Shown: positions 1 to 64,000 of the stretch, piece after piece
Layout: every line of letters starts with the position of its first letter
Position numbering within the stretch: position 1 is the first letter of the stretch
Position numbers and translations under genes: made by a program
Source: Hyphomicrobium sp. CS1BSMeth3
GTDB lineage: Bacteria; Pseudomonadota; Alphaproteobacteria; Rhizobiales; Hyphomicrobiaceae
Direction of reading: 5' to 3'
Assembly (NCBI RefSeq): GCF_900117415.1
Contig: NZ_FPEI01000005.1
Span: 1,240,001 to 1,304,000, forward strand
DNA length: 64,000 nt
Notes under the pieces: generated by a model
Told to the model about the DNA's origin: nothing
The model's database searches: none
What the model saw: only the letters and a program-made list of their open reading frames with translations

Positions 1-1
1 G

Positions 2-892
2 CGGGCGGAGATCCGGCGGAAGTTCGACGAGATCGTCGCCTTCGCGGAGATCGAGAAGTTCCTCGATACACCGGTCAAGCGCTACTCCTCGGGCATGTAC
101 GTGCGGCTCGCCTTTGCGGTGGCTGCGCATCTCGAGCCGGAGATCCTCATTGTGGATGAGGTGCTCGCGGTCGGCGATGCGGAGTTCCAGAAGAAGTGCC
201 TTGGGAAGATGGGTGAGATGGCCCACCACGGCAGAACCGTGCTGCTCGTGAGCCACAATATGATGGCGGTCAGGCAAATGTGCCGGCGCGCAATTGTACT
301 GCGGGCGGGCAGCATAGTGTTTGATGGCGCGGCCGACAGTGCCGTCGACAACTACGCCGTGAACCAAATCGATCGGTCCCCGCGTGAGACGTGGTTGCGT
401 CCTGCCTCGCGGCCGATTGAAGCACTGGGATTCTCCAAGATCGACGCGACGATATCCGGTCGACAACCAGATCATGTGCTCGAATGCAAAATCGATCTTG
501 AAAGCGTCGCGGAATTTGCATCGGCCTTCGTCGCGATTGATATCCTGGATGAGGTAGGTGTTGCTCTGATGCAGGCCTTGCCGACGGTGCAGCCCTTCAT
601 TCTGGGCAAGCCGGGAAGACATCACATAGCCCTCGACGTGCAGTTGCCGCCATTGGTTCCAGGCACCTACACAACCGAATTTTGGGTCGGTTCACACAAC
701 ACGCAAACCCTGGACGTCGTGAGAGACGAAATAGCGTTCGAGGTTCTAGAGACTCCCACGCCCGGTCGTACCTTTCCTCACACGAGGGATCACGGAGCTA
801 TCGTGCCGAAATCAGTTCAGCAGTACAGTTTTCTTGGTAGTTCCGACAGGCTTACTGAAGCTCACGTATCCGAGGGGCGACGGCCGGAATGA
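2..892 (+). CDS. Polysaccharide ABC exporter ATPase, Wzt-type (5' partial)
   Basis: The window opens inside this gene; the reading frame is continuous from base 2. What remains is the C-terminal half of an ABC ATPase: a signature of the YSSGM type at about 83-97, a Walker B strand ILIVDEV at about 143-163 and the H-loop LLVSHN at about 242-259. After it comes a roughly 170-residue C-terminal extension rich in beta strands, as in Wzt proteins, where this domain binds the polysaccharide to be exported. By family it powers export of a lipid-linked polysaccharide across the inner membrane together with a Wzm permease, which should lie to the left of the window. Its stop overlaps the next start by ATGA, so it belongs to the glycosyltransferase operon. 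The Wzt assignment rests on the long C-terminal domain and the context; substrate unknown. Confidence 0.85.
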   Translation, partial: RAEIRRKFDEIVAFAEIEKFLDTPVKRYSSGMYVRLAFAVAAHLEPEILIVDEVLAVGDAEFQKKCLGKMGEMAHHGRTVLLVSHNMMAVRQMCRRAIVLRAGSIVFDGAADSAVDNYAVNQIDRSPRETWLRPASRPIEALGFSKIDATISGRQPDHVLECKIDLESVAEFASAFVAIDILDEVGVALMQALPTVQPFILGKPGRHHIALDVQLPPLVPGTYTTEFWVGSHNTQTLDVVRDEIAFEVLETPTPGRTFPHTRDHGAIVPKSVQQYSFLGSSDRLTEAHVSEGRRPE

Positions 893-1488
893 CGTTCGAG
901 CTCCAGCATCTGGTCGATGAGCTTAAAATTTATCGACATGGCATTCAGCGCCATATGTCGGTCTTCTCTCACACGTCCCGAGGCGAAAGATTAGCGCTCT
1001 ATCAACTGGCGAGTATCCTCCCGCCCAATGCACGCGCGTTGGAAATAGGATCTCACATCGGATCGTCGGCGCTCTTCATCTGCGCGGGACTGGCGCGGGT
1101 CCATGGGCATCTTGTCTGCGTGGATACGTGGATGAATGAGACCATGCCTGATGGCGCAAAGGACACCTTTGCCGAGTTCCAGGCAAACACCGCTCCGTAC
1201 CGCTCTATGATTACTCAGATCCGCAAGATGAGTGGTGAAATTACGGATGCCGATATCGGCGGACCGCTTGATTTTGCCTTTATCGATGGAGATCACGGGG
1301 AGGTTGCGGTTCGAGAGGATTTTCGGCGCGTCGCTCCCTGGGTGAAGGTAGGCGGCTACATCGCTTTCCACGATTTGGATCCGCTGTTCCCCGGGGTCTC
1401 CATCGTTTTTGGTGAAGCCCTTGCCAGCGGCAGTTGGCAGATTGTGCGCATCGTACGCAGTCTCGCAGTGCTCCGTAGGGTAAGTTAG
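889..1488 (+). CDS. Class I SAM-dependent methyltransferase
   Basis: A 199-residue protein with a Rossmann-type SAM-binding motif EIGSHIG at residues 52-58, an acidic residue D79 at the end of strand 2 that would bind the ribose, and FIDGDH at about 131-136, a signature of the Methyltransf_24 (CmcI/rhamnosyl O-methyltransferase-like) group. It overlaps the upstream exporter ATPase by four bases (ATGA) and is six bases from the next glycosyltransferase, so it most likely O-methylates a sugar of the polysaccharide made here. Methyl capping that ends chain growth is known in ABC-exported O antigens, and position next to the Wzt-type ATPase would fit that role, but this is inference. The acceptor cannot be read from the sequence. 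Confidence 0.8.
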   Translation: MTFELQHLVDELKIYRHGIQRHMSVFSHTSRGERLALYQLASILPPNARALEIGSHIGSSALFICAGLARVHGHLVCVDTWMNETMPDGAKDTFAEFQANTAPYRSMITQIRKMSGEITDADIGGPLDFAFIDGDHGEVAVREDFRRVAPWVKVGGYIAFHDLDPLFPGVSIVFGEALASGSWQIVRIVRSLAVLRRVS

Positions 1489-1494
1489 CTCGGA

Positions 1495-2460
1495 ATGGGC
1501 AGCATCAGCGTCGTCATCTGCACGCACAACCCGCGGGCGCATTTTCTCAAGCGCGTTCTCGCTGCTCTCAGGTCGCAGACGCTGCCACGTGAGGCGTGGG
1601 AGCTCCTGGTCATCGACAATGCATCAGCGGAGCCGGTGGCAAAGCGCTTCGATCTCTCATGGCATTCGGCCGCGCGGCATGTGCGCGAGGACGAATTGGG
1701 ATTGACGCCCGCCCGGCTCCGCGGCATCGCCGAGACGAATGGCGATGTGATCGTCTTCGTGGACGACGACAACGTTCTGGATGCGAACTACCTCGCAGGG
1801 GTGCGCGACATCGCCGAGCAATATCCCCATCTCGGGGTGTGGGGTGGTTCCGTCCGACCGGAATTCGAAAGCCCGCCCGAGCCGTGGACCCATGCCTTCT
1901 TCGAGTTGCTGGCGATCAGGGACGCCGACCAGGTGCGCTGGTCCAACACGCTCGATGATTGGCGTGCCCAACCTGTTGGCGCCGGTCTATGCGTTCGCAG
2001 GCCTGTGGCAACGTACTATGCCCAACGCGTGCGCACCGATCCTTTGCGCCAGTTGTTAGGCAGACGCGGCGGCTCGATGACGAGCGGCGAGGACGTGGAC
2101 CTTATCTATGGCACTCGCGACCTAGGACTGGGATTCGGCACGTTTCCGCAGTTGTCGCTGATCCATTTGATGCCGGAGGATCGCCTGTCAAAGGAGAAGC
2201 TGCTGAAGTTGGTGGAGGGAATTTCGACATCCAACGTGCTTCTTAGCAACAGGTACGGCCGCAGCATCGAGGAAACGGTGTTGTGGAAGACAATGCTGCG
2301 CTCGCTGCTTCTGTTGGTGACGAAGGGCTTCAGGGAGACGCAGTTCTATCTTGCCCGCAAGCGCGGCACCAAGCGGGGCAAGGAGTTGATTGCCTCATTG
2401 CAGAGGTCGTCCGCGGCGCCGGTTTCGAGCGATCCCCGCACGTCGAGCGTTGAGATTTGA
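1495..2460 (+). CDS. Glycosyltransferase family 2 (first of a paralogous pair)
   Basis: A 321-residue GT-A fold glycosyltransferase. The N-terminus ISVVICTHNPR is the usual first strand, IDNAS near residue 40 is the nucleotide-binding loop, and VDDDN at 89-93 is the DxD-type motif that holds the metal and nucleotide-sugar. It should transfer one sugar from a nucleotide-sugar donor to a lipid-linked chain at the cytoplasmic face. It is clearly homologous along its length to the protein at 3697-4659: both share the CTHNPR start, an SWH-x-A-R segment and a VREDxLGL segment. The two are separated only by a GT4 gene. Donor and linkage are unknown. Confidence 0.88.
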   Translation: MGSISVVICTHNPRAHFLKRVLAALRSQTLPREAWELLVIDNASAEPVAKRFDLSWHSAARHVREDELGLTPARLRGIAETNGDVIVFVDDDNVLDANYLAGVRDIAEQYPHLGVWGGSVRPEFESPPEPWTHAFFELLAIRDADQVRWSNTLDDWRAQPVGAGLCVRRPVATYYAQRVRTDPLRQLLGRRGGSMTSGEDVDLIYGTRDLGLGFGTFPQLSLIHLMPEDRLSKEKLLKLVEGISTSNVLLSNRYGRSIEETVLWKTMLRSLLLLVTKGFRETQFYLARKRGTKRGKELIASLQRSSAAPVSSDPRTSSVEI

Positions 2461-2471
2461 GAAAGCGCGCG

Positions 2472-3692
2472 ATGCGCATAGCGCTCGTCTCCTACGAGTA
2501 CGCCGGCGGCGTCAATAGCGGCGGCATCGGCACATATGTGCGTGCGGCGGCGGCAATGCTCGCCGCACGAGGTCACGATGTCGAGGTTTTCACGTCAGGT
2601 GACGCATTCGGCAGCCACGGGGCATCGCAGGGACATTTGGTCCACACGGTGCCCGGATCGCGCGTGAGCTTCGCCGAGGCCATCTGCCCAGTGTTCTCAC
2701 GTCGTCATGAAAGTCGCCCGTTCGATGTGGTCGAGGGGCCGGAGTACGGCGCCGACGCATCAGCAGTGGCGCGGGCATTTGCGGATCTGCCATTGGTCGT
2801 CAAACTGCATGCCCCGTCCTTCACCATTCAGGCGAGCAACGACAGCTACGTCGGCATGAGGGTTCGTAGTCGATACTATCTGGGCGCGCTCCGTCGCGGG
2901 CGCTGGCCGGACAATCCATGGCAGTATGATCCAGCGCAGGATGGTGAGCGCGAGCACACGCTCGCGGCGGACGAGATTGCGGCAAACTCTCGCGCAACAG
3001 CAGAGCGCGTCGTGGAGACGTGGGGCTTGCCTGGAGACAGGACGTCGGTTGTGCCGCTCGCTTTTGCGCCACCTCGCGCGCTGCTCGAGATAGATGCCGC
3101 CAATGAGACGAAGTGCGTGCTCTTTGTGGGCAGGCTCGAAGTCCGAAAGGGCGTGATCGAGCTCGCGAAGGCCATACCGCTCGTCCACCAGGCTATGCCG
3201 GGCGTCCGATTTCGCTTTGTCGGGCGGGACCTGCCGCACCCTGCCGATCGCGTTCCCGTTTCACAGCACATTCTGAAAGCCGCCGGCACGAGCGGGACCG
3301 TGGTTCAAATCGCTGGCGGCTTACCTCACGATCGCATCCCACCCGAGCTACAGAGCTGCGATGTCTGCGTCTTTCCGAGCGACTGGGAAGCCTCGGGCTA
3401 TGTCTGCCTCGAGGCCATGGCGGCGGCGCGCGGCGTGATCGGTTCGAGCGCGGGCGGCATGGCGGAGATCATCGAGCATGGACGAACGGGCCTCCTCGTG
3501 CCGCCGCGCAAGCCCAAGGCTATTGCCGAGGCGATCATCGCCCTGCTTCGCGATCCCGAGCAGCGCATTGCCATGGGGCGTGCCGCGCGAGCGCACGTGA
3601 TAACCGCTTATGCTCCTGAAGTGATCGGGCCGCTCCAGGAGGCCTCCTATATGCGCGCGATCGAGCGCGCCAGAGCTCGTTGTGCAGCCTGA
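2472..3692 (+). CDS. Glycosyltransferase family 4
   Basis: A 406-residue GT-B fold retaining glycosyltransferase. The N-terminus MRIALVSYEYAGG with a following GGIGTY stretch is the acceptor-domain start. The C-terminal domain begins with FVGRLEVRKG, and the EX7E motif sits in DWEASGYVCLEAM. I chose the ATG at 2472 because the family motif begins directly there; a TTG at 2457 that overlaps the upstream stop is the alternative and would add five residues. The gene lies between two homologous GT2 genes in the polysaccharide operon, so it probably adds one sugar of the same repeat unit. Donor unknown. Confidence 0.87.
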   Translation: MRIALVSYEYAGGVNSGGIGTYVRAAAAMLAARGHDVEVFTSGDAFGSHGASQGHLVHTVPGSRVSFAEAICPVFSRRHESRPFDVVEGPEYGADASAVARAFADLPLVVKLHAPSFTIQASNDSYVGMRVRSRYYLGALRRGRWPDNPWQYDPAQDGEREHTLAADEIAANSRATAERVVETWGLPGDRTSVVPLAFAPPRALLEIDAANETKCVLFVGRLEVRKGVIELAKAIPLVHQAMPGVRFRFVGRDLPHPADRVPVSQHILKAAGTSGTVVQIAGGLPHDRIPPELQSCDVCVFPSDWEASGYVCLEAMAAARGVIGSSAGGMAEIIEHGRTGLLVPPRKPKAIAEAIIALLRDPEQRIAMGRAARAHVITAYAPEVIGPLQEASYMRAIERARARCAA

Positions 3693-3696
3693 ACGC

Positions 3697-4659
3697 ATGG
3701 CCGTCCCCGCGCTCACTGCCATCATCTGCACGCACAATCCGCGGATAGACTACCTCGAAGCGACGCTGGCGTCTCTTCGAAGCCAAGAGCCGCTCTCGAA
3801 CGCTCGCTCATGGGAGCTCATTCTCATAGACAACGCGAGCGATCTGCCACTCTCGAAGCGCGTGGATCTAAGTTGGCATCAGAATGCGCGCGTCGTTCGG
3901 GAGGATCAGCTCGGGCTCAGCCACGCCCGTCTCAGAGGTTTCCGAGAGTCCCAGGCGGAGGTCCTCGTCTACATCGACGACGATAACCTGCTCGAGCCCA
4001 GCTACCTGCGCGAGACGCTCGGAGCGTTCGATGGCGACAAGAGACTCGGCGCGGTGGGCGGAAAGTCCATTCCCCGATACGAGATCACGCCACCGGCATG
4101 GTTTGCCGGCTTGGGCATATCGCTCGCGTGCCGTGATCTCGGCGATAGACCCATGATCGCCGACTGGTCCAATAAGAAGCAAGAGGGCCGAGTCTATCCT
4201 GAGTGCGCGCCGATTGGCGCCGGCATGGGCCTCCGTCGACGCGCATATGCCGCCTATATCGATGCCGCGCACAGCGACCCGGCGAGAATGGCGCTCGGCC
4301 GGCGTGGCGGGGATCTGGCATCGGCCGAGGACAACGACATCGTGCTCACTTTGCTCGCATCTGGTTGGAAGGTTGCCTACCTCCCTCAGCTCTACCTCGA
4401 GCACTTGATCCCGGCGGGCCGCCTCTCCACGGCGTATCTCGAGAGGTACGCGTACAGTTCCAGCAAGACGTGGGTGCAGGTCCTGAATGTGCATGGCATC
4501 GCGCCGTGGCCGGCCATATCGTCCTGGACGGTCATGTTGCGCAAAGTGCGCGCCTACGTGCGCCTCAGGGCGTGGGCGTCGATCGAAAACCGGATCGGTT
4601 GGCGCGGCGCCTGCGGCTTGATCGAGGGAAGAGCTGCAATAGGTGCTCGACGTCAATGA
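3697..4659 (+). CDS. Glycosyltransferase family 2 (second of a paralogous pair)
   Basis: A 320-residue GT-A glycosyltransferase starting LTAIICTHNPR, with LIDNAS near residue 44 and the DxD-type motif YIDDDN at 92-97. It matches the 1495-2460 product closely in motif order and length, which suggests gene duplication followed by divergence in donor or acceptor. The start is ambiguous: ATG at 3697 gives the canonical N-terminus, while GTG at 3682 inside the upstream gene would add five residues. Its stop overlaps the next start (ATGA at 4656). It should act on the membrane-bound polysaccharide intermediate in the cytoplasm; the specific sugar is unknown. Confidence 0.87.
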   Translation: MAVPALTAIICTHNPRIDYLEATLASLRSQEPLSNARSWELILIDNASDLPLSKRVDLSWHQNARVVREDQLGLSHARLRGFRESQAEVLVYIDDDNLLEPSYLRETLGAFDGDKRLGAVGGKSIPRYEITPPAWFAGLGISLACRDLGDRPMIADWSNKKQEGRVYPECAPIGAGMGLRRRAYAAYIDAAHSDPARMALGRRGGDLASAEDNDIVLTLLASGWKVAYLPQLYLEHLIPAGRLSTAYLERYAYSSSKTWVQVLNVHGIAPWPAISSWTVMLRKVRAYVRLRAWASIENRIGWRGACGLIEGRAAIGARRQ

Positions 4660-5672
4660 AGGCGGCGCCTGCACTGCGGGATCTGGTACGCCGGTTGAGC
4701 CTTGGACGTGCCGCGCTCACTCTTTATCACCGCCCCATCGGCCTCGTTCGCCAGTCGATTGCCGAGGGGGGGCCATGGGAGCAGCGGCGCACAGAGATGG
4801 GGCGTCGCGAAATGATGGAGGCGGCACGAGCGCTGCCGCCTTTCGATCCGCCCGCCGTAGATCTGGGCGCGCGCGTGGTCTTCCTGAGCGGTGCGCAGTA
4901 TTGGTATCAGACCCTCTTCTGCTTTGCTTCCTTGCAGCGGCAGGTGCCCGAGCGCGTCACGCCGGTCATCCACGACGACGGCACGCTGGCGGAGGAGACG
5001 CGTGCGTTGCTTCGTCGCGTCGTGCCGTGGGTCGAGTTCATCGATTGCGCTCTCGTCAACGAACGGCTGGATCGCTTGCTGCCGGCAGCATCCTATCCCT
5101 CGCTGCGCGATCGCCGTCTCAAATATTTCCATCTCCGCAAGCTGACGGACATTCATGTCTGCGCGTCGGGTTGGACACTGGTCATGGACTCCGACATGCT
5201 GTGCTTCCGGCGGCCCGATGCGCTGCTTGCGTGGTTCAGGCGCCCGCATGCCATGTTCATGCAGGACGTCCACAAGAGCTATGGCTACTCGGATGAGCTC
5301 ATGTCGGCGTTGGCCACTGGCTCGGTTCCAGAGCGCGTCAACGTCGGGCTCTATGCAGTTCACAGCCCGAGCATCGATTGGGGCCGTGTCGAGTACAACT
5401 GCAGGCGCCAGATCGAGCAGGAAGGTCCACACTATCTTCAGGAGCAGGCGCTCACGGCGCTGGTTCTCTCAGGCTTCGACGCCAAGCCTCTCCCGGAAGT
5501 GGACTATGTCGTCATGCCGTCGCTGGCCGAAGGCCGGGTTCCGAGAGCCGTGTTCCATCACTATGTCGCGCAGTCGAAAAGATCGTATTTCCAGCACGGC
5601 TGGCGCCACGTCGTGAAACTCCTCGAGAGCCGGGCTGGGCTTGTCCGCGCGCATCAGAGCATCGGCGCATGA
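4656..5672 (+). CDS. Unclassified GT-A-like putative glycosyltransferase
   Basis: A 338-residue protein I cannot place in a named family. The start ATG at 4656 overlaps the previous stop as ATGA; the open frame extends further upstream but only through the previous gene. After a basic N-terminus (1-60), a Rossmann-like strand ARVVFLSG begins near residue 72. A segment LVMDSDM (D178, D180) looks like the DxD motif of GT-A enzymes, and is followed by MFMQDVHKSYG and a VNVGLYAV stretch near 228-235. Near the C-terminus HHYVAQSKRSYF (301-312) resembles the C-terminal histidine/lysine region of GT8-like enzymes. Its position inside the cluster, coupled on both sides by ATGA overlaps, supports a sugar or sugar-phosphate transferase. 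The assignment is inference. Confidence 0.65.
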   Translation: MKAAPALRDLVRRLSLGRAALTLYHRPIGLVRQSIAEGGPWEQRRTEMGRREMMEAARALPPFDPPAVDLGARVVFLSGAQYWYQTLFCFASLQRQVPERVTPVIHDDGTLAEETRALLRRVVPWVEFIDCALVNERLDRLLPAASYPSLRDRRLKYFHLRKLTDIHVCASGWTLVMDSDMLCFRRPDALLAWFRRPHAMFMQDVHKSYGYSDELMSALATGSVPERVNVGLYAVHSPSIDWGRVEYNCRRQIEQEGPHYLQEQALTALVLSGFDAKPLPEVDYVVMPSLAEGRVPRAVFHHYVAQSKRSYFQHGWRHVVKLLESRAGLVRAHQSIGA

Positions 5673-6688
5673 CCGAGGCTTCCGTGCCGAAAGTCTCGAT
5701 CCTCATGCCCTGCTACAACGCGGAGCCGTACATTGCGGAAGCGCTGGAGAGCGTGCTCGCGCAAACCTGGCCGAACCAGGAGATCATCGTCGTCGACGAC
5801 GGTTCGACGGACCGATCCGTTGCCGTCGCTCAGCAGTACGCGCCGCGCGGCGTCAGTATACTTGAGCAGAGGAACGCAGGCGCGGCCGCTGCGCGCAATC
5901 GGGCACTGGACGCCAGCACCGGGGACTTCGTGCTGTTCCTTGATGCCGACGATCTTGTGGGCCGAGAGCACATCGCAAGTCTCTACGCGGCGATTGTCGG
6001 AGCGCCGCGTTGCATTGCCATGAGCCAGTGGGACCGCTTTTATACCTCGCCGTCCGAGGCCGCGTTTCCGAGCAGGCGCAGCTACCGCGACGGATCCGGC
6101 GTTGATTGGCTCGTGCAGGATTGGGCCGATGCGCAGCCGATGATGCAGCCAGGCATGTTTCTCATTCCTCGCGGATTGCCCTCGCAACTTGGTGGGTGGA
6201 ATGAGCGCCTGACATTGATAGATGATTTCGAATTTTTCGCTCGCATGATCGCCGGATGCGATGGTGTGCGCTTTGCCTCGCCTGCGCGCCTGTATTACCG
6301 ATCGGGTCTGCAAGGGAGCTTGTCCGGCCGAAAAAGCCGAAGGGCCGTCGAATCGGCTTTTCTTTCAATCATGCTCGGCACGCAGCATTTGCTCGCGGCA
6401 GAGGACAGCCCGCGTACGCGCCGCGCGTGCGCCAATGTTCTGCAGAACTTCGAGTACACGTACTATCCGGACCACGATGACCTGCGGGCGAGAATTTGTG
6501 CGCGCATTGCCGAGCTAGGCGGCGCCGATCTCGCGCCGGACGGCCCGCCGGGCTTTCACCGGCTTAAGCGCATCATCGGCTGGCGCGCCGCGCGCCAGGC
6601 TCAGCATTTTGCCGAGCGCCTTGGACTGAATGGTGCTTCCCGCAAGCGCTTCGTGCGCGGGCTCGGTCCACTCATTTCTCGCGAATGA
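5669..6688 (+). CDS. Glycosyltransferase family 2
   Basis: A 339-residue GT-A glycosyltransferase with all the classic GT2 landmarks: VSILMPCYNAEPYI at the N-terminus, VVDDGSTDRS at 41-50, NAGAAAARN at about 69-77 and the DxD motif FLDADD at 90-95. These bind the nucleotide-sugar and metal. The start at 5669 overlaps the upstream stop (ATGA); the reading frame is open further upstream but only as an out-of-frame shadow of the previous gene. The C-terminal 100 residues are basic and may contact the membrane. Role: transfer of one sugar in the polysaccharide repeat unit; donor not predictable. Confidence 0.88.
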   Translation: MTEASVPKVSILMPCYNAEPYIAEALESVLAQTWPNQEIIVVDDGSTDRSVAVAQQYAPRGVSILEQRNAGAAAARNRALDASTGDFVLFLDADDLVGREHIASLYAAIVGAPRCIAMSQWDRFYTSPSEAAFPSRRSYRDGSGVDWLVQDWADAQPMMQPGMFLIPRGLPSQLGGWNERLTLIDDFEFFARMIAGCDGVRFASPARLYYRSGLQGSLSGRKSRRAVESAFLSIMLGTQHLLAAEDSPRTRRACANVLQNFEYTYYPDHDDLRARICARIAELGGADLAPDGPPGFHRLKRIIGWRAARQAQHFAERLGLNGASRKRFVRGLGPLISRE

Positions 6689-7743
6689 TGCGCATCGCAC
6701 TTACAGCGGATCCGGAGATTCCCGTCCCGCCGCGGCACTACGGCGGCATCGAGCGCATCGTCGATATGCTGGCGAGGGCGCTCGTGGAGCGCGGACAAGA
6801 GGTGACGTTGTTTTCTCATCCAGCATCCGAGTGTCCCGTCCCGCGCGTGGCATGGCCGGGCGCAGACAGCTTCAGCACGAGCGACACCGTTCGCAACGCG
6901 GCGACATTGGCGCGGCATGTGATGGCGGGGCGCTTCGACATCGTGCACAGCTTTTCGCGCATCGCCTACATGATGCCGATCCTGCCGTTTCCGGTACCGA
7001 AGATCATGACCTATCAGCGTGCGATCACGCCGCGCTCGGTGAAGCTGGGACATACGCTCTCGCGCGGCACGCTCGCCTTCACCGCCATAAGTGAATGGAT
7101 GATGCGCGATGTTGCAGGCATCGGGCGTTGGTACGTGGTCCCCAACGGCGTGCCGCTCGATACATACACCTTCGTTCCGCATGTCTCGGAGCGCGCCCCG
7201 CTCGTGTTCCTTGGACGTGTCGAGGAGATCAAAGGGCCGCATCTGGCGATCGAGATCGCGCGCCGTGCCGGGTGCCCACTTGTCATTGCTGGCAATATTC
7301 CAGACGAGCATCGAGCGTGGGCCGAGGCGCACGTGCTTGCTCATGTCGATGGCGAGGCGGTCCGCTACATCGGCTCGGTGGATGATGCGCAGAAGAACGC
7401 CCTGCTTGGTGCGGCCGCGGCGATGCTCATGCCAATCGTTTGGGACGAGCCGTTCGGTATCGTCATGGCTGAAGCCATGGCTTGCGGTACGCCGGTGCTG
7501 GGTCTTCGACGCGGTGCTGTGCCAGAGGTGGTGGAGGACGGCATCACAGGCTTCGTGCGTGATGACGTGGACGGGCTTGTCGCGGCGGTCCATCAGCTTT
7601 CGGACATCGACCGCGCGAACTGCCGTGCGCGTGTGGCCCAACTCTATAGTGCGGAGGCGGTCGTCGAAGGCTATCTCGGTGTCTATCGATCCGTCATCGG
7701 CGTCGGCAAGAAGGCAGTAGGAGAGCAATGCGCGTCTGCCTGA
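6685..7743 (+). CDS. Glycosyltransferase family 4
   Basis: A 352-residue GT-B glycosyltransferase. It starts MMRIALTADPEIPVPP with a GGIERIV segment typical of GT4 proteins that begin with a proline-rich loop. VFLGRVEEIKGPHLA opens the C-terminal nucleotide-binding domain, and EPFGIVMAE is the EX7E motif. The start overlaps the preceding stop (ATGATG at 6685), and its own end overlaps the next gene by 16 bases. It should be a cytoplasmic or membrane-associated retaining transferase working on the same polysaccharide. Confidence 0.87.
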   Translation: MMRIALTADPEIPVPPRHYGGIERIVDMLARALVERGQEVTLFSHPASECPVPRVAWPGADSFSTSDTVRNAATLARHVMAGRFDIVHSFSRIAYMMPILPFPVPKIMTYQRAITPRSVKLGHTLSRGTLAFTAISEWMMRDVAGIGRWYVVPNGVPLDTYTFVPHVSERAPLVFLGRVEEIKGPHLAIEIARRAGCPLVIAGNIPDEHRAWAEAHVLAHVDGEAVRYIGSVDDAQKNALLGAAAAMLMPIVWDEPFGIVMAEAMACGTPVLGLRRGAVPEVVEDGITGFVRDDVDGLVAAVHQLSDIDRANCRARVAQLYSAEAVVEGYLGVYRSVIGVGKKAVGEQCASA

Positions 7744-8981
7744 TTTCGCCGGGGCATCTCTCGACGAATCCCCGTCTCGTCAAGGAAGCGCAGGCTCTCA
7801 GCGCCTCCGGTTACAATGTCAGCGTCATCTGCGGCCGATACCTCCCTTGGGGTTGGGAGCAGGATCGGGCGCTGATCGATCCGCGCTGGAATGTCTCACA
7901 TGTCCCCTTCGGTCCTGCTGAAGCACCGAGACTTACGTATCTGGCGCAGACGATTAAGCGCCGTGTCGCGACATCGCTCGTCCGCGCCGGCATTGGCGCA
8001 GGCTCAATTGTCAATACTGCGCACGGATCGGTCGTTCCGGCGCTGCAGCGGGCCGCGAGCGCCGTGCCAGCCGATCTCTACATTGCTCATTACGTCGCGG
8101 CGTTGCCTGCCGCCGCACGTGCCGCGAAGAAGCACGGCGCGGACTACGCTTTCGACGCCGAGGACTTTCATCTGGGAGATGCGGCGGAGACGCCTGACAA
8201 CGTGCTCGAAAGGCGCCTCATCCGCGATATCGAGCAGCGCTATCTTCCAGGTGCGGCGTACCTTACGGCCGCCTCGCCCATGATTGCCGACGCCTATGTC
8301 GAGGCCTATGCCGTCAGTCGGCCAGAGGTCGTGCTGAACGTATTCCCGCGGCGCAATGCGCCTCCCGCACCAACCGCGCGCGGGACCGCGCAGCCGGCCC
8401 CCAGCCTCTACTGGTTCTCTCAGACCATTGGATCGGGCCGCGGGCTGGAGACTGCCATCGAGGCCATCGCCCGTGCCACCACCGCGCCACACCTCTACCT
8501 GCGCGGCACACCGACCGAGGGATATGTTGGCGCGTTGCGCGCACTGGCTGGCAGGCATGGCGTCAACGATCGCCTCCACATCCTAGCGCCAGAGGTGCCG
8601 AGCGAGATGGAGCGCATCGGCGCACAGTATGATCTTGGTTATTCGGGCGAGACCGGCTTCTCGCGGAACAACTCCCTCGCTCTCGGAAACAAGCTCTTCA
8701 GCTACCTGCTCGGCGGCGTACCCATCCTGGGCTCGGACATACCCGCCCATCGGGCCCTTGCGCCGGAGTTAGGGGACGCCATGACGCTATTCCCGATCGG
8801 CAATGCAGCGGCGCTCGCAGCGGCGCTTGATCGGTATCTGCTCGATCCGGGCCGCTTGGCCGCCGCGCGCGCTCGTGCATGGCGCCTCGGACAGGAGAGA
8901 TTCTGCTGGGATGTCGAGCAGCAACGCCTCCTCGAGGTCGTCGAAGGCGCGCACTCGGGAGCAAGCCCGAAGGCAGCATGA
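7728..8981 (+). CDS. Putative GT4-like glycosyltransferase
   Basis: A 417-residue protein with a GT-B layout. The N-terminus MRVCLISPGHLSTNPRLVKEA is characteristic of a GT4-like group whose first loop reads STNPR. An IAHYVAALPAA segment and DAEDFH lie mid-protein, and a C-terminal domain carries YWFSQTIGSGRGLE, LGNKLFSYLLGG and VPILGSDI. The usual EX7E motif is not clear, so catalytic activity is less certain than for its neighbours. It overlaps the upstream gene by 16 bases and the downstream one by ATGA at 8978, so it is co-translated with them. Sugar unknown. Confidence 0.75.
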   Translation: MRVCLISPGHLSTNPRLVKEAQALSASGYNVSVICGRYLPWGWEQDRALIDPRWNVSHVPFGPAEAPRLTYLAQTIKRRVATSLVRAGIGAGSIVNTAHGSVVPALQRAASAVPADLYIAHYVAALPAAARAAKKHGADYAFDAEDFHLGDAAETPDNVLERRLIRDIEQRYLPGAAYLTAASPMIADAYVEAYAVSRPEVVLNVFPRRNAPPAPTARGTAQPAPSLYWFSQTIGSGRGLETAIEAIARATTAPHLYLRGTPTEGYVGALRALAGRHGVNDRLHILAPEVPSEMERIGAQYDLGYSGETGFSRNNSLALGNKLFSYLLGGVPILGSDIPAHRALAPELGDAMTLFPIGNAAALAAALDRYLLDPGRLAAARARAWRLGQERFCWDVEQQRLLEVVEGAHSGASPKAA

Positions 8982-10336
8982 TGTCGGCAGCCACAGCAGC
9001 GCTCGAGATGGTGCCTGCCCGGGCAACTGCTCACGCGGGGCCGGAGCGGACAGTGCTCATTGTGTCGCCGCATTTTCCGCCGTCCACCCTCGCCGGGGTG
9101 CATCGCGCGCGGCATCTGGCCAAGCATCTGCCGTCTCATGGCTGGCGGCCGATCGTTGTTCGCGTCGATGATACGCACTACACCGAGCGCGCCGATGCCG
9201 CTCTCGCGGCGCTCGTGCCCGCGAGTGTGCAGCAGATCCGGTGTGGCGCCATCCCCGCCTCGCTCGCGCGACTGGCGGGCATCGGCGACATCAGTCTGCG
9301 CGGATACTTTCCCCTCCGCCGAGCTATAGCGGAAGCGGTTGTGGCGTATCGCCCCCACGCGATCCTCATCACCGGCTCGCCCTACTATCCGATGCTCTTG
9401 TCCTCGTGGATCAGACAGCACGCGAAGATCCCCGTGGTGCTGGACTTCCAGGACCCATGGGTATCAGCGGAAGGTGCGATGCACCGGACGTGGACGAAAG
9501 CCGGCCTCGTACACAGGCTCGCGGTCGCTCTGGAGCCGCGAGCGGTCCGGCAGGCGGATTTCGTCACTTCGGTGTCGGCGCGCCAGAATGCGGAAATGGC
9601 TCTTCGCTATGCCTGGCTCGATCCTCGGCACATGGCTGCGATACCGATCGGCGGTGATCCCGACGACTTCGATGCCCTGCGCAGTGGACCGCCCTCCGAG
9701 CTGCAGGTGCAGTTTGATCCTGACCGCATCAATCTCAGCTATGTCGGCACGTTCCTGCCGCGCGCCGAACATTTGGTGCGCACGATACTCCGCGCAGCAA
9801 GGGCTCTGAAGCAGACGCAGCCCGAACTCGCGGCGCGCATTCGTCTGAATTTCATCGGGACCAGCAATCAGCCGGATCGCACCGAGGCTTATCGCGTCCG
9901 TCCGATCGCCGAAGAAGAGGGCGTGGGAGATCTCGTCTCGGAGACGCCGCAGCGTGTGCCGTACCTGGAGGCGTTGTACCTGTTGGCCATGTCTCATGGA
10001 TTGCTGCTGATCGGCTCCGATGAACCGCACTATACGGCTTCGAAAATTTACCCGGCTCTCATGTCGGGCCGGCCCTATGTCTCACTCTTTCATCGCCAAT
10101 CCAGCGCGCACGACATTCTTGCTGGAGCCGGTGGCGGACGGACCTTCTGCTTCGACACGCCGGATGACCTTGCGAATTTGGTCCGTCCGCTCGCGGGGAC
10201 GCTCGCGGATCTGGCGGCGTCGCCTGGCCAGTTCGGCCGCGCGGATCCAGCCGCTTATGATGCCTACACCGCCCATAGTGTGGCCGGCGATTTCGCGCGC
10301 GTGCTCGATCAAGTCGCAAGCTCTCAGTCTCGATAA
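8978..10336 (+). CDS. Putative GT4-like glycosyltransferase
   Basis: A 452-residue GT-B type protein. After about 25 variable residues the first strand reads VLIVSPHFPPSTLAGVHRAR, the form seen in GT4-like proteins that start SPxFPP. A central LDFQDPW segment and a C-terminal LSYVGTFLPRAEHLV, then LYLLAMSHGLLLIG and KIYPALMSGRPYV, define the two domains. A canonical EX7E motif is not evident. The ATG at 8978 overlaps the previous stop and is preferred; the open frame extends upstream only as a shadow. It sits in the middle of the glycosyltransferase run and probably contributes one linkage. Confidence 0.75.
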   Translation: MMSAATAALEMVPARATAHAGPERTVLIVSPHFPPSTLAGVHRARHLAKHLPSHGWRPIVVRVDDTHYTERADAALAALVPASVQQIRCGAIPASLARLAGIGDISLRGYFPLRRAIAEAVVAYRPHAILITGSPYYPMLLSSWIRQHAKIPVVLDFQDPWVSAEGAMHRTWTKAGLVHRLAVALEPRAVRQADFVTSVSARQNAEMALRYAWLDPRHMAAIPIGGDPDDFDALRSGPPSELQVQFDPDRINLSYVGTFLPRAEHLVRTILRAARALKQTQPELAARIRLNFIGTSNQPDRTEAYRVRPIAEEEGVGDLVSETPQRVPYLEALYLLAMSHGLLLIGSDEPHYTASKIYPALMSGRPYVSLFHRQSSAHDILAGAGGGRTFCFDTPDDLANLVRPLAGTLADLAASPGQFGRADPAAYDAYTAHSVAGDFARVLDQVASSQSR

Positions 10337-10354
10337 TCCGGACTTCTGCAGTAC

Positions 10355-11527
10355 ATGCGTCTCGCAGTCCTGACGTCGCATCCGATCCAGTATCAAGCGC
10401 CGATATTTCGCGCGCTGGCTCAGCGTTGTGACCTCACCGTGTTCTTTGCGCATTCCGCGACATCCGCGGATCAGGCTGCAGCGGGCTTCGGTGTGACCTT
10501 CAACTGGGATGTCGACCTTCTTGCCGGCTACAAGCACGTATTTCTTCGCAACGTTGCGACGCCGCCGGGCCTCGATCGGTTTTCCGGCTGTGATACGCCC
10601 GAGATCGGCAGCCGTCTGCGCGAAGGAAATTTCGACGCTCTGCTCGTGGCTGGGTGGCACTTGAAAACATTCATCCAGGCTCTTGCTGCCGCCAAGCGCA
10701 TTGGCCTTCCGGCATTGGTCCGTGGCGACAGCCAACTCGAGACGCCGCGCTCGTTCTGGAAGAGGGGCGTCAAAACGGTCGCGTATCCGGTCTTCCTTCG
10801 TCTGTTCGACGCCGCGCTCTATGTGGGCGAGCGATCGCGCGCGTACTGGGAGCACTACGGATATCCACGCCAGCGCATGTTCTTCTCGCCGCATTGCGTG
10901 GACAATGACTGGTTTGCGGCCCGCGCAACGAAGGAAGCGCGCGCTGCCTTGCGCGCCCGGCTTAGCGTCAGCGAGGAGGCCAAGGTCATTCTCTTTGCCG
11001 GCAAGCTCGTGCCCTTCAAGCGGCCTCTCGATGTCATTGACGCCGCGGGCCTGATGCGACGCGACGGTCTCAGCGTCGAAGTGATGGTGGCGGGCAGTGG
11101 TGCGCTGGCTGACGAGATGACGAACGCCGCGGCGGCGGCTGGCGTACCTCTGCATCATCTCGGGTTCTGCAACCAGACGGAGATGCCCGCGGCTTATGCA
11201 GCCTCCGACGTTCTGGCTCTGCCCTCTGACGGTCGCGAGACATGGGGGCTCGTCGCCAACGAGGCGCTCGCCGCCGGCCGACCGATCGCCCTCTCGGACG
11301 CGGTCGGCTCCGCGCCGGATCTAGCCAGCGATGGTCGTGCAGGACGCGTGTTTCCCGTGGGAAATGTCGAGGCACTCGCGGAAGCACTCGCCAATGTCAT
11401 AGGTAGCCCACCGTCGGCAGCGACCATCGCGGCCAAGTCGGCGCGCTATTCCATTGGCGCTGCTGTCGACGGGATCATGGATGCTGCTGCGAGTGTCCGC
11501 AGCCGGGGCCGGATGGTTGCGCTGTGA
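10355..11527 (+). CDS. Glycosyltransferase family 4
   Basis: A 390-residue GT4 protein. It opens with MRLAVLTSHPIQYQAPIFR, a start typical of a well-populated group of GT4 enzymes in exopolysaccharide clusters. VILFAGKLVPFKRP begins the donor-binding domain, with the basic residues expected to bind the pyrophosphate, and DGRETWGLVANEALAAG carries the EX7E motif. It is separated from the upstream gene by 18 bases and from the polymerase candidate by 77 bases. Cytoplasmic-face enzyme; sugar donor unknown. Confidence 0.86.
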   Translation: MRLAVLTSHPIQYQAPIFRALAQRCDLTVFFAHSATSADQAAAGFGVTFNWDVDLLAGYKHVFLRNVATPPGLDRFSGCDTPEIGSRLREGNFDALLVAGWHLKTFIQALAAAKRIGLPALVRGDSQLETPRSFWKRGVKTVAYPVFLRLFDAALYVGERSRAYWEHYGYPRQRMFFSPHCVDNDWFAARATKEARAALRARLSVSEEAKVILFAGKLVPFKRPLDVIDAAGLMRRDGLSVEVMVAGSGALADEMTNAAAAAGVPLHHLGFCNQTEMPAAYAASDVLALPSDGRETWGLVANEALAAGRPIALSDAVGSAPDLASDGRAGRVFPVGNVEALAEALANVIGSPPSAATIAAKSARYSIGAAVDGIMDAAASVRSRGRMVAL

Positions 11528-11604
11528 GCACACAATTCGAAGTTCGCAGCTCATGCGATCGTCGGCGGTCGGCAGAGCTACGACGAGACAAGACTTAGCC
11601 ACCC

Positions 11605-13074
11605 ATGCAAAGCGTAAGCTCCGATCTAGCTGACCGGCATGGATTTCGCATCCATCGCACGTTGCTGCCTCCCGGCGCGATCGTGGCAGCATTCGCGTTG
11701 CTCATTATCGGCGGCATGGGGCCGAACATTGAGCTTGCGCTTCTTTCGATCGTCGTTCTGATCGCGGGCTGCTTGCTTCTATGGCGACCGGGCGAGTCGC
11801 CGATCCTTCTTTTCATATTCGTGCTTCCGTGGCTGCAGGGATCGATTGCGATCTTTCATGCCAATTGGCTTGGCATGGGCGTGGAGATGCTCGCGCAGGT
11901 TCCCTCTGACATGCGCACGGCAATTCTGCTCACCCAGGCGGGCCTTCTCGTGCACGCTTTGGGCCTGCGTATCGGAGCGGGCCGATGGCGCCGCCAGGAC
12001 GCGCATTTGATGCACGAACAGGCGCTGTGGCTCCCCACGAGACGTTGGGCGCAGGCCTACGCAGGAGCATGGCTGGTGAGTTTCGCGGCGCTCACCTTTG
12101 CCTGGCTTGTTCCTGGGCTCGCTCAGATCCTGCTCGCCTTTGTGACGCTCAAGTGGGCATTCTATTTCATGCTCGCATACGTGGCATTCGCGGGCGCGCC
12201 CGGAGGCCGGCATATTCTCGCCGTCGCCTTTCTCGTGGAGCTCGCGCTCGGGATCGGCGGGTTCTTCTCGGATTTCAAGACGGTCATCTTCGTGACCGCA
12301 TTCGCGGCTGTCGCTTCGGGTGTTCGCATGACCGCGAAGAGGCTCTTCGGCATCGGCGCGCTCGCGATGCTCGTCGTGGCCCTGGCCATCGTGTGGACTG
12401 CAGTCAAGAGCGACTACCGCCGTTTCGTATCCGGAGGGGAGGTCGCCCAAATCGTCTCCGTCGACTACGGAGCGAGGATCAGCCATCTGGCAGGCTTGGT
12501 TGGCCAATTGGAGGGGCCGAACCTGTCGAAGGCTTTCGACGAAATGCTGGGGCGGCTGACGTACGTGGAGTTTTTTGGCGCAACGATCAACTATGTTCCC
12601 ACCTATGTGCCGCACCAGCATGGTGACATCCTCTGGGATGCAATCTCCCGTCCGTTCATGCCGCGCCTCTTCTTCCCCGATAAGGCGCCTATCGACGACA
12701 GCGTTCGCACCAACGAGTTCACAGGATTGGGCGTCGCCGGCGTGGCGGAGGGGACGTCGATCAGCCTGGGCTGGATTGCAGAGGCGTATATCGACTTCGG
12801 TCGCTATGGGATGTTTCTCTCGATCCTGGCCATCAGCGTGTTCTACGGTTCGATCTATCGTCGGCTCATAAGGTGGGATCTGACCCGAGGCCTCTTCGGC
12901 GCTGCTCTCGCGACAGCGGTTCTCCAGGGGGCGGGATTTCTCGAATCCAGCATAACCAAGGTCTTCGGTGGCGTGATCGTGTCGCTCCTCATGGCATGGA
13001 TGCTGGTGAAGTTCATCTTGCCGCGCATCGCGCCGTGGCTTTTGGCAAGATCTCCACGCCGCGCACGTCTTTGA
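11605..13074 (+). CDS. Polytopic membrane protein, Wzy-like oligosaccharide polymerase candidate
   Basis: A 489-residue integral membrane protein. Successive hydrophobic stretches can be seen at about residues 22-60, 65-80, 105-120, 150-200, 205-230, 240-270, 390-420 and 430-475, about ten helices in all. A large hydrophilic segment at about 275-390 carries SDYRRFVSGG, VPTYVPHQHGD and RPFMPRLFFPDK. This architecture and the FPxK-type loop are what O-antigen/exopolysaccharide polymerases of the Wzy/EpsG kind show. In that role it would join repeat units on the periplasmic side. The next gene starts on the last base of its stop codon. A Wzy-like protein in a cluster that also has a Wzt-like exporter is unusual. 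A ligase or another polytopic enzyme remains possible. Confidence 0.65.
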   Translation: MQSVSSDLADRHGFRIHRTLLPPGAIVAAFALLIIGGMGPNIELALLSIVVLIAGCLLLWRPGESPILLFIFVLPWLQGSIAIFHANWLGMGVEMLAQVPSDMRTAILLTQAGLLVHALGLRIGAGRWRRQDAHLMHEQALWLPTRRWAQAYAGAWLVSFAALTFAWLVPGLAQILLAFVTLKWAFYFMLAYVAFAGAPGGRHILAVAFLVELALGIGGFFSDFKTVIFVTAFAAVASGVRMTAKRLFGIGALAMLVVALAIVWTAVKSDYRRFVSGGEVAQIVSVDYGARISHLAGLVGQLEGPNLSKAFDEMLGRLTYVEFFGATINYVPTYVPHQHGDILWDAISRPFMPRLFFPDKAPIDDSVRTNEFTGLGVAGVAEGTSISLGWIAEAYIDFGRYGMFLSILAISVFYGSIYRRLIRWDLTRGLFGAALATAVLQGAGFLESSITKVFGGVIVSLLMAWMLVKFILPRIAPWLLARSPRRARL

Positions 13075-14285
13075 TGCTGCATCGTCCAGGACCTTACAGT
13101 GACGCTGGCACTTCATCGCAGGTGCTCGGCGTCACGCATGTGATCGCCAGTTTGTCCAGGGACGCGGGTGGTCCGTCCTACAGCGTGCCTGCGCTGGCAG
13201 CGGCGCTTGCGCAGCGCGGGGCCGCGGTGCGCGTCCGTACTGTAGAAACAGATGATGTGCCCCCGGATGCCGGCGATGACGTTGCGCGTTGCGCGCATCC
13301 CACTGCAGGGGGGCCTCTGGGGAAACTCCTGCGGGCGTCGCCAAGCCTGAAGGCTGCTCTCGCCGCCGATGCACATGACAATTCAATCCTGCACACGCAT
13401 GGCCTTTGGCTCATGCCGAATATCTATCCAGCTCGACTGAAGCGGCGCTCGGATCGCCCCCTCAAGGTGGTCCATTCCCCGCGAGGTATGCTTGCGCCTG
13501 CGGCTCTCGGCATCTCTGCGTGGAAGAAGCGCCCATTCTGGTGGCTGCTCCAGAAATCCGCGCTGGAGACCGCCGACTGCATTCATGCCACTGCGGCCTC
13601 CGAGTACGAGGAGATCCGTGCCGCCGGCCTCGGCAATCCGGTCGCGATCATCCCGAACGGGATCGATCTGCCGCTTCTCGCCGAGACCTCGCGAGGGCAA
13701 AGCGACGGCAATGTCGTCCTGTCGTTCGGGCGCATACATCCCAAGAAGGGCCTGGATCGCCTGTTGCGCGCATGGGCCCGTATCGAGCACGAGTTCCCAA
13801 CCTGGAAGCTCCGTATTGTCGGGCCTGCGGAGGTTTGCCACGACGAGGAGCTTCGTGCTCTCGCGCAAGCACTCGGAGTAAAGAAGGTCTCGATCGAGGG
13901 GCCGATTTACGACGCCGACGAGAAGCTCGCCATGTACCGCGATGCCGGCCTCTTCGTTCTTCCGACCCTCAATGAGAATTTCGCGCTGACGGTCGCGGAG
14001 GCACTGGGAGCAGAAGTGCCGGTGATTTCCACCAAGGGTGCCCCATGGTTGGGCCTCGAGAAGGAGCGTTGCGGCTGGTGGATCGATCATGGTGAGGAGC
14101 CGCTCGCCGCAACTCTCAGGAATGCCATGACGATCGGGCAGGCCGAGCGTCGCGCCATGGGGAAGCGCGGACGCGCGTGGATGGCGCGCGACTTTGGCTG
14201 GGACCGGATTGCCAGCGACATGCTCGAAGTTTACCGCTGGCTCAAAGACGGCGGTTCGCCGCCGCCGACCGTGCGATTGGGCTGA
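13074..14285 (+). CDS. Glycosyltransferase family 4
   Basis: A 403-residue GT-B glycosyltransferase. GVTHVIASLSRDAGGPSYSV is the family N-terminus with the GGPS loop. ILHTHGLWLMPN and VVHSPRGMLAPAAL follow, as in WcaI/WcaL-like enzymes. The donor domain has VVLSFGRIHPKKGLDRLL, and NENFALTVAEALGAEVP holds the EX7E motif. The ATG at 13074 shares its first base with the upstream stop. The frame is open further upstream but there it only shadows the polymerase gene. The adjacent WcaF-like acetyltransferase suggests that the sugar added here may be acetylated. Confidence 0.87.
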   Translation: MLHRPGPYSDAGTSSQVLGVTHVIASLSRDAGGPSYSVPALAAALAQRGAAVRVRTVETDDVPPDAGDDVARCAHPTAGGPLGKLLRASPSLKAALAADAHDNSILHTHGLWLMPNIYPARLKRRSDRPLKVVHSPRGMLAPAALGISAWKKRPFWWLLQKSALETADCIHATAASEYEEIRAAGLGNPVAIIPNGIDLPLLAETSRGQSDGNVVLSFGRIHPKKGLDRLLRAWARIEHEFPTWKLRIVGPAEVCHDEELRALAQALGVKKVSIEGPIYDADEKLAMYRDAGLFVLPTLNENFALTVAEALGAEVPVISTKGAPWLGLEKERCGWWIDHGEEPLAATLRNAMTIGQAERRAMGKRGRAWMARDFGWDRIASDMLEVYRWLKDGGSPPPTVRLG

Positions 14286-14290
14286 CGAGA

Positions 14291-14896
14291 GTGGATCGAG
14301 AAGTGCAGCCCGTCACCGAGCTGACCGCTCGAGATATCAGCGCCAATCGCCAGGCGTCCAAGTGGACGCGGCAGGAGCTTGTGGGGCGTGTTCTATGGGG
14401 TCTCGCCCATCCGCTGTTTGCGTGGAGTCCGAGACCGTTCTGGGGATGGCGGCGCCTTCTGCTGCGGCTGTTCGGGGCCCGCATCGGACGGGAAGTTCAT
14501 GTCCATCCGAGTGTGCGAATAACCATTCCTTGGAATATCAGCATCGGTGATCAGACTGCGGTCGGTGACCGCGCAATTCTCTATGCACTCGGCCCCATCA
14601 TGCTGGGCGAGCGAGTGACCATCTCGCAGGGCGCGCATTTGTGCGCCGGCACGCACGACCATCGCGATCCTGCGATGCCGCTGCTCAAGCCACCGATTTC
14701 CATCGAGCGCGACGCCTGGATCTGCGCCGATGCCTTCGTCGGGCCTGGTGTTCGCATCGGCGCTCACGCCATCATTGGCGCCCGATGTGTCGCGATGAAG
14801 GATGTTGCTTCAGGCATGATTGTGGTGGGCAATCCGGCGCGCGCGATCGGCCATCGTTCGGAGCAGAAGAATAGGGCCAAGTCTCCTGATGTCTGA
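14291..14896 (+). CDS. WcaF-like sugar O-acetyltransferase (hexapeptide repeat)
   Basis: A 201-residue left-handed beta-helix acyltransferase. The N-terminal part WGLAHPLFAWSPRPFWGWRR followed by LLRLFGARIG is typical of the colanic-acid WcaF family. Hexapeptide repeats then run from about residue 75 to the end, for example ISIGDQTAVGD, IMLGERVTIS, VGPGVRIGAHAIIGA and VVGNPARAIG. THDHRDP carries the likely catalytic histidine. It should transfer acetyl from acetyl-CoA to a polysaccharide sugar. I chose the GTG at 14291, five bases after the upstream stop. The open frame reaches back into the previous gene, but conservation does not. Confidence 0.83.
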   Translation: MDREVQPVTELTARDISANRQASKWTRQELVGRVLWGLAHPLFAWSPRPFWGWRRLLLRLFGARIGREVHVHPSVRITIPWNISIGDQTAVGDRAILYALGPIMLGERVTISQGAHLCAGTHDHRDPAMPLLKPPISIERDAWICADAFVGPGVRIGAHAIIGARCVAMKDVASGMIVVGNPARAIGHRSEQKNRAKSPDV

Positions 14897-14912
14897 GGAC
14901 CTAGCCTAGAGC

Positions 14913-15884
14913 GTGCAAACCGTACTCGTCACGGGTGGGGCAGGGTACATCGGCAGTCACGCATGCAAGGCGCTCGCGGCTGCAGGCTATCGGCCCGTGA
15001 CGTTCGATTCGCTCGTGACCGGCAATCGTTGGGCAGTTCGATGGGGCCCCTTCGAGCACGGGGACATCAGGGATGTCGGACATCTAGCAGGCGTGCTTCA
15101 GGCCTATAAGCCTGTCGCCATCATGCATTTTGCAGCCTCTGCGTACGTGGGAGAGTCTGCTGTCGATCCGGAGAAGTACTACTCGAACAACGTGGCTGGA
15201 ACGCTTTCGTTGCTGCGCGCGGCAAGACAGTGCGGGGTAGGAAGGATCGTGTTCTCGAGCACCTGCGCAACCTATGGCGAGCCGCAGCAGGTGCCCGTTC
15301 CCGAGACAGCGGCGCAAGTCCCCATAAACCCGTATGGGCGCTCCAAGCTGATGATCGAGCAGATGCTGCAGGACTACGTCCGGGCCTATGGCATGGGGAC
15401 GACCGCGCTACGCTACTTCAATGCTGCCGGCGCGGATCCCGAGGGTGAGATTGGCGAAGAGCACGCTCCCGAAACCCATCTCATTCCGCTCGTATTGCAG
15501 TCCATCCTACAGCCCGAAAAGCCCGTCACCATCTTCGGCATTGACTATCCGACGCCCGATGGGACTTGTGTGCGCGACTACACGCACGTAACCGATATTG
15601 CGGCTGCGCATGTCCTCGCCCTGCAGACGTGCAATGGCGGGCTCGGCTTTCGCGCCTTCAATCTCGGCACGGGGGCCGGCCATTCGGTCCGCCAGATCAT
15701 CGAGACGGCAGAGCGCGTATCCGGCAAGAAAGTGCACGCGAGCTTTGGACCCCGCCGCGCCGGAGATCCAGCCGCGCTCGTGGCGGACCCTACGATGGCG
15801 CGCCGGGAACTCGGATGGCAGCCTCGCCGCTCCGAGCTCCACGAAATCATTGGCACGGCATGGGCATGGATCACGAGACCATGA
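14913..15884 (+). CDS. galE: UDP-glucose 4-epimerase
   Basis: A 323-residue extended short-chain dehydrogenase. The NAD-binding motif GGAGYIG is at residues 8-14, MHFAASAYVGES matches the GalE active-site strand, SSTCATYG holds the catalytic serine/threonine, and YGRSK holds Y141 and K145. IFGIDYPTPDGTCVRDY is the GalE-specific substrate loop. It interconverts UDP-glucose and UDP-galactose and so supplies UDP-galactose to the cluster's glycosyltransferases. It starts with GTG and its stop overlaps the next gene (ATGA at 15881). Close relatives may also act on UDP-GlcNAc or UDP-xylose, so the exact sugar is not proven. Confidence 0.92.
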   Translation: MQTVLVTGGAGYIGSHACKALAAAGYRPVTFDSLVTGNRWAVRWGPFEHGDIRDVGHLAGVLQAYKPVAIMHFAASAYVGESAVDPEKYYSNNVAGTLSLLRAARQCGVGRIVFSSTCATYGEPQQVPVPETAAQVPINPYGRSKLMIEQMLQDYVRAYGMGTTALRYFNAAGADPEGEIGEEHAPETHLIPLVLQSILQPEKPVTIFGIDYPTPDGTCVRDYTHVTDIAAAHVLALQTCNGGLGFRAFNLGTGAGHSVRQIIETAERVSGKKVHASFGPRRAGDPAALVADPTMARRELGWQPRRSELHEIIGTAWAWITRP

Positions 15885-16780
15885 ACGTCTCCGTCCTGAT
15901 CCTGACATTCAACGAGGCCAAAACACTGCCGCGGTGTCTGGCGGCGCTCGAATGGTGTGACGACATTCTCGTCGTCGACTCGGGCAGCACCGACGGAACG
16001 GTCGCAATCGCCGAAAGCGCGGGCGCGCGGGTGATGTACCGACGCTTCGATGATTTTGCGAGCCAGCGCAACTTCGGCCTCATGTCCGGTGGGCTCCGTC
16101 ACGAATGGGTTCTGCATCTCGACGCCGATGAGGTCGTGACGCCGGAGTTTCGGCAGAGCCTGCGTGATCTCTCACCGGCGGCGGGCATCGATGCCTATCG
16201 GGTACCTTCAAAGCTCATGTTGAATGAGACCTGGATTCGGTATGCCGGGATGTATCCGACCTATCAAGTGCGGCTAGGTCATCGCGAGCGGCTGCGCTTC
16301 AAGCAGGTCGGGCACGGGCAACGTGAAGATCTGCCGCCGGAGCGGGTCGGCACGTTCGAGGAGCCGTACCTCCACTACAACTTCTCGCATGGCTTGGCGA
16401 ACTGGCTTCGCAAGCACGTCAAATATGCCGAGGACGAGGCTGATTTGCTGGTGCGAATGCGCAAAGGCGAGCCTCAGGCGGCAGATCCCGTCATGCGCGG
16501 CGACGCCACATCCCGGCGTCGGGCATTGAAGCAACTGGCCAATCGCATGCCCTTATTGCTCCGCCCCGTGGCGCGCTTCTTCTACATCCTCATCTGGCGG
16601 CGCGGCTTTCTGGACGGTCGTTACGGTGTTCTTTACGCACTCATGCTGTCTGTCTACGAAGCGATGATCGCTGTTCTTGCGGCTGAGAGGCTGATGCAGC
16701 ATTCGCAGCGGAGAGCGGTCTCTTCGGCCGGAATCCGCCTTCGAAGCAATGCCGGCGACGACCTCGGCGGCCGATCATAG
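15881..16780 (+). CDS. Glycosyltransferase family 2, WaaE/KdtX-like
   Basis: A 299-residue GT2 protein of the group that includes lipopolysaccharide core glucosyltransferases. The N-terminus VSVLILTFNEAKTLPRCL is followed by WCDDILVVDSGSTDGT, then FASQRNFGL and LHLDADEVV, which holds the DxD motif. In the C-terminal half HYNFSHGLANWLRKHVKYA is highly typical of this family, and the end has one or two hydrophobic helices. I prefer ATG 15881, which overlaps galE; ATG 15866 is an in-frame alternative. It may work on the lipid-linked polysaccharide or on lipopolysaccharide. Confidence 0.86.
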   Translation: MNVSVLILTFNEAKTLPRCLAALEWCDDILVVDSGSTDGTVAIAESAGARVMYRRFDDFASQRNFGLMSGGLRHEWVLHLDADEVVTPEFRQSLRDLSPAAGIDAYRVPSKLMLNETWIRYAGMYPTYQVRLGHRERLRFKQVGHGQREDLPPERVGTFEEPYLHYNFSHGLANWLRKHVKYAEDEADLLVRMRKGEPQAADPVMRGDATSRRRALKQLANRMPLLLRPVARFFYILIWRRGFLDGRYGVLYALMLSVYEAMIAVLAAERLMQHSQRRAVSSAGIRLRSNAGDDLGGRS

Positions 16781-16844
16781 GTAGAGTAGGCTCAAAGCCG
16801 GTCTCTGAGAGGCGCCCAGACCCATTTCATGATAACAGTGTAAG

Positions 16845-17867
16845 ATGAAGGTTCTCGTAACAGGTGCTGCAGGATTTATCGGCTTCCACGTCGCAAAGCG
16901 CTTGCTCGAGCGTGGCGATACGGTCGTCGGCATCGACGTGGTCAATGACTACTACGATCCGGCGCTCAAGGAGGCCCGGCTCTCGCTTCTCAATCAGGCA
17001 GCGGGCGGCGCGAACAGCGCGTGGACGTTCATCCGCGCGGATCTTGCCGATGCGGACGCCGTCAGTGGTTGCTTTGTCGCGCACGAATTCGATCGCGTCA
17101 TTCATCTCGCGGCGCAAGCCGGTGTCCGGCACAGCCTGACGCATCCGCACGAGTATGTGCAGTCCAATATCGTGGCGTTCGTCAACATCCTCGAAGCATG
17201 CCGCCATGCGGGGACGCCGCATCTCACGTATGCGTCGACATCGAGCGTCTATGGCGCCAGCACGCGGATGCCGTTCTCCGAGCACGACGATGCCGATCAT
17301 CCGCTCCAGCTCTATGCCGCGACCAAGCGGGCGAACGAGCTCATGGCGCATTCCTACAGCCACCTCTTCGCGCTGCCGACGACGGGGCTTCGCTTCTTCA
17401 CCGTGTATGGCCCTTGGGGGCGCCCCGATATGGCGCCGATCCTGTTCACGCGCGCCATCGATGAGGGGCGGCCGATCCAGGTATTCAATCACGGCAATCA
17501 CAGCCGCGACTTCACCTACGTCGACGACGTCGTCGAAGGCGTCGTGCGGATCTCCGACCGGCCGGCCGAGCCCGCACGGGACTGGGACAGCAGCAGGCCA
17601 GATCCAGCCATCTCGAATGCGCCGTTCCGCATCTACAATATCGGCAACAGCGCGCCGGTCCGGCTTGCCGATTTCATTTCGGCCATCGAAGCCGAACTCG
17701 GCAAGAGGGCCGTGAAGGAGTTGCTGCCACTGCAGCCCGGCGATGTCCCCGATACATTCGCTGATGTATCCGAGCTGGCGGGCGCTGTCGGCTACGCGCC
17801 GACGACTTCGGTTGCCGATGGCGTCGCCAAGCTGGTCGCGTGGTATCGCACGTACTATGGGCGATGA
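16845..17867 (+). CDS. UDP-glucuronate 4-epimerase
   Basis: A 340-residue extended SDR with GAAGFIG at 7-13, the [14 protein letters not shown] segment that marks the UDP-glucuronate 4-epimerase (LpsL/Cap1J-like) family, STSSVYG near 131-137, and Y157/K161 in [15 protein letters not shown]-type residues follow in [15 protein letters not shown]. It should convert UDP-glucuronate to UDP-galacturonate, giving the polysaccharide an acidic sugar. The gene stands 64 bases after the preceding one and 73 before the next, so it is less tightly coupled than the rest of the cluster and may have its own promoter. Symbols such as lpsL or uge are used in relatives; I leave the field empty. Confidence 0.88.
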
Positions 17868-17940
17868 GTGATCGCGATTGGGTTCACTGATACGGTGTGC
17901 ATCCTGATCGTCGGCACCGTCGCGTCTTGTCTATCGAGAC

Positions 17941-19119
17941 ATGAGCAATAAGCTGACGCGTCAGCGCGAGCGCCTGCTCTATTTGTGTGACTGGCTGCCG
18001 CCCGACTATGGCGCCGTGGGGCAGTACAGCCTTTTGTTCGCGCGCGAGCTTGCCGAAGAGGGACGGGACGTCGTTCTGGTCGGGCTTTCGTCGCGTGGGA
18101 GCAGCGACCAGTCGCAGACATTCGAGGCCGGTTCCTTGCGCGAGATGCGCCTCTATGCGCCCACGTACGACAAGGCCTCCAACCTGCGCCGGCTGCTGTG
18201 GACGGCTTGGACGAACACGCGTCTGATCTGGCACGCCCGGCGGGAATTGCGCGCGGCGGATACCGTTCTGTTCACCGGAAGCCCGCCCTACCTCCTGCAC
18301 TGGCTCTCGCCGCTCAATCTGATATTGCGCAAGAAGCTCGTCTACCGGATCACGGATTTTCATCCTGAATGTCTCATGGCGCAGTACGAGAAGCCCGGGC
18401 TGCTTCTGCGCCTGATCTATCGACTGACCATGTTTTGGCGTCGTCGCGTACATGAATTCGAAGTACTCGGGCACGATCAGGCAAAGCGGCTCCAGGAGGC
18501 TGGCATTCGGCCCGAGCGATTGAGGCTCAAGCGCGATCCGTCACCTGTCGAATTCGTGCCGGGCACTTCGCCACTGCCGCGGCCTGCTGCCGCCGACGGC
18601 CGATTGCTGCTGCTCTATTCAGGCAACTGGGGCATGGCGCACGACTATCGCACATTCCTCGCCGGTTACGCGCTTCACCACCGCAAGGGCACGGGGCGTT
18701 TCATCCTCTGGCTGAATGCTGTGGGCGCTGCCGTAGGCACCATCGAGGAGGAGCTCAAGCGTCAGGCGCTGCCCTATGTGCGTGGGGCTCCGGTGCCGCT
18801 GCCGCACCTCGCGAGCCTCTTGCTCACTCCGGACGCGCATCTCATCACGCTGTCGGATGCATTCGTCGGCTATGTCCTGCCTTCGAAGGTGCACGCCTGC
18901 ATCGCATCGGGAAAGCCGGTGCTGAACATCGGTAGTGCGCGATCGGATGTGCACGGCCTCTGCAGCGAGCTGATGCGCGCGCCTTATCGGCGTGTGGAGG
19001 TCGGCGACGCGGAAGCATGTCTGGCTGCTCTGGAAGGTTTGGCCAACGAGATCGATAGCGGAAGAGCCGGGCGCTCCGAAGAGGATGCCTGCCAATTGAA
19101 CGTAGGAGTAAGAAGATGA
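17941..19119 (+). CDS. Glycosyltransferase, GT4-like (WbuB-type)
   Basis: A 392-residue GT-B protein. The N-terminus LLYLCDWLPPDYGAVGQYSL has the PPDYGAVGQY loop of this GT4-like group. A segment FTGSPPYLLHWL and a KKLVYRITDFHPE strand follow. The C-terminal domain has LLYSGNWGMAHDY and VGYVLPSKVHACIASGKPVL; the latter carries the conserved PSK-x4-A-x-GKP motif of WbuB/WcaI-like enzymes. It overlaps the epimerase-like gene downstream by ATGA at 19116, which suggests that the GT may use the sugar made by that enzyme. That pairing is inference. Confidence 0.82.
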   Translation: MSNKLTRQRERLLYLCDWLPPDYGAVGQYSLLFARELAEEGRDVVLVGLSSRGSSDQSQTFEAGSLREMRLYAPTYDKASNLRRLLWTAWTNTRLIWHARRELRAADTVLFTGSPPYLLHWLSPLNLILRKKLVYRITDFHPECLMAQYEKPGLLLRLIYRLTMFWRRRVHEFEVLGHDQAKRLQEAGIRPERLRLKRDPSPVEFVPGTSPLPRPAAADGRLLLLYSGNWGMAHDYRTFLAGYALHHRKGTGRFILWLNAVGAAVGTIEEELKRQALPYVRGAPVPLPHLASLLLTPDAHLITLSDAFVGYVLPSKVHACIASGKPVLNIGSARSDVHGLCSELMRAPYRRVEVGDAEACLAALEGLANEIDSGRAGRSEEDACQLNVGVRR

Positions 19120-20102
19120 AGCGGGCGTTGGTATGCGGTGCGGGCGGCTTCATAGGTAGCCATCTCGTCAAGAGACTGAAGCGGGAAAGCTTCTGGGTGC
19201 GGGGCGTCGATATCAAGTATCCGCGTTTCGCAGAAACGGAGGCCGATGACTTCATCAAAGGCGATCTGAGAGACTTCTCGACATGCTGCGATGCCGTCGA
19301 CTGCCGCTTCGATGAGATCTATCAGCTTGCCGCCGACATGGGCGGGGCCGGCTATATCTTCACGGGTGAGAACGACGCCGACGTGATGCACAACTCGGCG
19401 CAGATCAATCTCAACATTCTCGAGGCGTGCCGCCGGCGGAACTCCAAGCGCATCTTCTATTCCTCGTCGGCGTGCATCTACCCCGAGCACATCCAGCGCG
19501 ATCCCGACAATCCTGGGCTCGCCGAGCCCGATGCATACCCGGCCGCCCCTGACAGCGAGTATGGCTGGGAGAAGCTCTTCAGCGAGCGGCTTTACGGTGC
19601 GTATGCCCGCAACCACGGTTTCACGGTCCGCGTCGCGCGCTACCACAATATTTTCGGACCCGAGGGCGCATGGAACGATGGCCGCGAGAAAGCGCCCGCC
19701 GCTCTTTGCCGCAAGGTGGCCGAGGTCAAGGATGGTGGAGAGATCGAAGTCTGGGGCGACGGCGAGCAGACGCGTTCGTTCCTCTATATCGATGAGTGCC
19801 TTGAGGGCAGCATCCGCCTCATGCGCTCGGGCTGCACGGATGTGCTGAACATCGGCTCGGATGAGATGGTCTCTATCAACAAGCTCGTCGCGCTTATTGC
19901 CGGCGTTGCAGAGAAGAAGGTGCGCATCCGGCATATTCCCGGGCCCCTCGGCGTGCGCGGGCGCAACTCCGACAACAGGCTGATCCAGGAGAAGCTCGAC
20001 TGGCGCCCCAATGCGCCTCTCGTACGTGGCGTCGAGCGTACATATGGGTGGATCGCCGAGCAGGTGGCGATCCTGCGGCAGCGGGGAGCTTCAGCGGCGT
20101 GA
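19116..20102 (+). CDS. GDP-mannose 3,5-epimerase-like enzyme
   Basis: A 328-residue extended SDR. GAGGFIG lies at 8-14. QLAADMGGAGYIFTGEND (70-87) is diagnostic of GDP-mannose 3,5-epimerases. SSSACIYPE places a catalytic cysteine at C120, and YGWEK gives Y149 and K153. EGAWNDGREKAPAALCRKV and EVWGDGEQTRSFLYIDE match the family's substrate-binding loops. By family it converts GDP-mannose to GDP-L-galactose, with GDP-L-gulose as a side product. In plants this feeds ascorbate; in a bacterial polysaccharide cluster it would supply an L-hexose to a glycosyltransferase, probably the one it overlaps. It is the last gene of the cluster and ends only 11 bases from the convergent soeC. Confidence 0.88.
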   Translation: MKRALVCGAGGFIGSHLVKRLKRESFWVRGVDIKYPRFAETEADDFIKGDLRDFSTCCDAVDCRFDEIYQLAADMGGAGYIFTGENDADVMHNSAQINLNILEACRRRNSKRIFYSSSACIYPEHIQRDPDNPGLAEPDAYPAAPDSEYGWEKLFSERLYGAYARNHGFTVRVARYHNIFGPEGAWNDGREKAPAALCRKVAEVKDGGEIEVWGDGEQTRSFLYIDECLEGSIRLMRSGCTDVLNIGSDEMVSINKLVALIAGVAEKKVRIRHIPGPLGVRGRNSDNRLIQEKLDWRPNAPLVRGVERTYGWIAEQVAILRQRGASAA

Positions 20103-20113
20103 GGATTGCCGCC

Positions 20114-21061
20114 CTACGCCGCAGGCCGGCCGTAGTAGAGCATCGAGACGTGCTCGGCTTCTGCGAAAAAGAGCCAGCGCTCCATCGCGACACCCACACC
20201 TGCAGCGACGACCGCGAGCAGTGCCGCCAGCGTGCCGAGTAGCGCGCTCGGCGCGAGCGTGATCAGGCACAGCGCTCCAGGAACGAGGAAGGCGAGGAGG
20301 CGCACGTAGCCGCGCAGCTTCTCCGCGTGGTTGCGCGCCACGGCGAAGCCCATCTCGCGCATGACGAAGTTGGCCTGCGTGTGCGGGAAGTCGAGCACGC
20401 GCACCTGGCCGTGCTTGCCGAGGCCGGTCGCATCGCCGATCGTCCAGGTCTTCTTCTCGCTGTCGATCGTCGCCCAATAGCGCTGCTTCAGGAGCAGCGC
20501 GACGCCGACAAGCGCCGCGGTCAGGATTGAGAACCATGGACGCGTCGTACCGAAGAGGTACATGAGCGCGAGCATCAGCAGGCCGCCCGTCGCGAGCGCG
20601 AGCGCGATATAGATCCAGGGCACGAGCGGCTGGTTCCACTGGCGGATGGTCCTGAGCGAGGCATAGATCATGCCCGTACAGTAGACCGTGACGAGCGCGA
20701 GTGCCGCCGCCAGCAAGCCCATGAGCGCAAAGATGCCGTCCGTGCGCTCGAGAAAGACCCAGCCGATGCCGAGGAGGCCGGCGGGCACATAGGTCGCGAC
20801 CGCCGCGACGCCTTCCCGAGAAAGCCACGAGCTGCGCCATTGCGAGAACGCGCGCCACGCGCGCTCGGGATGGCCGAGGTGGAATGTCGAGGCGAGCAAG
20901 CCGACAGTGATCAACGCGAGTGAGATCGCGAGCCCAGTAAAGCCGAGCCAGCGGTCGGCGGGGAGGACGCGGAAGGCGGACAGCACGCCGAGCCAGACAA
21001 GCAGGCCATAGCCGGCGCCGGACGCGGTGGTGAACAGGATGACCGAGTAGGCGGGATGCAT
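20114..21061 (-). CDS. soeC: Membrane anchor subunit of sulfite dehydrogenase, DmsC/NrfD family
   Basis: A 315-residue polytopic membrane protein of the DmsC/NrfD anchor family, with about eight hydrophobic helices, for example at residues 7-27, 41-61, 84-104, 113-133, 147-167, 170-190, 252-272 and 275-295. STFHLGHPERAWRAFSQW, close to the second helix, is typical of the DMSO-reductase anchor group. It should hold the molybdenum and iron-sulfur subunits on the membrane and exchange electrons with quinone. It is the third gene of a three-gene operon, 30 bases after soeB. The naming as SoeC depends on the identity of the large subunit. Confidence 0.85.
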   Translation of the reverse strand: MHPAYSVILFTTASGAGYGLLVWLGVLSAFRVLPADRWLGFTGLAISLALITVGLLASTFHLGHPERAWRAFSQWRSSWLSREGVAAVATYVPAGLLGIGWVFLERTDGIFALMGLLAAALALVTVYCTGMIYASLRTIRQWNQPLVPWIYIALALATGGLLMLALMYLFGTTRPWFSILTAALVGVALLLKQRYWATIDSEKKTWTIGDATGLGKHGQVRVLDFPHTQANFVMREMGFAVARNHAEKLRGYVRLLAFLVPGALCLITLAPSALLGTLAALLAVVAAGVGVAMERWLFFAEAEHVSMLYYGRPAA

Positions 21062-21091
21062 CGAAGTCCAATGCCTAAGGCGTGAGGAGGT

Positions 21092-21844
21092 CTATCGCGA
21101 GAGCGCGCGATCGACCCAGGAGAAGAGACTTTCAATCGCGGTCGTCGGGGCCGCGATTTTTTGTTTCTGCGGGGTCTTGTCGGTGGCGACCGTGCGCGCG
21201 TCGCGCCGTTCACGCGGCGGCAGGTACTTGTTCACCGGCTTGTAGCCGAAGGCGCCGAGCAGATCGAAGCCGCCGCGCTCGGCGACGAGCTTCGAGACGT
21301 CGCTATCGGGATCACCGAGGTCGCCGAAGTGACGTGCGCCCGTCGGGCAGGCGCGTACACAGGCCGGAACCCGATCCTCGGGCGCGAGATGCTCGTTGTA
21401 AATGCGGTCGACGCACAGCGTGCACTTCTTCATCACGCCATGGCTCGGGTCGTACTCGCGTGCTCCATAGGCGCAGGCCCACGAGCAAAGCTTGCACCCG
21501 ATGCAAAGATCGGGATCGACAAGCACGATGCCGTCCTCGGCGCGCTTGAAAGACGCGCCGGTGGGACAGACGGTCACGCAGTCCGGCGTTTCGCAGTGCA
21601 GACAGGAGCGCGGGAAGTGGACCGTGCGGCTGTCCGCACCGTCGCCGACTTCATAGCTGTGAATGCGGTTGAGCCAGGCACCATCGGGATCGGCGCCATA
21701 AGGATCGGTGTCCGAAAGCGGCGCAGAGTAGCCGCCCGTGTTCCATTCCTTGCAGCTCGTCGCGCAGCCGTGACAGCCGACGCACGTGTCGAGGTCGATG
21801 ACGAGGCCGAGTTTGCGCTCCGTATGGGTGGGAAGGCAGGTCAT
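21092..21844 (-). CDS. soeB: Iron-sulfur subunit of sulfite dehydrogenase (four [4Fe-4S] clusters)
   Basis: A 250-residue ferredoxin-like electron-transfer subunit of the DmsB/PhsB/SoeB type. Four cysteine groups are visible: DTCVGCHGCATSC, SCLHCETPDCVTVCP, DLCIGCKLCSWAC and KKCTLCVDR with PACVRACPTG. Together they supply ligands for four [4Fe-4S] clusters. It relays electrons between the molybdenum subunit and the membrane anchor. No signal peptide is present, which fits a complex on the cytoplasmic side. Its start overlaps the soeA stop (ATGA at 21841-21844), so the two subunits are translationally coupled. Confidence 0.9.
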   Translation of the reverse strand: MTCLPTHTERKLGLVIDLDTCVGCHGCATSCKEWNTGGYSAPLSDTDPYGADPDGAWLNRIHSYEVGDGADSRTVHFPRSCLHCETPDCVTVCPTGASFKRAEDGIVLVDPDLCIGCKLCSWACAYGAREYDPSHGVMKKCTLCVDRIYNEHLAPEDRVPACVRACPTGARHFGDLGDPDSDVSKLVAERGGFDLLGAFGYKPVNKYLPPRERRDARTVATDKTPQKQKIAAPTTAIESLFSWVDRALSR

Positions 21845-24753
21845 CGACGTGCCCTCTTGAATTCGGCGCCATAGGCGATGACATCGGGATGGCCGCGGCC
21901 GATCGGATCATCGAACGGCTCGAAGCGCGGCTCGCTCTGCTCGATTGCCTCGGGCGAGGCTTTCTCGATGTGGACGCGCAGGTCGTACCACGCAGCCTGT
22001 CCCGTGATGGGATCCGAGTTCGAGTAGCGGTAGCCGCCGCCCTTGGCGGGCAACAGCTCGGAGATGAGATGGTTCAGCAGGAAGCCGCGCGTTGCTTCCG
22101 GCGCGTCGTTCGAGAGGCCCCAGGCGCCTTTGCGCTTGCCGATCGCATTCCACGTCCAGGCCGTCTGATCGTTCACGCCGTCCATGAGGCGAACCTGACA
22201 GCGCACGCGGCCGAGATAGCTGCTGATCCAGACCCAATCGTCATCGGCAATGCCGAGCTCCTTGCCGCGCGCGCGGCTCATGTAGAGCCGGTTCTGGCCG
22301 GTGATCTGGCGCAACCACGCATTCTGCGAGCCCCATGAGTGGTACATGTGCATGGGGCGCTGCGTGATCGCGTGCATGGGGAACTTGTCGGTATCGACCA
22401 TCGTGCCTTCGAAGGGCTGATACCAGAAGGGCAGCGGGTCGAAGTATTTCGCGATGCGCTCGCGATGGCTCTCGGGCGGCTGCACGGGGCCATGGCCTTC
22501 GGCCGCGAGACGGAACGCCTGCAGCGGCTCGCAGTAGAGCTGGAAGGTCATCTTCGCATCGGCGGCGCGGAAGCCGACCGAGGCCGCCCAGTCCAGATAC
22601 TCCTTGTTGGCGTGCTTGAAGTAGCGCTGGCTCGGCGGAAGATGATGCGCGTGGAAACCGCCGTTGGCGATGTAGCGATTGAGCTGGTCGGGATTGGGCG
22701 CGCCCTTGCCGAAGCTGTCGCCATTGCCGCGCCAGCCGGCGAGCGGGCCGATACCCGGCGCACGCTCGTGGTTCACGAGATAGTCGGCATAGCCGCCGGG
22801 GAACTGCGGTGAGCCATCCTCTTTCACGAGGCCCGGCAGCTTGAGGCGCGCGCCGAGGTCGAGCAGTACAGACTGGAAGCCGCGGACATCGCGGTCCGGC
22901 TCGATGACCGGATGGCGGATCGCGTCGCACGCCGCATCGGGCTCGGAGATCGGCCGGTCGAGCATGGAGATGCAATCCCACCGCTCGAGATAGGTCGTGT
23001 CGGGCAGGATGAGATCTGCGTAGGGCACCATCTCGGAGTAGTAGGCATCCGAGTAGATGATGCGCGGAATCTTGTACTCGCCGGTCTCGGGATTCTTGTC
23101 CGTCAGATACTTGAGCGTATCGCGGATGTTCATCGACGAGTTCCAGCTCATGTTCGCCATGTACATGAACAGGGTGTCGATGGGGTACGGATCGCCGAGC
23201 GCCGCGTTCGTGATGACCATGTGCATGAGGCCATGGGCGGCGAGCGGCGCATCCCAGCTATAGGCTTTGTCGATGCGCTGCGGTGTGTGAGCGGCGTCGA
23301 TCAGCAGGTCGGCTGGGCTCGTCGGGAAGCCGAGATGCGGACCGGGAAGCGGCTCGCCGGCTTTGACCTGGCCGGGCTTGCCGGTCGGCTTCAGGCGAGG
23401 TGCGATCTCTTTCGGATAGGGCGGCTTGTAGCGGAAGCCGCCGGGGCAATCGATCGAGCCGAGCAGGATCTGCAGGATGTGAATGAGCCGGCAGGTCTGG
23501 AAGCCGTTCGAGTGGGCCGAGATGCCGCGCATGGCGTGCATGGCGACGGGACGGCCGACCATTTTCTCGTGACGGCGCCCGTGGATGTCCGTCCAGGGAA
23601 CATCGAGCGTGATGGTCTGCTCGAAGGCGACCTTCGCCATTTCGTCGGCGTAGCGGCGGATCGTGGCGGCCGGCACGCCGCACTCTTTCTCCGCGCGCTC
23701 GGGTGAGTATTCCTCGCCGAGATAGCGCTCGGCCATCTTCTGGAAGACCGGGATGGCCGTGCGGCCATCGGGCAGTTTCACGGGCCCCGAGAGCTGCGGG
23801 ACGACATCGGGTCCTTCGGCGGGAACGAGCGCGCCCGAGCGCTTGTCGAAGGCGAGCGCATTGCCCTTCTCGTCGCGCACGAACATGCCATGATCGGCAG
23901 CGCCCGGCGCCTCAATGACGAGCCAGGGCGCATTCGTGTAGCGCACGAGATAGTCGATATCGATGCGCTGCGTCCTGAGAAGCTCGTGAATGAGCGCGCC
24001 GACGAAAGCGCCGTCCGTGCCGGGCCGGATGCCGACCCACTCATCGGCAACGGCGTTGTAGCCCGTGCGCACGGGATTGACGGAGACGATCTTCGCTCCG
24101 TTCGCCTTGAGCTTGCCGAGGCCGATCTTGATCGGGTTCGAGCTGTGGTCCTCGGCGACGCCGAAGAGCATGAAGAATTTCGCGTGGTCCCAGTCCGGCT
24201 CGCCGAACTCCCAGAACGAGCCGCCGAACGTGTAGAGGCCGGCGGCTGCCATGTTCACCGAGCAGAAGCCGCCGTGGGCTGCGTAGTTCGGCGTGCCGTA
24301 CTTGATGGCCCACCAGCCGGTCAGGGACTGCGACTGGTCGCGGCCCGTGAAGAAGGCGAGCTTCTTCGGGTCCTCGGCGCGGACCTTGCCGAGCCAGTCG
24401 GTGGCCGTCTGCAGCGCTTCTTCCCAGGAGATCTCCTTGAACTCGCCCGAGCCGCGCGGACCGACGCGCTTGAGCGGCGCCTTGAGGCGCGCCGGCGAGT
24501 AGTGCTGCATGATGCCGGCGGAGCCCTTGCCGCACAGCACGCCCTTGTTCACCGGGTGATCGCGGTTGCCGTCGATGTAACGGACCTTGCCGTCCTTGAG
24601 ATAGACGTTGATCCCGCACCGGCAGGCGCACATGTAGCAGGTGGTCTTTTCGATCCTGTCAGCCGGGTTTTCGCTGAGGACGACGCCGTGTGCATCCGGC
24701 TCGGATGTCCGGGCGCTCGAGGTGGAAGTCTTGGCTGTCGCGCGATCCTGCAC
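21841..24753 (-). CDS. soeA: Molybdopterin subunit of sulfite dehydrogenase (quinone), SoeA-like
   Basis: A 970-residue DMSO-reductase-family molybdoenzyme. The N-terminal [4Fe-4S] motif is C-x2-C-x3-C-x27-C (C39, C42, C46, C74). C164 in HGGFCSVNM is a candidate molybdenum ligand. ITGQNRLYMSRARGKELG belongs to the C-terminal molybdopterin-binding domain. There is no twin-arginine signal, so the subunit stays in the cytoplasm, as known for SoeABC of Allochromatium vinosum and related marine alphaproteobacterial enzymes. Reaction by family: sulfite to sulfate with electrons to quinone. A thiosulfate, polysulfide or DMSO reductase-type role is the alternative, but size, gene order and lack of export favour SoeA. 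It starts with GTG, three bases from a palindromic repeat element. Confidence 0.82.
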   Translation of the reverse strand: MQDRATAKTSTSSARTSEPDAHGVVLSENPADRIEKTTCYMCACRCGINVYLKDGKVRYIDGNRDHPVNKGVLCGKGSAGIMQHYSPARLKAPLKRVGPRGSGEFKEISWEEALQTATDWLGKVRAEDPKKLAFFTGRDQSQSLTGWWAIKYGTPNYAAHGGFCSVNMAAAGLYTFGGSFWEFGEPDWDHAKFFMLFGVAEDHSSNPIKIGLGKLKANGAKIVSVNPVRTGYNAVADEWVGIRPGTDGAFVGALIHELLRTQRIDIDYLVRYTNAPWLVIEAPGAADHGMFVRDEKGNALAFDKRSGALVPAEGPDVVPQLSGPVKLPDGRTAIPVFQKMAERYLGEEYSPERAEKECGVPAATIRRYADEMAKVAFEQTITLDVPWTDIHGRRHEKMVGRPVAMHAMRGISAHSNGFQTCRLIHILQILLGSIDCPGGFRYKPPYPKEIAPRLKPTGKPGQVKAGEPLPGPHLGFPTSPADLLIDAAHTPQRIDKAYSWDAPLAAHGLMHMVITNAALGDPYPIDTLFMYMANMSWNSSMNIRDTLKYLTDKNPETGEYKIPRIIYSDAYYSEMVPYADLILPDTTYLERWDCISMLDRPISEPDAACDAIRHPVIEPDRDVRGFQSVLLDLGARLKLPGLVKEDGSPQFPGGYADYLVNHERAPGIGPLAGWRGNGDSFGKGAPNPDQLNRYIANGGFHAHHLPPSQRYFKHANKEYLDWAASVGFRAADAKMTFQLYCEPLQAFRLAAEGHGPVQPPESHRERIAKYFDPLPFWYQPFEGTMVDTDKFPMHAITQRPMHMYHSWGSQNAWLRQITGQNRLYMSRARGKELGIADDDWVWISSYLGRVRCQVRLMDGVNDQTAWTWNAIGKRKGAWGLSNDAPEATRGFLLNHLISELLPAKGGGYRYSNSDPITGQAAWYDLRVHIEKASPEAIEQSEPRFEPFDDPIGRGHPDVIAYGAEFKRARR

Positions 24754-24756
24754 GGT

Positions 24757-24923
24757 CTAATGTCCCGATTCCGAAGTTCGCCCCGCCTCGATGCTGGTGT
24801 CCCGAGCGAACTTCGGAATCAAAAGGGACACTAGAATCACGGTCTTGCTAGTGTGATTCAGATCGAGAAATTCGCTCCATACCGAGCCGCTTGACGCGGC
24901 GAATTTCTCGATCATCACACTAG
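24757..24923 (+). repeat. Paired-palindrome repeat element, copy A
   Basis: Two adjacent imperfect palindromes, 24757-24834 and 24848-24923, separated by 13 bases. Each begins CTAGTGT (first copy mutated to CTAATGT) and ends ACACTAG. The first has a 10-bp outer stem, a small bulge and a 15-bp inner stem built on gattccgaagttcgc and its complement, with a 24-base loop. The second has a 10-bp outer stem, a 3-base bulge and about 15 bp of inner stem built on gatcgagaaattcgc. The same arrangement, in the same orientation and nearly identical, recurs at 63684-63849. No open reading frame lies inside. It is best described as a REP/BIME- or MITE-like dispersed element; I do not recognise a named family. 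Confidence 0.92.
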
Positions 24924-25333
24924 GCTCATGCTCCGTTCGGGCGATCAACGCCGTTTCCATCAAGGACTTGACTATATTCGATCCCTTGAATGTTCAACCC
25001 TGAGTGGGGAACGTTTGCACCGGGGATGAGCGATGCGTGCGGTGGCGTATTCGCATTGTCCGTGCGCTTGCGGAATGCAATTCCGCGCATGGGGTGGCGC
25101 GCCGAGGATCGGCAGCCGTGCACAATCTCGCGCGCCTTCAAAGTCTTATATAACACTTCTGCCGTGCCCCCGCTCGCCGCGACCTCGATCCGGTGTGCTT
25201 CCGGTTGCGAGATCGCCACTCCCCCCGCTATGCAATTTCAGATGAGAGCTATAGTCGCTCGGGAATGAGAAGAAAAGTATCGGAGAGCGATCCGCGATGC
25301 GGAACGCGCGAAGCGCCAATCGGAGGTGAGGCC
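24924..25333. other. Gene-free stretch between repeat element A and the crotonase gene
   Basis: No supportable gene. Visible are an inverted pair TCAAGG (24960-24965) and CCTTGA (24984-24989) around an AT-richer core, and an AT-rich tatataac stretch near 25147 that could be a -10 region for the downstream gene. A strong ribosome-binding site GGAGGTGAG lies at 25322-25330. Short open frames on the minus strand here have no start context or recognisable motif. This region must hold the promoters of both soeA (leftward) and the crotonase operon (rightward). Confidence 0.5.
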
Positions 25334-26107
25334 ATGACGTCAAAAGTCCGCGTCGAGCAGGATGGTCCCGTCACGACGGTCATCATCAACCGGCCCGAGG
25401 TCCGCAACGCCGTCGACAACGAGACGGCCGAGGCGCTTGCTGATGCATTCCGCGCCTTCGATGCCGATCCCGAGCAGCGCGTCGCCGTGCTCTGGGGCTC
25501 GGGTGGGGCATTCTGCGCCGGTGCCGATCTGAAGGCGATCGCATCGGGCGAGAGGCGCAAGCGCTACAGCCTCGATGGCGATGGTCCGATGGGGCCATCG
25601 CGGCTCAAGCTGTCGAAGCCGGTGATCGCGGCAGTGGCCGGCCACGCCGTTGCGGGCGGGCTGGAGCTGGCCATCTGGTGCGACATGCGCGTCGCCGAGG
25701 AGGATGCTGTATTCGGCGTGTACTGCCGGCGCTGGGGTGTGCCGCTGATCGACGGCGGCACCGTGCGGTTGCCGCGTCTCATCGGCCAGAGCCACGCCCT
25801 CGACATGATCCTGACCGGGCGGCCGGTCGGCGCTGAGGAGGCGCTCCGTATGGGGCTTGCGAACCGTGTCGTCGCCAGGGGCGAGGCGCGCGCAGCGGCG
25901 GAAGCGCTGGCGCGCCAGCTTGCCGAGTTCCCGCAGATATGCATGAACCTCGATCGTGCGTCCGTCTATCGACAGTGGGAGCTGCCGTTCGAACATGCGA
26001 TGAAGGCGGAGTTCGCGCACGGCATTGCGGCGGTGGCGGCCGAGGGGCAGGCCGGCGCGGCGCGGTTCGCGGGCGGGGCCGGACGCGGCGGCAAGTTCGG
26101 CGAGTAA
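25334..26107 (+). CDS. Crotonase-family protein (enoyl-CoA hydratase/isomerase-like), atypical active site
   Basis: A 257-residue crotonase-fold protein. The oxyanion-hole segment AFCAGADLKAI (59-69) and AGHAVAGGLELAIWCD (102-117) are intact, the latter with E111 at the position of the first catalytic glutamate. The second catalytic glutamate of true enoyl-CoA hydratases is replaced: the segment reads YCRRWGVPLIDGGT, with C131 at that site. So hydratase activity is doubtful, and another CoA-thioester reaction (isomerase, hydrolase or unknown) is likely. The start at 25334 follows an excellent GGAGG site. It lies 32 bases before the sarcosine oxidase genes and probably shares their transcript. 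Confidence 0.82.
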   Translation: MTSKVRVEQDGPVTTVIINRPEVRNAVDNETAEALADAFRAFDADPEQRVAVLWGSGGAFCAGADLKAIASGERRKRYSLDGDGPMGPSRLKLSKPVIAAVAGHAVAGGLELAIWCDMRVAEEDAVFGVYCRRWGVPLIDGGTVRLPRLIGQSHALDMILTGRPVGAEEALRMGLANRVVARGEARAAAEALARQLAEFPQICMNLDRASVYRQWELPFEHAMKAEFAHGIAAVAAEGQAGAARFAGGAGRGGKFGE

Positions 26108-26139
26108 TGCGGCACGCCGGGTTGGGGGCAGGGGGCTAG

Positions 26140-27390
26140 ATGCGGTTTTCACTCTTCTCTCTGGCGCGCCAAGCGCTCGGTGGGCACGCGCGCTGGCCGG
26201 CGCAATGGCGTTCGCCCGAGCCCAAGGCGGCCTACGACGCGGTGATCGTCGGTGGCGGCGGGCACGGCCTCGGCACGGCTTACTATCTCGCCAAGGAGCA
26301 CGGGCTCCGGAACATTGCGGTCGTCGAGAAGGGCTGGCTCGGTGGCGGCAACACCGGGCGCAATACGACGATCATCCGCTCGAACTATCTCTGGGAAGAG
26401 TCCGAGGCGATCTACGAGCTGTCTGTAAAGCTCTGGGAGACGCTCTCGGACGAGCTCAATTACAACGTCATGTACTCGCCGCGTGGCGTGATGATGCTGG
26501 CGCACACGATCCACGACATTCAGGTTTTCAAGCGGCACGTGCACGCAAACCGCCTTGCGGGCATCGACAACGAGTGGCTGACGCCGGAAGCGGCAAAGGA
26601 TTTCTGTCCGCCGCTCAATATCTCGCCAAAGCTGCGCTATCCCGTGCTCGGTGCGGCCCTGCAGCGGCGCGGCGGCACGGCACGGCACGATGCGGTTGCG
26701 TGGGGCTATGCGCGGGCGGCGAGCGCGCTCGGCGTCGACATCATCGAGAATGCAGAAGTGACGGCCATCCGCCGCGATGCGAGTGGCGCCGTCGAGGGTG
26801 TCGAGACGACGCGCGGCGTCATCAAAGCGAAGAAGGTCGGCGTCGTCGCGGCCGGACACACGTCGGTGCTCATGGGCATGGCGGGCGTACGGATGCCGCT
26901 CGAGAGCTATCCTCTGCAGGCGCTCGTCTCCGAGCCCGTGAAGCCCGTGCTGCCGTGTGTGGTGATGTCCAACACGGTGCACGCCTACGTCTCGCAGTCC
27001 GACAAGGGCGAGCTGGTGATCGGCGCCGGCACGGACGTCTACACCTCCTACAGCCAGACGGGCGGCCTGCACGTCTCGGCGCACACGCTCGATGCGATCT
27101 GCGATCTCTTCCCGACCTTCCGGCGCATGAGGATGATGCGCAACTGGGGCGGCATTGTCGATGTCACGCCGGATCGATCGCCAATCATCGGGCTCACGCC
27201 GGTGCCGGGGCTTTATGTCAACTGCGGCTGGGGCACGGGCGGCTTCAAGGCAACGCCGGGCTCGGCATTCGTCTTCGCGGCGACGATGGCGCACGGCGAG
27301 CCGCATCCGATCGCGGCGCCATTCTCGCTCGAACGCTTCACCACTGGCCGCCTGATCGACGAAGCGGCCGCAGCCGCGGTGGCGCATTAA
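26140..27390 (+). CDS. soxB: Sarcosine oxidase beta subunit
   Basis: A 416-residue flavoprotein of the DAO family. [20 protein letters not shown] (32-51) binds [17 protein letters not shown] places H183 where heterotetrameric sarcosine oxidases attach FMN covalently (His-173 in Corynebacterium numbering). [15 protein letters not shown] near the C-terminus is typical of SoxB. With the delta, alpha and gamma subunits it oxidatively demethylates sarcosine to glycine, passing the methyl group to tetrahydrofolate and electrons to oxygen. It is the first of four contiguous sox genes in the usual order B-D-A-G. Confidence 0.95.
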
Positions 27391-27398
27391 GGGTTCCC

Positions 27399-27701
27399 AT
27401 GCTCCTGATCACATGCCCCTACTGCTGCACAGCGCGGCCCGAGTCGGAATTCCGTTACAGCGGCGAGGCGCATATCGCGCGGCCGCTGGAGCCTGCAACT
27501 GTTAGCGACGATGATTGGGCAGCCTTTCTCTACATGCGCACCAATCCGAAGGGACTGCACGCCGAGCGCTGGCGACACATTCACGGCTGCGGGCGCTTCT
27601 TCAATGCGCTGCGCAACACGGTGACCGATCAGATCTTGAAGACGTATCCGGCTGGAACACCGAGGCCCGGTCTCGGTGCACCTGCTGAGGGTGGTCGCTG
27701 A
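27399..27701 (+). CDS. soxD: Sarcosine oxidase delta subunit
   Basis: A 100-residue protein with the SoxD signature: CPYC at residues 6-9, a downstream WRHIHGCGRFFNALRNT segment, and PR-rich C-terminus. C6, C9, a histidine and C-terminal cysteine bind the structural zinc of the heterotetramer. The unusually short gap (8 bases) after soxB and the one-base overlap with soxA show co-translation. The first residues MLLITCPYC support the ATG at 27399 as start. Confidence 0.93.
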   Translation: MLLITCPYCCTARPESEFRYSGEAHIARPLEPATVSDDDWAAFLYMRTNPKGLHAERWRHIHGCGRFFNALRNTVTDQILKTYPAGTPRPGLGAPAEGGR

Positions 27702-30700
27702 TGGCCGGCCTGCATCGCACGAATGGTGGCGGTCGCGTCGATCGCACGAAGCGGCTCTCCTTCACTTTCGACGGCAAGGCCTACGAGGGGTTCGCCGGTG
27801 ATAAGCTCGCTTCCGCGCTGCTCGCCAATGGCGTGCATCTTGTCGGTCGCTCCTACAAGTATCACCGCCCGCGCGGCATTCTCTCGGCCGGCGCCGAGGA
27901 GCCAAATGCGCTCGTGACCGTCGATCGCGGGAGAGGCCGCACCGCGCCGAACCTGCGCGCAACACAGGTCGAGCTCTATGATGGCCTCGTCGCCGAGAGC
28001 CAGAACCGTTGGCCATCGCTTGCCTATGATTTCGGCGCGGTGAACAGCCTGTTCTCGCCACTGCTGGCGGCGGGCTTCTACTACAAGACATTCATGGGGC
28101 CGCGCCTGCTCGGCTCGAACTGGGCGTGGCACAAGATCTATGAGCCGCTCATTCGGCGTGCCGCGGGCCTCGGCAAGGCGCCGTCGCTCCCCGATCCCGA
28201 TCGGTATGCGAACCGCTTTGCACATTGCGATGTGCTGGTGATCGGCGCTGGGCCGGCCGGTCTCGCTGCGGCACTGGCGGCGGCTGAAGCCGGCGCGCGC
28301 GTGATCCTTTGCGATGAGCAGGCCGAGCTCGGAGGCTCACTGCTGAGCGAATGGTCCGTCGAGATCGACGGCGTGCCCGCTTCCTCGTGGGTCGATGAAG
28401 CGGTGCGCACGCTCGCGGCATCATCCCGCGTGACGCTGCTCCCGCGCACGCAGGCATTCGGTTACTTTGCGCAGAACTTTGTCGCGCTGGCGGAGCGGCT
28501 CACGGATCATCTCGGTAATCCCGATCCCGCCGCACCGCGCGAGCGGCTATGGCAGGTGCGCGCGAAGGAGGTCGTCCTGGCGACGGGCGCCATCGAGCGG
28601 CCGATCGTGTTCCCGGATAATGACCGGCCCGGCATCATGCTCGCGGATGCTGCGCGCACCTACGTCAATCGCTATGGCGTGCGACCGGGGCTTCGCGCGG
28701 TCGTGATCGCGGCTTGCGACAGCGGTTATGCGGCAGCCCTCGATCTTCATCGCGCCGGCACCGCCGTGGCGATGGTGATTGATCCGCGCGCGAATGGCGA
28801 TAGCGGGCTGGCTGGATCCGTCCGCGCCGCGGGCATCGAGGTTCAGATCGGCGCGACCGTGACCGCGACCCGCGGAAGCCAGCGTGTGAGTGCGGTGCAG
28901 ATCGGGCGCGCGGGCACCGAGGGGCGCGCGAGCACGGGGGAATGGGTGCCGTGCGATCATGTGGTCATGGCAGGTGGCTGGACGCCTTCAGTGCATCTGT
29001 TCTCGCAGTCGCGCGGCAAGCTCGCATGGAGTGACGACGCGCAGGCTTTCTTGCCGTCGGCCATCGCGCCCGGACAGGCGCAGCGCTCGGCGGGCGCGTG
29101 TCGCGGGGTGTTCGGCGTCGCTGCAGCACTCGATGATGGCTTCGCGGCAGGTCGCGCGGCGGTCGGCAGGGAGCCGCTAGGGCGCACGTTCAAGGTCACG
29201 CATGACATCACTGACTTCCGCGGCATCGCCGGGTCGCATGGTGCGGGCGCTCGCGGGAGCAAGGCGTTCGTCGACTTCCAGCACGATGTGACGGTGCGCG
29301 ACCTGAAGCTTGCGGCGCAGGAGGGCTTCCGCGCCATCGAGCATGTCAAGCGCTATACGACGACGGGCATGGCCACCGACCAGGGCAAGACGTCGAACAT
29401 CAATGCGCTCGCCATCGTCGCAGACCATCTCGGTAAACCGATTCCCGAAGTCGGCCTCACGACCTTCCGTCAACCCTATACGCCCGTAACGTTCGGCACG
29501 ATCGCCGGCGCGAGCCGCGGTGATCTCTTCGATCCCGTGCGGCGCACGCCTTGTGATGCCTGGGCGCAAGCCCAAGGCGCGATGTTCGAGGATGTCGGCG
29601 CCTGGAAGCGCGCGCACTACTTCCCGCAAGCCGGCGAGGACATGCACACGGCTGTCGCGCGCGAGTGCAGGACGGTGCGCTCCGCAGTTGGCATGTTCGA
29701 TGCCTCGACGCTCGGAAAGATCGAGGTCGTCGGGCCGGATGCGGCCGAGTTTCTCGAACGGCTCTACATCAATTCATTCCAGAAGCTGGGTGTCGGGCGC
29801 TGCCGCTACGGCGTCCTGCTGAACGAGGCCGGCTTCATCATTGACGATGGCGTGATTGGGCGCATTGCGGCGGATCGCTTTCATGTGACCACGACGACGG
29901 GTGGTGCGGCGCGCGTCCTGCACATGATGGAGGACTATGCACAGACGGAGTTTCCCGATCTGAAGGTGTGGCTGACTTCCACGACAGAGCAGTGGGCGGT
30001 GATCGCCGTGCAGGGTCCGCGTGCGCGCGACGTTCTCGCGCCGCTCGTGGATGGTGTCGATATTGGCGCTACGGACTTCCCGCACATGAGCGTCAAAGCC
30101 GGCCGCATTTGCGGTGTCGATGCGCGCATTTTCCGGGTGAGCTTCACGGGCGAGCTCGGCTTCGAGATCAACGTGCCGGCGGACTTCGGCGCCGATGTCT
30201 GGGAGGCCGTGTGGCGCGAAGTGCAGAAGCACGGCGGCTGCGCGTACGGCACGGAGAGCATGCACGTGCTGCGCGCCGAGAAGGGCTTCATCATCGTCGG
30301 CCAGGAGACGGATGGCACGGTGACGCCGGACGATGTGGGGCTCGGCTGGGCCACTGGCAAAGGCAAACGCGATTTCGTCGGAATGCGCTCGCTCTCGCGG
30401 CCCGACATGGTGCGCAGTGGCCGCAAACAGCTTGTCGGTCTGCTGACAGCGGATCCGAAACGCGTGCTCGAGGAAGGCTCGCAGGTGGTCGAGGGTTTGC
30501 GTCCGCCGGCCGGCACGCCGGCGCTTGGTCATGTCACGTCCGCGTACTGGAGTGAGGCGCTCGGCCGGTCCATTGCGCTGGCACTTGTCGCTGATGGACG
30601 GACGCGCATCGGCACGCGCCTCAATGTGCCCATGCCGGATGGCGATGTGGCCGTAGATGTCGTAACGCCCGTGTTCCTCGATCCGAAGGGAGAGCGGCTC

Positions 30701-30709
30701 AATGGCTGA
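27701..30709 (+). CDS. soxA: Sarcosine oxidase alpha subunit
   Basis: A 1002-residue multidomain protein. Residues 1-100 resemble the plant-type ferredoxin-like fold seen in SoxA (RLSFTFDGKAYEGFAGDKLASALLANG). A dinucleotide-binding domain with DVLVIGAGPAGLAAALAAA starts near residue 178, and EVVLATGAIERPIVFPDND follows. From about residue 600 a GcvT-type tetrahydrofolate-binding aminomethyl transferase domain runs to the end (FRVSFTGELGFEINVPADFG, WATGKGKRDFVG). It carries NAD and takes the sarcosine methyl group to folate. Full length for the family. It overlaps soxG by eight bases. Confidence 0.95.
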   Translation: MAGLHRTNGGGRVDRTKRLSFTFDGKAYEGFAGDKLASALLANGVHLVGRSYKYHRPRGILSAGAEEPNALVTVDRGRGRTAPNLRATQVELYDGLVAESQNRWPSLAYDFGAVNSLFSPLLAAGFYYKTFMGPRLLGSNWAWHKIYEPLIRRAAGLGKAPSLPDPDRYANRFAHCDVLVIGAGPAGLAAALAAAEAGARVILCDEQAELGGSLLSEWSVEIDGVPASSWVDEAVRTLAASSRVTLLPRTQAFGYFAQNFVALAERLTDHLGNPDPAAPRERLWQVRAKEVVLATGAIERPIVFPDNDRPGIMLADAARTYVNRYGVRPGLRAVVIAACDSGYAAALDLHRAGTAVAMVIDPRANGDSGLAGSVRAAGIEVQIGATVTATRGSQRVSAVQIGRAGTEGRASTGEWVPCDHVVMAGGWTPSVHLFSQSRGKLAWSDDAQAFLPSAIAPGQAQRSAGACRGVFGVAAALDDGFAAGRAAVGREPLGRTFKVTHDITDFRGIAGSHGAGARGSKAFVDFQHDVTVRDLKLAAQEGFRAIEHVKRYTTTGMATDQGKTSNINALAIVADHLGKPIPEVGLTTFRQPYTPVTFGTIAGASRGDLFDPVRRTPCDAWAQAQGAMFEDVGAWKRAHYFPQAGEDMHTAVARECRTVRSAVGMFDASTLGKIEVVGPDAAEFLERLYINSFQKLGVGRCRYGVLLNEAGFIIDDGVIGRIAADRFHVTTTTGGAARVLHMMEDYAQTEFPDLKVWLTSTTEQWAVIAVQGPRARDVLAPLVDGVDIGATDFPHMSVKAGRICGVDARIFRVSFTGELGFEINVPADFGADVWEAVWREVQKHGGCAYGTESMHVLRAEKGFIIVGQETDGTVTPDDVGLGWATGKGKRDFVGMRSLSRPDMVRSGRKQLVGLLTADPKRVLEEGSQVVEGLRPPAGTPALGHVTSAYWSEALGRSIALALVADGRTRIGTRLNVPMPDGDVAVDVVTPVFLDPKGERLNG

Positions 30710-31259
30710 TCAAATCGCCAGACGTCGTTCGGTGCTCGATGGATGGGCGTTGCCGTCGCGAGCCGGGCTTGCCTCACTCACCAATGCCGGCACAGCGGCG
30801 CGGTTCGTCTATCGCGGGGCGCCCGAGCTGGTCGGCGATGCATTCGGCGTGTCGTTGCCGACAGTGCCGCTGCGGGCGCACGCACAAAGCGGGCGGGCGG
30901 CGCTGTGGCTCGGCCCAGATGAATGGCTATTGCTGAGCGCCGAGGCCGACGGATCGACGCTGGCAGTTGCGCTTTCGAGTGCGCTGAACGGCAAGCCGGC
31001 CGCGCTCGTCGATATCAGCCATCGCCAAGTTGGTTTGATCGTGTCGGGATCGAGCGTTGAAGCCCTGCTCAACGCCGGTTGCTCGCTCGATCTAGACATG
31101 ACCACATTTCCGGTCGGCATGTGCACGCGCACGCTCCTCGCCAAGGCCGAAATCGTGCTCTGGCGCACGGCCGGCGATACATTCCGCATCGAGGTCGCGC
31201 GCTCGTTCGCACCCTATATCGTCGCTCTCCTGGACGAAGCCATGCACGGCATTGCATGA
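30702..31259 (+). CDS. soxG: Sarcosine oxidase gamma subunit
   Basis: A 185-residue protein with the SoxG/GcvT-like fold. Recognisable parts are LWLGPDEWLLLSAE in the middle and ALVDISHRQVGLIVSG, then CSLDLDMTTFPVGMCTRTLLAKAEIVLW toward the C-terminus. It is structural, completing the heterotetramer with the beta, delta and alpha subunits encoded immediately upstream, and overlaps soxA by eight bases. The context makes the assignment firm even though gamma subunits diverge quickly. Confidence 0.92.
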   Translation: MADQIARRRSVLDGWALPSRAGLASLTNAGTAARFVYRGAPELVGDAFGVSLPTVPLRAHAQSGRAALWLGPDEWLLLSAEADGSTLAVALSSALNGKPAALVDISHRQVGLIVSGSSVEALLNAGCSLDLDMTTFPVGMCTRTLLAKAEIVLWRTAGDTFRIEVARSFAPYIVALLDEAMHGIA

Positions 31260-31303
31260 AGGCGCGGGCGCGGTAGAGTCGAATTTCTGCGGGAGGACGC
31301 CAC

Positions 31304-32119
31304 ATGCAGATCATCGACGCGCAGATCCATCTCTGGAACGAAGGCACGGTCGTGCCGCCGCACCGCACGACGCCGTATCTCACGGACGAGGCAATTGCGG
31401 ATATGGATGCGGCCGGCGTGACGGGCGCGATCATCCATCCGCCGAGCTGGGACCCGCATTCCAACGAGCTGGCCATTGCCGCAGTGAAGGCACATCCCGA
31501 GCGCTTCGCGATCCTCGGGCGCATTCCGCTCGATGAGCCGGACAAGCGCCCGCTGATCGAGACATGGCTGCAGCAGCCTGGAATGCTCGGCCTGCGCTAC
31601 ACGTTCCTCAAGCCGCACATGAAGTCCTGGCCGCACGACGGCACCATGGACTGGCTCTGGCCGGCGGCCGAGCGTCTTGGCATTCCGATCGCGTTGCTGG
31701 CGGGAGACTTCCTGCCGCTCGTCGGGCAGATTGCGGAGCGCCATCCGCGCCTCAAGCTCATTGTCGATCACTTCGGCGTGCGGCGCCTCAATGTGGATGA
31801 TGCGGCGTTCGTGACTATTCCCGAAGTGGTGGCGCTCGCACGCCATCCCAATATTGCGGTAAAGGTCACAGGTGGGCCGCAGTACGTGAGCGACAGCTAT
31901 CCCTTCAACAGCCTCACGCCGCACTACAAGGCCATCTACGACGCCTTCGGTCCGCGCCGCATGTTCTGGGGTACGGACATCACGCGCATGCCCTGCACGT
32001 GGCGCGAGTGCGTGACGGCTTTCACGGAGCATCAGACGTGGATACCGGCGGCGGACCTGCCGCTGATCATGGGGCGCGGCATTGCCGATTGGCTCGGCTG
32101 GCAGCGGAAGTGGGATTAA
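31304..32119 (+). CDS. Amidohydrolase family 2 protein
   Basis: A 271-residue metal-dependent hydrolase of the amidohydrolase-related (PF04909) type. The N-terminus IIDAQIHLW carries the first metal ligands (here D5 and H9; the usual HxH is reduced to QIH). LKLIVDHFGV holds another histidine, and RMFWGTDITRMPCTW gives the aspartate near the C-terminus. Relatives decarboxylate or hydrolyse small carboxylic acids or lactones. A strong GGGAGGA site precedes the ATG, 44 bases after soxG, so it may be read with the sarcosine operon; whether it works in the same pathway is unknown. Confidence 0.8.
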   Translation: MQIIDAQIHLWNEGTVVPPHRTTPYLTDEAIADMDAAGVTGAIIHPPSWDPHSNELAIAAVKAHPERFAILGRIPLDEPDKRPLIETWLQQPGMLGLRYTFLKPHMKSWPHDGTMDWLWPAAERLGIPIALLAGDFLPLVGQIAERHPRLKLIVDHFGVRRLNVDDAAFVTIPEVVALARHPNIAVKVTGGPQYVSDSYPFNSLTPHYKAIYDAFGPRRMFWGTDITRMPCTWRECVTAFTEHQTWIPAADLPLIMGRGIADWLGWQRKWD

Positions 32120-32260
32120 TGCCGTCCCGCCTATGAACTGACGCAACGCGACATTGCCCAGAGCCGTGCCGCCGGGGCGACGTCCGGCGCGTTTGGCCGG
32201 CCGGAGCCCTATTGGCCACGCGGATGTGACTTTGGGCCGTAAGGCCGATGCTCTAGAACC

Positions 32261-32283
32261 CTAAAATTACGATCTAAATTACG
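32261..32283 (+). promoter_or_regulatory. Tandem direct repeat upstream of lactate permease
   Basis: Two copies of CTAAA(A)TTACG lie head to tail (32261-32271 and 32274-32283) about 30 bases before the permease start. The AT-rich direct repeat stands out in G+C-rich surroundings and could bind a regulator or form part of the promoter. No known operator consensus was recognised. Confidence 0.35.
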
Positions 32284-32310
32284 GGGGGACGAGACGAAGG
32301 AAGCTGTACC

Positions 32311-33975
32311 ATGTGGCAGCAGGTCTATGACCCCTTCAACAATCAGGCCCTATCGACAATAGCGGCGGCTCTGCCAGTGGTGACGCTGCTGGCTCTCATC
32401 GCCACGAACAGGGTTAAGGCTCCCATCGCTGCCCTCATCGCGCTGGGTGTCGCTATCCTGGTCGCAATCGTCGCTTTCACCATGCCCGCGGGCCTCGCTT
32501 TGCGCGCAACCCTGCTCGGCGTGGTGACCGGCTTCTTCCCGATCGGATGGATCATCTTGAACGTCATCTTCCTCTATCGGTTGACGGTGGAGACAGGCGC
32601 CTTCAAGACGCTCCAGACCACGATCGGCGGTGTGACTGCCGATCGGCGGCTTCAGCTTCTTCTGATCGCATTCTCGTTCGGCGCCTTCTTCGAAGGTGCC
32701 TCCGGCTTCGGGACGCCCGTCGCCGTCACCGGCGCGATTTTGATCGGGCTCGGCTTCTCGCCGCTGGCTGCTTCCGGCTTGTCGCTCATCGCCAATACCG
32801 CTCCGGTCGCCTATGGCGCGCTCGGGACGCCGATCGCGGGCCTGGCGAGCGTCACCGGTCTGGATCCGTACATCCTCGGCGCGATGGTCGGACGGCAGCT
32901 ACCGTTCTTCTCGCTCATCGTCCCCTTCTGGCTGATCTGGGTGTTCGCCGGACGGCGCGGGATGATGGAGATCTGGCCTGCGATCCTCGTGTGCGGCGTC
33001 TCCTTCGCCGTGCCGCAGTTCCTGATCTCGAACTACATCAATCCCTGGATCGTCGACATCGGCGCATCGCTCATATCGATGGCCTGCCTCATCGGCTTTC
33101 TGAAGATCTGGCAGCCGGCCAGGATCTGGACGTCGCCGGCATTGCGCAGCCGCGACGACTCGGCCGCGACGATGCCGCCCAGATCGGAGGCTTCGGTCGA
33201 GCAGCCGACATCGGGAGAGGTCTGGCTTGCGCTCATGCCGTGGATCATCGTCTGCGCCATCCTGCTGATCTGGGGCACAGGCTGGTTCAAGAACCTGGTG
33301 AACCCCTACGCCACCTGGAACTATGCGGTTCCCGAGCTGCACAACATGATCCAGAAGGTACCCCCGGTGGCTGCGAAACCCACGCCGGAGGCTGCCACGT
33401 TCGCGTTCACCTGGCTGACTTACACCGGCAGCGGCATGCTGATCGCTGCCATCATCTCCGGTTTCCTGATGGGCTTTTCGCCCTGGCGGCTGGTGACAGC
33501 CTACGGACGGACGCTGAAGGTCGTCTCGGCTTCGCTCATCACCATCTCGGCGATGCTGGCGATCGGGACGTTGACCCGCTATTCCGGCATCGATGCGACG
33601 CTTGGACTTGCGTTTGCGGGCACCGGCATCCTCTACCCGTTCTTCGGCACGCTCCTCGGGTGGCTGGGTGTGGCACTGACGGGCTCGGATACCGCCTCGA
33701 ACGTGCTGTTCGGCAATTTGCAGAGGATCACGTCCGAGCAGCTCGGGCTGTCGCCGATCCTCATGAGCGCTGCCAACTCGTCAGGCGGCGTCATGGGCAA
33801 GATGATCGATGCTCAGTCGATCGTCGTGGCATCGACGGCGACAAACTGGTTCGGCCACGAAGGCGCGATCCTGCGGTTCGTGTTCTGGCACTCGATCGCG
33901 CTGGCGTGTCTCGTAGGCGGGCTGGTGATGCTCCAGGCCTACGTTGCGCCGTTCTCGCACCTGGTGATCCAGTAG
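32311..33975 (+). CDS. lctP: L-lactate permease
   Basis: A 554-residue polytopic transporter of the LctP/LldP family with about 13 hydrophobic helices. Family landmarks: WQQVYDPFNN at the N-terminus, FGAFFEGASGFGTPVAVTGA near 127-146, and the C-terminal TGSDTASNVLFGNLQ with NSSGGVMGKMIDAQSIVVA. It imports lactate (and often glycolate) with protons. A GAAGGAAG ribosome-binding site precedes the ATG. No lactate dehydrogenase gene lies nearby, so the substrate may be another 2-hydroxy acid. It ends five bases from the convergent cysQ with no visible terminator. Confidence 0.93.
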   Translation: MWQQVYDPFNNQALSTIAAALPVVTLLALIATNRVKAPIAALIALGVAILVAIVAFTMPAGLALRATLLGVVTGFFPIGWIILNVIFLYRLTVETGAFKTLQTTIGGVTADRRLQLLLIAFSFGAFFEGASGFGTPVAVTGAILIGLGFSPLAASGLSLIANTAPVAYGALGTPIAGLASVTGLDPYILGAMVGRQLPFFSLIVPFWLIWVFAGRRGMMEIWPAILVCGVSFAVPQFLISNYINPWIVDIGASLISMACLIGFLKIWQPARIWTSPALRSRDDSAATMPPRSEASVEQPTSGEVWLALMPWIIVCAILLIWGTGWFKNLVNPYATWNYAVPELHNMIQKVPPVAAKPTPEAATFAFTWLTYTGSGMLIAAIISGFLMGFSPWRLVTAYGRTLKVVSASLITISAMLAIGTLTRYSGIDATLGLAFAGTGILYPFFGTLLGWLGVALTGSDTASNVLFGNLQRITSEQLGLSPILMSAANSSGGVMGKMIDAQSIVVASTATNWFGHEGAILRFVFWHSIALACLVGGLVMLQAYVAPFSHLVIQ

Positions 33976-33980
33976 CTGCG

Positions 33981-34808
33981 TTAAATGCGCGGCGCGAGCG
34001 GTTGCGGCGTGCCCCAGGCGATAAAATTCGGATTGCAGAGAGTGGCCATCGAGTTGCCGTAGCGGAGCGGCTTGCCGTCGAGTGTCGTGACGCTGCCGCC
34101 GGCTGCTGCGAGCACGGCGTGGCCTGCGGCCGTGTCCCACGCCATGGTCGGGCCCATGCGCGGGTAGATGTCCGCCGCACCGCGTGCGATGGCGCAGAAT
34201 TTCAGCGACGAGCCGGCATTCGTTCGGGATGCAATGGCGAACTGCGCGAGAAGAGCTTCTGTCTCGGGCGTTGCGTGCGAGCGGCTCACGAGCGCGACGA
34301 GCGCCTTCGGATCGGGCGTGCGCGTGCGGATCGGCGTGAGGCCGATTTCGTCGAGTGTAACGGGGCCCTCGCGCGGCGCCACCTTCGCCATGGCCGCGAC
34401 GTCGGGTGCGAGCGTCACGTAAAGCTCGTCACACGCGGGCGCGTAGACGATGCCAAAGACCGGGGCGCCGTTTCGCACGAGCGCAATGTTGACTGTGAAC
34501 TCGCCGCGCTGCGCGATGAACTCGCGCGTGCCGTCGAGCGGATCGACGAGGAAGAACTCCGAGCCGAGCGCGGGGATCCGGCCAGCCGCGACTTCCTCCT
34601 CGGCGACAATGGGGATCCCGGGAGCGGCGGCCGCAATGGCGGCTACGAGCACCGCTTCGGCCTCGCGGTCGGCCGCCGTGACCGGGCTCGCGTCGGCTTT
34701 GGATTCGACGGCACAGCCTTCGCGGTAGTGACGCATCTCGATGGCGCCGGCGGTCAGGACTGCCGGCAGCAGGGCCGCGACGAGCTGTTTGTGGTCGATG
34801 GCCGGCAT
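33981..34808 (-). CDS. cysQ: 3'(2'),5'-bisphosphate nucleotidase
   Basis: A 275-residue member of the inositol monophosphatase superfamily. SPVTAADREAE, IVAEEE, FFLVDPLDGTREFI and MAWDTAAGHAVLAAAGG are the metal- and substrate-binding motifs, and the DPLDGTREF form is that of CysQ. It hydrolyses 3'-phosphoadenosine 5'-phosphate to AMP, which matters for sulfate assimilation and sulfonucleotide balance. It stands alone on the minus strand, convergent with lctP. The start at 34808 has an AGGGGAA site. Confidence 0.88.
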   Translation of the reverse strand: MPAIDHKQLVAALLPAVLTAGAIEMRHYREGCAVESKADASPVTAADREAEAVLVAAIAAAAPGIPIVAEEEVAAGRIPALGSEFFLVDPLDGTREFIAQRGEFTVNIALVRNGAPVFGIVYAPACDELYVTLAPDVAAMAKVAPREGPVTLDEIGLTPIRTRTPDPKALVALVSRSHATPETEALLAQFAIASRTNAGSSLKFCAIARGAADIYPRMGPTMAWDTAAGHAVLAAAGGSVTTLDGKPLRYGNSMATLCNPNFIAWGTPQPLAPRI

Positions 34809-35076
34809 TGATTCCCCTGGGGGGCCACCGCGGATTGCGGCGATTTGTTGCCTCGCGACTTCTACTCCAAATGATTCGCCACGAGATGCGGCGATATTGC
34901 ATCAGAGTTCTGTCAATTGCCGAGCAACTCTAGTCCACACTTGGCGCGAATCTCAGGCGCGTGTATCAGAACTAGGATTGAATTCGCAAGCGGTCGCCCC
35001 CGTTGCGCTCGCGTAGCGTCGCTAGAGCCCGGGCCAGTGCGAGCGCTTGTGCGACCAACTCAACGAGCCGGGGATC

Positions 35077-35718
35077 ATGAGCCAGCCCGCATTTCCGAAC
35101 GACTTGGAGCTTGCGGCGCTGATCGCCAGCAAAGTCTGCCACGACGTCATCAATCCGGTCGGCGCCATCAACAATGGCCTCGAGATGCTGGATGAGGAAG
35201 ACGATCCGGAGTCTCGCGACTACGCCCTGGACATGATCCGCAATGTCACCAGCCAGGCGACGGCGCGGCTGAAGTTCGCCCGCTTTGCCTATGGCGCGGC
35301 GGGCTCGGCCGGCGATGCGATTGACCTGCGCATGGCGGAGGAGATCGCGCGCGAGTACGCGACCAAGGGCGGCAAGCACACGCTCGCGTGGCAGGGCCCT
35401 GTCGGCTACATGGCCAAGGACAAGGTCAAGCTGGTGCTGAACCTCGTCTCGCTCGGGCTTTCGGCGCTGCTCCGCGGCGGTGAGCTCACCGTGATGATCG
35501 ACCAGCGGCCGGACCATCCGGCGTTCGCCGTGCGTTGCCGTGGCCAGGGTGCCCGGCCGCCGACGCACCTCATCGAGTTCCTGACGGGGCAGAACATGCC
35601 GCCGATCGATGCGCTGACCGTGCAGACGTACTACACGTGCCGGCTCGCGCAGCAGTGCCGCATGCGCCTCGAAGTGCTGCGCGATGGCGCCGACATCATC
35701 CTGAGTGCCCGCGCCTAA
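35077..35718 (+). CDS. chpT: Histidine phosphotransferase ChpT
   Basis: A 213-residue protein of the ChpT family found in alphaproteobacteria. SKVCHDVINPVGAINNGLEML (residues 18 onward) is the dimerisation/phosphotransfer helix with the phospho-accepting H22. The C-terminal half is a degenerate ATPase-like domain (LNLVSLGLSALLRGG) that does not bind ATP. ChpT passes phosphate from the kinase CckA to CtrA and CpdR, controlling the cell cycle and motility. I prefer ATG 35077; a TTG at 35047 could extend it by ten residues. Confidence 0.9.
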   Translation: MSQPAFPNDLELAALIASKVCHDVINPVGAINNGLEMLDEEDDPESRDYALDMIRNVTSQATARLKFARFAYGAAGSAGDAIDLRMAEEIAREYATKGGKHTLAWQGPVGYMAKDKVKLVLNLVSLGLSALLRGGELTVMIDQRPDHPAFAVRCRGQGARPPTHLIEFLTGQNMPPIDALTVQTYYTCRLAQQCRMRLEVLRDGADIILSARA

Positions 35719-35809
35719 GGCAGCCAGCAGCCCCTTTCGCTTTTACAAGCCCGCTTGATGGGCATAGCTTTGTCGGCATGGATTTATCCTGCCGATGGAG
35801 CGTGTGCCC

Positions 35810-37261
35810 ATGAAGCTCGACGAATATGCGTCCTATGACGGTCTCGGCCTAGGTGAGCTTGTCGCCAAGGGCGAGGTCAGCCCCAGGGAGCTGGCGCGGA
35901 CAGCCGCGTCGGCCATCGAGGCTGCGAACGGCGAGATCAAGGCCGTCATCGAGACCTATGACGATCGTATCGACGCGCTCGACGAGAGCACGCTCGGCGC
36001 CGGGCCGTTCCGCGGCGTGCCCTTCCTCATGAAAGACGTGTTCGGCCACGAGAAGGGGCGTCTCATCGAGTTCGGCTCGCGCCTCTGCCGCGGCATGACC
36101 GTGACGACGAGCACGTATTTCACCGATCAGCTCAAGGCGGCGGGTGTCAATATTCTCGGCCGTTCGGCGGCGCCCGAGTACTCGATGTCGGCGACGACCG
36201 AGAGCGTGATGTTCGGCAATACGTCGAACCCCTGGAAGAAGGGCTATTCGGCGGGCGGCTCATCGGGCGGCGCGCAGGCGGCGGTGACGAGCGGCATGGT
36301 GCCGATCGCGCATGGCTCGGATATCGGCGGATCGATCCGCATTCCGGCGAGCTGGTGCGGCGGCGTCGGCCTGAAGCCTTCGCGCGGGCGCGTGTCCATC
36401 GGGCCGGTGGTGGACGAGGGCGGCCTCGGCTTCTCGTGCAATCACATCCAGGCCAAGACGCTGCGCGATGCCGCGACCATGCTCGACTGGGTGTCGAAGC
36501 CGCAGATCGGCGATCCGTTCGTGATCCCGCGCCCGACTCAGTCCTATGCCTCGTTCGTGAATGCGCCGAGCCCGCGCCTCAAGATCGGCATCGTGCTGAG
36601 CGAGCTGTTCGGCGTGCCGATCGATCCCGAGGTCGCCCAGGCGGTGAAGGATACGGGCAAGGTGCTCGAGCGCATGGGGCACCATGTCGAGATTGCCGAG
36701 GCGGACTTCGGCGGCATCGCAACGCTGCACCACATCAATGATCTCTTCTTCTTCGGCTTCGACGCGCGCCTCGACGGCTATGCGAAGCGCACGGGGCAGA
36801 AAGTCGGGCCGGATACGCTGGAGCCCGTGATCCTGTCGGTCTACGAGTTCGCCAAGCAGATCACGCCGGCGCGCTTTTTCACGGCGATGAGCGAGATCAA
36901 CGTCGCGCGCCGCAAGCTCGCGCGCTTCTACGCCGATCATGACGTATGGCTCTCACCGACGACGTCGCGCGTGTCGGAGCCTTGGGGCAAATATCATCTG
37001 AGCAAGGCGGGCGTGGATGCGTCGAGCCTCGTCGAAAAGCTCTTCGCCGAGCCCTGCCAGTTCACCGTGCCCCACAACATCATGGGCACGCCAGGGCTCT
37101 CGCTGCCGCTCGCCATGCATTCGACGGGCGTGCCAATCGGCGTGCAGCTCGCCGGTCGGCCGGCAGAGGAGCACGTGCTGATCGGCCTCGGCGGTGCACT
37201 GGAAAAGGCGATGCCGTGGGCCAAGCGTGTGCCCGCGCTGCACGTGTCGAAGATGGGGTGA
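35810..37261 (+). CDS. Amidase (amidase signature family)
   Basis: A 483-residue amidase. The Ser-cisSer-Lys triad is present: K75 in PFLMKDVF, S151 in SAGGSSGG and the nucleophile S175 in DIGGSIRIPAS. Relatives hydrolyse carboxamides; the exact substrate is unknown, and this is not GatA because no gatB or gatC lies nearby and the C-terminal region differs. The ATG at 35810 has a GGAG site at good spacing and gives the common N-terminus MKLDEYASYD; ATG 35795 is the alternative. Confidence 0.88.
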   Translation: MKLDEYASYDGLGLGELVAKGEVSPRELARTAASAIEAANGEIKAVIETYDDRIDALDESTLGAGPFRGVPFLMKDVFGHEKGRLIEFGSRLCRGMTVTTSTYFTDQLKAAGVNILGRSAAPEYSMSATTESVMFGNTSNPWKKGYSAGGSSGGAQAAVTSGMVPIAHGSDIGGSIRIPASWCGGVGLKPSRGRVSIGPVVDEGGLGFSCNHIQAKTLRDAATMLDWVSKPQIGDPFVIPRPTQSYASFVNAPSPRLKIGIVLSELFGVPIDPEVAQAVKDTGKVLERMGHHVEIAEADFGGIATLHHINDLFFFGFDARLDGYAKRTGQKVGPDTLEPVILSVYEFAKQITPARFFTAMSEINVARRKLARFYADHDVWLSPTTSRVSEPWGKYHLSKAGVDASSLVEKLFAEPCQFTVPHNIMGTPGLSLPLAMHSTGVPIGVQLAGRPAEEHVLIGLGGALEKAMPWAKRVPALHVSKMG

Positions 37262-37284
37262 GGCGAAGCGAGAATACAAGATAC

Positions 37285-37896
37285 ATGTCGACGGCAGTGC
37301 TTGTGATCGGATTGGCGGTGGCAGGTATGTTGCTCTGCCTGCTCCTGCTGACGCTGCTCGCTAGCACCTTCCGCATTTGGCCGACGCCAGGGCCGGGTAC
37401 GTGGCAGAGCTACGTGTTCTGGCCGCTCTTCCGAAGCCTCAACGTACTTTGCTTCGTCGTGGCTGTGCTCGATCGGGCGGGCTACCTTGGCCTGCCCATC
37501 TGGCTACGCACCGCCGCGTTTGCAGCGCTTGTGACCTCCACAGCGCTGTTCATCTACGCCTTCCGCGTGCTCGGCCGGGACAATAGCTATGGCGCCCGAG
37601 ACGGGCTCGTCACCGGCGGCATCTACCGCTGGAGCCGCAACCCGCAGAACGCCATGCTGATCGTCGTCTACGGCTGTCTAGCGCTTGCGGCGGATGGCGG
37701 CGCGACGTTTCTGTTGTGTGCGGCCATGATGGCTGTCTACGTGCTGATGGTGCTCTGCGAGGAATCGTGGCTCGAAGGCGTATATGGCGCTCCGTACCGG
37801 AGTTACTGCCGGCGCGTGCCCCGCTTCTTCAACTGGAGACGCGCGCTTCTCATGGCTCGGTTTGCTTCGAAGCATCTCGGATCTAGGTCAACCTGA
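37285..37896 (+). CDS. Isoprenylcysteine carboxyl methyltransferase-like membrane protein
   Basis: A 203-residue membrane protein with hydrophobic helices at about residues 4-27, 45-65, 73-92 and 125-155. GLVTGGIYRWSRNPQNAML followed by a helix and then EESWLEGVYGAPYRSYCRRVPRFF is the ICMT/PEMT (NnrU/phospholipid methyltransferase-like) pattern: the RNPQ segment contacts SAM and the ExxLxxxYGxxYxxYxxxVPRF tail is nearly diagnostic. The methyl acceptor in bacteria is usually unknown. It starts 23 bases after the amidase and may share its transcript. Confidence 0.82.
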   Translation: MSTAVLVIGLAVAGMLLCLLLLTLLASTFRIWPTPGPGTWQSYVFWPLFRSLNVLCFVVAVLDRAGYLGLPIWLRTAAFAALVTSTALFIYAFRVLGRDNSYGARDGLVTGGIYRWSRNPQNAMLIVVYGCLALAADGGATFLLCAAMMAVYVLMVLCEESWLEGVYGAPYRSYCRRVPRFFNWRRALLMARFASKHLGSRST

Positions 37897-37993
37897 CCTT
37901 GGTGTCCGAGGTTCTCGGAATTGGGCTTTACTCGTTGGCATTTGCTTGGCAGCATCCGGCGATCATTTCCTACTGGTCGATCCAACGGAGAAT

Positions 37994-38125
37994 ATGCCTG
38001 TGCCCAAGATGACAAACTCACGTCGTAAGCGCATCCAAGCGGCACAACGCAAGGCATCCAATGCCTTGCGACGCGCTGCCAAGGCGGAGAAACGCAACCG
38101 CAAAGCCAGCGCAGCGTCCAGCTAG
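37994..38125 (+). CDS. Small highly basic hypothetical protein
   Basis: A possible 43-residue protein, about 35 percent lysine and arginine, starting MPVPKMTNSRRKRIQ, with alanine-rich helix-forming sequence and no cysteines. The composition is that of a nucleic-acid-binding or ribosome-associated peptide. ATG 37994 is the first plausible start; a second ATG follows at residue 6. No strong ribosome-binding site is seen. It stands alone between a membrane methyltransferase gene and a convergent exported protein gene. I do not recognise the family; it could be spurious. Confidence 0.4.
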   Translation: MPVPKMTNSRRKRIQAAQRKASNALRRAAKAEKRNRKASAASS

Positions 38126-38241
38126 TGGCATAGGCGACCACGGAAAAGTTGGCGTTGCGATGCTTCGAAGATAGGGACAGGCCAGCCGCGCCCGCAGGAT
38201 TGCGGGCGTGGGTTGGGCGCGGACTGGCCTATTGCACGCGA

Positions 38242-38691
38242 TCAGAGTTTCGTTGCTGCGCGAGAGAGAAGCTTCCAGTCTGCACCCTGCTTTTGCCAGT
38301 TCATCAGGATGTGCAGATTGGCGGAGCTCTTCTTGCCGTCGGCGACCGCTTCACTTTCGTGCATCCAGTGGAACCGTACGATCGCCGCGGGGCCTACGAC
38401 TCGAATCGAACGGTCCTTGTATTCCAGCGACAGCATTTTCGATTTCCCGCTCGTGGCATTGGCGATGAAGGTCGCCTTGTCCTCGACGGCGCCGCTGGAA
38501 TGACTGTAGCTGAGCTCTGCCGCGCAGAGCGCATCAAGCGCTTTGGCGTCGGCGGCGAACTGCGCTGCGCGGAAGGCCTCTAAGTTCTTTGCGACTTCAT
38601 CCTCATCTGCCGAAGCTGCGAAGGCTGGGGCAGCGCCCAGGAGGCCGGCAGCAAGAGCGGATAACGCCAAGTGACGACGATTTATGTCCAC
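38242..38691 (-). CDS. Exported NTF2-like (DUF4440-type) protein
   Basis: A 149-residue protein. The GTG start at 38691 is supported by an ideal GGAGG site and gives an N-terminal export signal, NRRHLALSALAAGLL ending AAPAFA, with a twin arginine, so Tat export is possible. The mature part (DEDEVAKNLEAFRAAQFAAD, a central IVRFHWMH and C-terminal LHILMNWQKQGADWKLLSRA) has the cone-shaped NTF2-like pattern of DUF4440/SnoaL-like proteins. Function unknown; some relatives bind small ligands. The open frame extends upstream, but without a signal-like sequence. Confidence 0.75.
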   Translation of the reverse strand: MDINRRHLALSALAAGLLGAAPAFAASADEDEVAKNLEAFRAAQFAADAKALDALCAAELSYSHSSGAVEDKATFIANATSGKSKMLSLEYKDRSIRVVGPAAIVRFHWMHESEAVADGKKSSANLHILMNWQKQGADWKLLSRAATKL

Positions 38692-38863
38692 TGTTTCCTC
38701 CGTTTGGTTTTTTATTTTGACGCCGGGACAGTCTTGCAGTCGCCTTCTTTCCTGTCCAGCGCCCGCTTCCGTTCCGCAATCACATTGCAGGGACAGACGG
38801 AAATCTGAGATCGCCATTCGCAGTTTTGGGTTCGCTCATCGCAGTGCCGGAACCAAAAACAAA

Positions 38864-38899
38864 AGCCCCTATCCCTCCGAGGTGAGAGGGATAGGGGCT
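38864..38899 (-). terminator. Rho-independent terminator of clpB
   Basis: A perfect 14-bp stem (38864-38877 with 38886-38899, sequence agcccctatccctc and its complement) with an 8-base loop. On the minus strand it is followed by a T-rich tract, the complement of aaaaacaaaa at about 38856-38866. It lies 44 bases after the clpB stop. Confidence 0.92.
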
Positions 38900-38942
38900 G
38901 GCAGATGGTCAGCGCGATAGGTGGCGCTATCTCAGTAGTTGG

Positions 38943-41549
<2,607 letters not shown>

Positions 41550-41648
41550 TGGTCCTCCTCGGCGCGCCCTCGCCGCCCCCTTTGGGCCCGGTCGAAAGCG
41601 CCGTCATCGAAAGAATGAGTGCGGCCCAGGTTCGGCGCCGCCCCGTTC

Positions 41649-41679
41649 ATATGGGGTTAATCGGCCGCCGGAAAAGGGG
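41649..41679 (-). promoter_or_regulatory. Candidate RpoH (heat-shock sigma) promoter of clpB
   Basis: Read on the minus strand: CCCCTTTTCC, 13 bases, then CCCCATAT. The second box equals the start of the sigma-32 -10 consensus (CCCCATnT), and the first resembles the -35 CCCTTGAA with two differences. It lies 100 bases before clpB, a classic heat-shock gene. Confidence 0.5.
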
Positions 41680-41835
41680 CGTGCAGCGAAAGAGTTGCTG
41701 GCCATTCTCCTGCTCTGGCGGGCCCGTCGCGGTTGAAAGCTCCGTACTCGGGTCACACATACTACTAAGGGCAAAGCGCCCTCTTGAGATGGAGCAAACG
41801 GTGCCCCGAGCAAGGGGAACAGGGAGGAGGAGAGC

Positions 41836-42375
41836 ATGGCCATCCGCATGCGCGACGAGGTGCGCGCGCTGAGCAATGACGAGCTGGAGATGGTGGTGAA
41901 AACGCACATCCCACTCATCCTGGATCTCTCCGAGGCGGAGCTTCGCGACCTCATCAAGCAGGTGCGCGAAAGGCGCAAGCGGGCCCGCGACGTCGCCAAT
42001 CGCCAGCGCCGCGAGATGCGTGGCAAGGCCGGACGTCCCGGCGCGGCGCCGGCCAGGGAAAATGCCGGCACCAAGCACAAGGAAGCGGTGCTGGCCGGCG
42101 CGCTCAAGCGCCTGAATAACGAGAAGGAGCGTCGGGAGCGCCTGTCGGCCGTGCCCGAGCAGGTCCGCATTGCCAAAAGGGCACTGCAACTCAAGCGGGC
42201 TTCCGGCAAGGGCCACAGCGGCCCGAGCTACCGCACGGCTTCCAAGGGCATGCACAGCATCGAGAACCAGAAGCCCGAACGTCTGCTCCATCCAATGGAG
42301 ATCGGGCGGGTCTCCCAGTTCGTGAAGGACGCCCAGGCGAAGCGCGACTCACAGCGCGCCGAAGCCGGGCGGTAG
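41836..42375 (+). CDS. Hypothetical basic protein, divergent from clpB
   Basis: A 179-residue, strongly basic, mostly helical protein that I do not recognise. Residues 5-50 (EVRALSNDELEMVVKTH, then LSEAELRDLIKQVRERRKR) look like a helical hairpin, followed by a long lysine/arginine-rich stretch (about 45-130) and a C-terminal LLHPMEIGRVSQFVKDAQAK segment. No signal peptide, cysteine cluster or enzymatic motif is visible. The composition suggests nucleic-acid binding. The start has an excellent GGAGGAGGAG site. It is divergent from clpB with 286 bases between, so a stress link is possible but unproven. Confidence 0.7.
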   Translation: MAIRMRDEVRALSNDELEMVVKTHIPLILDLSEAELRDLIKQVRERRKRARDVANRQRREMRGKAGRPGAAPARENAGTKHKEAVLAGALKRLNNEKERRERLSAVPEQVRIAKRALQLKRASGKGHSGPSYRTASKGMHSIENQKPERLLHPMEIGRVSQFVKDAQAKRDSQRAEAGR

Positions 42376-43111
42376 TGTCCGTGGGTTGAGAAGGCCCTCG
42401 TGCTGCCGTTCAAAGGTTGCGCGAGGGCCCCTCCCGCCGGTCCTCTCCTCTGATGCAGCCTCGCCACAGAGTGCCCCGTAGATGTGTGGGCGGAGGCAGC
42501 CTCTAGTAGGTCGAAAGCAGCCCTTGGAGCACTCTCCACGCTGCCTTCTGAACGGGCTTGACAAGCACGCTGACTGTTCCGCGTTCACGTCTCGGTCGGG
42601 GCGTGGTGCCGCAAATCCGCCGTAAATTGAAGGGGTCCGGCAATATTCGGGACGTTCAATTCTTGTGGGTCTTGCGGGCCGCGGATTTGGCGTCAAATGA
42701 CTGGCACACAGTTTCTCCACCAGATGTACAGACCGACTAGATCTAGTGGCGGGACGCATCAGCAACCCCAATAGATCGTGACGAATGCCCTCGAATCACC
42801 GACATTGATGACAGCCGATGCGGCGCTCGGATGCGGGCCCCGTTGGCGGGGGAAATGAGGGGGCCTCGCGTTCTGCGAGGGTTCGGAAGAGTTTCCAAAC
42901 TGTGGGCGTGAAGAGCGCGCGAGTCGATGACTTGCAGCGGTGAGCGTCCTTGTGCCTGTTGCGTTCAATTGCGTGGGACCGTCCAGCCGTGGGGGCATGG
43001 CTCGGACCGAGGGACAACAGAATCAATCGCACTGACGAGACGCTACAGGGTTTTGTGGCGCGTACCCTCGTCGGCCTCAACGGCAGTGCCCATGAACGAG
43101 CAGCAGGGCAC
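42376..43111. other. Long gene-free leader upstream of nrdJ
   Basis: About 735 bases without a supportable gene. Short open frames occur on both strands but none has a ribosome-binding site with a recognisable product. At 42392-42430 an 8-bp inverted pair (ggccctcg/cgagggcc) with a large loop could end the upstream transcript. No convincing adenosylcobalamin riboswitch box, NrdR box or tRNA was recognised by eye. Local base composition is less biased than in the flanking genes, as expected for non-coding sequence. Confidence 0.5.
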
Positions 43112-46855
<3,744 letters not shown>

Positions 46856-46874
46856 GGTAGTAGGCGCGACCAAC

Positions 46875-46912
46875 CACAAAGGCAGCCGTGGGGCACCACG
46901 GCTGCCTTTGTG
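46875..46912 (+). terminator. Hairpin terminator after nrdJ
   Basis: A perfect 17-bp stem (46875-46891 with 46896-46912) and a 4-base GGCA loop, 20 bases after the nrdJ stop. The following tract is TTTGTG inside the stem end rather than a long T run, so intrinsic termination strength is uncertain; the stem is symmetrical and could also protect or end the opposite transcript. Confidence 0.75.
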
Positions 46913-46951
46913 CGCAGGGGCCCCCAGGCTACGCTCCGTTTAAGCGCGACC

Positions 46952-47683
46952 TTAGAGCTTCTTCCACTTCTCGGTCTCGTAATCGAACCAAGCGCTCACT
47001 CTTTCACCATCCCACTTGAGCATGATGTGTTTCGTTTGGATGGGAATGCCGACCACATCCGGCCAGAACGCGCCGACGCACTGGCCCCGCGCATGGCGGA
47101 CGCTCGGATAGACAATGCCGTTGCTGCCGGCATCGCGGAGCTGCCTCCCGAGTTCTTGTGACGGGCCGTAGCTCGTCGGATCCAGGAAGCGCTGAAAGTC
47201 TCCTTTCCGTAGATCATGCAGGATGCTGTCGATCGCGCCTTGGTAAGTCCGGTAGGCTTCGTCGTGCGGGCCGTCACCCGTTGCTCCATAGAACTGCCCC
47301 ATATGAAACGCGACTTCTCTGAGCGCGGTTTCGAATCTCATTCCAGCGTAATAGAGGCCATATGCGCCCGCAGAGAAACGTGACGGCCGATCCGGGCTGG
47401 CGTGTGTAAACGGGGCCATCACAACGGTAGCGCCCGGGCCGGTTACTCTTCTTCCCGGCGGAACAAGGCTGATTTCGCCGGCCTGTTGCCGCAGCCGAGG
47501 GTTTGTCATCCCTTCGAGCTCATAAAGAAGTTGCCAGTCTTCCGGGTCGGCAATGCGCTCGAAAACATCTATGGGCGGAAATCGTGACGGTACCAGCCGG
47601 AATGCAGATTTCCAGCGAACGCGGCGCGATGGAATGCCTTCGACGATCTTGGGATCAATGAAGAGGTCGGGGTGCCTCGCCAC
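46952..47683 (-). CDS. RES-domain toxin (NAD+ phosphorylase type)
   Basis: A 243-residue RES-family protein. SRFSAGAYGLYYAGMRFETALREVAF (about 101-126) contains the conserved arginine and glutamate region, and GSNGIVYPSVRH (187-197) the conserved serine (S194); these three residue types name the family. Characterised RES toxins (such as MbcT of Mycobacterium tuberculosis) destroy NAD+ and arrest growth. It starts with GTG two bases after its antitoxin's stop, an arrangement that keeps toxin made after antitoxin. The N-terminal 90 residues are longer than in minimal RES toxins. Confidence 0.88.
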   Translation of the reverse strand: MARHPDLFIDPKIVEGIPSRRVRWKSAFRLVPSRFPPIDVFERIADPEDWQLLYELEGMTNPRLRQQAGEISLVPPGRRVTGPGATVVMAPFTHASPDRPSRFSAGAYGLYYAGMRFETALREVAFHMGQFYGATGDGPHDEAYRTYQGAIDSILHDLRKGDFQRFLDPTSYGPSQELGRQLRDAGSNGIVYPSVRHARGQCVGAFWPDVVGIPIQTKHIMLKWDGERVSAWFDYETEKWKKL

Positions 47684-47684
47684 G

Positions 47685-48107
47685 TCACCAGCCGCCTCTG
47701 ACGCTGTCCAGGTAGTTCCGCACGCTGGCTAGATCGACCATATGCCCGGCGCACATGCGATCCAGAGCGGATTGGTCACCAAATGCCTTGTTTGGCCGCC
47801 GTACCCACTCATCAGCCATTTCGGGGCGTTGATAAAGGATTTCCAGGGCTTTGAAGATGCCGAGTATGTAACTGATACGGCTCGCCAGATCGAAGCTGTG
47901 TGCCATATGGCTCACATTCCCACTCTTCCAGTTGTGGAACGTCGACCTGCTTGGATGACCCAACAGCGCCATGGCTTCTTCGTTGGAGAGTTTCCACTTT
48001 TCTGCGATCTGGAAAAAAGCCCGCATGCCTATGGCAAGTGTGTTGTCGTGAATACCCCGGCCTGGAAGCCGATCACGCTTGGTAGTTTTGGCGATGGTCG
48101 TTGGCAT
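47685..48107 (-). CDS. Xre/MbcA/ParS-type antitoxin of the RES toxin
   Basis: A 140-residue antitoxin. A helix-turn-helix of the Xre-like type lies at about 33-62 (AEKWKLSNEEAMALLGHP, then STFHNWKSG). The C-terminal toxin-binding domain (DUF2384) has ILGIFKALEILYQ and WVRRPNKAFGDQSALDRM (101-118), the PNxxFGxxxxL motif typical of these antitoxins. It should block the RES toxin's active site and repress the operon through upstream repeats at 48125-48180. Confidence 0.88.
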   Translation of the reverse strand: MPTTIAKTTKRDRLPGRGIHDNTLAIGMRAFFQIAEKWKLSNEEAMALLGHPSRSTFHNWKSGNVSHMAHSFDLASRISYILGIFKALEILYQRPEMADEWVRRPNKAFGDQSALDRMCAGHMVDLASVRNYLDSVRGGW

Positions 48108-48124
48108 GGCTCACTCCCGACTAC

Positions 48125-48178
48125 TTGGATATTGAGTGATGTCCAATATTATTCCATTCTGGAATATTTGTCCAATCT
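48125..48178 (-). promoter_or_regulatory. Putative autoregulatory operator/promoter of the RES-Xre operon
   Basis: An AT-rich island in G+C-rich DNA directly upstream of the antitoxin gene. It contains a palindrome attcca-ttc-tggaat (48151-48165) flanked by a direct repeat TGTCCAAT (about 48140 and 48170), and an inverted TTGGA/TCCAA pair (48125-48145). Antitoxins of this family repress their own operon, so binding here is expected. Confidence 0.5.
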
Positions 48179-48316
48179 TGTACTCATGCACCATCCCAGA
48201 TAAGCTCAATCCCTACTCCAAGCTCAATACCCATACCCCTCCGCCTCCATCCGCCCTATAAGCTCGCGTCATGACCTGGGTGCCTCCCGCGCCCACCGAA
48301 CCGAGCCGAACGCACC

Positions 48317-49873
48317 ATGTCCCAAGCCCGATCGCTGAGCGACTATGCTCAAGCCATCCTCACCGCGCGCGTCTATGACGTCGCCGAGGAGACCGCCCTC
48401 GATGCGATGCCGCGCCTCTCCGAGCGCCTCGGCCGCAGCGTCCTGCTGAAGCGCGAGGACCTGCAGCCCGTCTTCTCCTTCAAGATTCGCGGCGCCTACA
48501 ACAAGGTCGTGCTGCTCCCAGAGGAGGCCCGGCGGCGCGGCGTGATCTGCGCATCGGCCGGCAACCACGCGCAGGGCGTCGCGCTGGCAGCCAAGAAGCT
48601 CGGCATCAAGGCGACGATCGTCATGCCGTTGACCACGCCTGCCATCAAGGTCGAGTCCGTGCGCCGGCTGGGTGGCAATGCGGTCCTGCACGGCGATGCC
48701 TTCGACGAAGCCTATGCCAAGGCGCGTGAGCTGGAAAAAGCCGAGGGCCTGACGTTCGTCCATCCCTTCGACGATCCCGATGTGATCGCGGGCCAGGGCA
48801 CGGTCGGCCTCGAAGTGCTGCGCCAGCATCCTGATCGCATCGAAGCGATCTTCGTGCCGATCGGCGGCGGCGGCCTCGCGTCCGGCATTGCGGCGTTCGT
48901 GAAGTTCCTGAGCCCGACGACGAAGGTCATCGGCGTCGAGCCCGTTGGCGCGGCGAGCATGGCGGCGGCGATCACGCAGGACCAGATCGTGACGCTGAAC
49001 CAGGTGGATCTCTTCGCGGACGGCGTTGCCGTGCGGCGCACGGGCGAGGAGACCTTCCGCCTCTGCCGCGAGCTGCTCGACGAGATCATCACCGTCGACA
49101 TCGACGGCATGTGCGCCGCCATCAAGGATATCTTCGACGATACGCGCGCGGTCGCCGAGCCCTCGGGCGCGCTGAGCCTTGCGGGCCTCAAGATCTATGC
49201 CGAGCGCAAGGGCGCCGACACCGGCAGCCTCATTGCCATAAACAGCGGGGCGAACCTGAACTTCGATCGCCTGCGCACGATCGCGGACCGCGCCGAGGTC
49301 GGCGAGCACCGCGAGGCATTGCTGGCCGTGACGCTACCCGAGCGGCCCGGTGCCTACCGCGGCTTCATTCGCACGCTTCAGGGCCGTGGCATCACCGAAT
49401 TCAATTACCGCTATGCGGATGCGTCCACGCCCGCGCAGATCTTTGCCGGTATCGCGCTCAATCGCGGTGAGGCCGAGAAGAACGAGCTCATCGCGCGCCT
49501 CAAGTCCGAGGGCTATCCCGTCCTCGACTTGAGTGAGAACGAAATGGCCAAGGAGCACGTGCGCTACATGGTGGGCGGGCGCGCGCCGGGCCTGACCGAC
49601 GAGCTGATCTATCGCTTTCAGTTTCCCGAGCGGCCGGGGGCGCTGCTGACCTTCCTCGAAAGCCTGGCGCCGGAGTGGAACATCTCGCTCTTCCACTACC
49701 GCAATCACGGCGCGGACTACGGGCGCATTCTGGCCGGCATCCAGGTGGCGCCGGGCGCGCGCGACCAGCTCAAGGAGCGGCTCGACGCGCTCGGCTATCC
49801 CTATTGGGACGAGACCGACAATCCGGCCTATCGGCTGTTCCTCTCGGGCGACTATGAGGCTGCCGCGAAGTAG
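48317..49873 (+). CDS. ilvA: Threonine ammonia-lyase (biosynthetic threonine deaminase)
   Basis: A 518-residue PLP enzyme. The PLP lysine is K56 in FSFKIRGAYNK. The phosphate-binding glycine loop GGGGLASGIAAF lies mid-protein. SAGNHAQGVA is the serine/asparagine loop. The C-terminal third (from about residue 330) contains two ACT-like regulatory domains beginning VTLPERPGAYRGFI and FQFPERPGALLTFL, which bind isoleucine and valine in the long biosynthetic form. It converts threonine to 2-oxobutanoate, the first step of isoleucine synthesis. Confidence 0.95.
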   Translation: MSQARSLSDYAQAILTARVYDVAEETALDAMPRLSERLGRSVLLKREDLQPVFSFKIRGAYNKVVLLPEEARRRGVICASAGNHAQGVALAAKKLGIKATIVMPLTTPAIKVESVRRLGGNAVLHGDAFDEAYAKARELEKAEGLTFVHPFDDPDVIAGQGTVGLEVLRQHPDRIEAIFVPIGGGGLASGIAAFVKFLSPTTKVIGVEPVGAASMAAAITQDQIVTLNQVDLFADGVAVRRTGEETFRLCRELLDEIITVDIDGMCAAIKDIFDDTRAVAEPSGALSLAGLKIYAERKGADTGSLIAINSGANLNFDRLRTIADRAEVGEHREALLAVTLPERPGAYRGFIRTLQGRGITEFNYRYADASTPAQIFAGIALNRGEAEKNELIARLKSEGYPVLDLSENEMAKEHVRYMVGGRAPGLTDELIYRFQFPERPGALLTFLESLAPEWNISLFHYRNHGADYGRILAGIQVAPGARDQLKERLDALGYPYWDETDNPAYRLFLSGDYEAAAK

Positions 49874-49903
49874 GACCGGCTTTCGACAAGCAAAGGACAT
49901 TCC

Positions 49904-50608
49904 ATGGCTGAGACAAAAGTGGCGGTCGTCACCGCCGGCGGTAGCGGCATGGGCGCGGGTGCCGCGCGCCGGCTCGCAGCGGACGGCTTCCAGATCGGCA
50001 TTCTGTCCTCGTCGGGCAAAGGCGAAGCGCTGGCGAAGGAGCTTGGCGGCATCGGTATTACGGGCTCGAACCAGTCGAACGATGACCTCAAGCGGCTGGT
50101 CGATGCGGTGATGGCCCGTTGGGGGCGCATCGACGTGCTGGTGAACAGCGGCGGTCACGGCCCGCGCGGCCCGATCCTCGATCTGACCGACGAGGACTGG
50201 CACCGCGGGCTCGACGTCTATCTGATGAATGTCATCCGGCCGACGCGGCTGATCGCGCCGATCATGCAGAAGCAGCGCGCGGGCTCGATCATCAATATCT
50301 CGACCTTTGCGACTTTCGAGCCCGACCCGGTGTTCCCGACGTCGGGCGTGTTTCGCTCGGGGCTTGCGGCCTATACGAAGCTCTTTGCCGACAAGTATGC
50401 TGCGGACAACGTGCGCATGAACAATGTGCTGCCGGGCTTCATCGACAGCCTCCCGGAGAAGGAGGAGTTCCGCAAGCGCATTCCCATGGGGCGCTATGGC
50501 CACAGCTCAGAGATCGCGGCGACCATCTCGTTTCTGGCCTCCGAGGGCGCAGGCTACATCACCGGCCAGAACATCCGCGTCGACGGCGGTATCACGCGCT
50601 CGGTTTGA
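49904..50608 (+). CDS. SDR-family protein lacking the canonical Tyr/Lys pair
   Basis: A 234-residue classical-type short-chain dehydrogenase. The nucleotide-binding TAGGSGMG (residues 10-17) and a C-terminal FLASEGAGYITGQNIRVDGG are intact. The active-site serine is present in NIS, but the usual YxxxK is replaced by a segment TSGVFRSGLAAYTKL that has no tyrosine-x3-lysine at the proper place, and NNAG is NSGG. It may use another catalytic scheme or have lost oxidoreductase activity. It starts 30 bases after ilvA and could be co-transcribed. Substrate unknown. Confidence 0.82.
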   Translation: MAETKVAVVTAGGSGMGAGAARRLAADGFQIGILSSSGKGEALAKELGGIGITGSNQSNDDLKRLVDAVMARWGRIDVLVNSGGHGPRGPILDLTDEDWHRGLDVYLMNVIRPTRLIAPIMQKQRAGSIINISTFATFEPDPVFPTSGVFRSGLAAYTKLFADKYAADNVRMNNVLPGFIDSLPEKEEFRKRIPMGRYGHSSEIAATISFLASEGAGYITGQNIRVDGGITRSV

Positions 50609-50612
50609 ACGG

Positions 50613-50641
50613 GGGCCCGCCGTCGCGAGGACGGTGGGTCC
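50613..50641. terminator. Hairpin between convergent genes
   Basis: A 12-bp stem with two G-U pairs on the plus-strand RNA (50613-50624 with 50630-50641) and a 5-base loop, placed four bases after the SDR stop and before the end of the convergent hydrolase gene. No long T tract follows, so termination may be partial. Confidence 0.5.
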
Positions 50642-50661
50642 AGAAGCTTAAGTCGTGATCT

Positions 50662-51606
50662 TCACTTCTTCCCCTTAACTTCCTCCGCCCAGCTCTGAGC
50701 CTTGCCGTAGCCGTCGAAGAACGGCAGCACGGTGCGCGGCAGCTCGGGGCTCATGAAAAGATCGTAGTGCGTAACGTTCGGCAGGATCGCGAGGCGGTTC
50801 TGCGGCATGGTCTCGCGCTGCCAGCCGGCATCGCGCAGGCCACCCCCGAGAAGCTGATAGAACTTCACGATGTGCTCGGGCCGGAACATGTCGCCGTCGC
50901 CATAGACGAGCATCACGGGCATCTTGAGCTTGGGCACCTCCGCGGACCAGTCGAAGGGCTTCTTGATCAGCACGCCCATGGCCTCGACGAGGCGCGGGAA
51001 ATCCTCCGGCTTCGGCGCGATCGCCACGTAGGACTGGTACATCGGCGTGTCCTTCATCATCGCCGCCATCTCCGCGCCGAGATGAGCCTGCTGGGCGAGG
51101 ATCTCGGGATAGAAGCCGTCGCGGGCCATGAGACCTGAAGCCAGGACGAGGCGGCGTACTTTGTGCGGGTGCTGGAGGGCAAGCTGGAAGCCGACGCCGC
51201 CGCCCATGGAATAGCCGAGCACGTCGGCCTGCTTGATGCCGAGGCTGTCCAGGATCGTCGCCATGTCGCGGCCCATGGCGTCGAGCTCGATCGGGCGATT
51301 GCCGAGCTCCGTGCGGCCGTGGCCGTGGAGGTCGACGCCGATCACCCGCCGCTTCTCGGCGAGCATCGGCAGGATCGGGGCGAACATGCCGGCGGAGCCG
51401 AGGCCGCCATGAAGGAGGAGCAGCGGCTCGCCGGAGCCGTGGATCTCGTAGTAGTAGCGGATGCCACCGGCTTCGACGTGGCCGGCCTCGATGCGCGCGG
51501 GCGCGGCAGCGGTCTTGCTCACGGTGGGCTCCTGGGCATGGGTGGGTGAGGTGAGAACGAGCGCCGCGGCAGCGGCATAAAGGGTGCTCAGCACAGAACG
51601 TTTCAT
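50662..51606 (-). CDS. Exported alpha/beta hydrolase
   Basis: A 314-residue alpha/beta hydrolase with an N-terminal signal peptide (MKRSVLSTLYAAAAALVL, cleavage after THA). Catalytic residues: nucleophile serine in GYSMGGG, an aspartate near YGDGDMF, and histidine in NVTHYD; the oxyanion loop is LLHGGLGSAG. It should act in the periplasm on an ester or lactone of unknown identity. The ATG at 51606 is preferred because the signal peptide starts there; the frame is open upstream without support. Confidence 0.85.
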   Translation of the reverse strand: MKRSVLSTLYAAAAALVLTSPTHAQEPTVSKTAAAPARIEAGHVEAGGIRYYYEIHGSGEPLLLLHGGLGSAGMFAPILPMLAEKRRVIGVDLHGHGRTELGNRPIELDAMGRDMATILDSLGIKQADVLGYSMGGGVGFQLALQHPHKVRRLVLASGLMARDGFYPEILAQQAHLGAEMAAMMKDTPMYQSYVAIAPKPEDFPRLVEAMGVLIKKPFDWSAEVPKLKMPVMLVYGDGDMFRPEHIVKFYQLLGGGLRDAGWQRETMPQNRLAILPNVTHYDLFMSPELPRTVLPFFDGYGKAQSWAEEVKGKK

Positions 51607-51817
51607 CGGAAATCCCCTGCGATGACGCTTGCAGGTCGTTTGCCTGGCAGGTGATGCGGCGGACAATGACCTTGCTGGTCATAGGACGAGGCTGGACTGG
51701 CCGAGCCGACAGGGAAAAAGAGAAATTTTTGCAGGCCTCATCGATGCGTCCGCGAGCGCTGGCCGGCCCTGCGCGCTTTCGCCGCCTTTGCGGCCACCAG
51801 AGGGCCATCACGCTTTC

Positions 51818-51846
51818 TTGACACCCCCCTGGGGCCTATCTATGGT
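51818..51846 (+). promoter_or_regulatory. Sigma-70-type promoter of the F0 ATP synthase operon
   Basis: A perfect -35 TTGACA (51818-51823), a 17-base spacer and TATGGT (51841-51846) as -10, about 60 bases before the atpI start. Spacing and -35 are optimal; the -10 has two differences from consensus. Confidence 0.65.
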
Positions 51847-51905
51847 CCCCCGCGCAGCTGGAAGCGGCCGTGCTCCGATCCTCGGAGCGCGTCGAGGCAG
51901 CCAAA

Positions 51906-52292
51906 ATGTCGGTCGACGGCAGCAAGCAACCCGATCCCCGCGGCGAGATCTCGCCGGAGGAGCGTGAGGCTCTGAGACGGCGATCGGAAGCGATTGGCCA
52001 GCGCCTGGACGAGGTCAAGCGCGAGCGCGAAGCGGTTCAACGGCCGAAACGCCCGGCGACCGCGGGACGCGCATTGCGTGCTTCTGCTGAGCTGATCGGC
52101 GGCATCGTGGCCGGCGGTCTGATCGGTTGGTATCTGGACGCATGGCTCGGCACTCAGAAGCCGGTCATGTTCGTCCTGTTCTTTTTGCTGGGCGCTGCCG
52201 CGGGCATCCTGAACGTCATCAGGGTCGCGATGCGCGAGAAGACGCCGCCGGCGCCGTCCGTCAGGGACGACGACGAGGACGAGAACAGGTAA
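51906..52292 (+). CDS. atpI: ATP synthase subunit I (AtpI-like)
   Basis: A 128-residue protein with a charged N-terminal half (residues 14-55, [15 protein letters not shown] and following) and two transmembrane helices at about 63-82 and 88-108 ([20 protein letters not shown], then [19 protein letters not shown]). This is the AtpI layout; it helps assemble the c-ring and may handle magnesium. Start chosen at ATG 51906; the frame is open 12 codons upstream. First gene of the F0 operon. Confidence 0.88.
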
Positions 52293-52305
52293 GGGGCAGG
52301 GGCAC

Positions 52306-53070
52306 GTGGCTGCTGGCGCTGACGGGGTACATAGTCCGATTGCACAGTTCGAGATCAAAAGCCTCGTTCCGCTGAGGCTCTTCGGTTTCGATACGTCCTT
52401 CACGAATTCCGCGCTGTTCATGGTCATCGCGGTGGGGCTGATTTCCGCCTTCCTCATCATGTCGATGCGCGGGCGCTCGCTCGTGCCGACGCGGATGCAG
52501 TCGGTCGCCGAGGTGTTCTACGAGTTCGTCGCGAATACGGTGCGCGACAACGTCGGCCACGAGGGGATGAAGTTCTTCCCGCTGGTCTTCTCGCTCTTCA
52601 TTTTCGTGCTCGTCTGCAACCTGCTCGGCATGGTGCCGGGCATGTTCACGGTGACGAGCCACATCGTCGTCACGGCGGCGCTGGCGCTGCTCGTGATCGG
52701 CATTGTCATCGTTTACGGCGTCGCGACGCAGGGCACGCACTTCCTCAAGCTCTTCGTGCCGGACGTGCCGGCGCCGCTGCTGGTGCTCATGGTGCCGATC
52801 GAGGTCATCTCGTTCCTCTCGCGCCCGCTGAGCCTGTCGGTGCGTCTCTTCGCGAACATGCTCGCCGGGCACATCGCGCTCAAGATCTTCGCGGGCTTTG
52901 TCGGCTCGCTTCTGGCTGCGGGCGTGTGGGGTCTCATTTCGCCGCTACCGCTTCTGCTCGCCATCGCGCTGACGGCACTCGAGGTGCTGGTTGCGGTGCT
53001 GCAGGCCTACGTCTTCGCGGTGCTGACCTGCGTCTATCTCAACGATGCGGTGCACGGAGCCCACCACTAG
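52306..53070 (+). CDS. atpB: F0F1 ATP synthase subunit a
   Basis: A 254-residue membrane subunit. [20 protein letters not shown] contains the essential arginine facing the c-ring, and the C-terminal helix [21 protein letters not shown] is family-typical. With five to six helices it forms the proton half-channels. It starts with GTG, 13 bases after atpI. Confidence 0.96.
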
Positions 53071-53128
53071 GCGGCTCATCGCATCGACCCTATCAACCTA
53101 CACAGTCGATCAACCCAGGGAGATCATC

Positions 53129-53356
53129 ATGGATCCAGTGGCAGCAAAGTTCATCGGTGCGGGCATCGCGTGCCTCGGCATGGCCGGCGCCGGCATCGGT
53201 CTCGGCAACCTGTTCGGCCAGTTCCTCTCGGGCGCGCTGCGCAACCCGTCGGCGGCTGACGGCCAGCGTGGCACGCTGCTCCTCGGCTTCGCACTGACGG
53301 AAGCGCTCGGCATCTTCTCGCTGCTCATCGCGCTGCTGCTGCTCTTCGTCGTCTAA
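53129..53356 (+). CDS. atpE: F0F1 ATP synthase subunit c
   Basis: A 75-residue hairpin of two helices. The polar loop [11 protein letters not shown] joins them, and E58 in [10 protein letters not shown] is the ion-carrying carboxylate in helix 2. Several copies form the rotating ring. A short hydrophobic N-terminus [14 protein letters not shown] without extra signal is usual in alphaproteobacteria. An AGGGAG site precedes the ATG. Confidence 0.97.
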
Positions 53357-53461
53357 TACAGACGATCCTTTCGGCGGCAGGTTGAGAAGCGGCGGCCGCG
53401 GCCGCCGCACCGCGTATTCCGGCATCGGCATCGGCTGGTGCCAAACCTAGGGCAAGGCGCA

Positions 53462-54022
53462 ATGTCCATGTTGCTTCTCGGGGCGGTCGCAGTGACGACC
53501 GGCGAGTTCATTCCGAGCGCGGGTGCGCCGGATGTGTTCCCGCCGTTCGACCCGCGCACCTTCCCCTCGCAGCTCTTCTGGCTCGCCGTGACCTTCGGCG
53601 CGCTGTATTTCCTGATGGCGCGGATTGCGCTGCCGCGTATCGGCGAGGTCATCGAGGAGCGTCGCGACCGCATCCAGCGCGATCTCGACGAAGCTTCGCG
53701 CCTGAAGGCGGAGACGGACGCGGCGCTCAAGGCCTATGAGCAGTCGCTCGCGGATGCCCGCGGCAAGGCGCAGGGCCTCGCCAAGGAGACCCGGGACCGG
53801 CTCGCGGCCGAGACCGACGCCGAGCGCCATCGCGTCGAAGGCGAGCTCAACGCGAAGCTTGCCGAGACGGAGAAGCAGATCGCGGCGACCAAGGCGCGGG
53901 CGCTCGCCAGCGTCGACGAGATTGCCGCGAGCACGGCGGCGGACGTGGTCTCGCTGCTGACGGGCAAGGGTGCCTCGGATGACGAGGTGCGCCAGGCGCT
54001 CGCCAAGGCGCGGGCGGGCTGA
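53462..54022 (+). CDS. atpF': F0F1 ATP synthase subunit b'
   Basis: A 186-residue peripheral-stalk subunit. A single membrane helix (about 40-60, QLFWLAVTFGALYFLMARIA) precedes a long charged coiled coil (EERRDRIQRDLDEASRLKAE onward). Presence of a separate b and b' is usual in alphaproteobacteria. ATG 53462 is preferred; GTG 53438 is an in-frame alternative. b' and b form a heterodimer that holds F1 against rotation. Confidence 0.93.
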   Translation: MSMLLLGAVAVTTGEFIPSAGAPDVFPPFDPRTFPSQLFWLAVTFGALYFLMARIALPRIGEVIEERRDRIQRDLDEASRLKAETDAALKAYEQSLADARGKAQGLAKETRDRLAAETDAERHRVEGELNAKLAETEKQIAATKARALASVDEIAASTAADVVSLLTGKGASDDEVRQALAKARAG

Positions 54023-54051
54023 GGCGGCCGGATACGAAGGAAGCGACAGCT

Positions 54052-54537
54052 ATGTTCTTCAATCCTGAGTTCTGGGTCGCCATCGCGTTCTTCGCCTTCG
54101 TGGGTGTGCTCGTGAAGATGGGCGTGCCCTCGATGATCACGAAGTCGCTCGACGACCGCGCGGATGCCGTGCGCAAGGAGCTGGATCAGGCGCGCCGTCT
54201 ACGCGAGGAGGCGCAGGATCTGCTCGCAGATTACCAGCGCAAGCAGCGGGCGGCTGACGAGGAAGCCAGGGCGATCATCGAGACGGCGCGGCGCGAGGCT
54301 GAAGCCATGAAGGCCGAGAGCGCGCGCAGCCTCAAGGAGCAGCTCGAGCGGCGCACGCGGCTCGCCGAGGACAAGATCGCGCGCGCCGAGGCGCAGGCTG
54401 TCAGCGAAGTTCGCGCTGCTGCAGTCGATATCGCGATGTCAGCGGCGGAGCGCCTGATCGGCGACAAGCTCAAGACCGACGGCGGCGCCGATCTGGTCAA
54501 CCGCTCGATCCGTGATCTCAAGGGCAAGCTGAACTGA
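54052..54537 (+). CDS. atpF: F0F1 ATP synthase subunit b
   Basis: A 161-residue subunit b with one N-terminal membrane helix (FFNPEFWVAIAFFAFVGVLV) and a long coiled coil (DDRADAVRKELDQARRLREE and following), partner of b'. It is the last F0 gene; the F1 genes (atpHAGDC) are not here, as in many alphaproteobacteria, where the two operons are separate. A strong terminator follows 45 bases downstream. Confidence 0.95.
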   Translation: MFFNPEFWVAIAFFAFVGVLVKMGVPSMITKSLDDRADAVRKELDQARRLREEAQDLLADYQRKQRAADEEARAIIETARREAEAMKAESARSLKEQLERRTRLAEDKIARAEAQAVSEVRAAAVDIAMSAAERLIGDKLKTDGGADLVNRSIRDLKGKLN

Positions 54538-54581
54538 GGTTCGGCAGCGTCCTGCGGCGCGCTCAATCGATCAAATGAATT

Positions 54582-54607
54582 CGGGGCGCTCTTCGGCGCC
54601 CCGTTTT
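54582..54607 (+). terminator. Rho-independent terminator of the F0 operon
   Basis: Perfect 8-bp G+C stem CGGGGCGC/GCGCCCCG (54582-54589 with 54596-54603), 6-base loop, followed by TTTTATTT. It lies 45 bases after atpF. Confidence 0.9.
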
Positions 54608-54629
54608 ATTTGGTGCCCGGTGCTTGGTG

Positions 54630-54923
54630 CTAAGCCCGGCAGGGACGCGCGATGAACCGGCACGAGGTCCGCGCGCCGACCTTGCGGCAGATATCGCGGG
54701 CGCCGCGGGCGCGGCTCACCGAGGCATAGCGCGGGCCGAGCTGCCGGCGGACGGTCGTGCGCCACGTGTTGCGTGCGCTCAGGCGCGCACCGATGGCCGT
54801 GAGCGAGGTCTTGCCGACCGCAGTGACGACGTTCCTGGCGCAGACCTGCGCGTTTGCCGGGCCGCTCGCCGAGAGGGCGATGGTGACGGCAGCGGCCACA
54901 CCGAGCGCGAATTTCTTGATCAT
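54630..54923 (-). CDS. Small secreted cationic protein with four cysteines
   Basis: A 97-residue protein. The ATG at 54923 has a GGAGG site and begins a clear Sec signal peptide (MIKKFALGVAAAVTIALS, cleavage after PANA at about residue 25). The mature 72 residues are arginine-rich and carry four cysteines (C28, C79, C88, C95), enough for two disulfides. I do not recognise a family. Possible roles: envelope-binding or antimicrobial-like peptide; not determinable. It is a lone gene convergent with the F0 operon. Confidence 0.7.
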   Translation of the reverse strand: MIKKFALGVAAAVTIALSASGPANAQVCARNVVTAVGKTSLTAIGARLSARNTWRTTVRRQLGPRYASVSRARGARDICRKVGARTSCRFIARPCRA

Positions 54924-55050
54924 GGCTTCCTCCTTCACTGCTCCACTTATGTGGGGCGGATAGAACCACTGGTGACGTGCGAAATGGTGGCCCTCCGATG
55001 AAAACGCATTCATCGGTCGCGAGGTCATCATAGAGGAGCTGGGCGCCGCC

Positions 55051-55857
55051 TCAGGCGTTCAGAATCTTCAGAACCTGCGCGTGGAGTGCCGGATCGCCGG
55101 CCGCGAGAATCCGGCCGCCGTTCGTCGCTGGTTCGCCCTCCCAGGTCGTAATGCGACCGCCGGCTCGCTCGATGATCGGGATCAGGGCCACGACGTCGTG
55201 CGGCTTGAGGCCCGTCTCGATCAGGACGTCCGTATAGCCGCCGGCGAGCAGGCAGTAGCCGTAGCAGTCGCCGCCATAGCGGGTGAGACGCGCGCGCGCC
55301 GAGACCTCAAAGAACTTCCTGCGGTCCTGCTCGCCGATCAGATCCGGGCTCGTGGTGGTGAGGATGGCTTGCGCGAGCTTCGGGCAGGCGCGGGTCTTGG
55401 CGCGGCGCGTGCGCCCGTCCGCCGTGCGCCAGTGGGTGCCCGTGCGGCTCGACCAAATGCGCTCGCCGGTGAATGGCTGGTTCATCATGCCGAGCAGTGG
55501 CGTATCGCCGTCGAGCAGCCCGATCAGGGTGCCCCAGAGCGGGCTTCCTGTGATGAAGGCCTTCGTGCCGTCGATGGGGTCGATCACCCAGCGGTATCCG
55601 CTCGTGCCGTCGCCGTCGCGACTGCCGTGCTCCTCGCCCACAATCGCGTGCGAGGGATGGTGGCGCAGCAGGTAGCGGCTGATCACGCGCTCGGCGTCGC
55701 GATCGGCGGCCGTGACGGGGTCGAAACCATGCGCGCTGCCCTTGTCCTCGACGGCGATCGGCCGGCGGAAGCGGCGGAGGATGAGCTCGCCGGAGAGGTC
55801 AGCGAGCGTGTGCGCGGTCTCGAGCAGGGCGGCAAATGAGGTGGTCGACGGCTTCAT
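55051..55857 (-). CDS. hisN: Histidinol-phosphatase, inositol-monophosphatase-type
   Basis: A 268-residue IMPase-superfamily enzyme. VTAADRDAE, IVGEEHGS, WVIDPIDGTKAFITGSPLWG and GGDCYGYCLLAGGYTD, then LKPHDVVALIPIIERAGG, are the metal-binding and HisN-specific segments; the GGDCY motif is typical of the histidinol-phosphatase branch rather than of SuhB or CysQ. It removes phosphate from histidinol phosphate in histidine synthesis. Start ATG 55857 gives the normal length; the frame is open further upstream. Not in a his operon here. Confidence 0.87.
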   Translation of the reverse strand: MKPSTTSFAALLETAHTLADLSGELILRRFRRPIAVEDKGSAHGFDPVTAADRDAERVISRYLLRHHPSHAIVGEEHGSRDGDGTSGYRWVIDPIDGTKAFITGSPLWGTLIGLLDGDTPLLGMMNQPFTGERIWSSRTGTHWRTADGRTRRAKTRACPKLAQAILTTTSPDLIGEQDRRKFFEVSARARLTRYGGDCYGYCLLAGGYTDVLIETGLKPHDVVALIPIIERAGGRITTWEGEPATNGGRILAAGDPALHAQVLKILNA

Positions 55858-56158
55858 AGTGGGCGTCACAGGTGGTCTCGCGAGGGATGGGCAGTGCAGG
55901 GATCGTTGTGGCTTTTTGATCAATGATCAGTATCGGGATATGTGGCCTGTATGACGCACAAGGCTTTTCAACATGCGTCTTTCCGCATATTCTCGATGTG
56001 TTGACATTGCCGAATCAGCAGTGTGTTGGCATGGTCAAATCGTAGCTGCGATGACGATCTATCGTCGCTATTGCCCACTTCGGGCGTTTCCTCCCTAGAC
56101 TTGGGCCGTTCTTTGGTGAGCGGCCCCTTTGTTCTCTAAGCGCCACAGCGCTTAGACT
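55858..56158. other. Gene-free stretch with hairpins
   Basis: No gene seen. A perfect 9-bp hairpin TCTAAGCGC/GCGCTTAGA with loop CACA lies at 56135-56156, directly after the DUF4139 gene's stop; it lacks a T tract but could end or protect that transcript. A second possible stem GGGCCG/CGGCCC lies at about 56103-56126. The remainder is AT-richer than its surroundings and probably holds the hisN promoter. Confidence 0.45.
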
Positions 56159-57868
56159 TCAGCGGCCGTACATAACGCGCTTACCTGCTGGCCACGACAC
56201 CCGATAACCGAATTCGATCTGCCGCTCCTCGTCGGGCTGGAGCTGCGCTTCCCAGGCCAAAACCCCGCGCTTTTCATCGACATCACGTCGCGTCGGCGGC
56301 GTCTTGCCGGTCAGCTCCACCTTGATGTCCTGCTGCCGCGAGGTCGGAATATTGTCGAGCACGGAGACGGCAATGGCGCGCTCGTGGAGGTTCTTGATCG
56401 AGATGCGGAAGGCGCGCGTATCGGTCTGCTGTGAAGAAATGAGGCCGGTCTCCCCACGCTTGTCCTCGACGGTCGCATAGCGAATGCGGACCGAATCGTC
56501 CCCACCGAAACCGATTTCGTGCTCCTGTCCTGGCCCGAGCAGCGGCAGCTTGCCGGTGCCGACATAGGTCCCGTCGCGGAAGAGGGCGATCGTGCCGGGA
56601 AGGTAGGCCGCGGCCTTCGGCGCGGCGAGCTTGGCGTAGAGATAGGCCTGGGTTCGCAGGCGCGGCACGGCGCGCGCGAGGAGGCTCGGCTCGACCTTCG
56701 CCTCGTCGATCAGGGCGCGCTTGACCTCGCCGGTGGTGAAGACTGTCACCCGGCCAGGGATGTCGAAGCGGGCCTGGAAGGCGGAGATCTCGGCGCCTGC
56801 CCGCTGTTCGCCCATAGCAACTTCTTCATCCTGCAGTTTCTCCGCGGCTGCGGCTGCGGCTTCGCCGGCGGGGGCGCCGCCATCGGCGCGACGAGCCCTG
56901 CTGGCTAGTGCCGTCGGCGGCGGTGCGCTTGCGACCGGCCGTGGTTGCGGCAGGTCGGGGATGAAGTCCACGGCAATGGCATCGAGGGTTGGCGCCGAGG
57001 CACCATTTGCCGGCCGCGCTGTCGAAAGCGTCAACGCGACATCCCGCCAATCCTCGCCCGTACGCTGTTGGACAGCGGCGCGGCGCACGAGCGTCAGGCT
57101 CGGCGCCACATTCCGTGCGCCCGTGCTGAGGCGCGCATCATAGAGGGACTGCCAGGAGGCGGACGGGACCTGGTAGCGCAGCAGCAGATTGGCCTCGAGC
57201 GCTGCCGCGGCGGTCACGTGGACGCGTACTTCCGTGCGCGCATCCTCGATCGGAGCAAGGTCGGAGAGCGCGCGCTCGAGATCGGCGATGCGGCGGTCGA
57301 ACTCGCGCACTTTCAGGCCAGCCGCGAGGCGTGCTTTCTCGGCCTCGGCGAGCCGGCTGCCGATCAGGACGAAGACATCGCCCCACGCTTCTCCCTTCTC
57401 TGCCTTGTCGTCCGGCTTCGCGCCGGGGCGCGACGGCAGCGCGACAAGCCCTTCGACGAAGCGCTTCTGGGCATCGGCGGCGTCCATTTCCGCGGCAACG
57501 AGCGCGCGCTCGTCCTGCAGCTTCTCGATGGCCTCCTCGAGCTTGCGCCGCTCGCTCTTGCTGACGACCGGGTCGAGATGCGGAATCTCGACACGGCGCG
57601 TGTCGACGGAGCCCATGTCGAGCTTGCCGGTGCTGCGGCCCTCGATGCGGATCGAGCCGTCGATGGCCTGCGCGGGGAGATCCTTGAAGACGATCAGATG
57701 CTCGCCCTGCGGAATCTTGAGCTGTGCCGTGCGCGTCACCTCGGCACCGCGAGAAAAGACCGTTACCGCCGTGATCGTGGACGTGCCGCCAATCTCCGCC
57801 GCGGCGACGGGCATGGCCGCCATCGCCACGGCGGCGGCCGCCACGAGCCACCGAACTTCGATACGCAT
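56159..57868 (-). CDS. DUF4139 (mucoidy inhibitor MuiA-like) protein, exported
   Basis: A 569-residue protein with a signal peptide (MRIEVRWLVAAAAVAMAAMP, cleavage after VAAA). The N-terminal DUF4140 domain begins TAVTVFSRGAEVTR, then a coiled coil (about 95-190), and the C-terminal DUF4139 domain runs from about 205 to the end (RYQVPSASWQSLYDARLST, LFRDGTYVGTGKLP and LLGPGQEHEIGFGGDDSVR). MuiA-like proteins are widespread but of unknown function; the name comes from a Streptomyces gene. An alanine/proline-rich linker near 310-360 is less conserved. Confidence 0.85.
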   Translation of the reverse strand: MRIEVRWLVAAAAVAMAAMPVAAAEIGGTSTITAVTVFSRGAEVTRTAQLKIPQGEHLIVFKDLPAQAIDGSIRIEGRSTGKLDMGSVDTRRVEIPHLDPVVSKSERRKLEEAIEKLQDERALVAAEMDAADAQKRFVEGLVALPSRPGAKPDDKAEKGEAWGDVFVLIGSRLAEAEKARLAAGLKVREFDRRIADLERALSDLAPIEDARTEVRVHVTAAAALEANLLLRYQVPSASWQSLYDARLSTGARNVAPSLTLVRRAAVQQRTGEDWRDVALTLSTARPANGASAPTLDAIAVDFIPDLPQPRPVASAPPPTALASRARRADGGAPAGEAAAAAAEKLQDEEVAMGEQRAGAEISAFQARFDIPGRVTVFTTGEVKRALIDEAKVEPSLLARAVPRLRTQAYLYAKLAAPKAAAYLPGTIALFRDGTYVGTGKLPLLGPGQEHEIGFGGDDSVRIRYATVEDKRGETGLISSQQTDTRAFRISIKNLHERAIAVSVLDNIPTSRQQDIKVELTGKTPPTRRDVDEKRGVLAWEAQLQPDEERQIEFGYRVSWPAGKRVMYGR

Positions 57869-57908
57869 TACCTGTGCTCCGGTAGGTGCATTCTGGGCTC
57901 GGCCAATG

Positions 57909-58691
57909 TCAGACTACCGGACAGGCGCCGCCGTCGATGTTGATGGCGGTGCCGGTGATATAGGAGCCCGCGTCCGACGCGAGGAACAGCACCATGTTGG
58001 CGAACTCCTCCGCGGTGCCGACCCGCTTCATCGGAATGTCCTTGCCCATGTCCTCGTAGTAGGCCTCGAGGCTGCGCCCCTTGTTCTCCTGGGCGTGACG
58101 CTGCACCCACTGGTCGCTCTCGATGCGCCCGACGAGCACGGCATTGACGAGCACGTTGTGGGGCGCGCCCTCGCCAGCCAGCACCTTGGTCAGCGCCATG
58201 CCGGCGGCGCGGGAAACGGCGGTCGGCGCCCGGCCGGCCGCGGGTGCCTTGGCGCTCGTGTTGAGGACATTGATGACGCGGCCGAATCCGCGCGCCTTCA
58301 TGCCGGGAAAGGCGAGCCGGCAGAGACGAATGGCGGCGAACAGCTTGAGATCCAGGTCGGCCTGCCAGACTTCGTCCGTGATCGTCTCGAATTGGCCTGT
58401 CTTGGAGGTGCCGGCATTGTTGACCAGCACGTCGAGGGAGCCGAGCGCCTTTTCGGCGGCCGCGAAGACGCGCGCGCAGTCTTCCGCCTTGCCCATGTCG
58501 CCGGTGATTGTGACGATCTTGCCCGAGCCAGCCGTCTCGAGCTCGCGCTTGGCCGCATCAAGCCCCGCCTGGTTTCGGGCGACGATGGCGACATTGGCGC
58601 CCGCGCCGAGAAATGCCCTGGAAATGGCGAGGCCGATCCCCTTGCTGGCGCCAGTGATGAGCGCGTTGCGCCCGCGCATTTGAAGCTGCAC
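57909..58691 (-). CDS. SDR-family protein lacking the canonical Tyr/Lys pair (second)
   Basis: A 260-residue short-chain dehydrogenase-like protein. The cofactor motif ITGASKGIG is at about 11-19, and DVLVNNAG is intact. The catalytic serine-containing strand reads NVLNTSAKAPAAGRAPTAVSRAAG: where YxxxK is expected there is no tyrosine and lysine is replaced by arginine. The C-terminus FLASDAGSYITGTAINIDGG is normal. It starts with GTG at 58691 after a GGGGAG site. It is divergent from uvrD. A branch of the family with VSRAAG is common in alphaproteobacteria; activity unknown. Confidence 0.82.
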   Translation of the reverse strand: MQLQMRGRNALITGASKGIGLAISRAFLGAGANVAIVARNQAGLDAAKRELETAGSGKIVTITGDMGKAEDCARVFAAAEKALGSLDVLVNNAGTSKTGQFETITDEVWQADLDLKLFAAIRLCRLAFPGMKARGFGRVINVLNTSAKAPAAGRAPTAVSRAAGMALTKVLAGEGAPHNVLVNAVLVGRIESDQWVQRHAQENKGRSLEAYYEDMGKDIPMKRVGTAEEFANMVLFLASDAGSYITGTAINIDGGACPVV

Positions 58692-58831
58692 GTGTTTCTC
58701 TCCCCGTAGACGGTCCTTCGCTGCGCCGGAACAGTACGCTGGGCCGCTCGGCAAAGAAAGCCGTGTTATCAGCCCGGTAGGGTTCTCCGGGGCGAGGAAC
58801 AAACGCCGAATTGTTGCCGCCGATCCCGTGC

Positions 58832-58837
58832 TATAAG
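58832..58837 (+). promoter_or_regulatory. Possible -10 box of uvrD
   Basis: TATAAG eight bases before the uvrD ATG, with a TTGTTG -35-like box 15 bases upstream (58811-58816). If real the message would be leaderless or have a very short leader. Weak evidence. Confidence 0.3.
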
Positions 58838-58845
58838 GCCCTGTC

Positions 58846-61287
58846 ATGTCAGCGAATCAGGTAAAAATGAGTGGGCCGTCGGCCGAGGATGTCGACGAGC
58901 CGCCCTTCGACCTTCCCGAGGCGCCGGACGCTGCTGCGTCGGGGGCCGAACCGGTGGGACGACTCACGATTTCCGAGCGCGCGGCGGCGCAGGTTTCTGC
59001 GCCCTATCTTTCAGGCCTCAATCCAGAGCAGCGCCGGGCCGTCGAGACGACCGAGGGGCCCGTGCTGGTGCTTGCCGGCGCCGGCGTCGGCAAGACGCGG
59101 GTGTTGACGACGCGCATTGCCCACATTCTGGCGAGCCGCAGGGCGTACCCCTCGCAGGTGTTGGCCGTCACCTTCACGAACAAAGCCGCGCGCGAGATGA
59201 AGGAGCGCATCGGCACGCTCATCGGCGGTGCGGTCGAGGGCATGCCGTGGCTCGGCACGTTCCACGCCATCGGCGTGAAGATCCTGCGCCGGCACGCCGA
59301 GCTCGTCGGTCTCAAGAACGGCTTCACGATCCTCGACGTGGACGACCAGCTCCGGCTCATCAAGCAGGTCATCGAGGCCGAGGGCCTCGACAAGGACCGC
59401 TGGCCGGCGCGCCAGCTCGCCGGAATGATCGACAACTGGAAGAACAAGGGGCTCACGCCGGACAAGGTGAGCACCGGCGACTCGCAGGTCTTCGCCGGCA
59501 TCGGGGCGCGGCTCTACGCGGCCTACCAGCAGCGCCTGAAGGAGCTCAATGCCGTCGACTTCGGCGATCTGCTGCTCGAGACGCTGCGGCTCTTCCGTGA
59601 GCACACGGATGTGCTCGCCGACTATCAGCGCCGCTTCCGCTACATCCTCGTCGACGAGTATCAGGACACCAACGTCGTCCAGTACCAGTGGCTGCGGCTC
59701 ATCGCGCAGGTGCCGGGCGGTCAGCCGAACCTCTGCTGCGTCGGCGACGATGACCAGTCGATCTACGGCTGGCGCGGGGCGGAGGTCGACAACATCCTGC
59801 GTTTCGAGAAGGATTTTCCCGGTGCCGTCGTGATCCGGCTCGAGCGCAATTATCGCTCGACAGGCCACATCCTCGGAGCCGCCGCAGGGCTGATCCGGCA
59901 CAATACCGGCCGCCTCGGCAAGACGCTCTTCACCGATGACGAGCTCGGCGAGAAGGTCTCGCTGCTCGGCGTGTGGGACGACGAGGAGGAGGCGCGCGCG
60001 ATCGGCGAGGAGATCGAGCGCCTGATGAAGCGCGGCCATCGCCTCAACGAGATGGCGATTCTCGTGCGCGCTTCCTTCCAGATGCGCGTCTTCGAGGATC
60101 GCTTCATCACGCTGGGGCTTCCTTACCGCGTCATCGGCGGTCCGCGCTTCTACGAGCGCCAGGAAATCAAGGACGCCATCGCCTATCTGGAAATCACGCA
60201 CAATCCGTCGAACGATCTCAAGTTCGAGCGCATCATCAACGTGCCGAAGCGCGGGCTCGGCGATGCAACCATCAAGCAGATCCACGACGTCGCGCGTGCC
60301 GGCGGTGTCCCGATGTTCGAGGCAGCGCGCCAGCTTGCCGAGAGTGACGAGCTGAAACCCAAGGCGCGGCGCGCGCTCGGCGATCTGGTTGCGGCGTTTC
60401 TGCGCTGGCGCGGGCAAGCCGAGGGCGTGAAGCACACCGAGCTTGCCGAGCTGATCCTCGACGAGAGTGGCTATACGGCCATGTGGCAGGCGGACAAGAG
60501 CCCGCAGGCGCAGTCGCGGCTCGAGAACCTCAAGGAATTGGTGCGCTTCATGCACCAGTTCGAGACCCTTGGCGGGTTCCTCGAGCACGTGGCGCTGGTC
60601 ATGGACGCCGAGCAGGGCGACGATGGCGATCGCGTGTCGCTGATGACGCTGCACGCCGCCAAGGGCCTCGAGTTCGAGACGGTCTTCCTGCCGGGCTGGG
60701 AGGAAGGGCTCTTTCCGCACCAGCGCTCGCTCGACGAGAGCGGGCTCGCCGGCCTCGAGGAGGAGCGCCGCCTCGCTTATGTCGGACTCACGCGCGGCAA
60801 GCGGCGCGTCCAGGTGAGCTTTGCCCAGAACCGGCGCAATCGCGGGCTCTATCAGTCGGCGAGCCCGTCGCGCTTCATCGACGATCTGCCCGAGTCGCAC
60901 ATCGAGGTGCTCGAATCGCGGAGCCCCTTCGGTGGTGTCTACGCCGGCATGGGCAGCGAGCCGCGCTATGGCCGCGCCAACCCTTATGGCAAGAGCCGCT
61001 TCGACGATGCGCCCTCGCCCTTTGCGACGAGCTATACGACGCCTGGTTGGCAGCGGGCGCAGGAACAGTGGAAAGCCGCACGCCCCGCGCGGCCGCCGCC
61101 ACAGACGATCGAGGGGCAGCTTGTTGCGTCGTCCGATCATGTCTCCGCGTTTGCGGAGGGCGATCGCGTGCGTCACCAGAAGTTCGGGCTCGGTACGGTC
61201 ACATTGGTCGATGGCAACAAGCTCACAATCGACTTCGACAGCGGCGACCGGAAGCGCGTGATCGAGAGCTTCGTCGCGAAGGCTTAG
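58846..61287 (+). CDS. uvrD: UvrD/PcrA-type DNA helicase
   Basis: An 813-residue superfamily 1A helicase. The Q-motif LNPEQRRAV is at 58-66, Walker A GAGVGKT at 78-84, TFTNKAAREMKERI follows, DEYQDTN is motif II, GDDDQSIYGWRGA motif III, LERNYRST motif IV, and VSLMTLHAAKGLEFE motif V. The C-terminal 60 residues form a small Tudor-like domain (DRVRHQKFGLGTVTLVDGNKL), as in PcrA/UvrD. It unwinds DNA 3' to 5' in nucleotide-excision and mismatch repair. It ends head to head with the next gene, with no gap. Confidence 0.95.
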   Translation: MSANQVKMSGPSAEDVDEPPFDLPEAPDAAASGAEPVGRLTISERAAAQVSAPYLSGLNPEQRRAVETTEGPVLVLAGAGVGKTRVLTTRIAHILASRRAYPSQVLAVTFTNKAAREMKERIGTLIGGAVEGMPWLGTFHAIGVKILRRHAELVGLKNGFTILDVDDQLRLIKQVIEAEGLDKDRWPARQLAGMIDNWKNKGLTPDKVSTGDSQVFAGIGARLYAAYQQRLKELNAVDFGDLLLETLRLFREHTDVLADYQRRFRYILVDEYQDTNVVQYQWLRLIAQVPGGQPNLCCVGDDDQSIYGWRGAEVDNILRFEKDFPGAVVIRLERNYRSTGHILGAAAGLIRHNTGRLGKTLFTDDELGEKVSLLGVWDDEEEARAIGEEIERLMKRGHRLNEMAILVRASFQMRVFEDRFITLGLPYRVIGGPRFYERQEIKDAIAYLEITHNPSNDLKFERIINVPKRGLGDATIKQIHDVARAGGVPMFEAARQLAESDELKPKARRALGDLVAAFLRWRGQAEGVKHTELAELILDESGYTAMWQADKSPQAQSRLENLKELVRFMHQFETLGGFLEHVALVMDAEQGDDGDRVSLMTLHAAKGLEFETVFLPGWEEGLFPHQRSLDESGLAGLEEERRLAYVGLTRGKRRVQVSFAQNRRNRGLYQSASPSRFIDDLPESHIEVLESRSPFGGVYAGMGSEPRYGRANPYGKSRFDDAPSPFATSYTTPGWQRAQEQWKAARPARPPPQTIEGQLVASSDHVSAFAEGDRVRHQKFGLGTVTLVDGNKLTIDFDSGDRKRVIESFVAKA

Positions 61288-62814
61288 CTAACGCACATCG
61301 ATAACGATGCCCGTCCGCCAGATCTCGCTCTGCGGCACGTGCGTTGGCTTCTCGCGCTCGGAGCGCTCGCTCTCGGGAACCGTCGAGCGCTTCAGTGCGG
61401 CATCGAGAAAAGCGGCGTAGGGACCAAGCTCCTGGAAGCGCTGTCGCTCGAAGTCGTGGCGGATGCCGTCGACGCTCCCCTCACTTCTCGTACAGAGCGC
61501 GACGATCCGCTCGCGGCCCTTGTCCTTCAGTCGGAAACGATAGCGCGCGTTCGCGGCGGGGATCGAGACGCGAACCTGCGCGGCGATACGATTGTTGGTC
61601 GCGAAGTCATTGGGGAAGATGACGGTGCCGAAACCCGCGGCATCGACGCTGATCAGCGTCAGATGGCAATCGATATTCGTGCGGACCGACAGCCTCAGCT
61701 CGTCGCCGGCTGCGTAGCGCGCTCGATCCGGATATAGGATGAGCTCGATCGGGGTTGCGGATGTGATGACCGGCGGGGCGGCGTCCTTTGAAACAAGCGG
61801 CACGGCTTGTGCAGGCGGAACGACGCGGGCGAGACGCGCGATGAGCGGCCAGTTTTCCTCGACCTCATGGCGTGGGACCGTGCCGTAGATCAATTGCCGC
61901 AAGACGTGGCGCTCACCACGGGCCGCTGGCTCGAGGACGCGCGCGAGCGCGTCCGGGCGCATGGCGATTTCGGCTGCAACCCGAGGCAGGTTGAGTGGCG
62001 CGAGATGGTGGCGCGCCAACTGCAGCATCAGCTCGGCATTGCGCTCGAGCTTGTCCGGTGCGGTCACAGGACCGAGGATCCCGCGCGCGATTTCGCGGTC
62101 GGCTTTCTGCAGGACGTGTGCGACGAGCTGATCAGCCCGCACAATGAGAGGATCTGCAGAGCGCCGAACCTGTGGCTTCAAGCCAAGGACGGCACGCCAT
62201 CGGTGAGCATCCCAGCCCAGGTCCTGGATGTCGAGGGCGAGATGATGGCCTTGCGCATCGAGTACGTGCGTTGCGACCGGATGTTTGACGCCCGCCACTG
62301 CGGCAAGAACCAGCTCCAGCATCTGCCGCCACTCGGCACGCTGCTCCGGCGTCGCGCAGCCGAGGTCCAGATGAGCGAGGCTCAGAACGCGCAGTGCCGC
62401 GACAGGTTTTCTGAGCTTCGCCCCGACGCGCGCGAGCTCGGCTTCGATGCGTTGGCGCGGAACGAAGGCTGCCGAGGGGCATGTCGCGGCTTCAGTGGGC
62501 AGGCTTTCGATCCAGGAGCGAAGGGCGCCAAGATCGTCGGGAGTTGGGCTCGGGCCGCTCGCCCCGAACTGGCGCAGCAGCGTGGTGTACGCGGGAGAGC
62601 CATCGGGATTACCGGGCCGGATGAGACCCGGGTCGCGCGCCATTGTCGCGAGGTCAGGTGCCGCGCCTGTGCTCGCATCGCGGCATAGGGCACAATGCGT
62701 CGCGAGAACGTCGCGCACGCGGGCAGCCAGGGCGTCGTCCGCGTGCGCTGGAAGAATTGCGGCGCCGGCTAGCAGCAGGACAAGAGCCAGCGCAATCAGT
62801 CCGGCGCGCATCAT
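61288..62814 (-). CDS. DUF4384 protein with degenerate cytochrome-like N-terminus
   Basis: A 508-residue exported protein. Residues 1-25 are a signal peptide (LIALALVLLLAGAAI, cleavage after AHA). Residues 30-100 resemble a c-type-cytochrome fold of the planctomycete-type kind: ATHCALCRDASTG, then PDLATM, RPGNPDGSPAYTTLLRQFG and LGALRSWIESL. But the haem motif CxxCH is C41-x-x-C44-R45, so covalent haem is unlikely. Residues 390-470 match DUF4384 (IELILYPDRARYAAGDELRL, VSIPAANARYRFRLKDKG). No active site is visible. Possibly an envelope structural or sensor protein. Confidence 0.7.
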   Translation of the reverse strand: MMRAGLIALALVLLLAGAAILPAHADDALAARVRDVLATHCALCRDASTGAAPDLATMARDPGLIRPGNPDGSPAYTTLLRQFGASGPSPTPDDLGALRSWIESLPTEAATCPSAAFVPRQRIEAELARVGAKLRKPVAALRVLSLAHLDLGCATPEQRAEWRQMLELVLAAVAGVKHPVATHVLDAQGHHLALDIQDLGWDAHRWRAVLGLKPQVRRSADPLIVRADQLVAHVLQKADREIARGILGPVTAPDKLERNAELMLQLARHHLAPLNLPRVAAEIAMRPDALARVLEPAARGERHVLRQLIYGTVPRHEVEENWPLIARLARVVPPAQAVPLVSKDAAPPVITSATPIELILYPDRARYAAGDELRLSVRTNIDCHLTLISVDAAGFGTVIFPNDFATNNRIAAQVRVSIPAANARYRFRLKDKGRERIVALCTRSEGSVDGIRHDFERQRFQELGPYAAFLDAALKRSTVPESERSEREKPTHVPQSEIWRTGIVIDVR

Positions 62815-62824
62815 TTGCCTGCGC

Positions 62825-63622
62825 TTATTTTCCCGCGTGTGCGTCGAGGAACGGCAGGACATGCGAATGGAACAGCTCCGGCTCCTCATTGTGCAGCATA
62901 TGCGAGACACCCGGCACGATGACGAGATCCGAGCCAGGAATGGCGTCGTGGATTGCTTGCGAAGCGGCAACGGGCGTTGCGGGATCGATCTCGCCGACGA
63001 TCACGCGCGTCGGCAGGCGGATGGCGCCGAGGCGGTCGGTGACATTGAGGCCGCGGATGGCCTGGCACCAGCCCACATAGCCATCGATGGGCGTCAATTT
63101 GATCATCTGGCTCAGGCGCTCGACCAGGGCGGGGTTCTCCTTGATCGCGCGCGGTGAGACCCACCGCTGGATGGCGCCCTCGACCTGCGTGACCATGCCG
63201 CCGGTCGTGACCGCATGAATGCGCTGGTCCCAGAGTGGCTGCGCCTCGTCGGGGATGCGGCTCGAGGTCGAGACCAGCAGGAGGCAGTTGAAGCGTTCGG
63301 GATAAAGGAGACCGAGATACTGGCCGACCATGCCGCCCATGGAGAGGCCGAGGAAGCTCGCCTTCTGAACGCCACAGGCGGTCATCAGCTCGGCGACGTC
63401 CTTGGCGAGCGTCTCGAAGGCATAGGGGCCGGCCGGGGCGTCGCTCTTGCCGTGGCCGCGGGCATCAAGGCGCAGGACCCGGTAGTTGGGCTCGAGGGCC
63501 GCGGTCAACTCGTCCCAGCACGTGAGGTTCGTGGCGAGCGGATGGTGAAGGACCACGACCGGGCCGTCGGCCGCGCCGGACAGCTCATAGTTGATGTCGA
63601 TGCCGTTGACGGTCGATTTCAT
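62825..63622 (-). CDS. Alpha/beta hydrolase, 3-oxoadipate enol-lactonase-like
   Basis: A 265-residue alpha/beta hydrolase. Nucleophile serine in GLSMGGM, acid in VGEIDPATPV, histidine in GVSHMLHNEEPE; LDARGHGKSDAP is the usual strand-4 motif. It is similar in layout to PcaD (3-oxoadipate enol-lactonase) but has no pca genes around it, so the true substrate is unknown. No signal peptide. It ends 10 bases before the DUF4384 start, so the two may form an operon read leftward. Confidence 0.8.
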   Translation of the reverse strand: MKSTVNGIDINYELSGAADGPVVVLHHPLATNLTCWDELTAALEPNYRVLRLDARGHGKSDAPAGPYAFETLAKDVAELMTACGVQKASFLGLSMGGMVGQYLGLLYPERFNCLLLVSTSSRIPDEAQPLWDQRIHAVTTGGMVTQVEGAIQRWVSPRAIKENPALVERLSQMIKLTPIDGYVGWCQAIRGLNVTDRLGAIRLPTRVIVGEIDPATPVAASQAIHDAIPGSDLVIVPGVSHMLHNEEPELFHSHVLPFLDAHAGK

Positions 63623-63683
63623 CGCCTGTCCTCCTGAAAGTCCGCCGGGCCCGTCTGGCGCGGGTCTCGTTTGCTCTAAGGAT

Positions 63684-63849
63684 CTAGTGTCCCGATTCCG
63701 AAGTTCGCCCCACCTCGCTGCTGGCGTCCCGAGCGAACTTCGGCATCAAGAGGGACACTAGAATCATTGTGCTGCTAGTGTGATTCAGATCGAGAAATTC
63801 GCTCCCACTGGGCCGCGAGATACAGCGAATTTCTCGATCATCACACTAG
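63684..63849 (+). repeat. Paired-palindrome repeat element, copy B
   Basis: Second copy of the element at 24757-24923, same orientation. Palindromes at 63684-63761 and 63775-63849, separated by 13 bases. Stems gattccgaagttcgc and gatcgagaaattcgct with their complements are retained; the outer arms CTAGTGT and ACACTAG are perfect in both. Differences from copy A lie mainly in the loops and the spacer. It sits 62 bases before the hydrolase start (leftward) and 78 bases before queA, so the promoters of both divergent genes must lie in or beside it. No coding potential. Confidence 0.92.
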
Positions 63850-63927
63850 TACCCATGGGGCAGAAGGATGTACAGACCGGAGCGGCTGGTCCTTTGCCCG
63901 TGATCGGCTGGAAGTGATTGGATACTC

Positions 63928-64000
63928 ATGCGTACGGCTGACTTCGACTTCGATCTGCCCGAGGACCGCATAGCCCTCCATCCGGCCGTGCCGCGCGATG
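63928..64000 (+). CDS. queA: S-adenosylmethionine:tRNA ribosyltransferase-isomerase (3' partial)
   Basis: Only the first 24 codons are inside the window. The sequence MRTADFDFDLPEDRIALHP is the well-conserved QueA N-terminus. QueA adds the cyclopentenediol group of queuosine to tRNA in the cytoplasm. It lies 78 bases downstream of repeat copy B. Confidence 0.9.
   Translation, partial: MRTADFDFDLPEDRIALHPAVPRD

Follow-up and report, generated by a model that had tools for sequence, protein, structure and literature searches.

A CTAG-footed double-hairpin repeat of Hyphomicrobium and other Alphaproteobacteria, probably a mobile intergenic element kin to the CIR repeat

Results

The locus and its two copies

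The window analysed here is the whole 64,000-nucleotide stretch of Hyphomicrobium sp. CS1BSMeth3, whose coordinates are used below; loci are numbered with L and compared genomes with G. A 167-bp element of two adjacent hairpins, P1 and P2 (copy A, Table 1), is separated by 3 bases from a reverse-strand open reading frame (ORF; 21841-24753 in its longest reading) that was named by eye as molybdopterin-oxidoreductase-like. A second copy (copy B, L020) sits between a called reverse-strand ORF (62825-63622) and an ATG at 63928, and both copies were thus found between ORFs, as originally predicted. Folded as single-stranded DNA, copy A reaches -48.5 kcal/mol, whereas 200 shuffles average -20.9 and none is as good (z -9.0); copy B gives z -10.5. 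The element is confirmed as real.

The original prediction described two adjacent stem-loops with CTAGTGT and ACACTAG ends. The stem-loops stand, with the correction that each inner arm is bulged, by AAAA in the first and TCA in the second. The general plan is a CTAG foot, a stem, a P1 loop of about 24 nt and an A-rich bulge of 4 nt, with a loop of about 23 nt and a TCA bulge in P2. The left end does not read as described: copy A has CTAATGT there, its hairpin feet being CTAA, CTAG, CTAG and CTAG in order, and its orthologue in the relative G003 (L072) has CTAG as outer left foot. Copy B was correctly placed 39 kb off in the same orientation (38,927 bp start to start); at 89% identity the two copies are less alike than the near-identity claimed for them.

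Table 1. Features of the element in the window
Feature	Position	Strand	Remarks
Copy A, whole element	24757-24923	+	foot CTAA, hairpin P1, linker, hairpin P2, foot CTAG
Hairpin P1, copy A	24757-24834	+	arms 24757-24781 and 24806-24834; loop 24782-24805
P1 bulge, copy A	24821-24824	+	AAAA, within inner arm
Linker P1/P2, copy A	24835-24847	+	13 nt, AATCACGGTCTTG
Hairpin P2, copy A	24848-24923	+	inner arm 24848-24875; loop about 24876-24898; outer arm 24899-24923
P2 bulge, copy A	24858-24860	+	TCA, within inner arm
Copy B (L020), whole element	63684-63849	+	site in relative G003 without element

Copy number and copy forms in the host

That two copies in 64 kb implied many in the genome was borne out by a whole-genome search, which found about ninety copies and not merely two. 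With up to 3 mismatches, the P1 outer arm occurs at 95 places in the 6.02-Mb host genome and the P2 outer arm at 107, and reversed-pattern controls gave 0 for both. These numbers rest on arm patterns; BLAST scored the best 40 of 154 host candidates. Among the host loci retrieved there are 86 distinct full-length copies, represented by 88 entries since L034 and L109 were read from both strands, and 6 shortened copies that retain both outer ends. Full copies keep the order P1 outer arm (P1o), P1 inner arm (P1i), P2 inner arm (P2i) and P2 outer arm (P2o), and 84 of the 86 measure 155-175 bp, around a unit of about 166 bp. Under the rule used, 12 P1-arm matches have no P2 outer arm within reach, some of these matches lying within full copies whose P2 end is altered. 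There are also partial copies: L113 has only a P1, the arms of L145 and L155 are fused, and L148 (1551-1626) is a lone P2 hairpin with no P1 arm found adjoining. A variant of the P1 outer arm with a CCCTATCCGTAAG core recurs in L143, L144, L146 and L153, and has no letter-for-letter match to the usual inner arm. Identity between copies nowhere exceeds 95.8%, and a very recent move is therefore not apparent.

Constraint on the stems

The alignment of full copies holds 86 rows, two of them doubled, and the main divergence and covariation figures come from the 84 distinct rows. In these, divergence from the consensus is 2.4-4.9% in the stems and 2.4% in bulge 2, and rises to 11.2% in bulge 1 and to 18.9-20.8% in loops and linker. 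The inner arms, which played no part in finding the copies, match the outer arms in conservation, the two not being fully independent because the arms covary. Paired changes occur at many stem positions: pair 7:72 changes from T-A to C-G in 7 of 84 copies, and at pair 94:165 the A-T is replaced by C-G in 16 of the 84 and by G-C in 3. Pairing as good as that observed at covarying pairs was reached by none of 300 shuffles (86 rows, including the two doubled). Watson-Crick pairs fill 3995 of 4190 scored stem cells, and the mismatches are about equally G-T (47) and A-C (57; 84 copies), so that there is no sign of a strand-specific RNA constraint. We attribute this pattern to constraint on the DNA itself or to its self-correction, and the covariation may come partly from self-correction of palindromes.

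Orthologous copies present both paired and one-sided change. L125 differs from its G003 counterpart by a paired stem change, and the bulge missing from L019 is present in its G002 orthologue; L001 against G003 and L132 against G004 have one-sided stem changes only, by eye. At one shared site, host L036 and L081 of G001 have most of loop 2 in common and differ in loop 1 and at paired stem positions, perhaps as a mosaic left by conversion or re-insertion.

Filled and empty sites

Flanks of 94 entries (92 distinct copies) were searched against 2.0 Mb of G003 and smaller loci of other genomes, and 41 locus/genome pairs, from 39 distinct host loci, gave matches for both flanks. Judged by spacing, the relative looks empty in 31 of the 41 pairs, filled in 8 and neither in 2; among the 8 filled, L001 was counted twice and L027 is spurious by its alignment. 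Eleven empty junctions are strict, 4 of which read exactly as a lone CTAG, against 0.35% of shifted windows in the control, and 8 of which match at least three of its four letters, against 37%; in 7 of the 11 the empty site differs from exact CTAG. By eye, CTAG also stands at the empty sites of L128, L023-460 and L026, and at the G003 junction of copy B, whose left flank aligned only to 61 bp away, while variants read TTAG at L046 and L140 and CTAT at L027. Loci with no readable junction include L015, L017, L028, L035, L069, L071, L124, L136 and L139.

Copy A is common to the host and G003. Insertion could be polarised against precise loss for one locus only, L132, which is filled in the host and G004 and for which no element match was listed in G001, G002 or G003, whose flanks are too diverged for the target to be read.

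A lone CTAG at some empty sites raises the question of target duplication, yet the outer feet of the element are often unequal. Eight loci combine unequal outer feet with a readable empty site, and by eye the P1 foot fits that site better in six (L033, L054, L128, L140, L141 and L023-460), with a tie in two (L117 and L126); at least 6 more cases of unequal feet (L015, L035, L069, L118 and L101 twice) lack a readable empty site. These loci point to insertion next to the target with no duplication, but they are few, and self-correction of the hairpins could also explain them.

Gene context and search for a mobilising enzyme

Y1_Tnp (PF01797) has no match in the host, nor in any of the five genomes of the genus, with positive-control matches in 5 of 14 known genomes. 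DDE_3 is likewise absent from the host (positive control matches in only 3 of 14), and PF13340 is represented there by one fragment, with no element arm listed nearby. By eye, no transposase-like family stood beside the copies, the 25 largest neighbour clusters being judged by a single example each. At four closely spaced copy pairs there is no composite transposon, the genes between them being read by eye as host genes (acetyltransferase-, nitrile-hydratase-, short-chain-dehydrogenase-, GlmM- and threonine-dehydratase-like). Plasmid and phage collections contained no match to the element, and no IS could be tied to it. The mobiliser may lie outside the Y1, DDE_3 and PF13340 families, or may have been lost.

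In Rfam the element has no match, either at gathering score when the window was searched or at E<=1 around copy A. Elsewhere in the window, at 56066-56141 (+), lies a match to the suhB/mmgR sRNA (RF00519; 60.9 bits against a gathering score of 41). A literature search, which missed most subscription papers, recognised no paper on this repeat.

Gene context was classified for the 94 entries with a rough gene caller, two copies being read twice, and is not relied on: 36 are tandem on the minus strand, 20 tandem on the plus strand, 12 divergent and 4 convergent, with 20 overlaps and 2 unclassified. In some copies, L005, L011 and L027 for example, a start codon in the P2 loop (element positions 127-128) opens a frame into the downstream ORF of the same caller; these are possible N-terminal extensions or an artefact.

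Spread across Alphaproteobacteria

The element is present in all five genomes of the host genus. Within the order, 21 of 397 genomes and 16 of 142 genera, host included, carry the P1 arm (up to 3 mismatches), and an IUPAC scan of named genomes with this arm retrieved at least 115 stretches. The matches listed include Caulobacter, Phenylobacterium, Bradyrhizobium, Afipia, Nitrobacter, Rhodoplanes, Pseudolabrys and a Parvularculaceae MAG. Sufficient flank was available for 108 listed P1 matches; a far end could be recognised in 83 of these, which span 160-171 bp, and the remaining 25 were dropped. The P1 arm of this named set, including the GANTC in P1o, is fixed by the search pattern.

The linker is 11-14 nt in 80 of the 83, and the P2 arms fall into 24 core sequences. 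Within an element the P2 arms match at 96.4%, and exchanging arms between types lowers this to 64.0%. A common plan of CTAG feet and two hairpins recurs in Caulobacter, Phenylobacterium, Bradyrhizobium, Afipia and Nitrobacter, with P2 arms that are different yet self-complementary.

A feet-only pattern, blind to the arms, found matches in 28 of 385 genomes of the class. Its reversed-pattern control often exceeds the matches, by our reading because GATC is then tested and is commoner than CTAG, and the matches need judging one by one. Under the rule used, the 28 loci (one per genome) have both hairpins in 5 cases, one hairpin in 5 (one of them the host) and none in 18. L375 and L394 of this set have clearly different P1 arms on the same plan.

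Discussion

We consider it likely that this repeat is a non-autonomous mobile DNA element, a CTAG-footed double bulged hairpin copied into intergenic CTAG or near-CTAG sites. An enzyme supplied in trans would copy the unit of about 166 bp into such sites, and would read the hairpins as DNA secondary structure, which would account for stems, bulges and feet that are conserved beside loops that vary freely. More tentatively, the element may insert beside CTAG and duplicate no target; the foot on the P1 side would then be the target, and that on the P2 side the element's own. Effects on the host, through transcription, mRNA ends or GANTC methylation, may occur but would be secondary.

A different mobile origin, which is possible though it would surprise us somewhat, is a MITE of a DDE transposon that duplicates TA inside CTAG or YTAR, either IS630-like or IS5/IS427-like. 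IS630 elements have a preference for CTAG, and IS711 of Brucella is a member of the IS5/IS427 group. The P1o and P2o arms can be viewed as imperfect terminal inverted repeats of 25 bp, alike at 18 of 25 positions, and TA stands at the centre of CTAG. In the extracts of the sources used here, IS711 is described as duplicating TA in YTAR and favouring the Bru-RS palindromes (PMC2266754), and the RUP and Correia MITEs resemble the present element in a size of about 100-200 bp, in being non-autonomous and in having TA at their termini (PMC2229807). Their stem is unlike the hairpins here, however, in that it arises from pairing of the two ends, and RUP has a matching IS630 (PMC2229807). In the host, DDE_3 is missing and PF13340 a single fragment; a duplication predicts feet that are initially equal, whereas empty sites favour the P1 foot; and the inner hairpin arms would have no clear role. 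The MITE likeness proposed originally holds in the broad sense of insertion at CTAG; no parent IS was found in the searches for DDE_3 and PF13340.

The same prediction drew a likeness to REP/BIME elements, which is sound for a dispersed, intergenic, palindromic repeat of mobile type: REP, BIME and REPIN sequences are likewise palindromic, intergenic and high in copy number, with a foot tetranucleotide (PMC3733652, in part). An element of this kind, whether moved by a RAYT (a HUH transposase of the Y1 type) or belonging to another REP class, would suit the two palindromes, the roughly 90 copies, the bulged hairpins and the apparent lack of duplication. We nevertheless find it highly improbable. 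CTAG stands on both sides of both hairpins in place of GTAG or CGTC, the hairpins are about 76 bp long and mostly joined in one P1+P2 unit where a REP palindrome has 20-40 bp, and Y1_Tnp has no match in the five genomes of the genus. Absence of a RAYT tells against GTAG-type REPs alone, because the CGTC-type REPs common in Alphaproteobacteria have, by the same partial account, no association with transposase genes either, a RAYT in the genome being the rule for most GTAG-REP species and not for CGTC REPs (PMC3733652). As a structured RNA or transcript-end element (a terminator, mRNA stabiliser or sRNA) kept by selection at the RNA level, the repeat would explain its strong pairing and covariation, and 3'-UTR roles have been proposed for Br-REP1/2 of Bradyrhizobium (extract of PMC5082802). 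We give this little credence, given the balance of G-T and A-C mismatches, the lack of an Rfam match, a relative without the copy in three quarters of the pairs compared (31/41) and a position between convergent genes for only 4 of 72 classified copies (rough caller, doubles included). Scarcely more probable is a control element for CcrM methylation at GANTC, as speculated for CIR repeats. In its favour are a GANTC at P2 position 99 in 77 of 84 host copies, at least one GANTC in 83 of 84, and, by eye, a GANTC at P1o positions 11-15 in 6 of 7 readable feet-only loci outside the host (L372, L375, L376, L377, L380 and L394, not L392; L379 and L391 left out). Against this, the P1o GANTC is found in only 51 of 84 host copies, the P1 outer stem in the host is least conserved at positions 12, 14 and 11, and the same GANTC in the named set was imposed by the search pattern.

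Returning to a mobile element that inserts at CTAG, a bolder version, which we hold to be rather unlikely, is that the inner foot of each hairpin is a built-in guide that base-pairs with the CTAG target or its variant and so chooses the insertion site, with a non-Y1 enzyme acting on single-stranded hairpins; an inner CTGG would then pair with a CCAG target. All four copies with CCAG as P1 foot (L033, L132, L032 and L119) have CTGG as inner foot. Among them only L033 has an empty site that can be read, and it is CCAG; L132 and L032 had none that was readable. Palindrome self-correction could produce the same pattern. The outer CTAG is kept in 9 of 23 copies with CTCG as inner foot, against the guide. 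In favour of the guide, CTCG/CGAG pairs at the P2 foot do not track overall sequence similarity (516 of 2000 permutations for the body; 86 rows, two doubled), a negative test that proves neither inheritance nor recurrence.

Two palindromes are also held by RIME, one of several families that invite comparison with the preferred mobile element. In the parts of the sources consulted, RIME of rhizobia and Bru-RS of Brucella are, like it, alphaproteobacterial intergenic repeats (PMC2573895, PMC2267715, PMC2266754); Bru-RS, compared by description, is palindromic, favoured by a YTAR-specific IS and, at 103-105 bp, shorter than the present element. Br-REP1 and Br-REP2 are again intergenic palindromes, of Bradyrhizobium and relatives, but their printed consensus lacks CTAG feet and by eye resembles neither P1 nor P2 (PMC5082802, in part).

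The closest described relative is the CIR repeat of Caulobacter, set beside our family by description only. CIR repeats of Caulobacter and Brucella consist of two arms and a linker in about 110 bp, with a conserved GANTC and an unclear mechanism of mobility, as given in a summary of Chen and Shapiro 2003 (PMC2229807). Both have two long inverted-repeat arms joined by a linker, lie between genes in several Alphaproteobacteria and have TA at their termini, and the conserved GANTC of CIR often has a counterpart here in the P1 stem; unlike CIR, with its 110 bp and GANTC at the terminal loop, our elements measure 160-171 bp and hold GANTC in a stem or at a bulge (PMC2229807, same summary). By that description the present family may be a variant of the CIR kind. 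We judge the family real, widespread and mobile, with CTAG its likely target, and probably either kin to the CIR type or an expansion of it.

Many short bacterial repeats lack both a known mover and a comparison of sites with and without the element. Filled and empty orthologous sites, a likely CTAG target, a family across Alphaproteobacteria whose arms have been re-coded with their structure preserved, and the absence of the usual REP transposase narrow the problem to what enzyme recognises DNA hairpins with CTAG feet. Should the family prove to be CIR in a broader sense, an old methylation-linked repeat would be tied to mobility.
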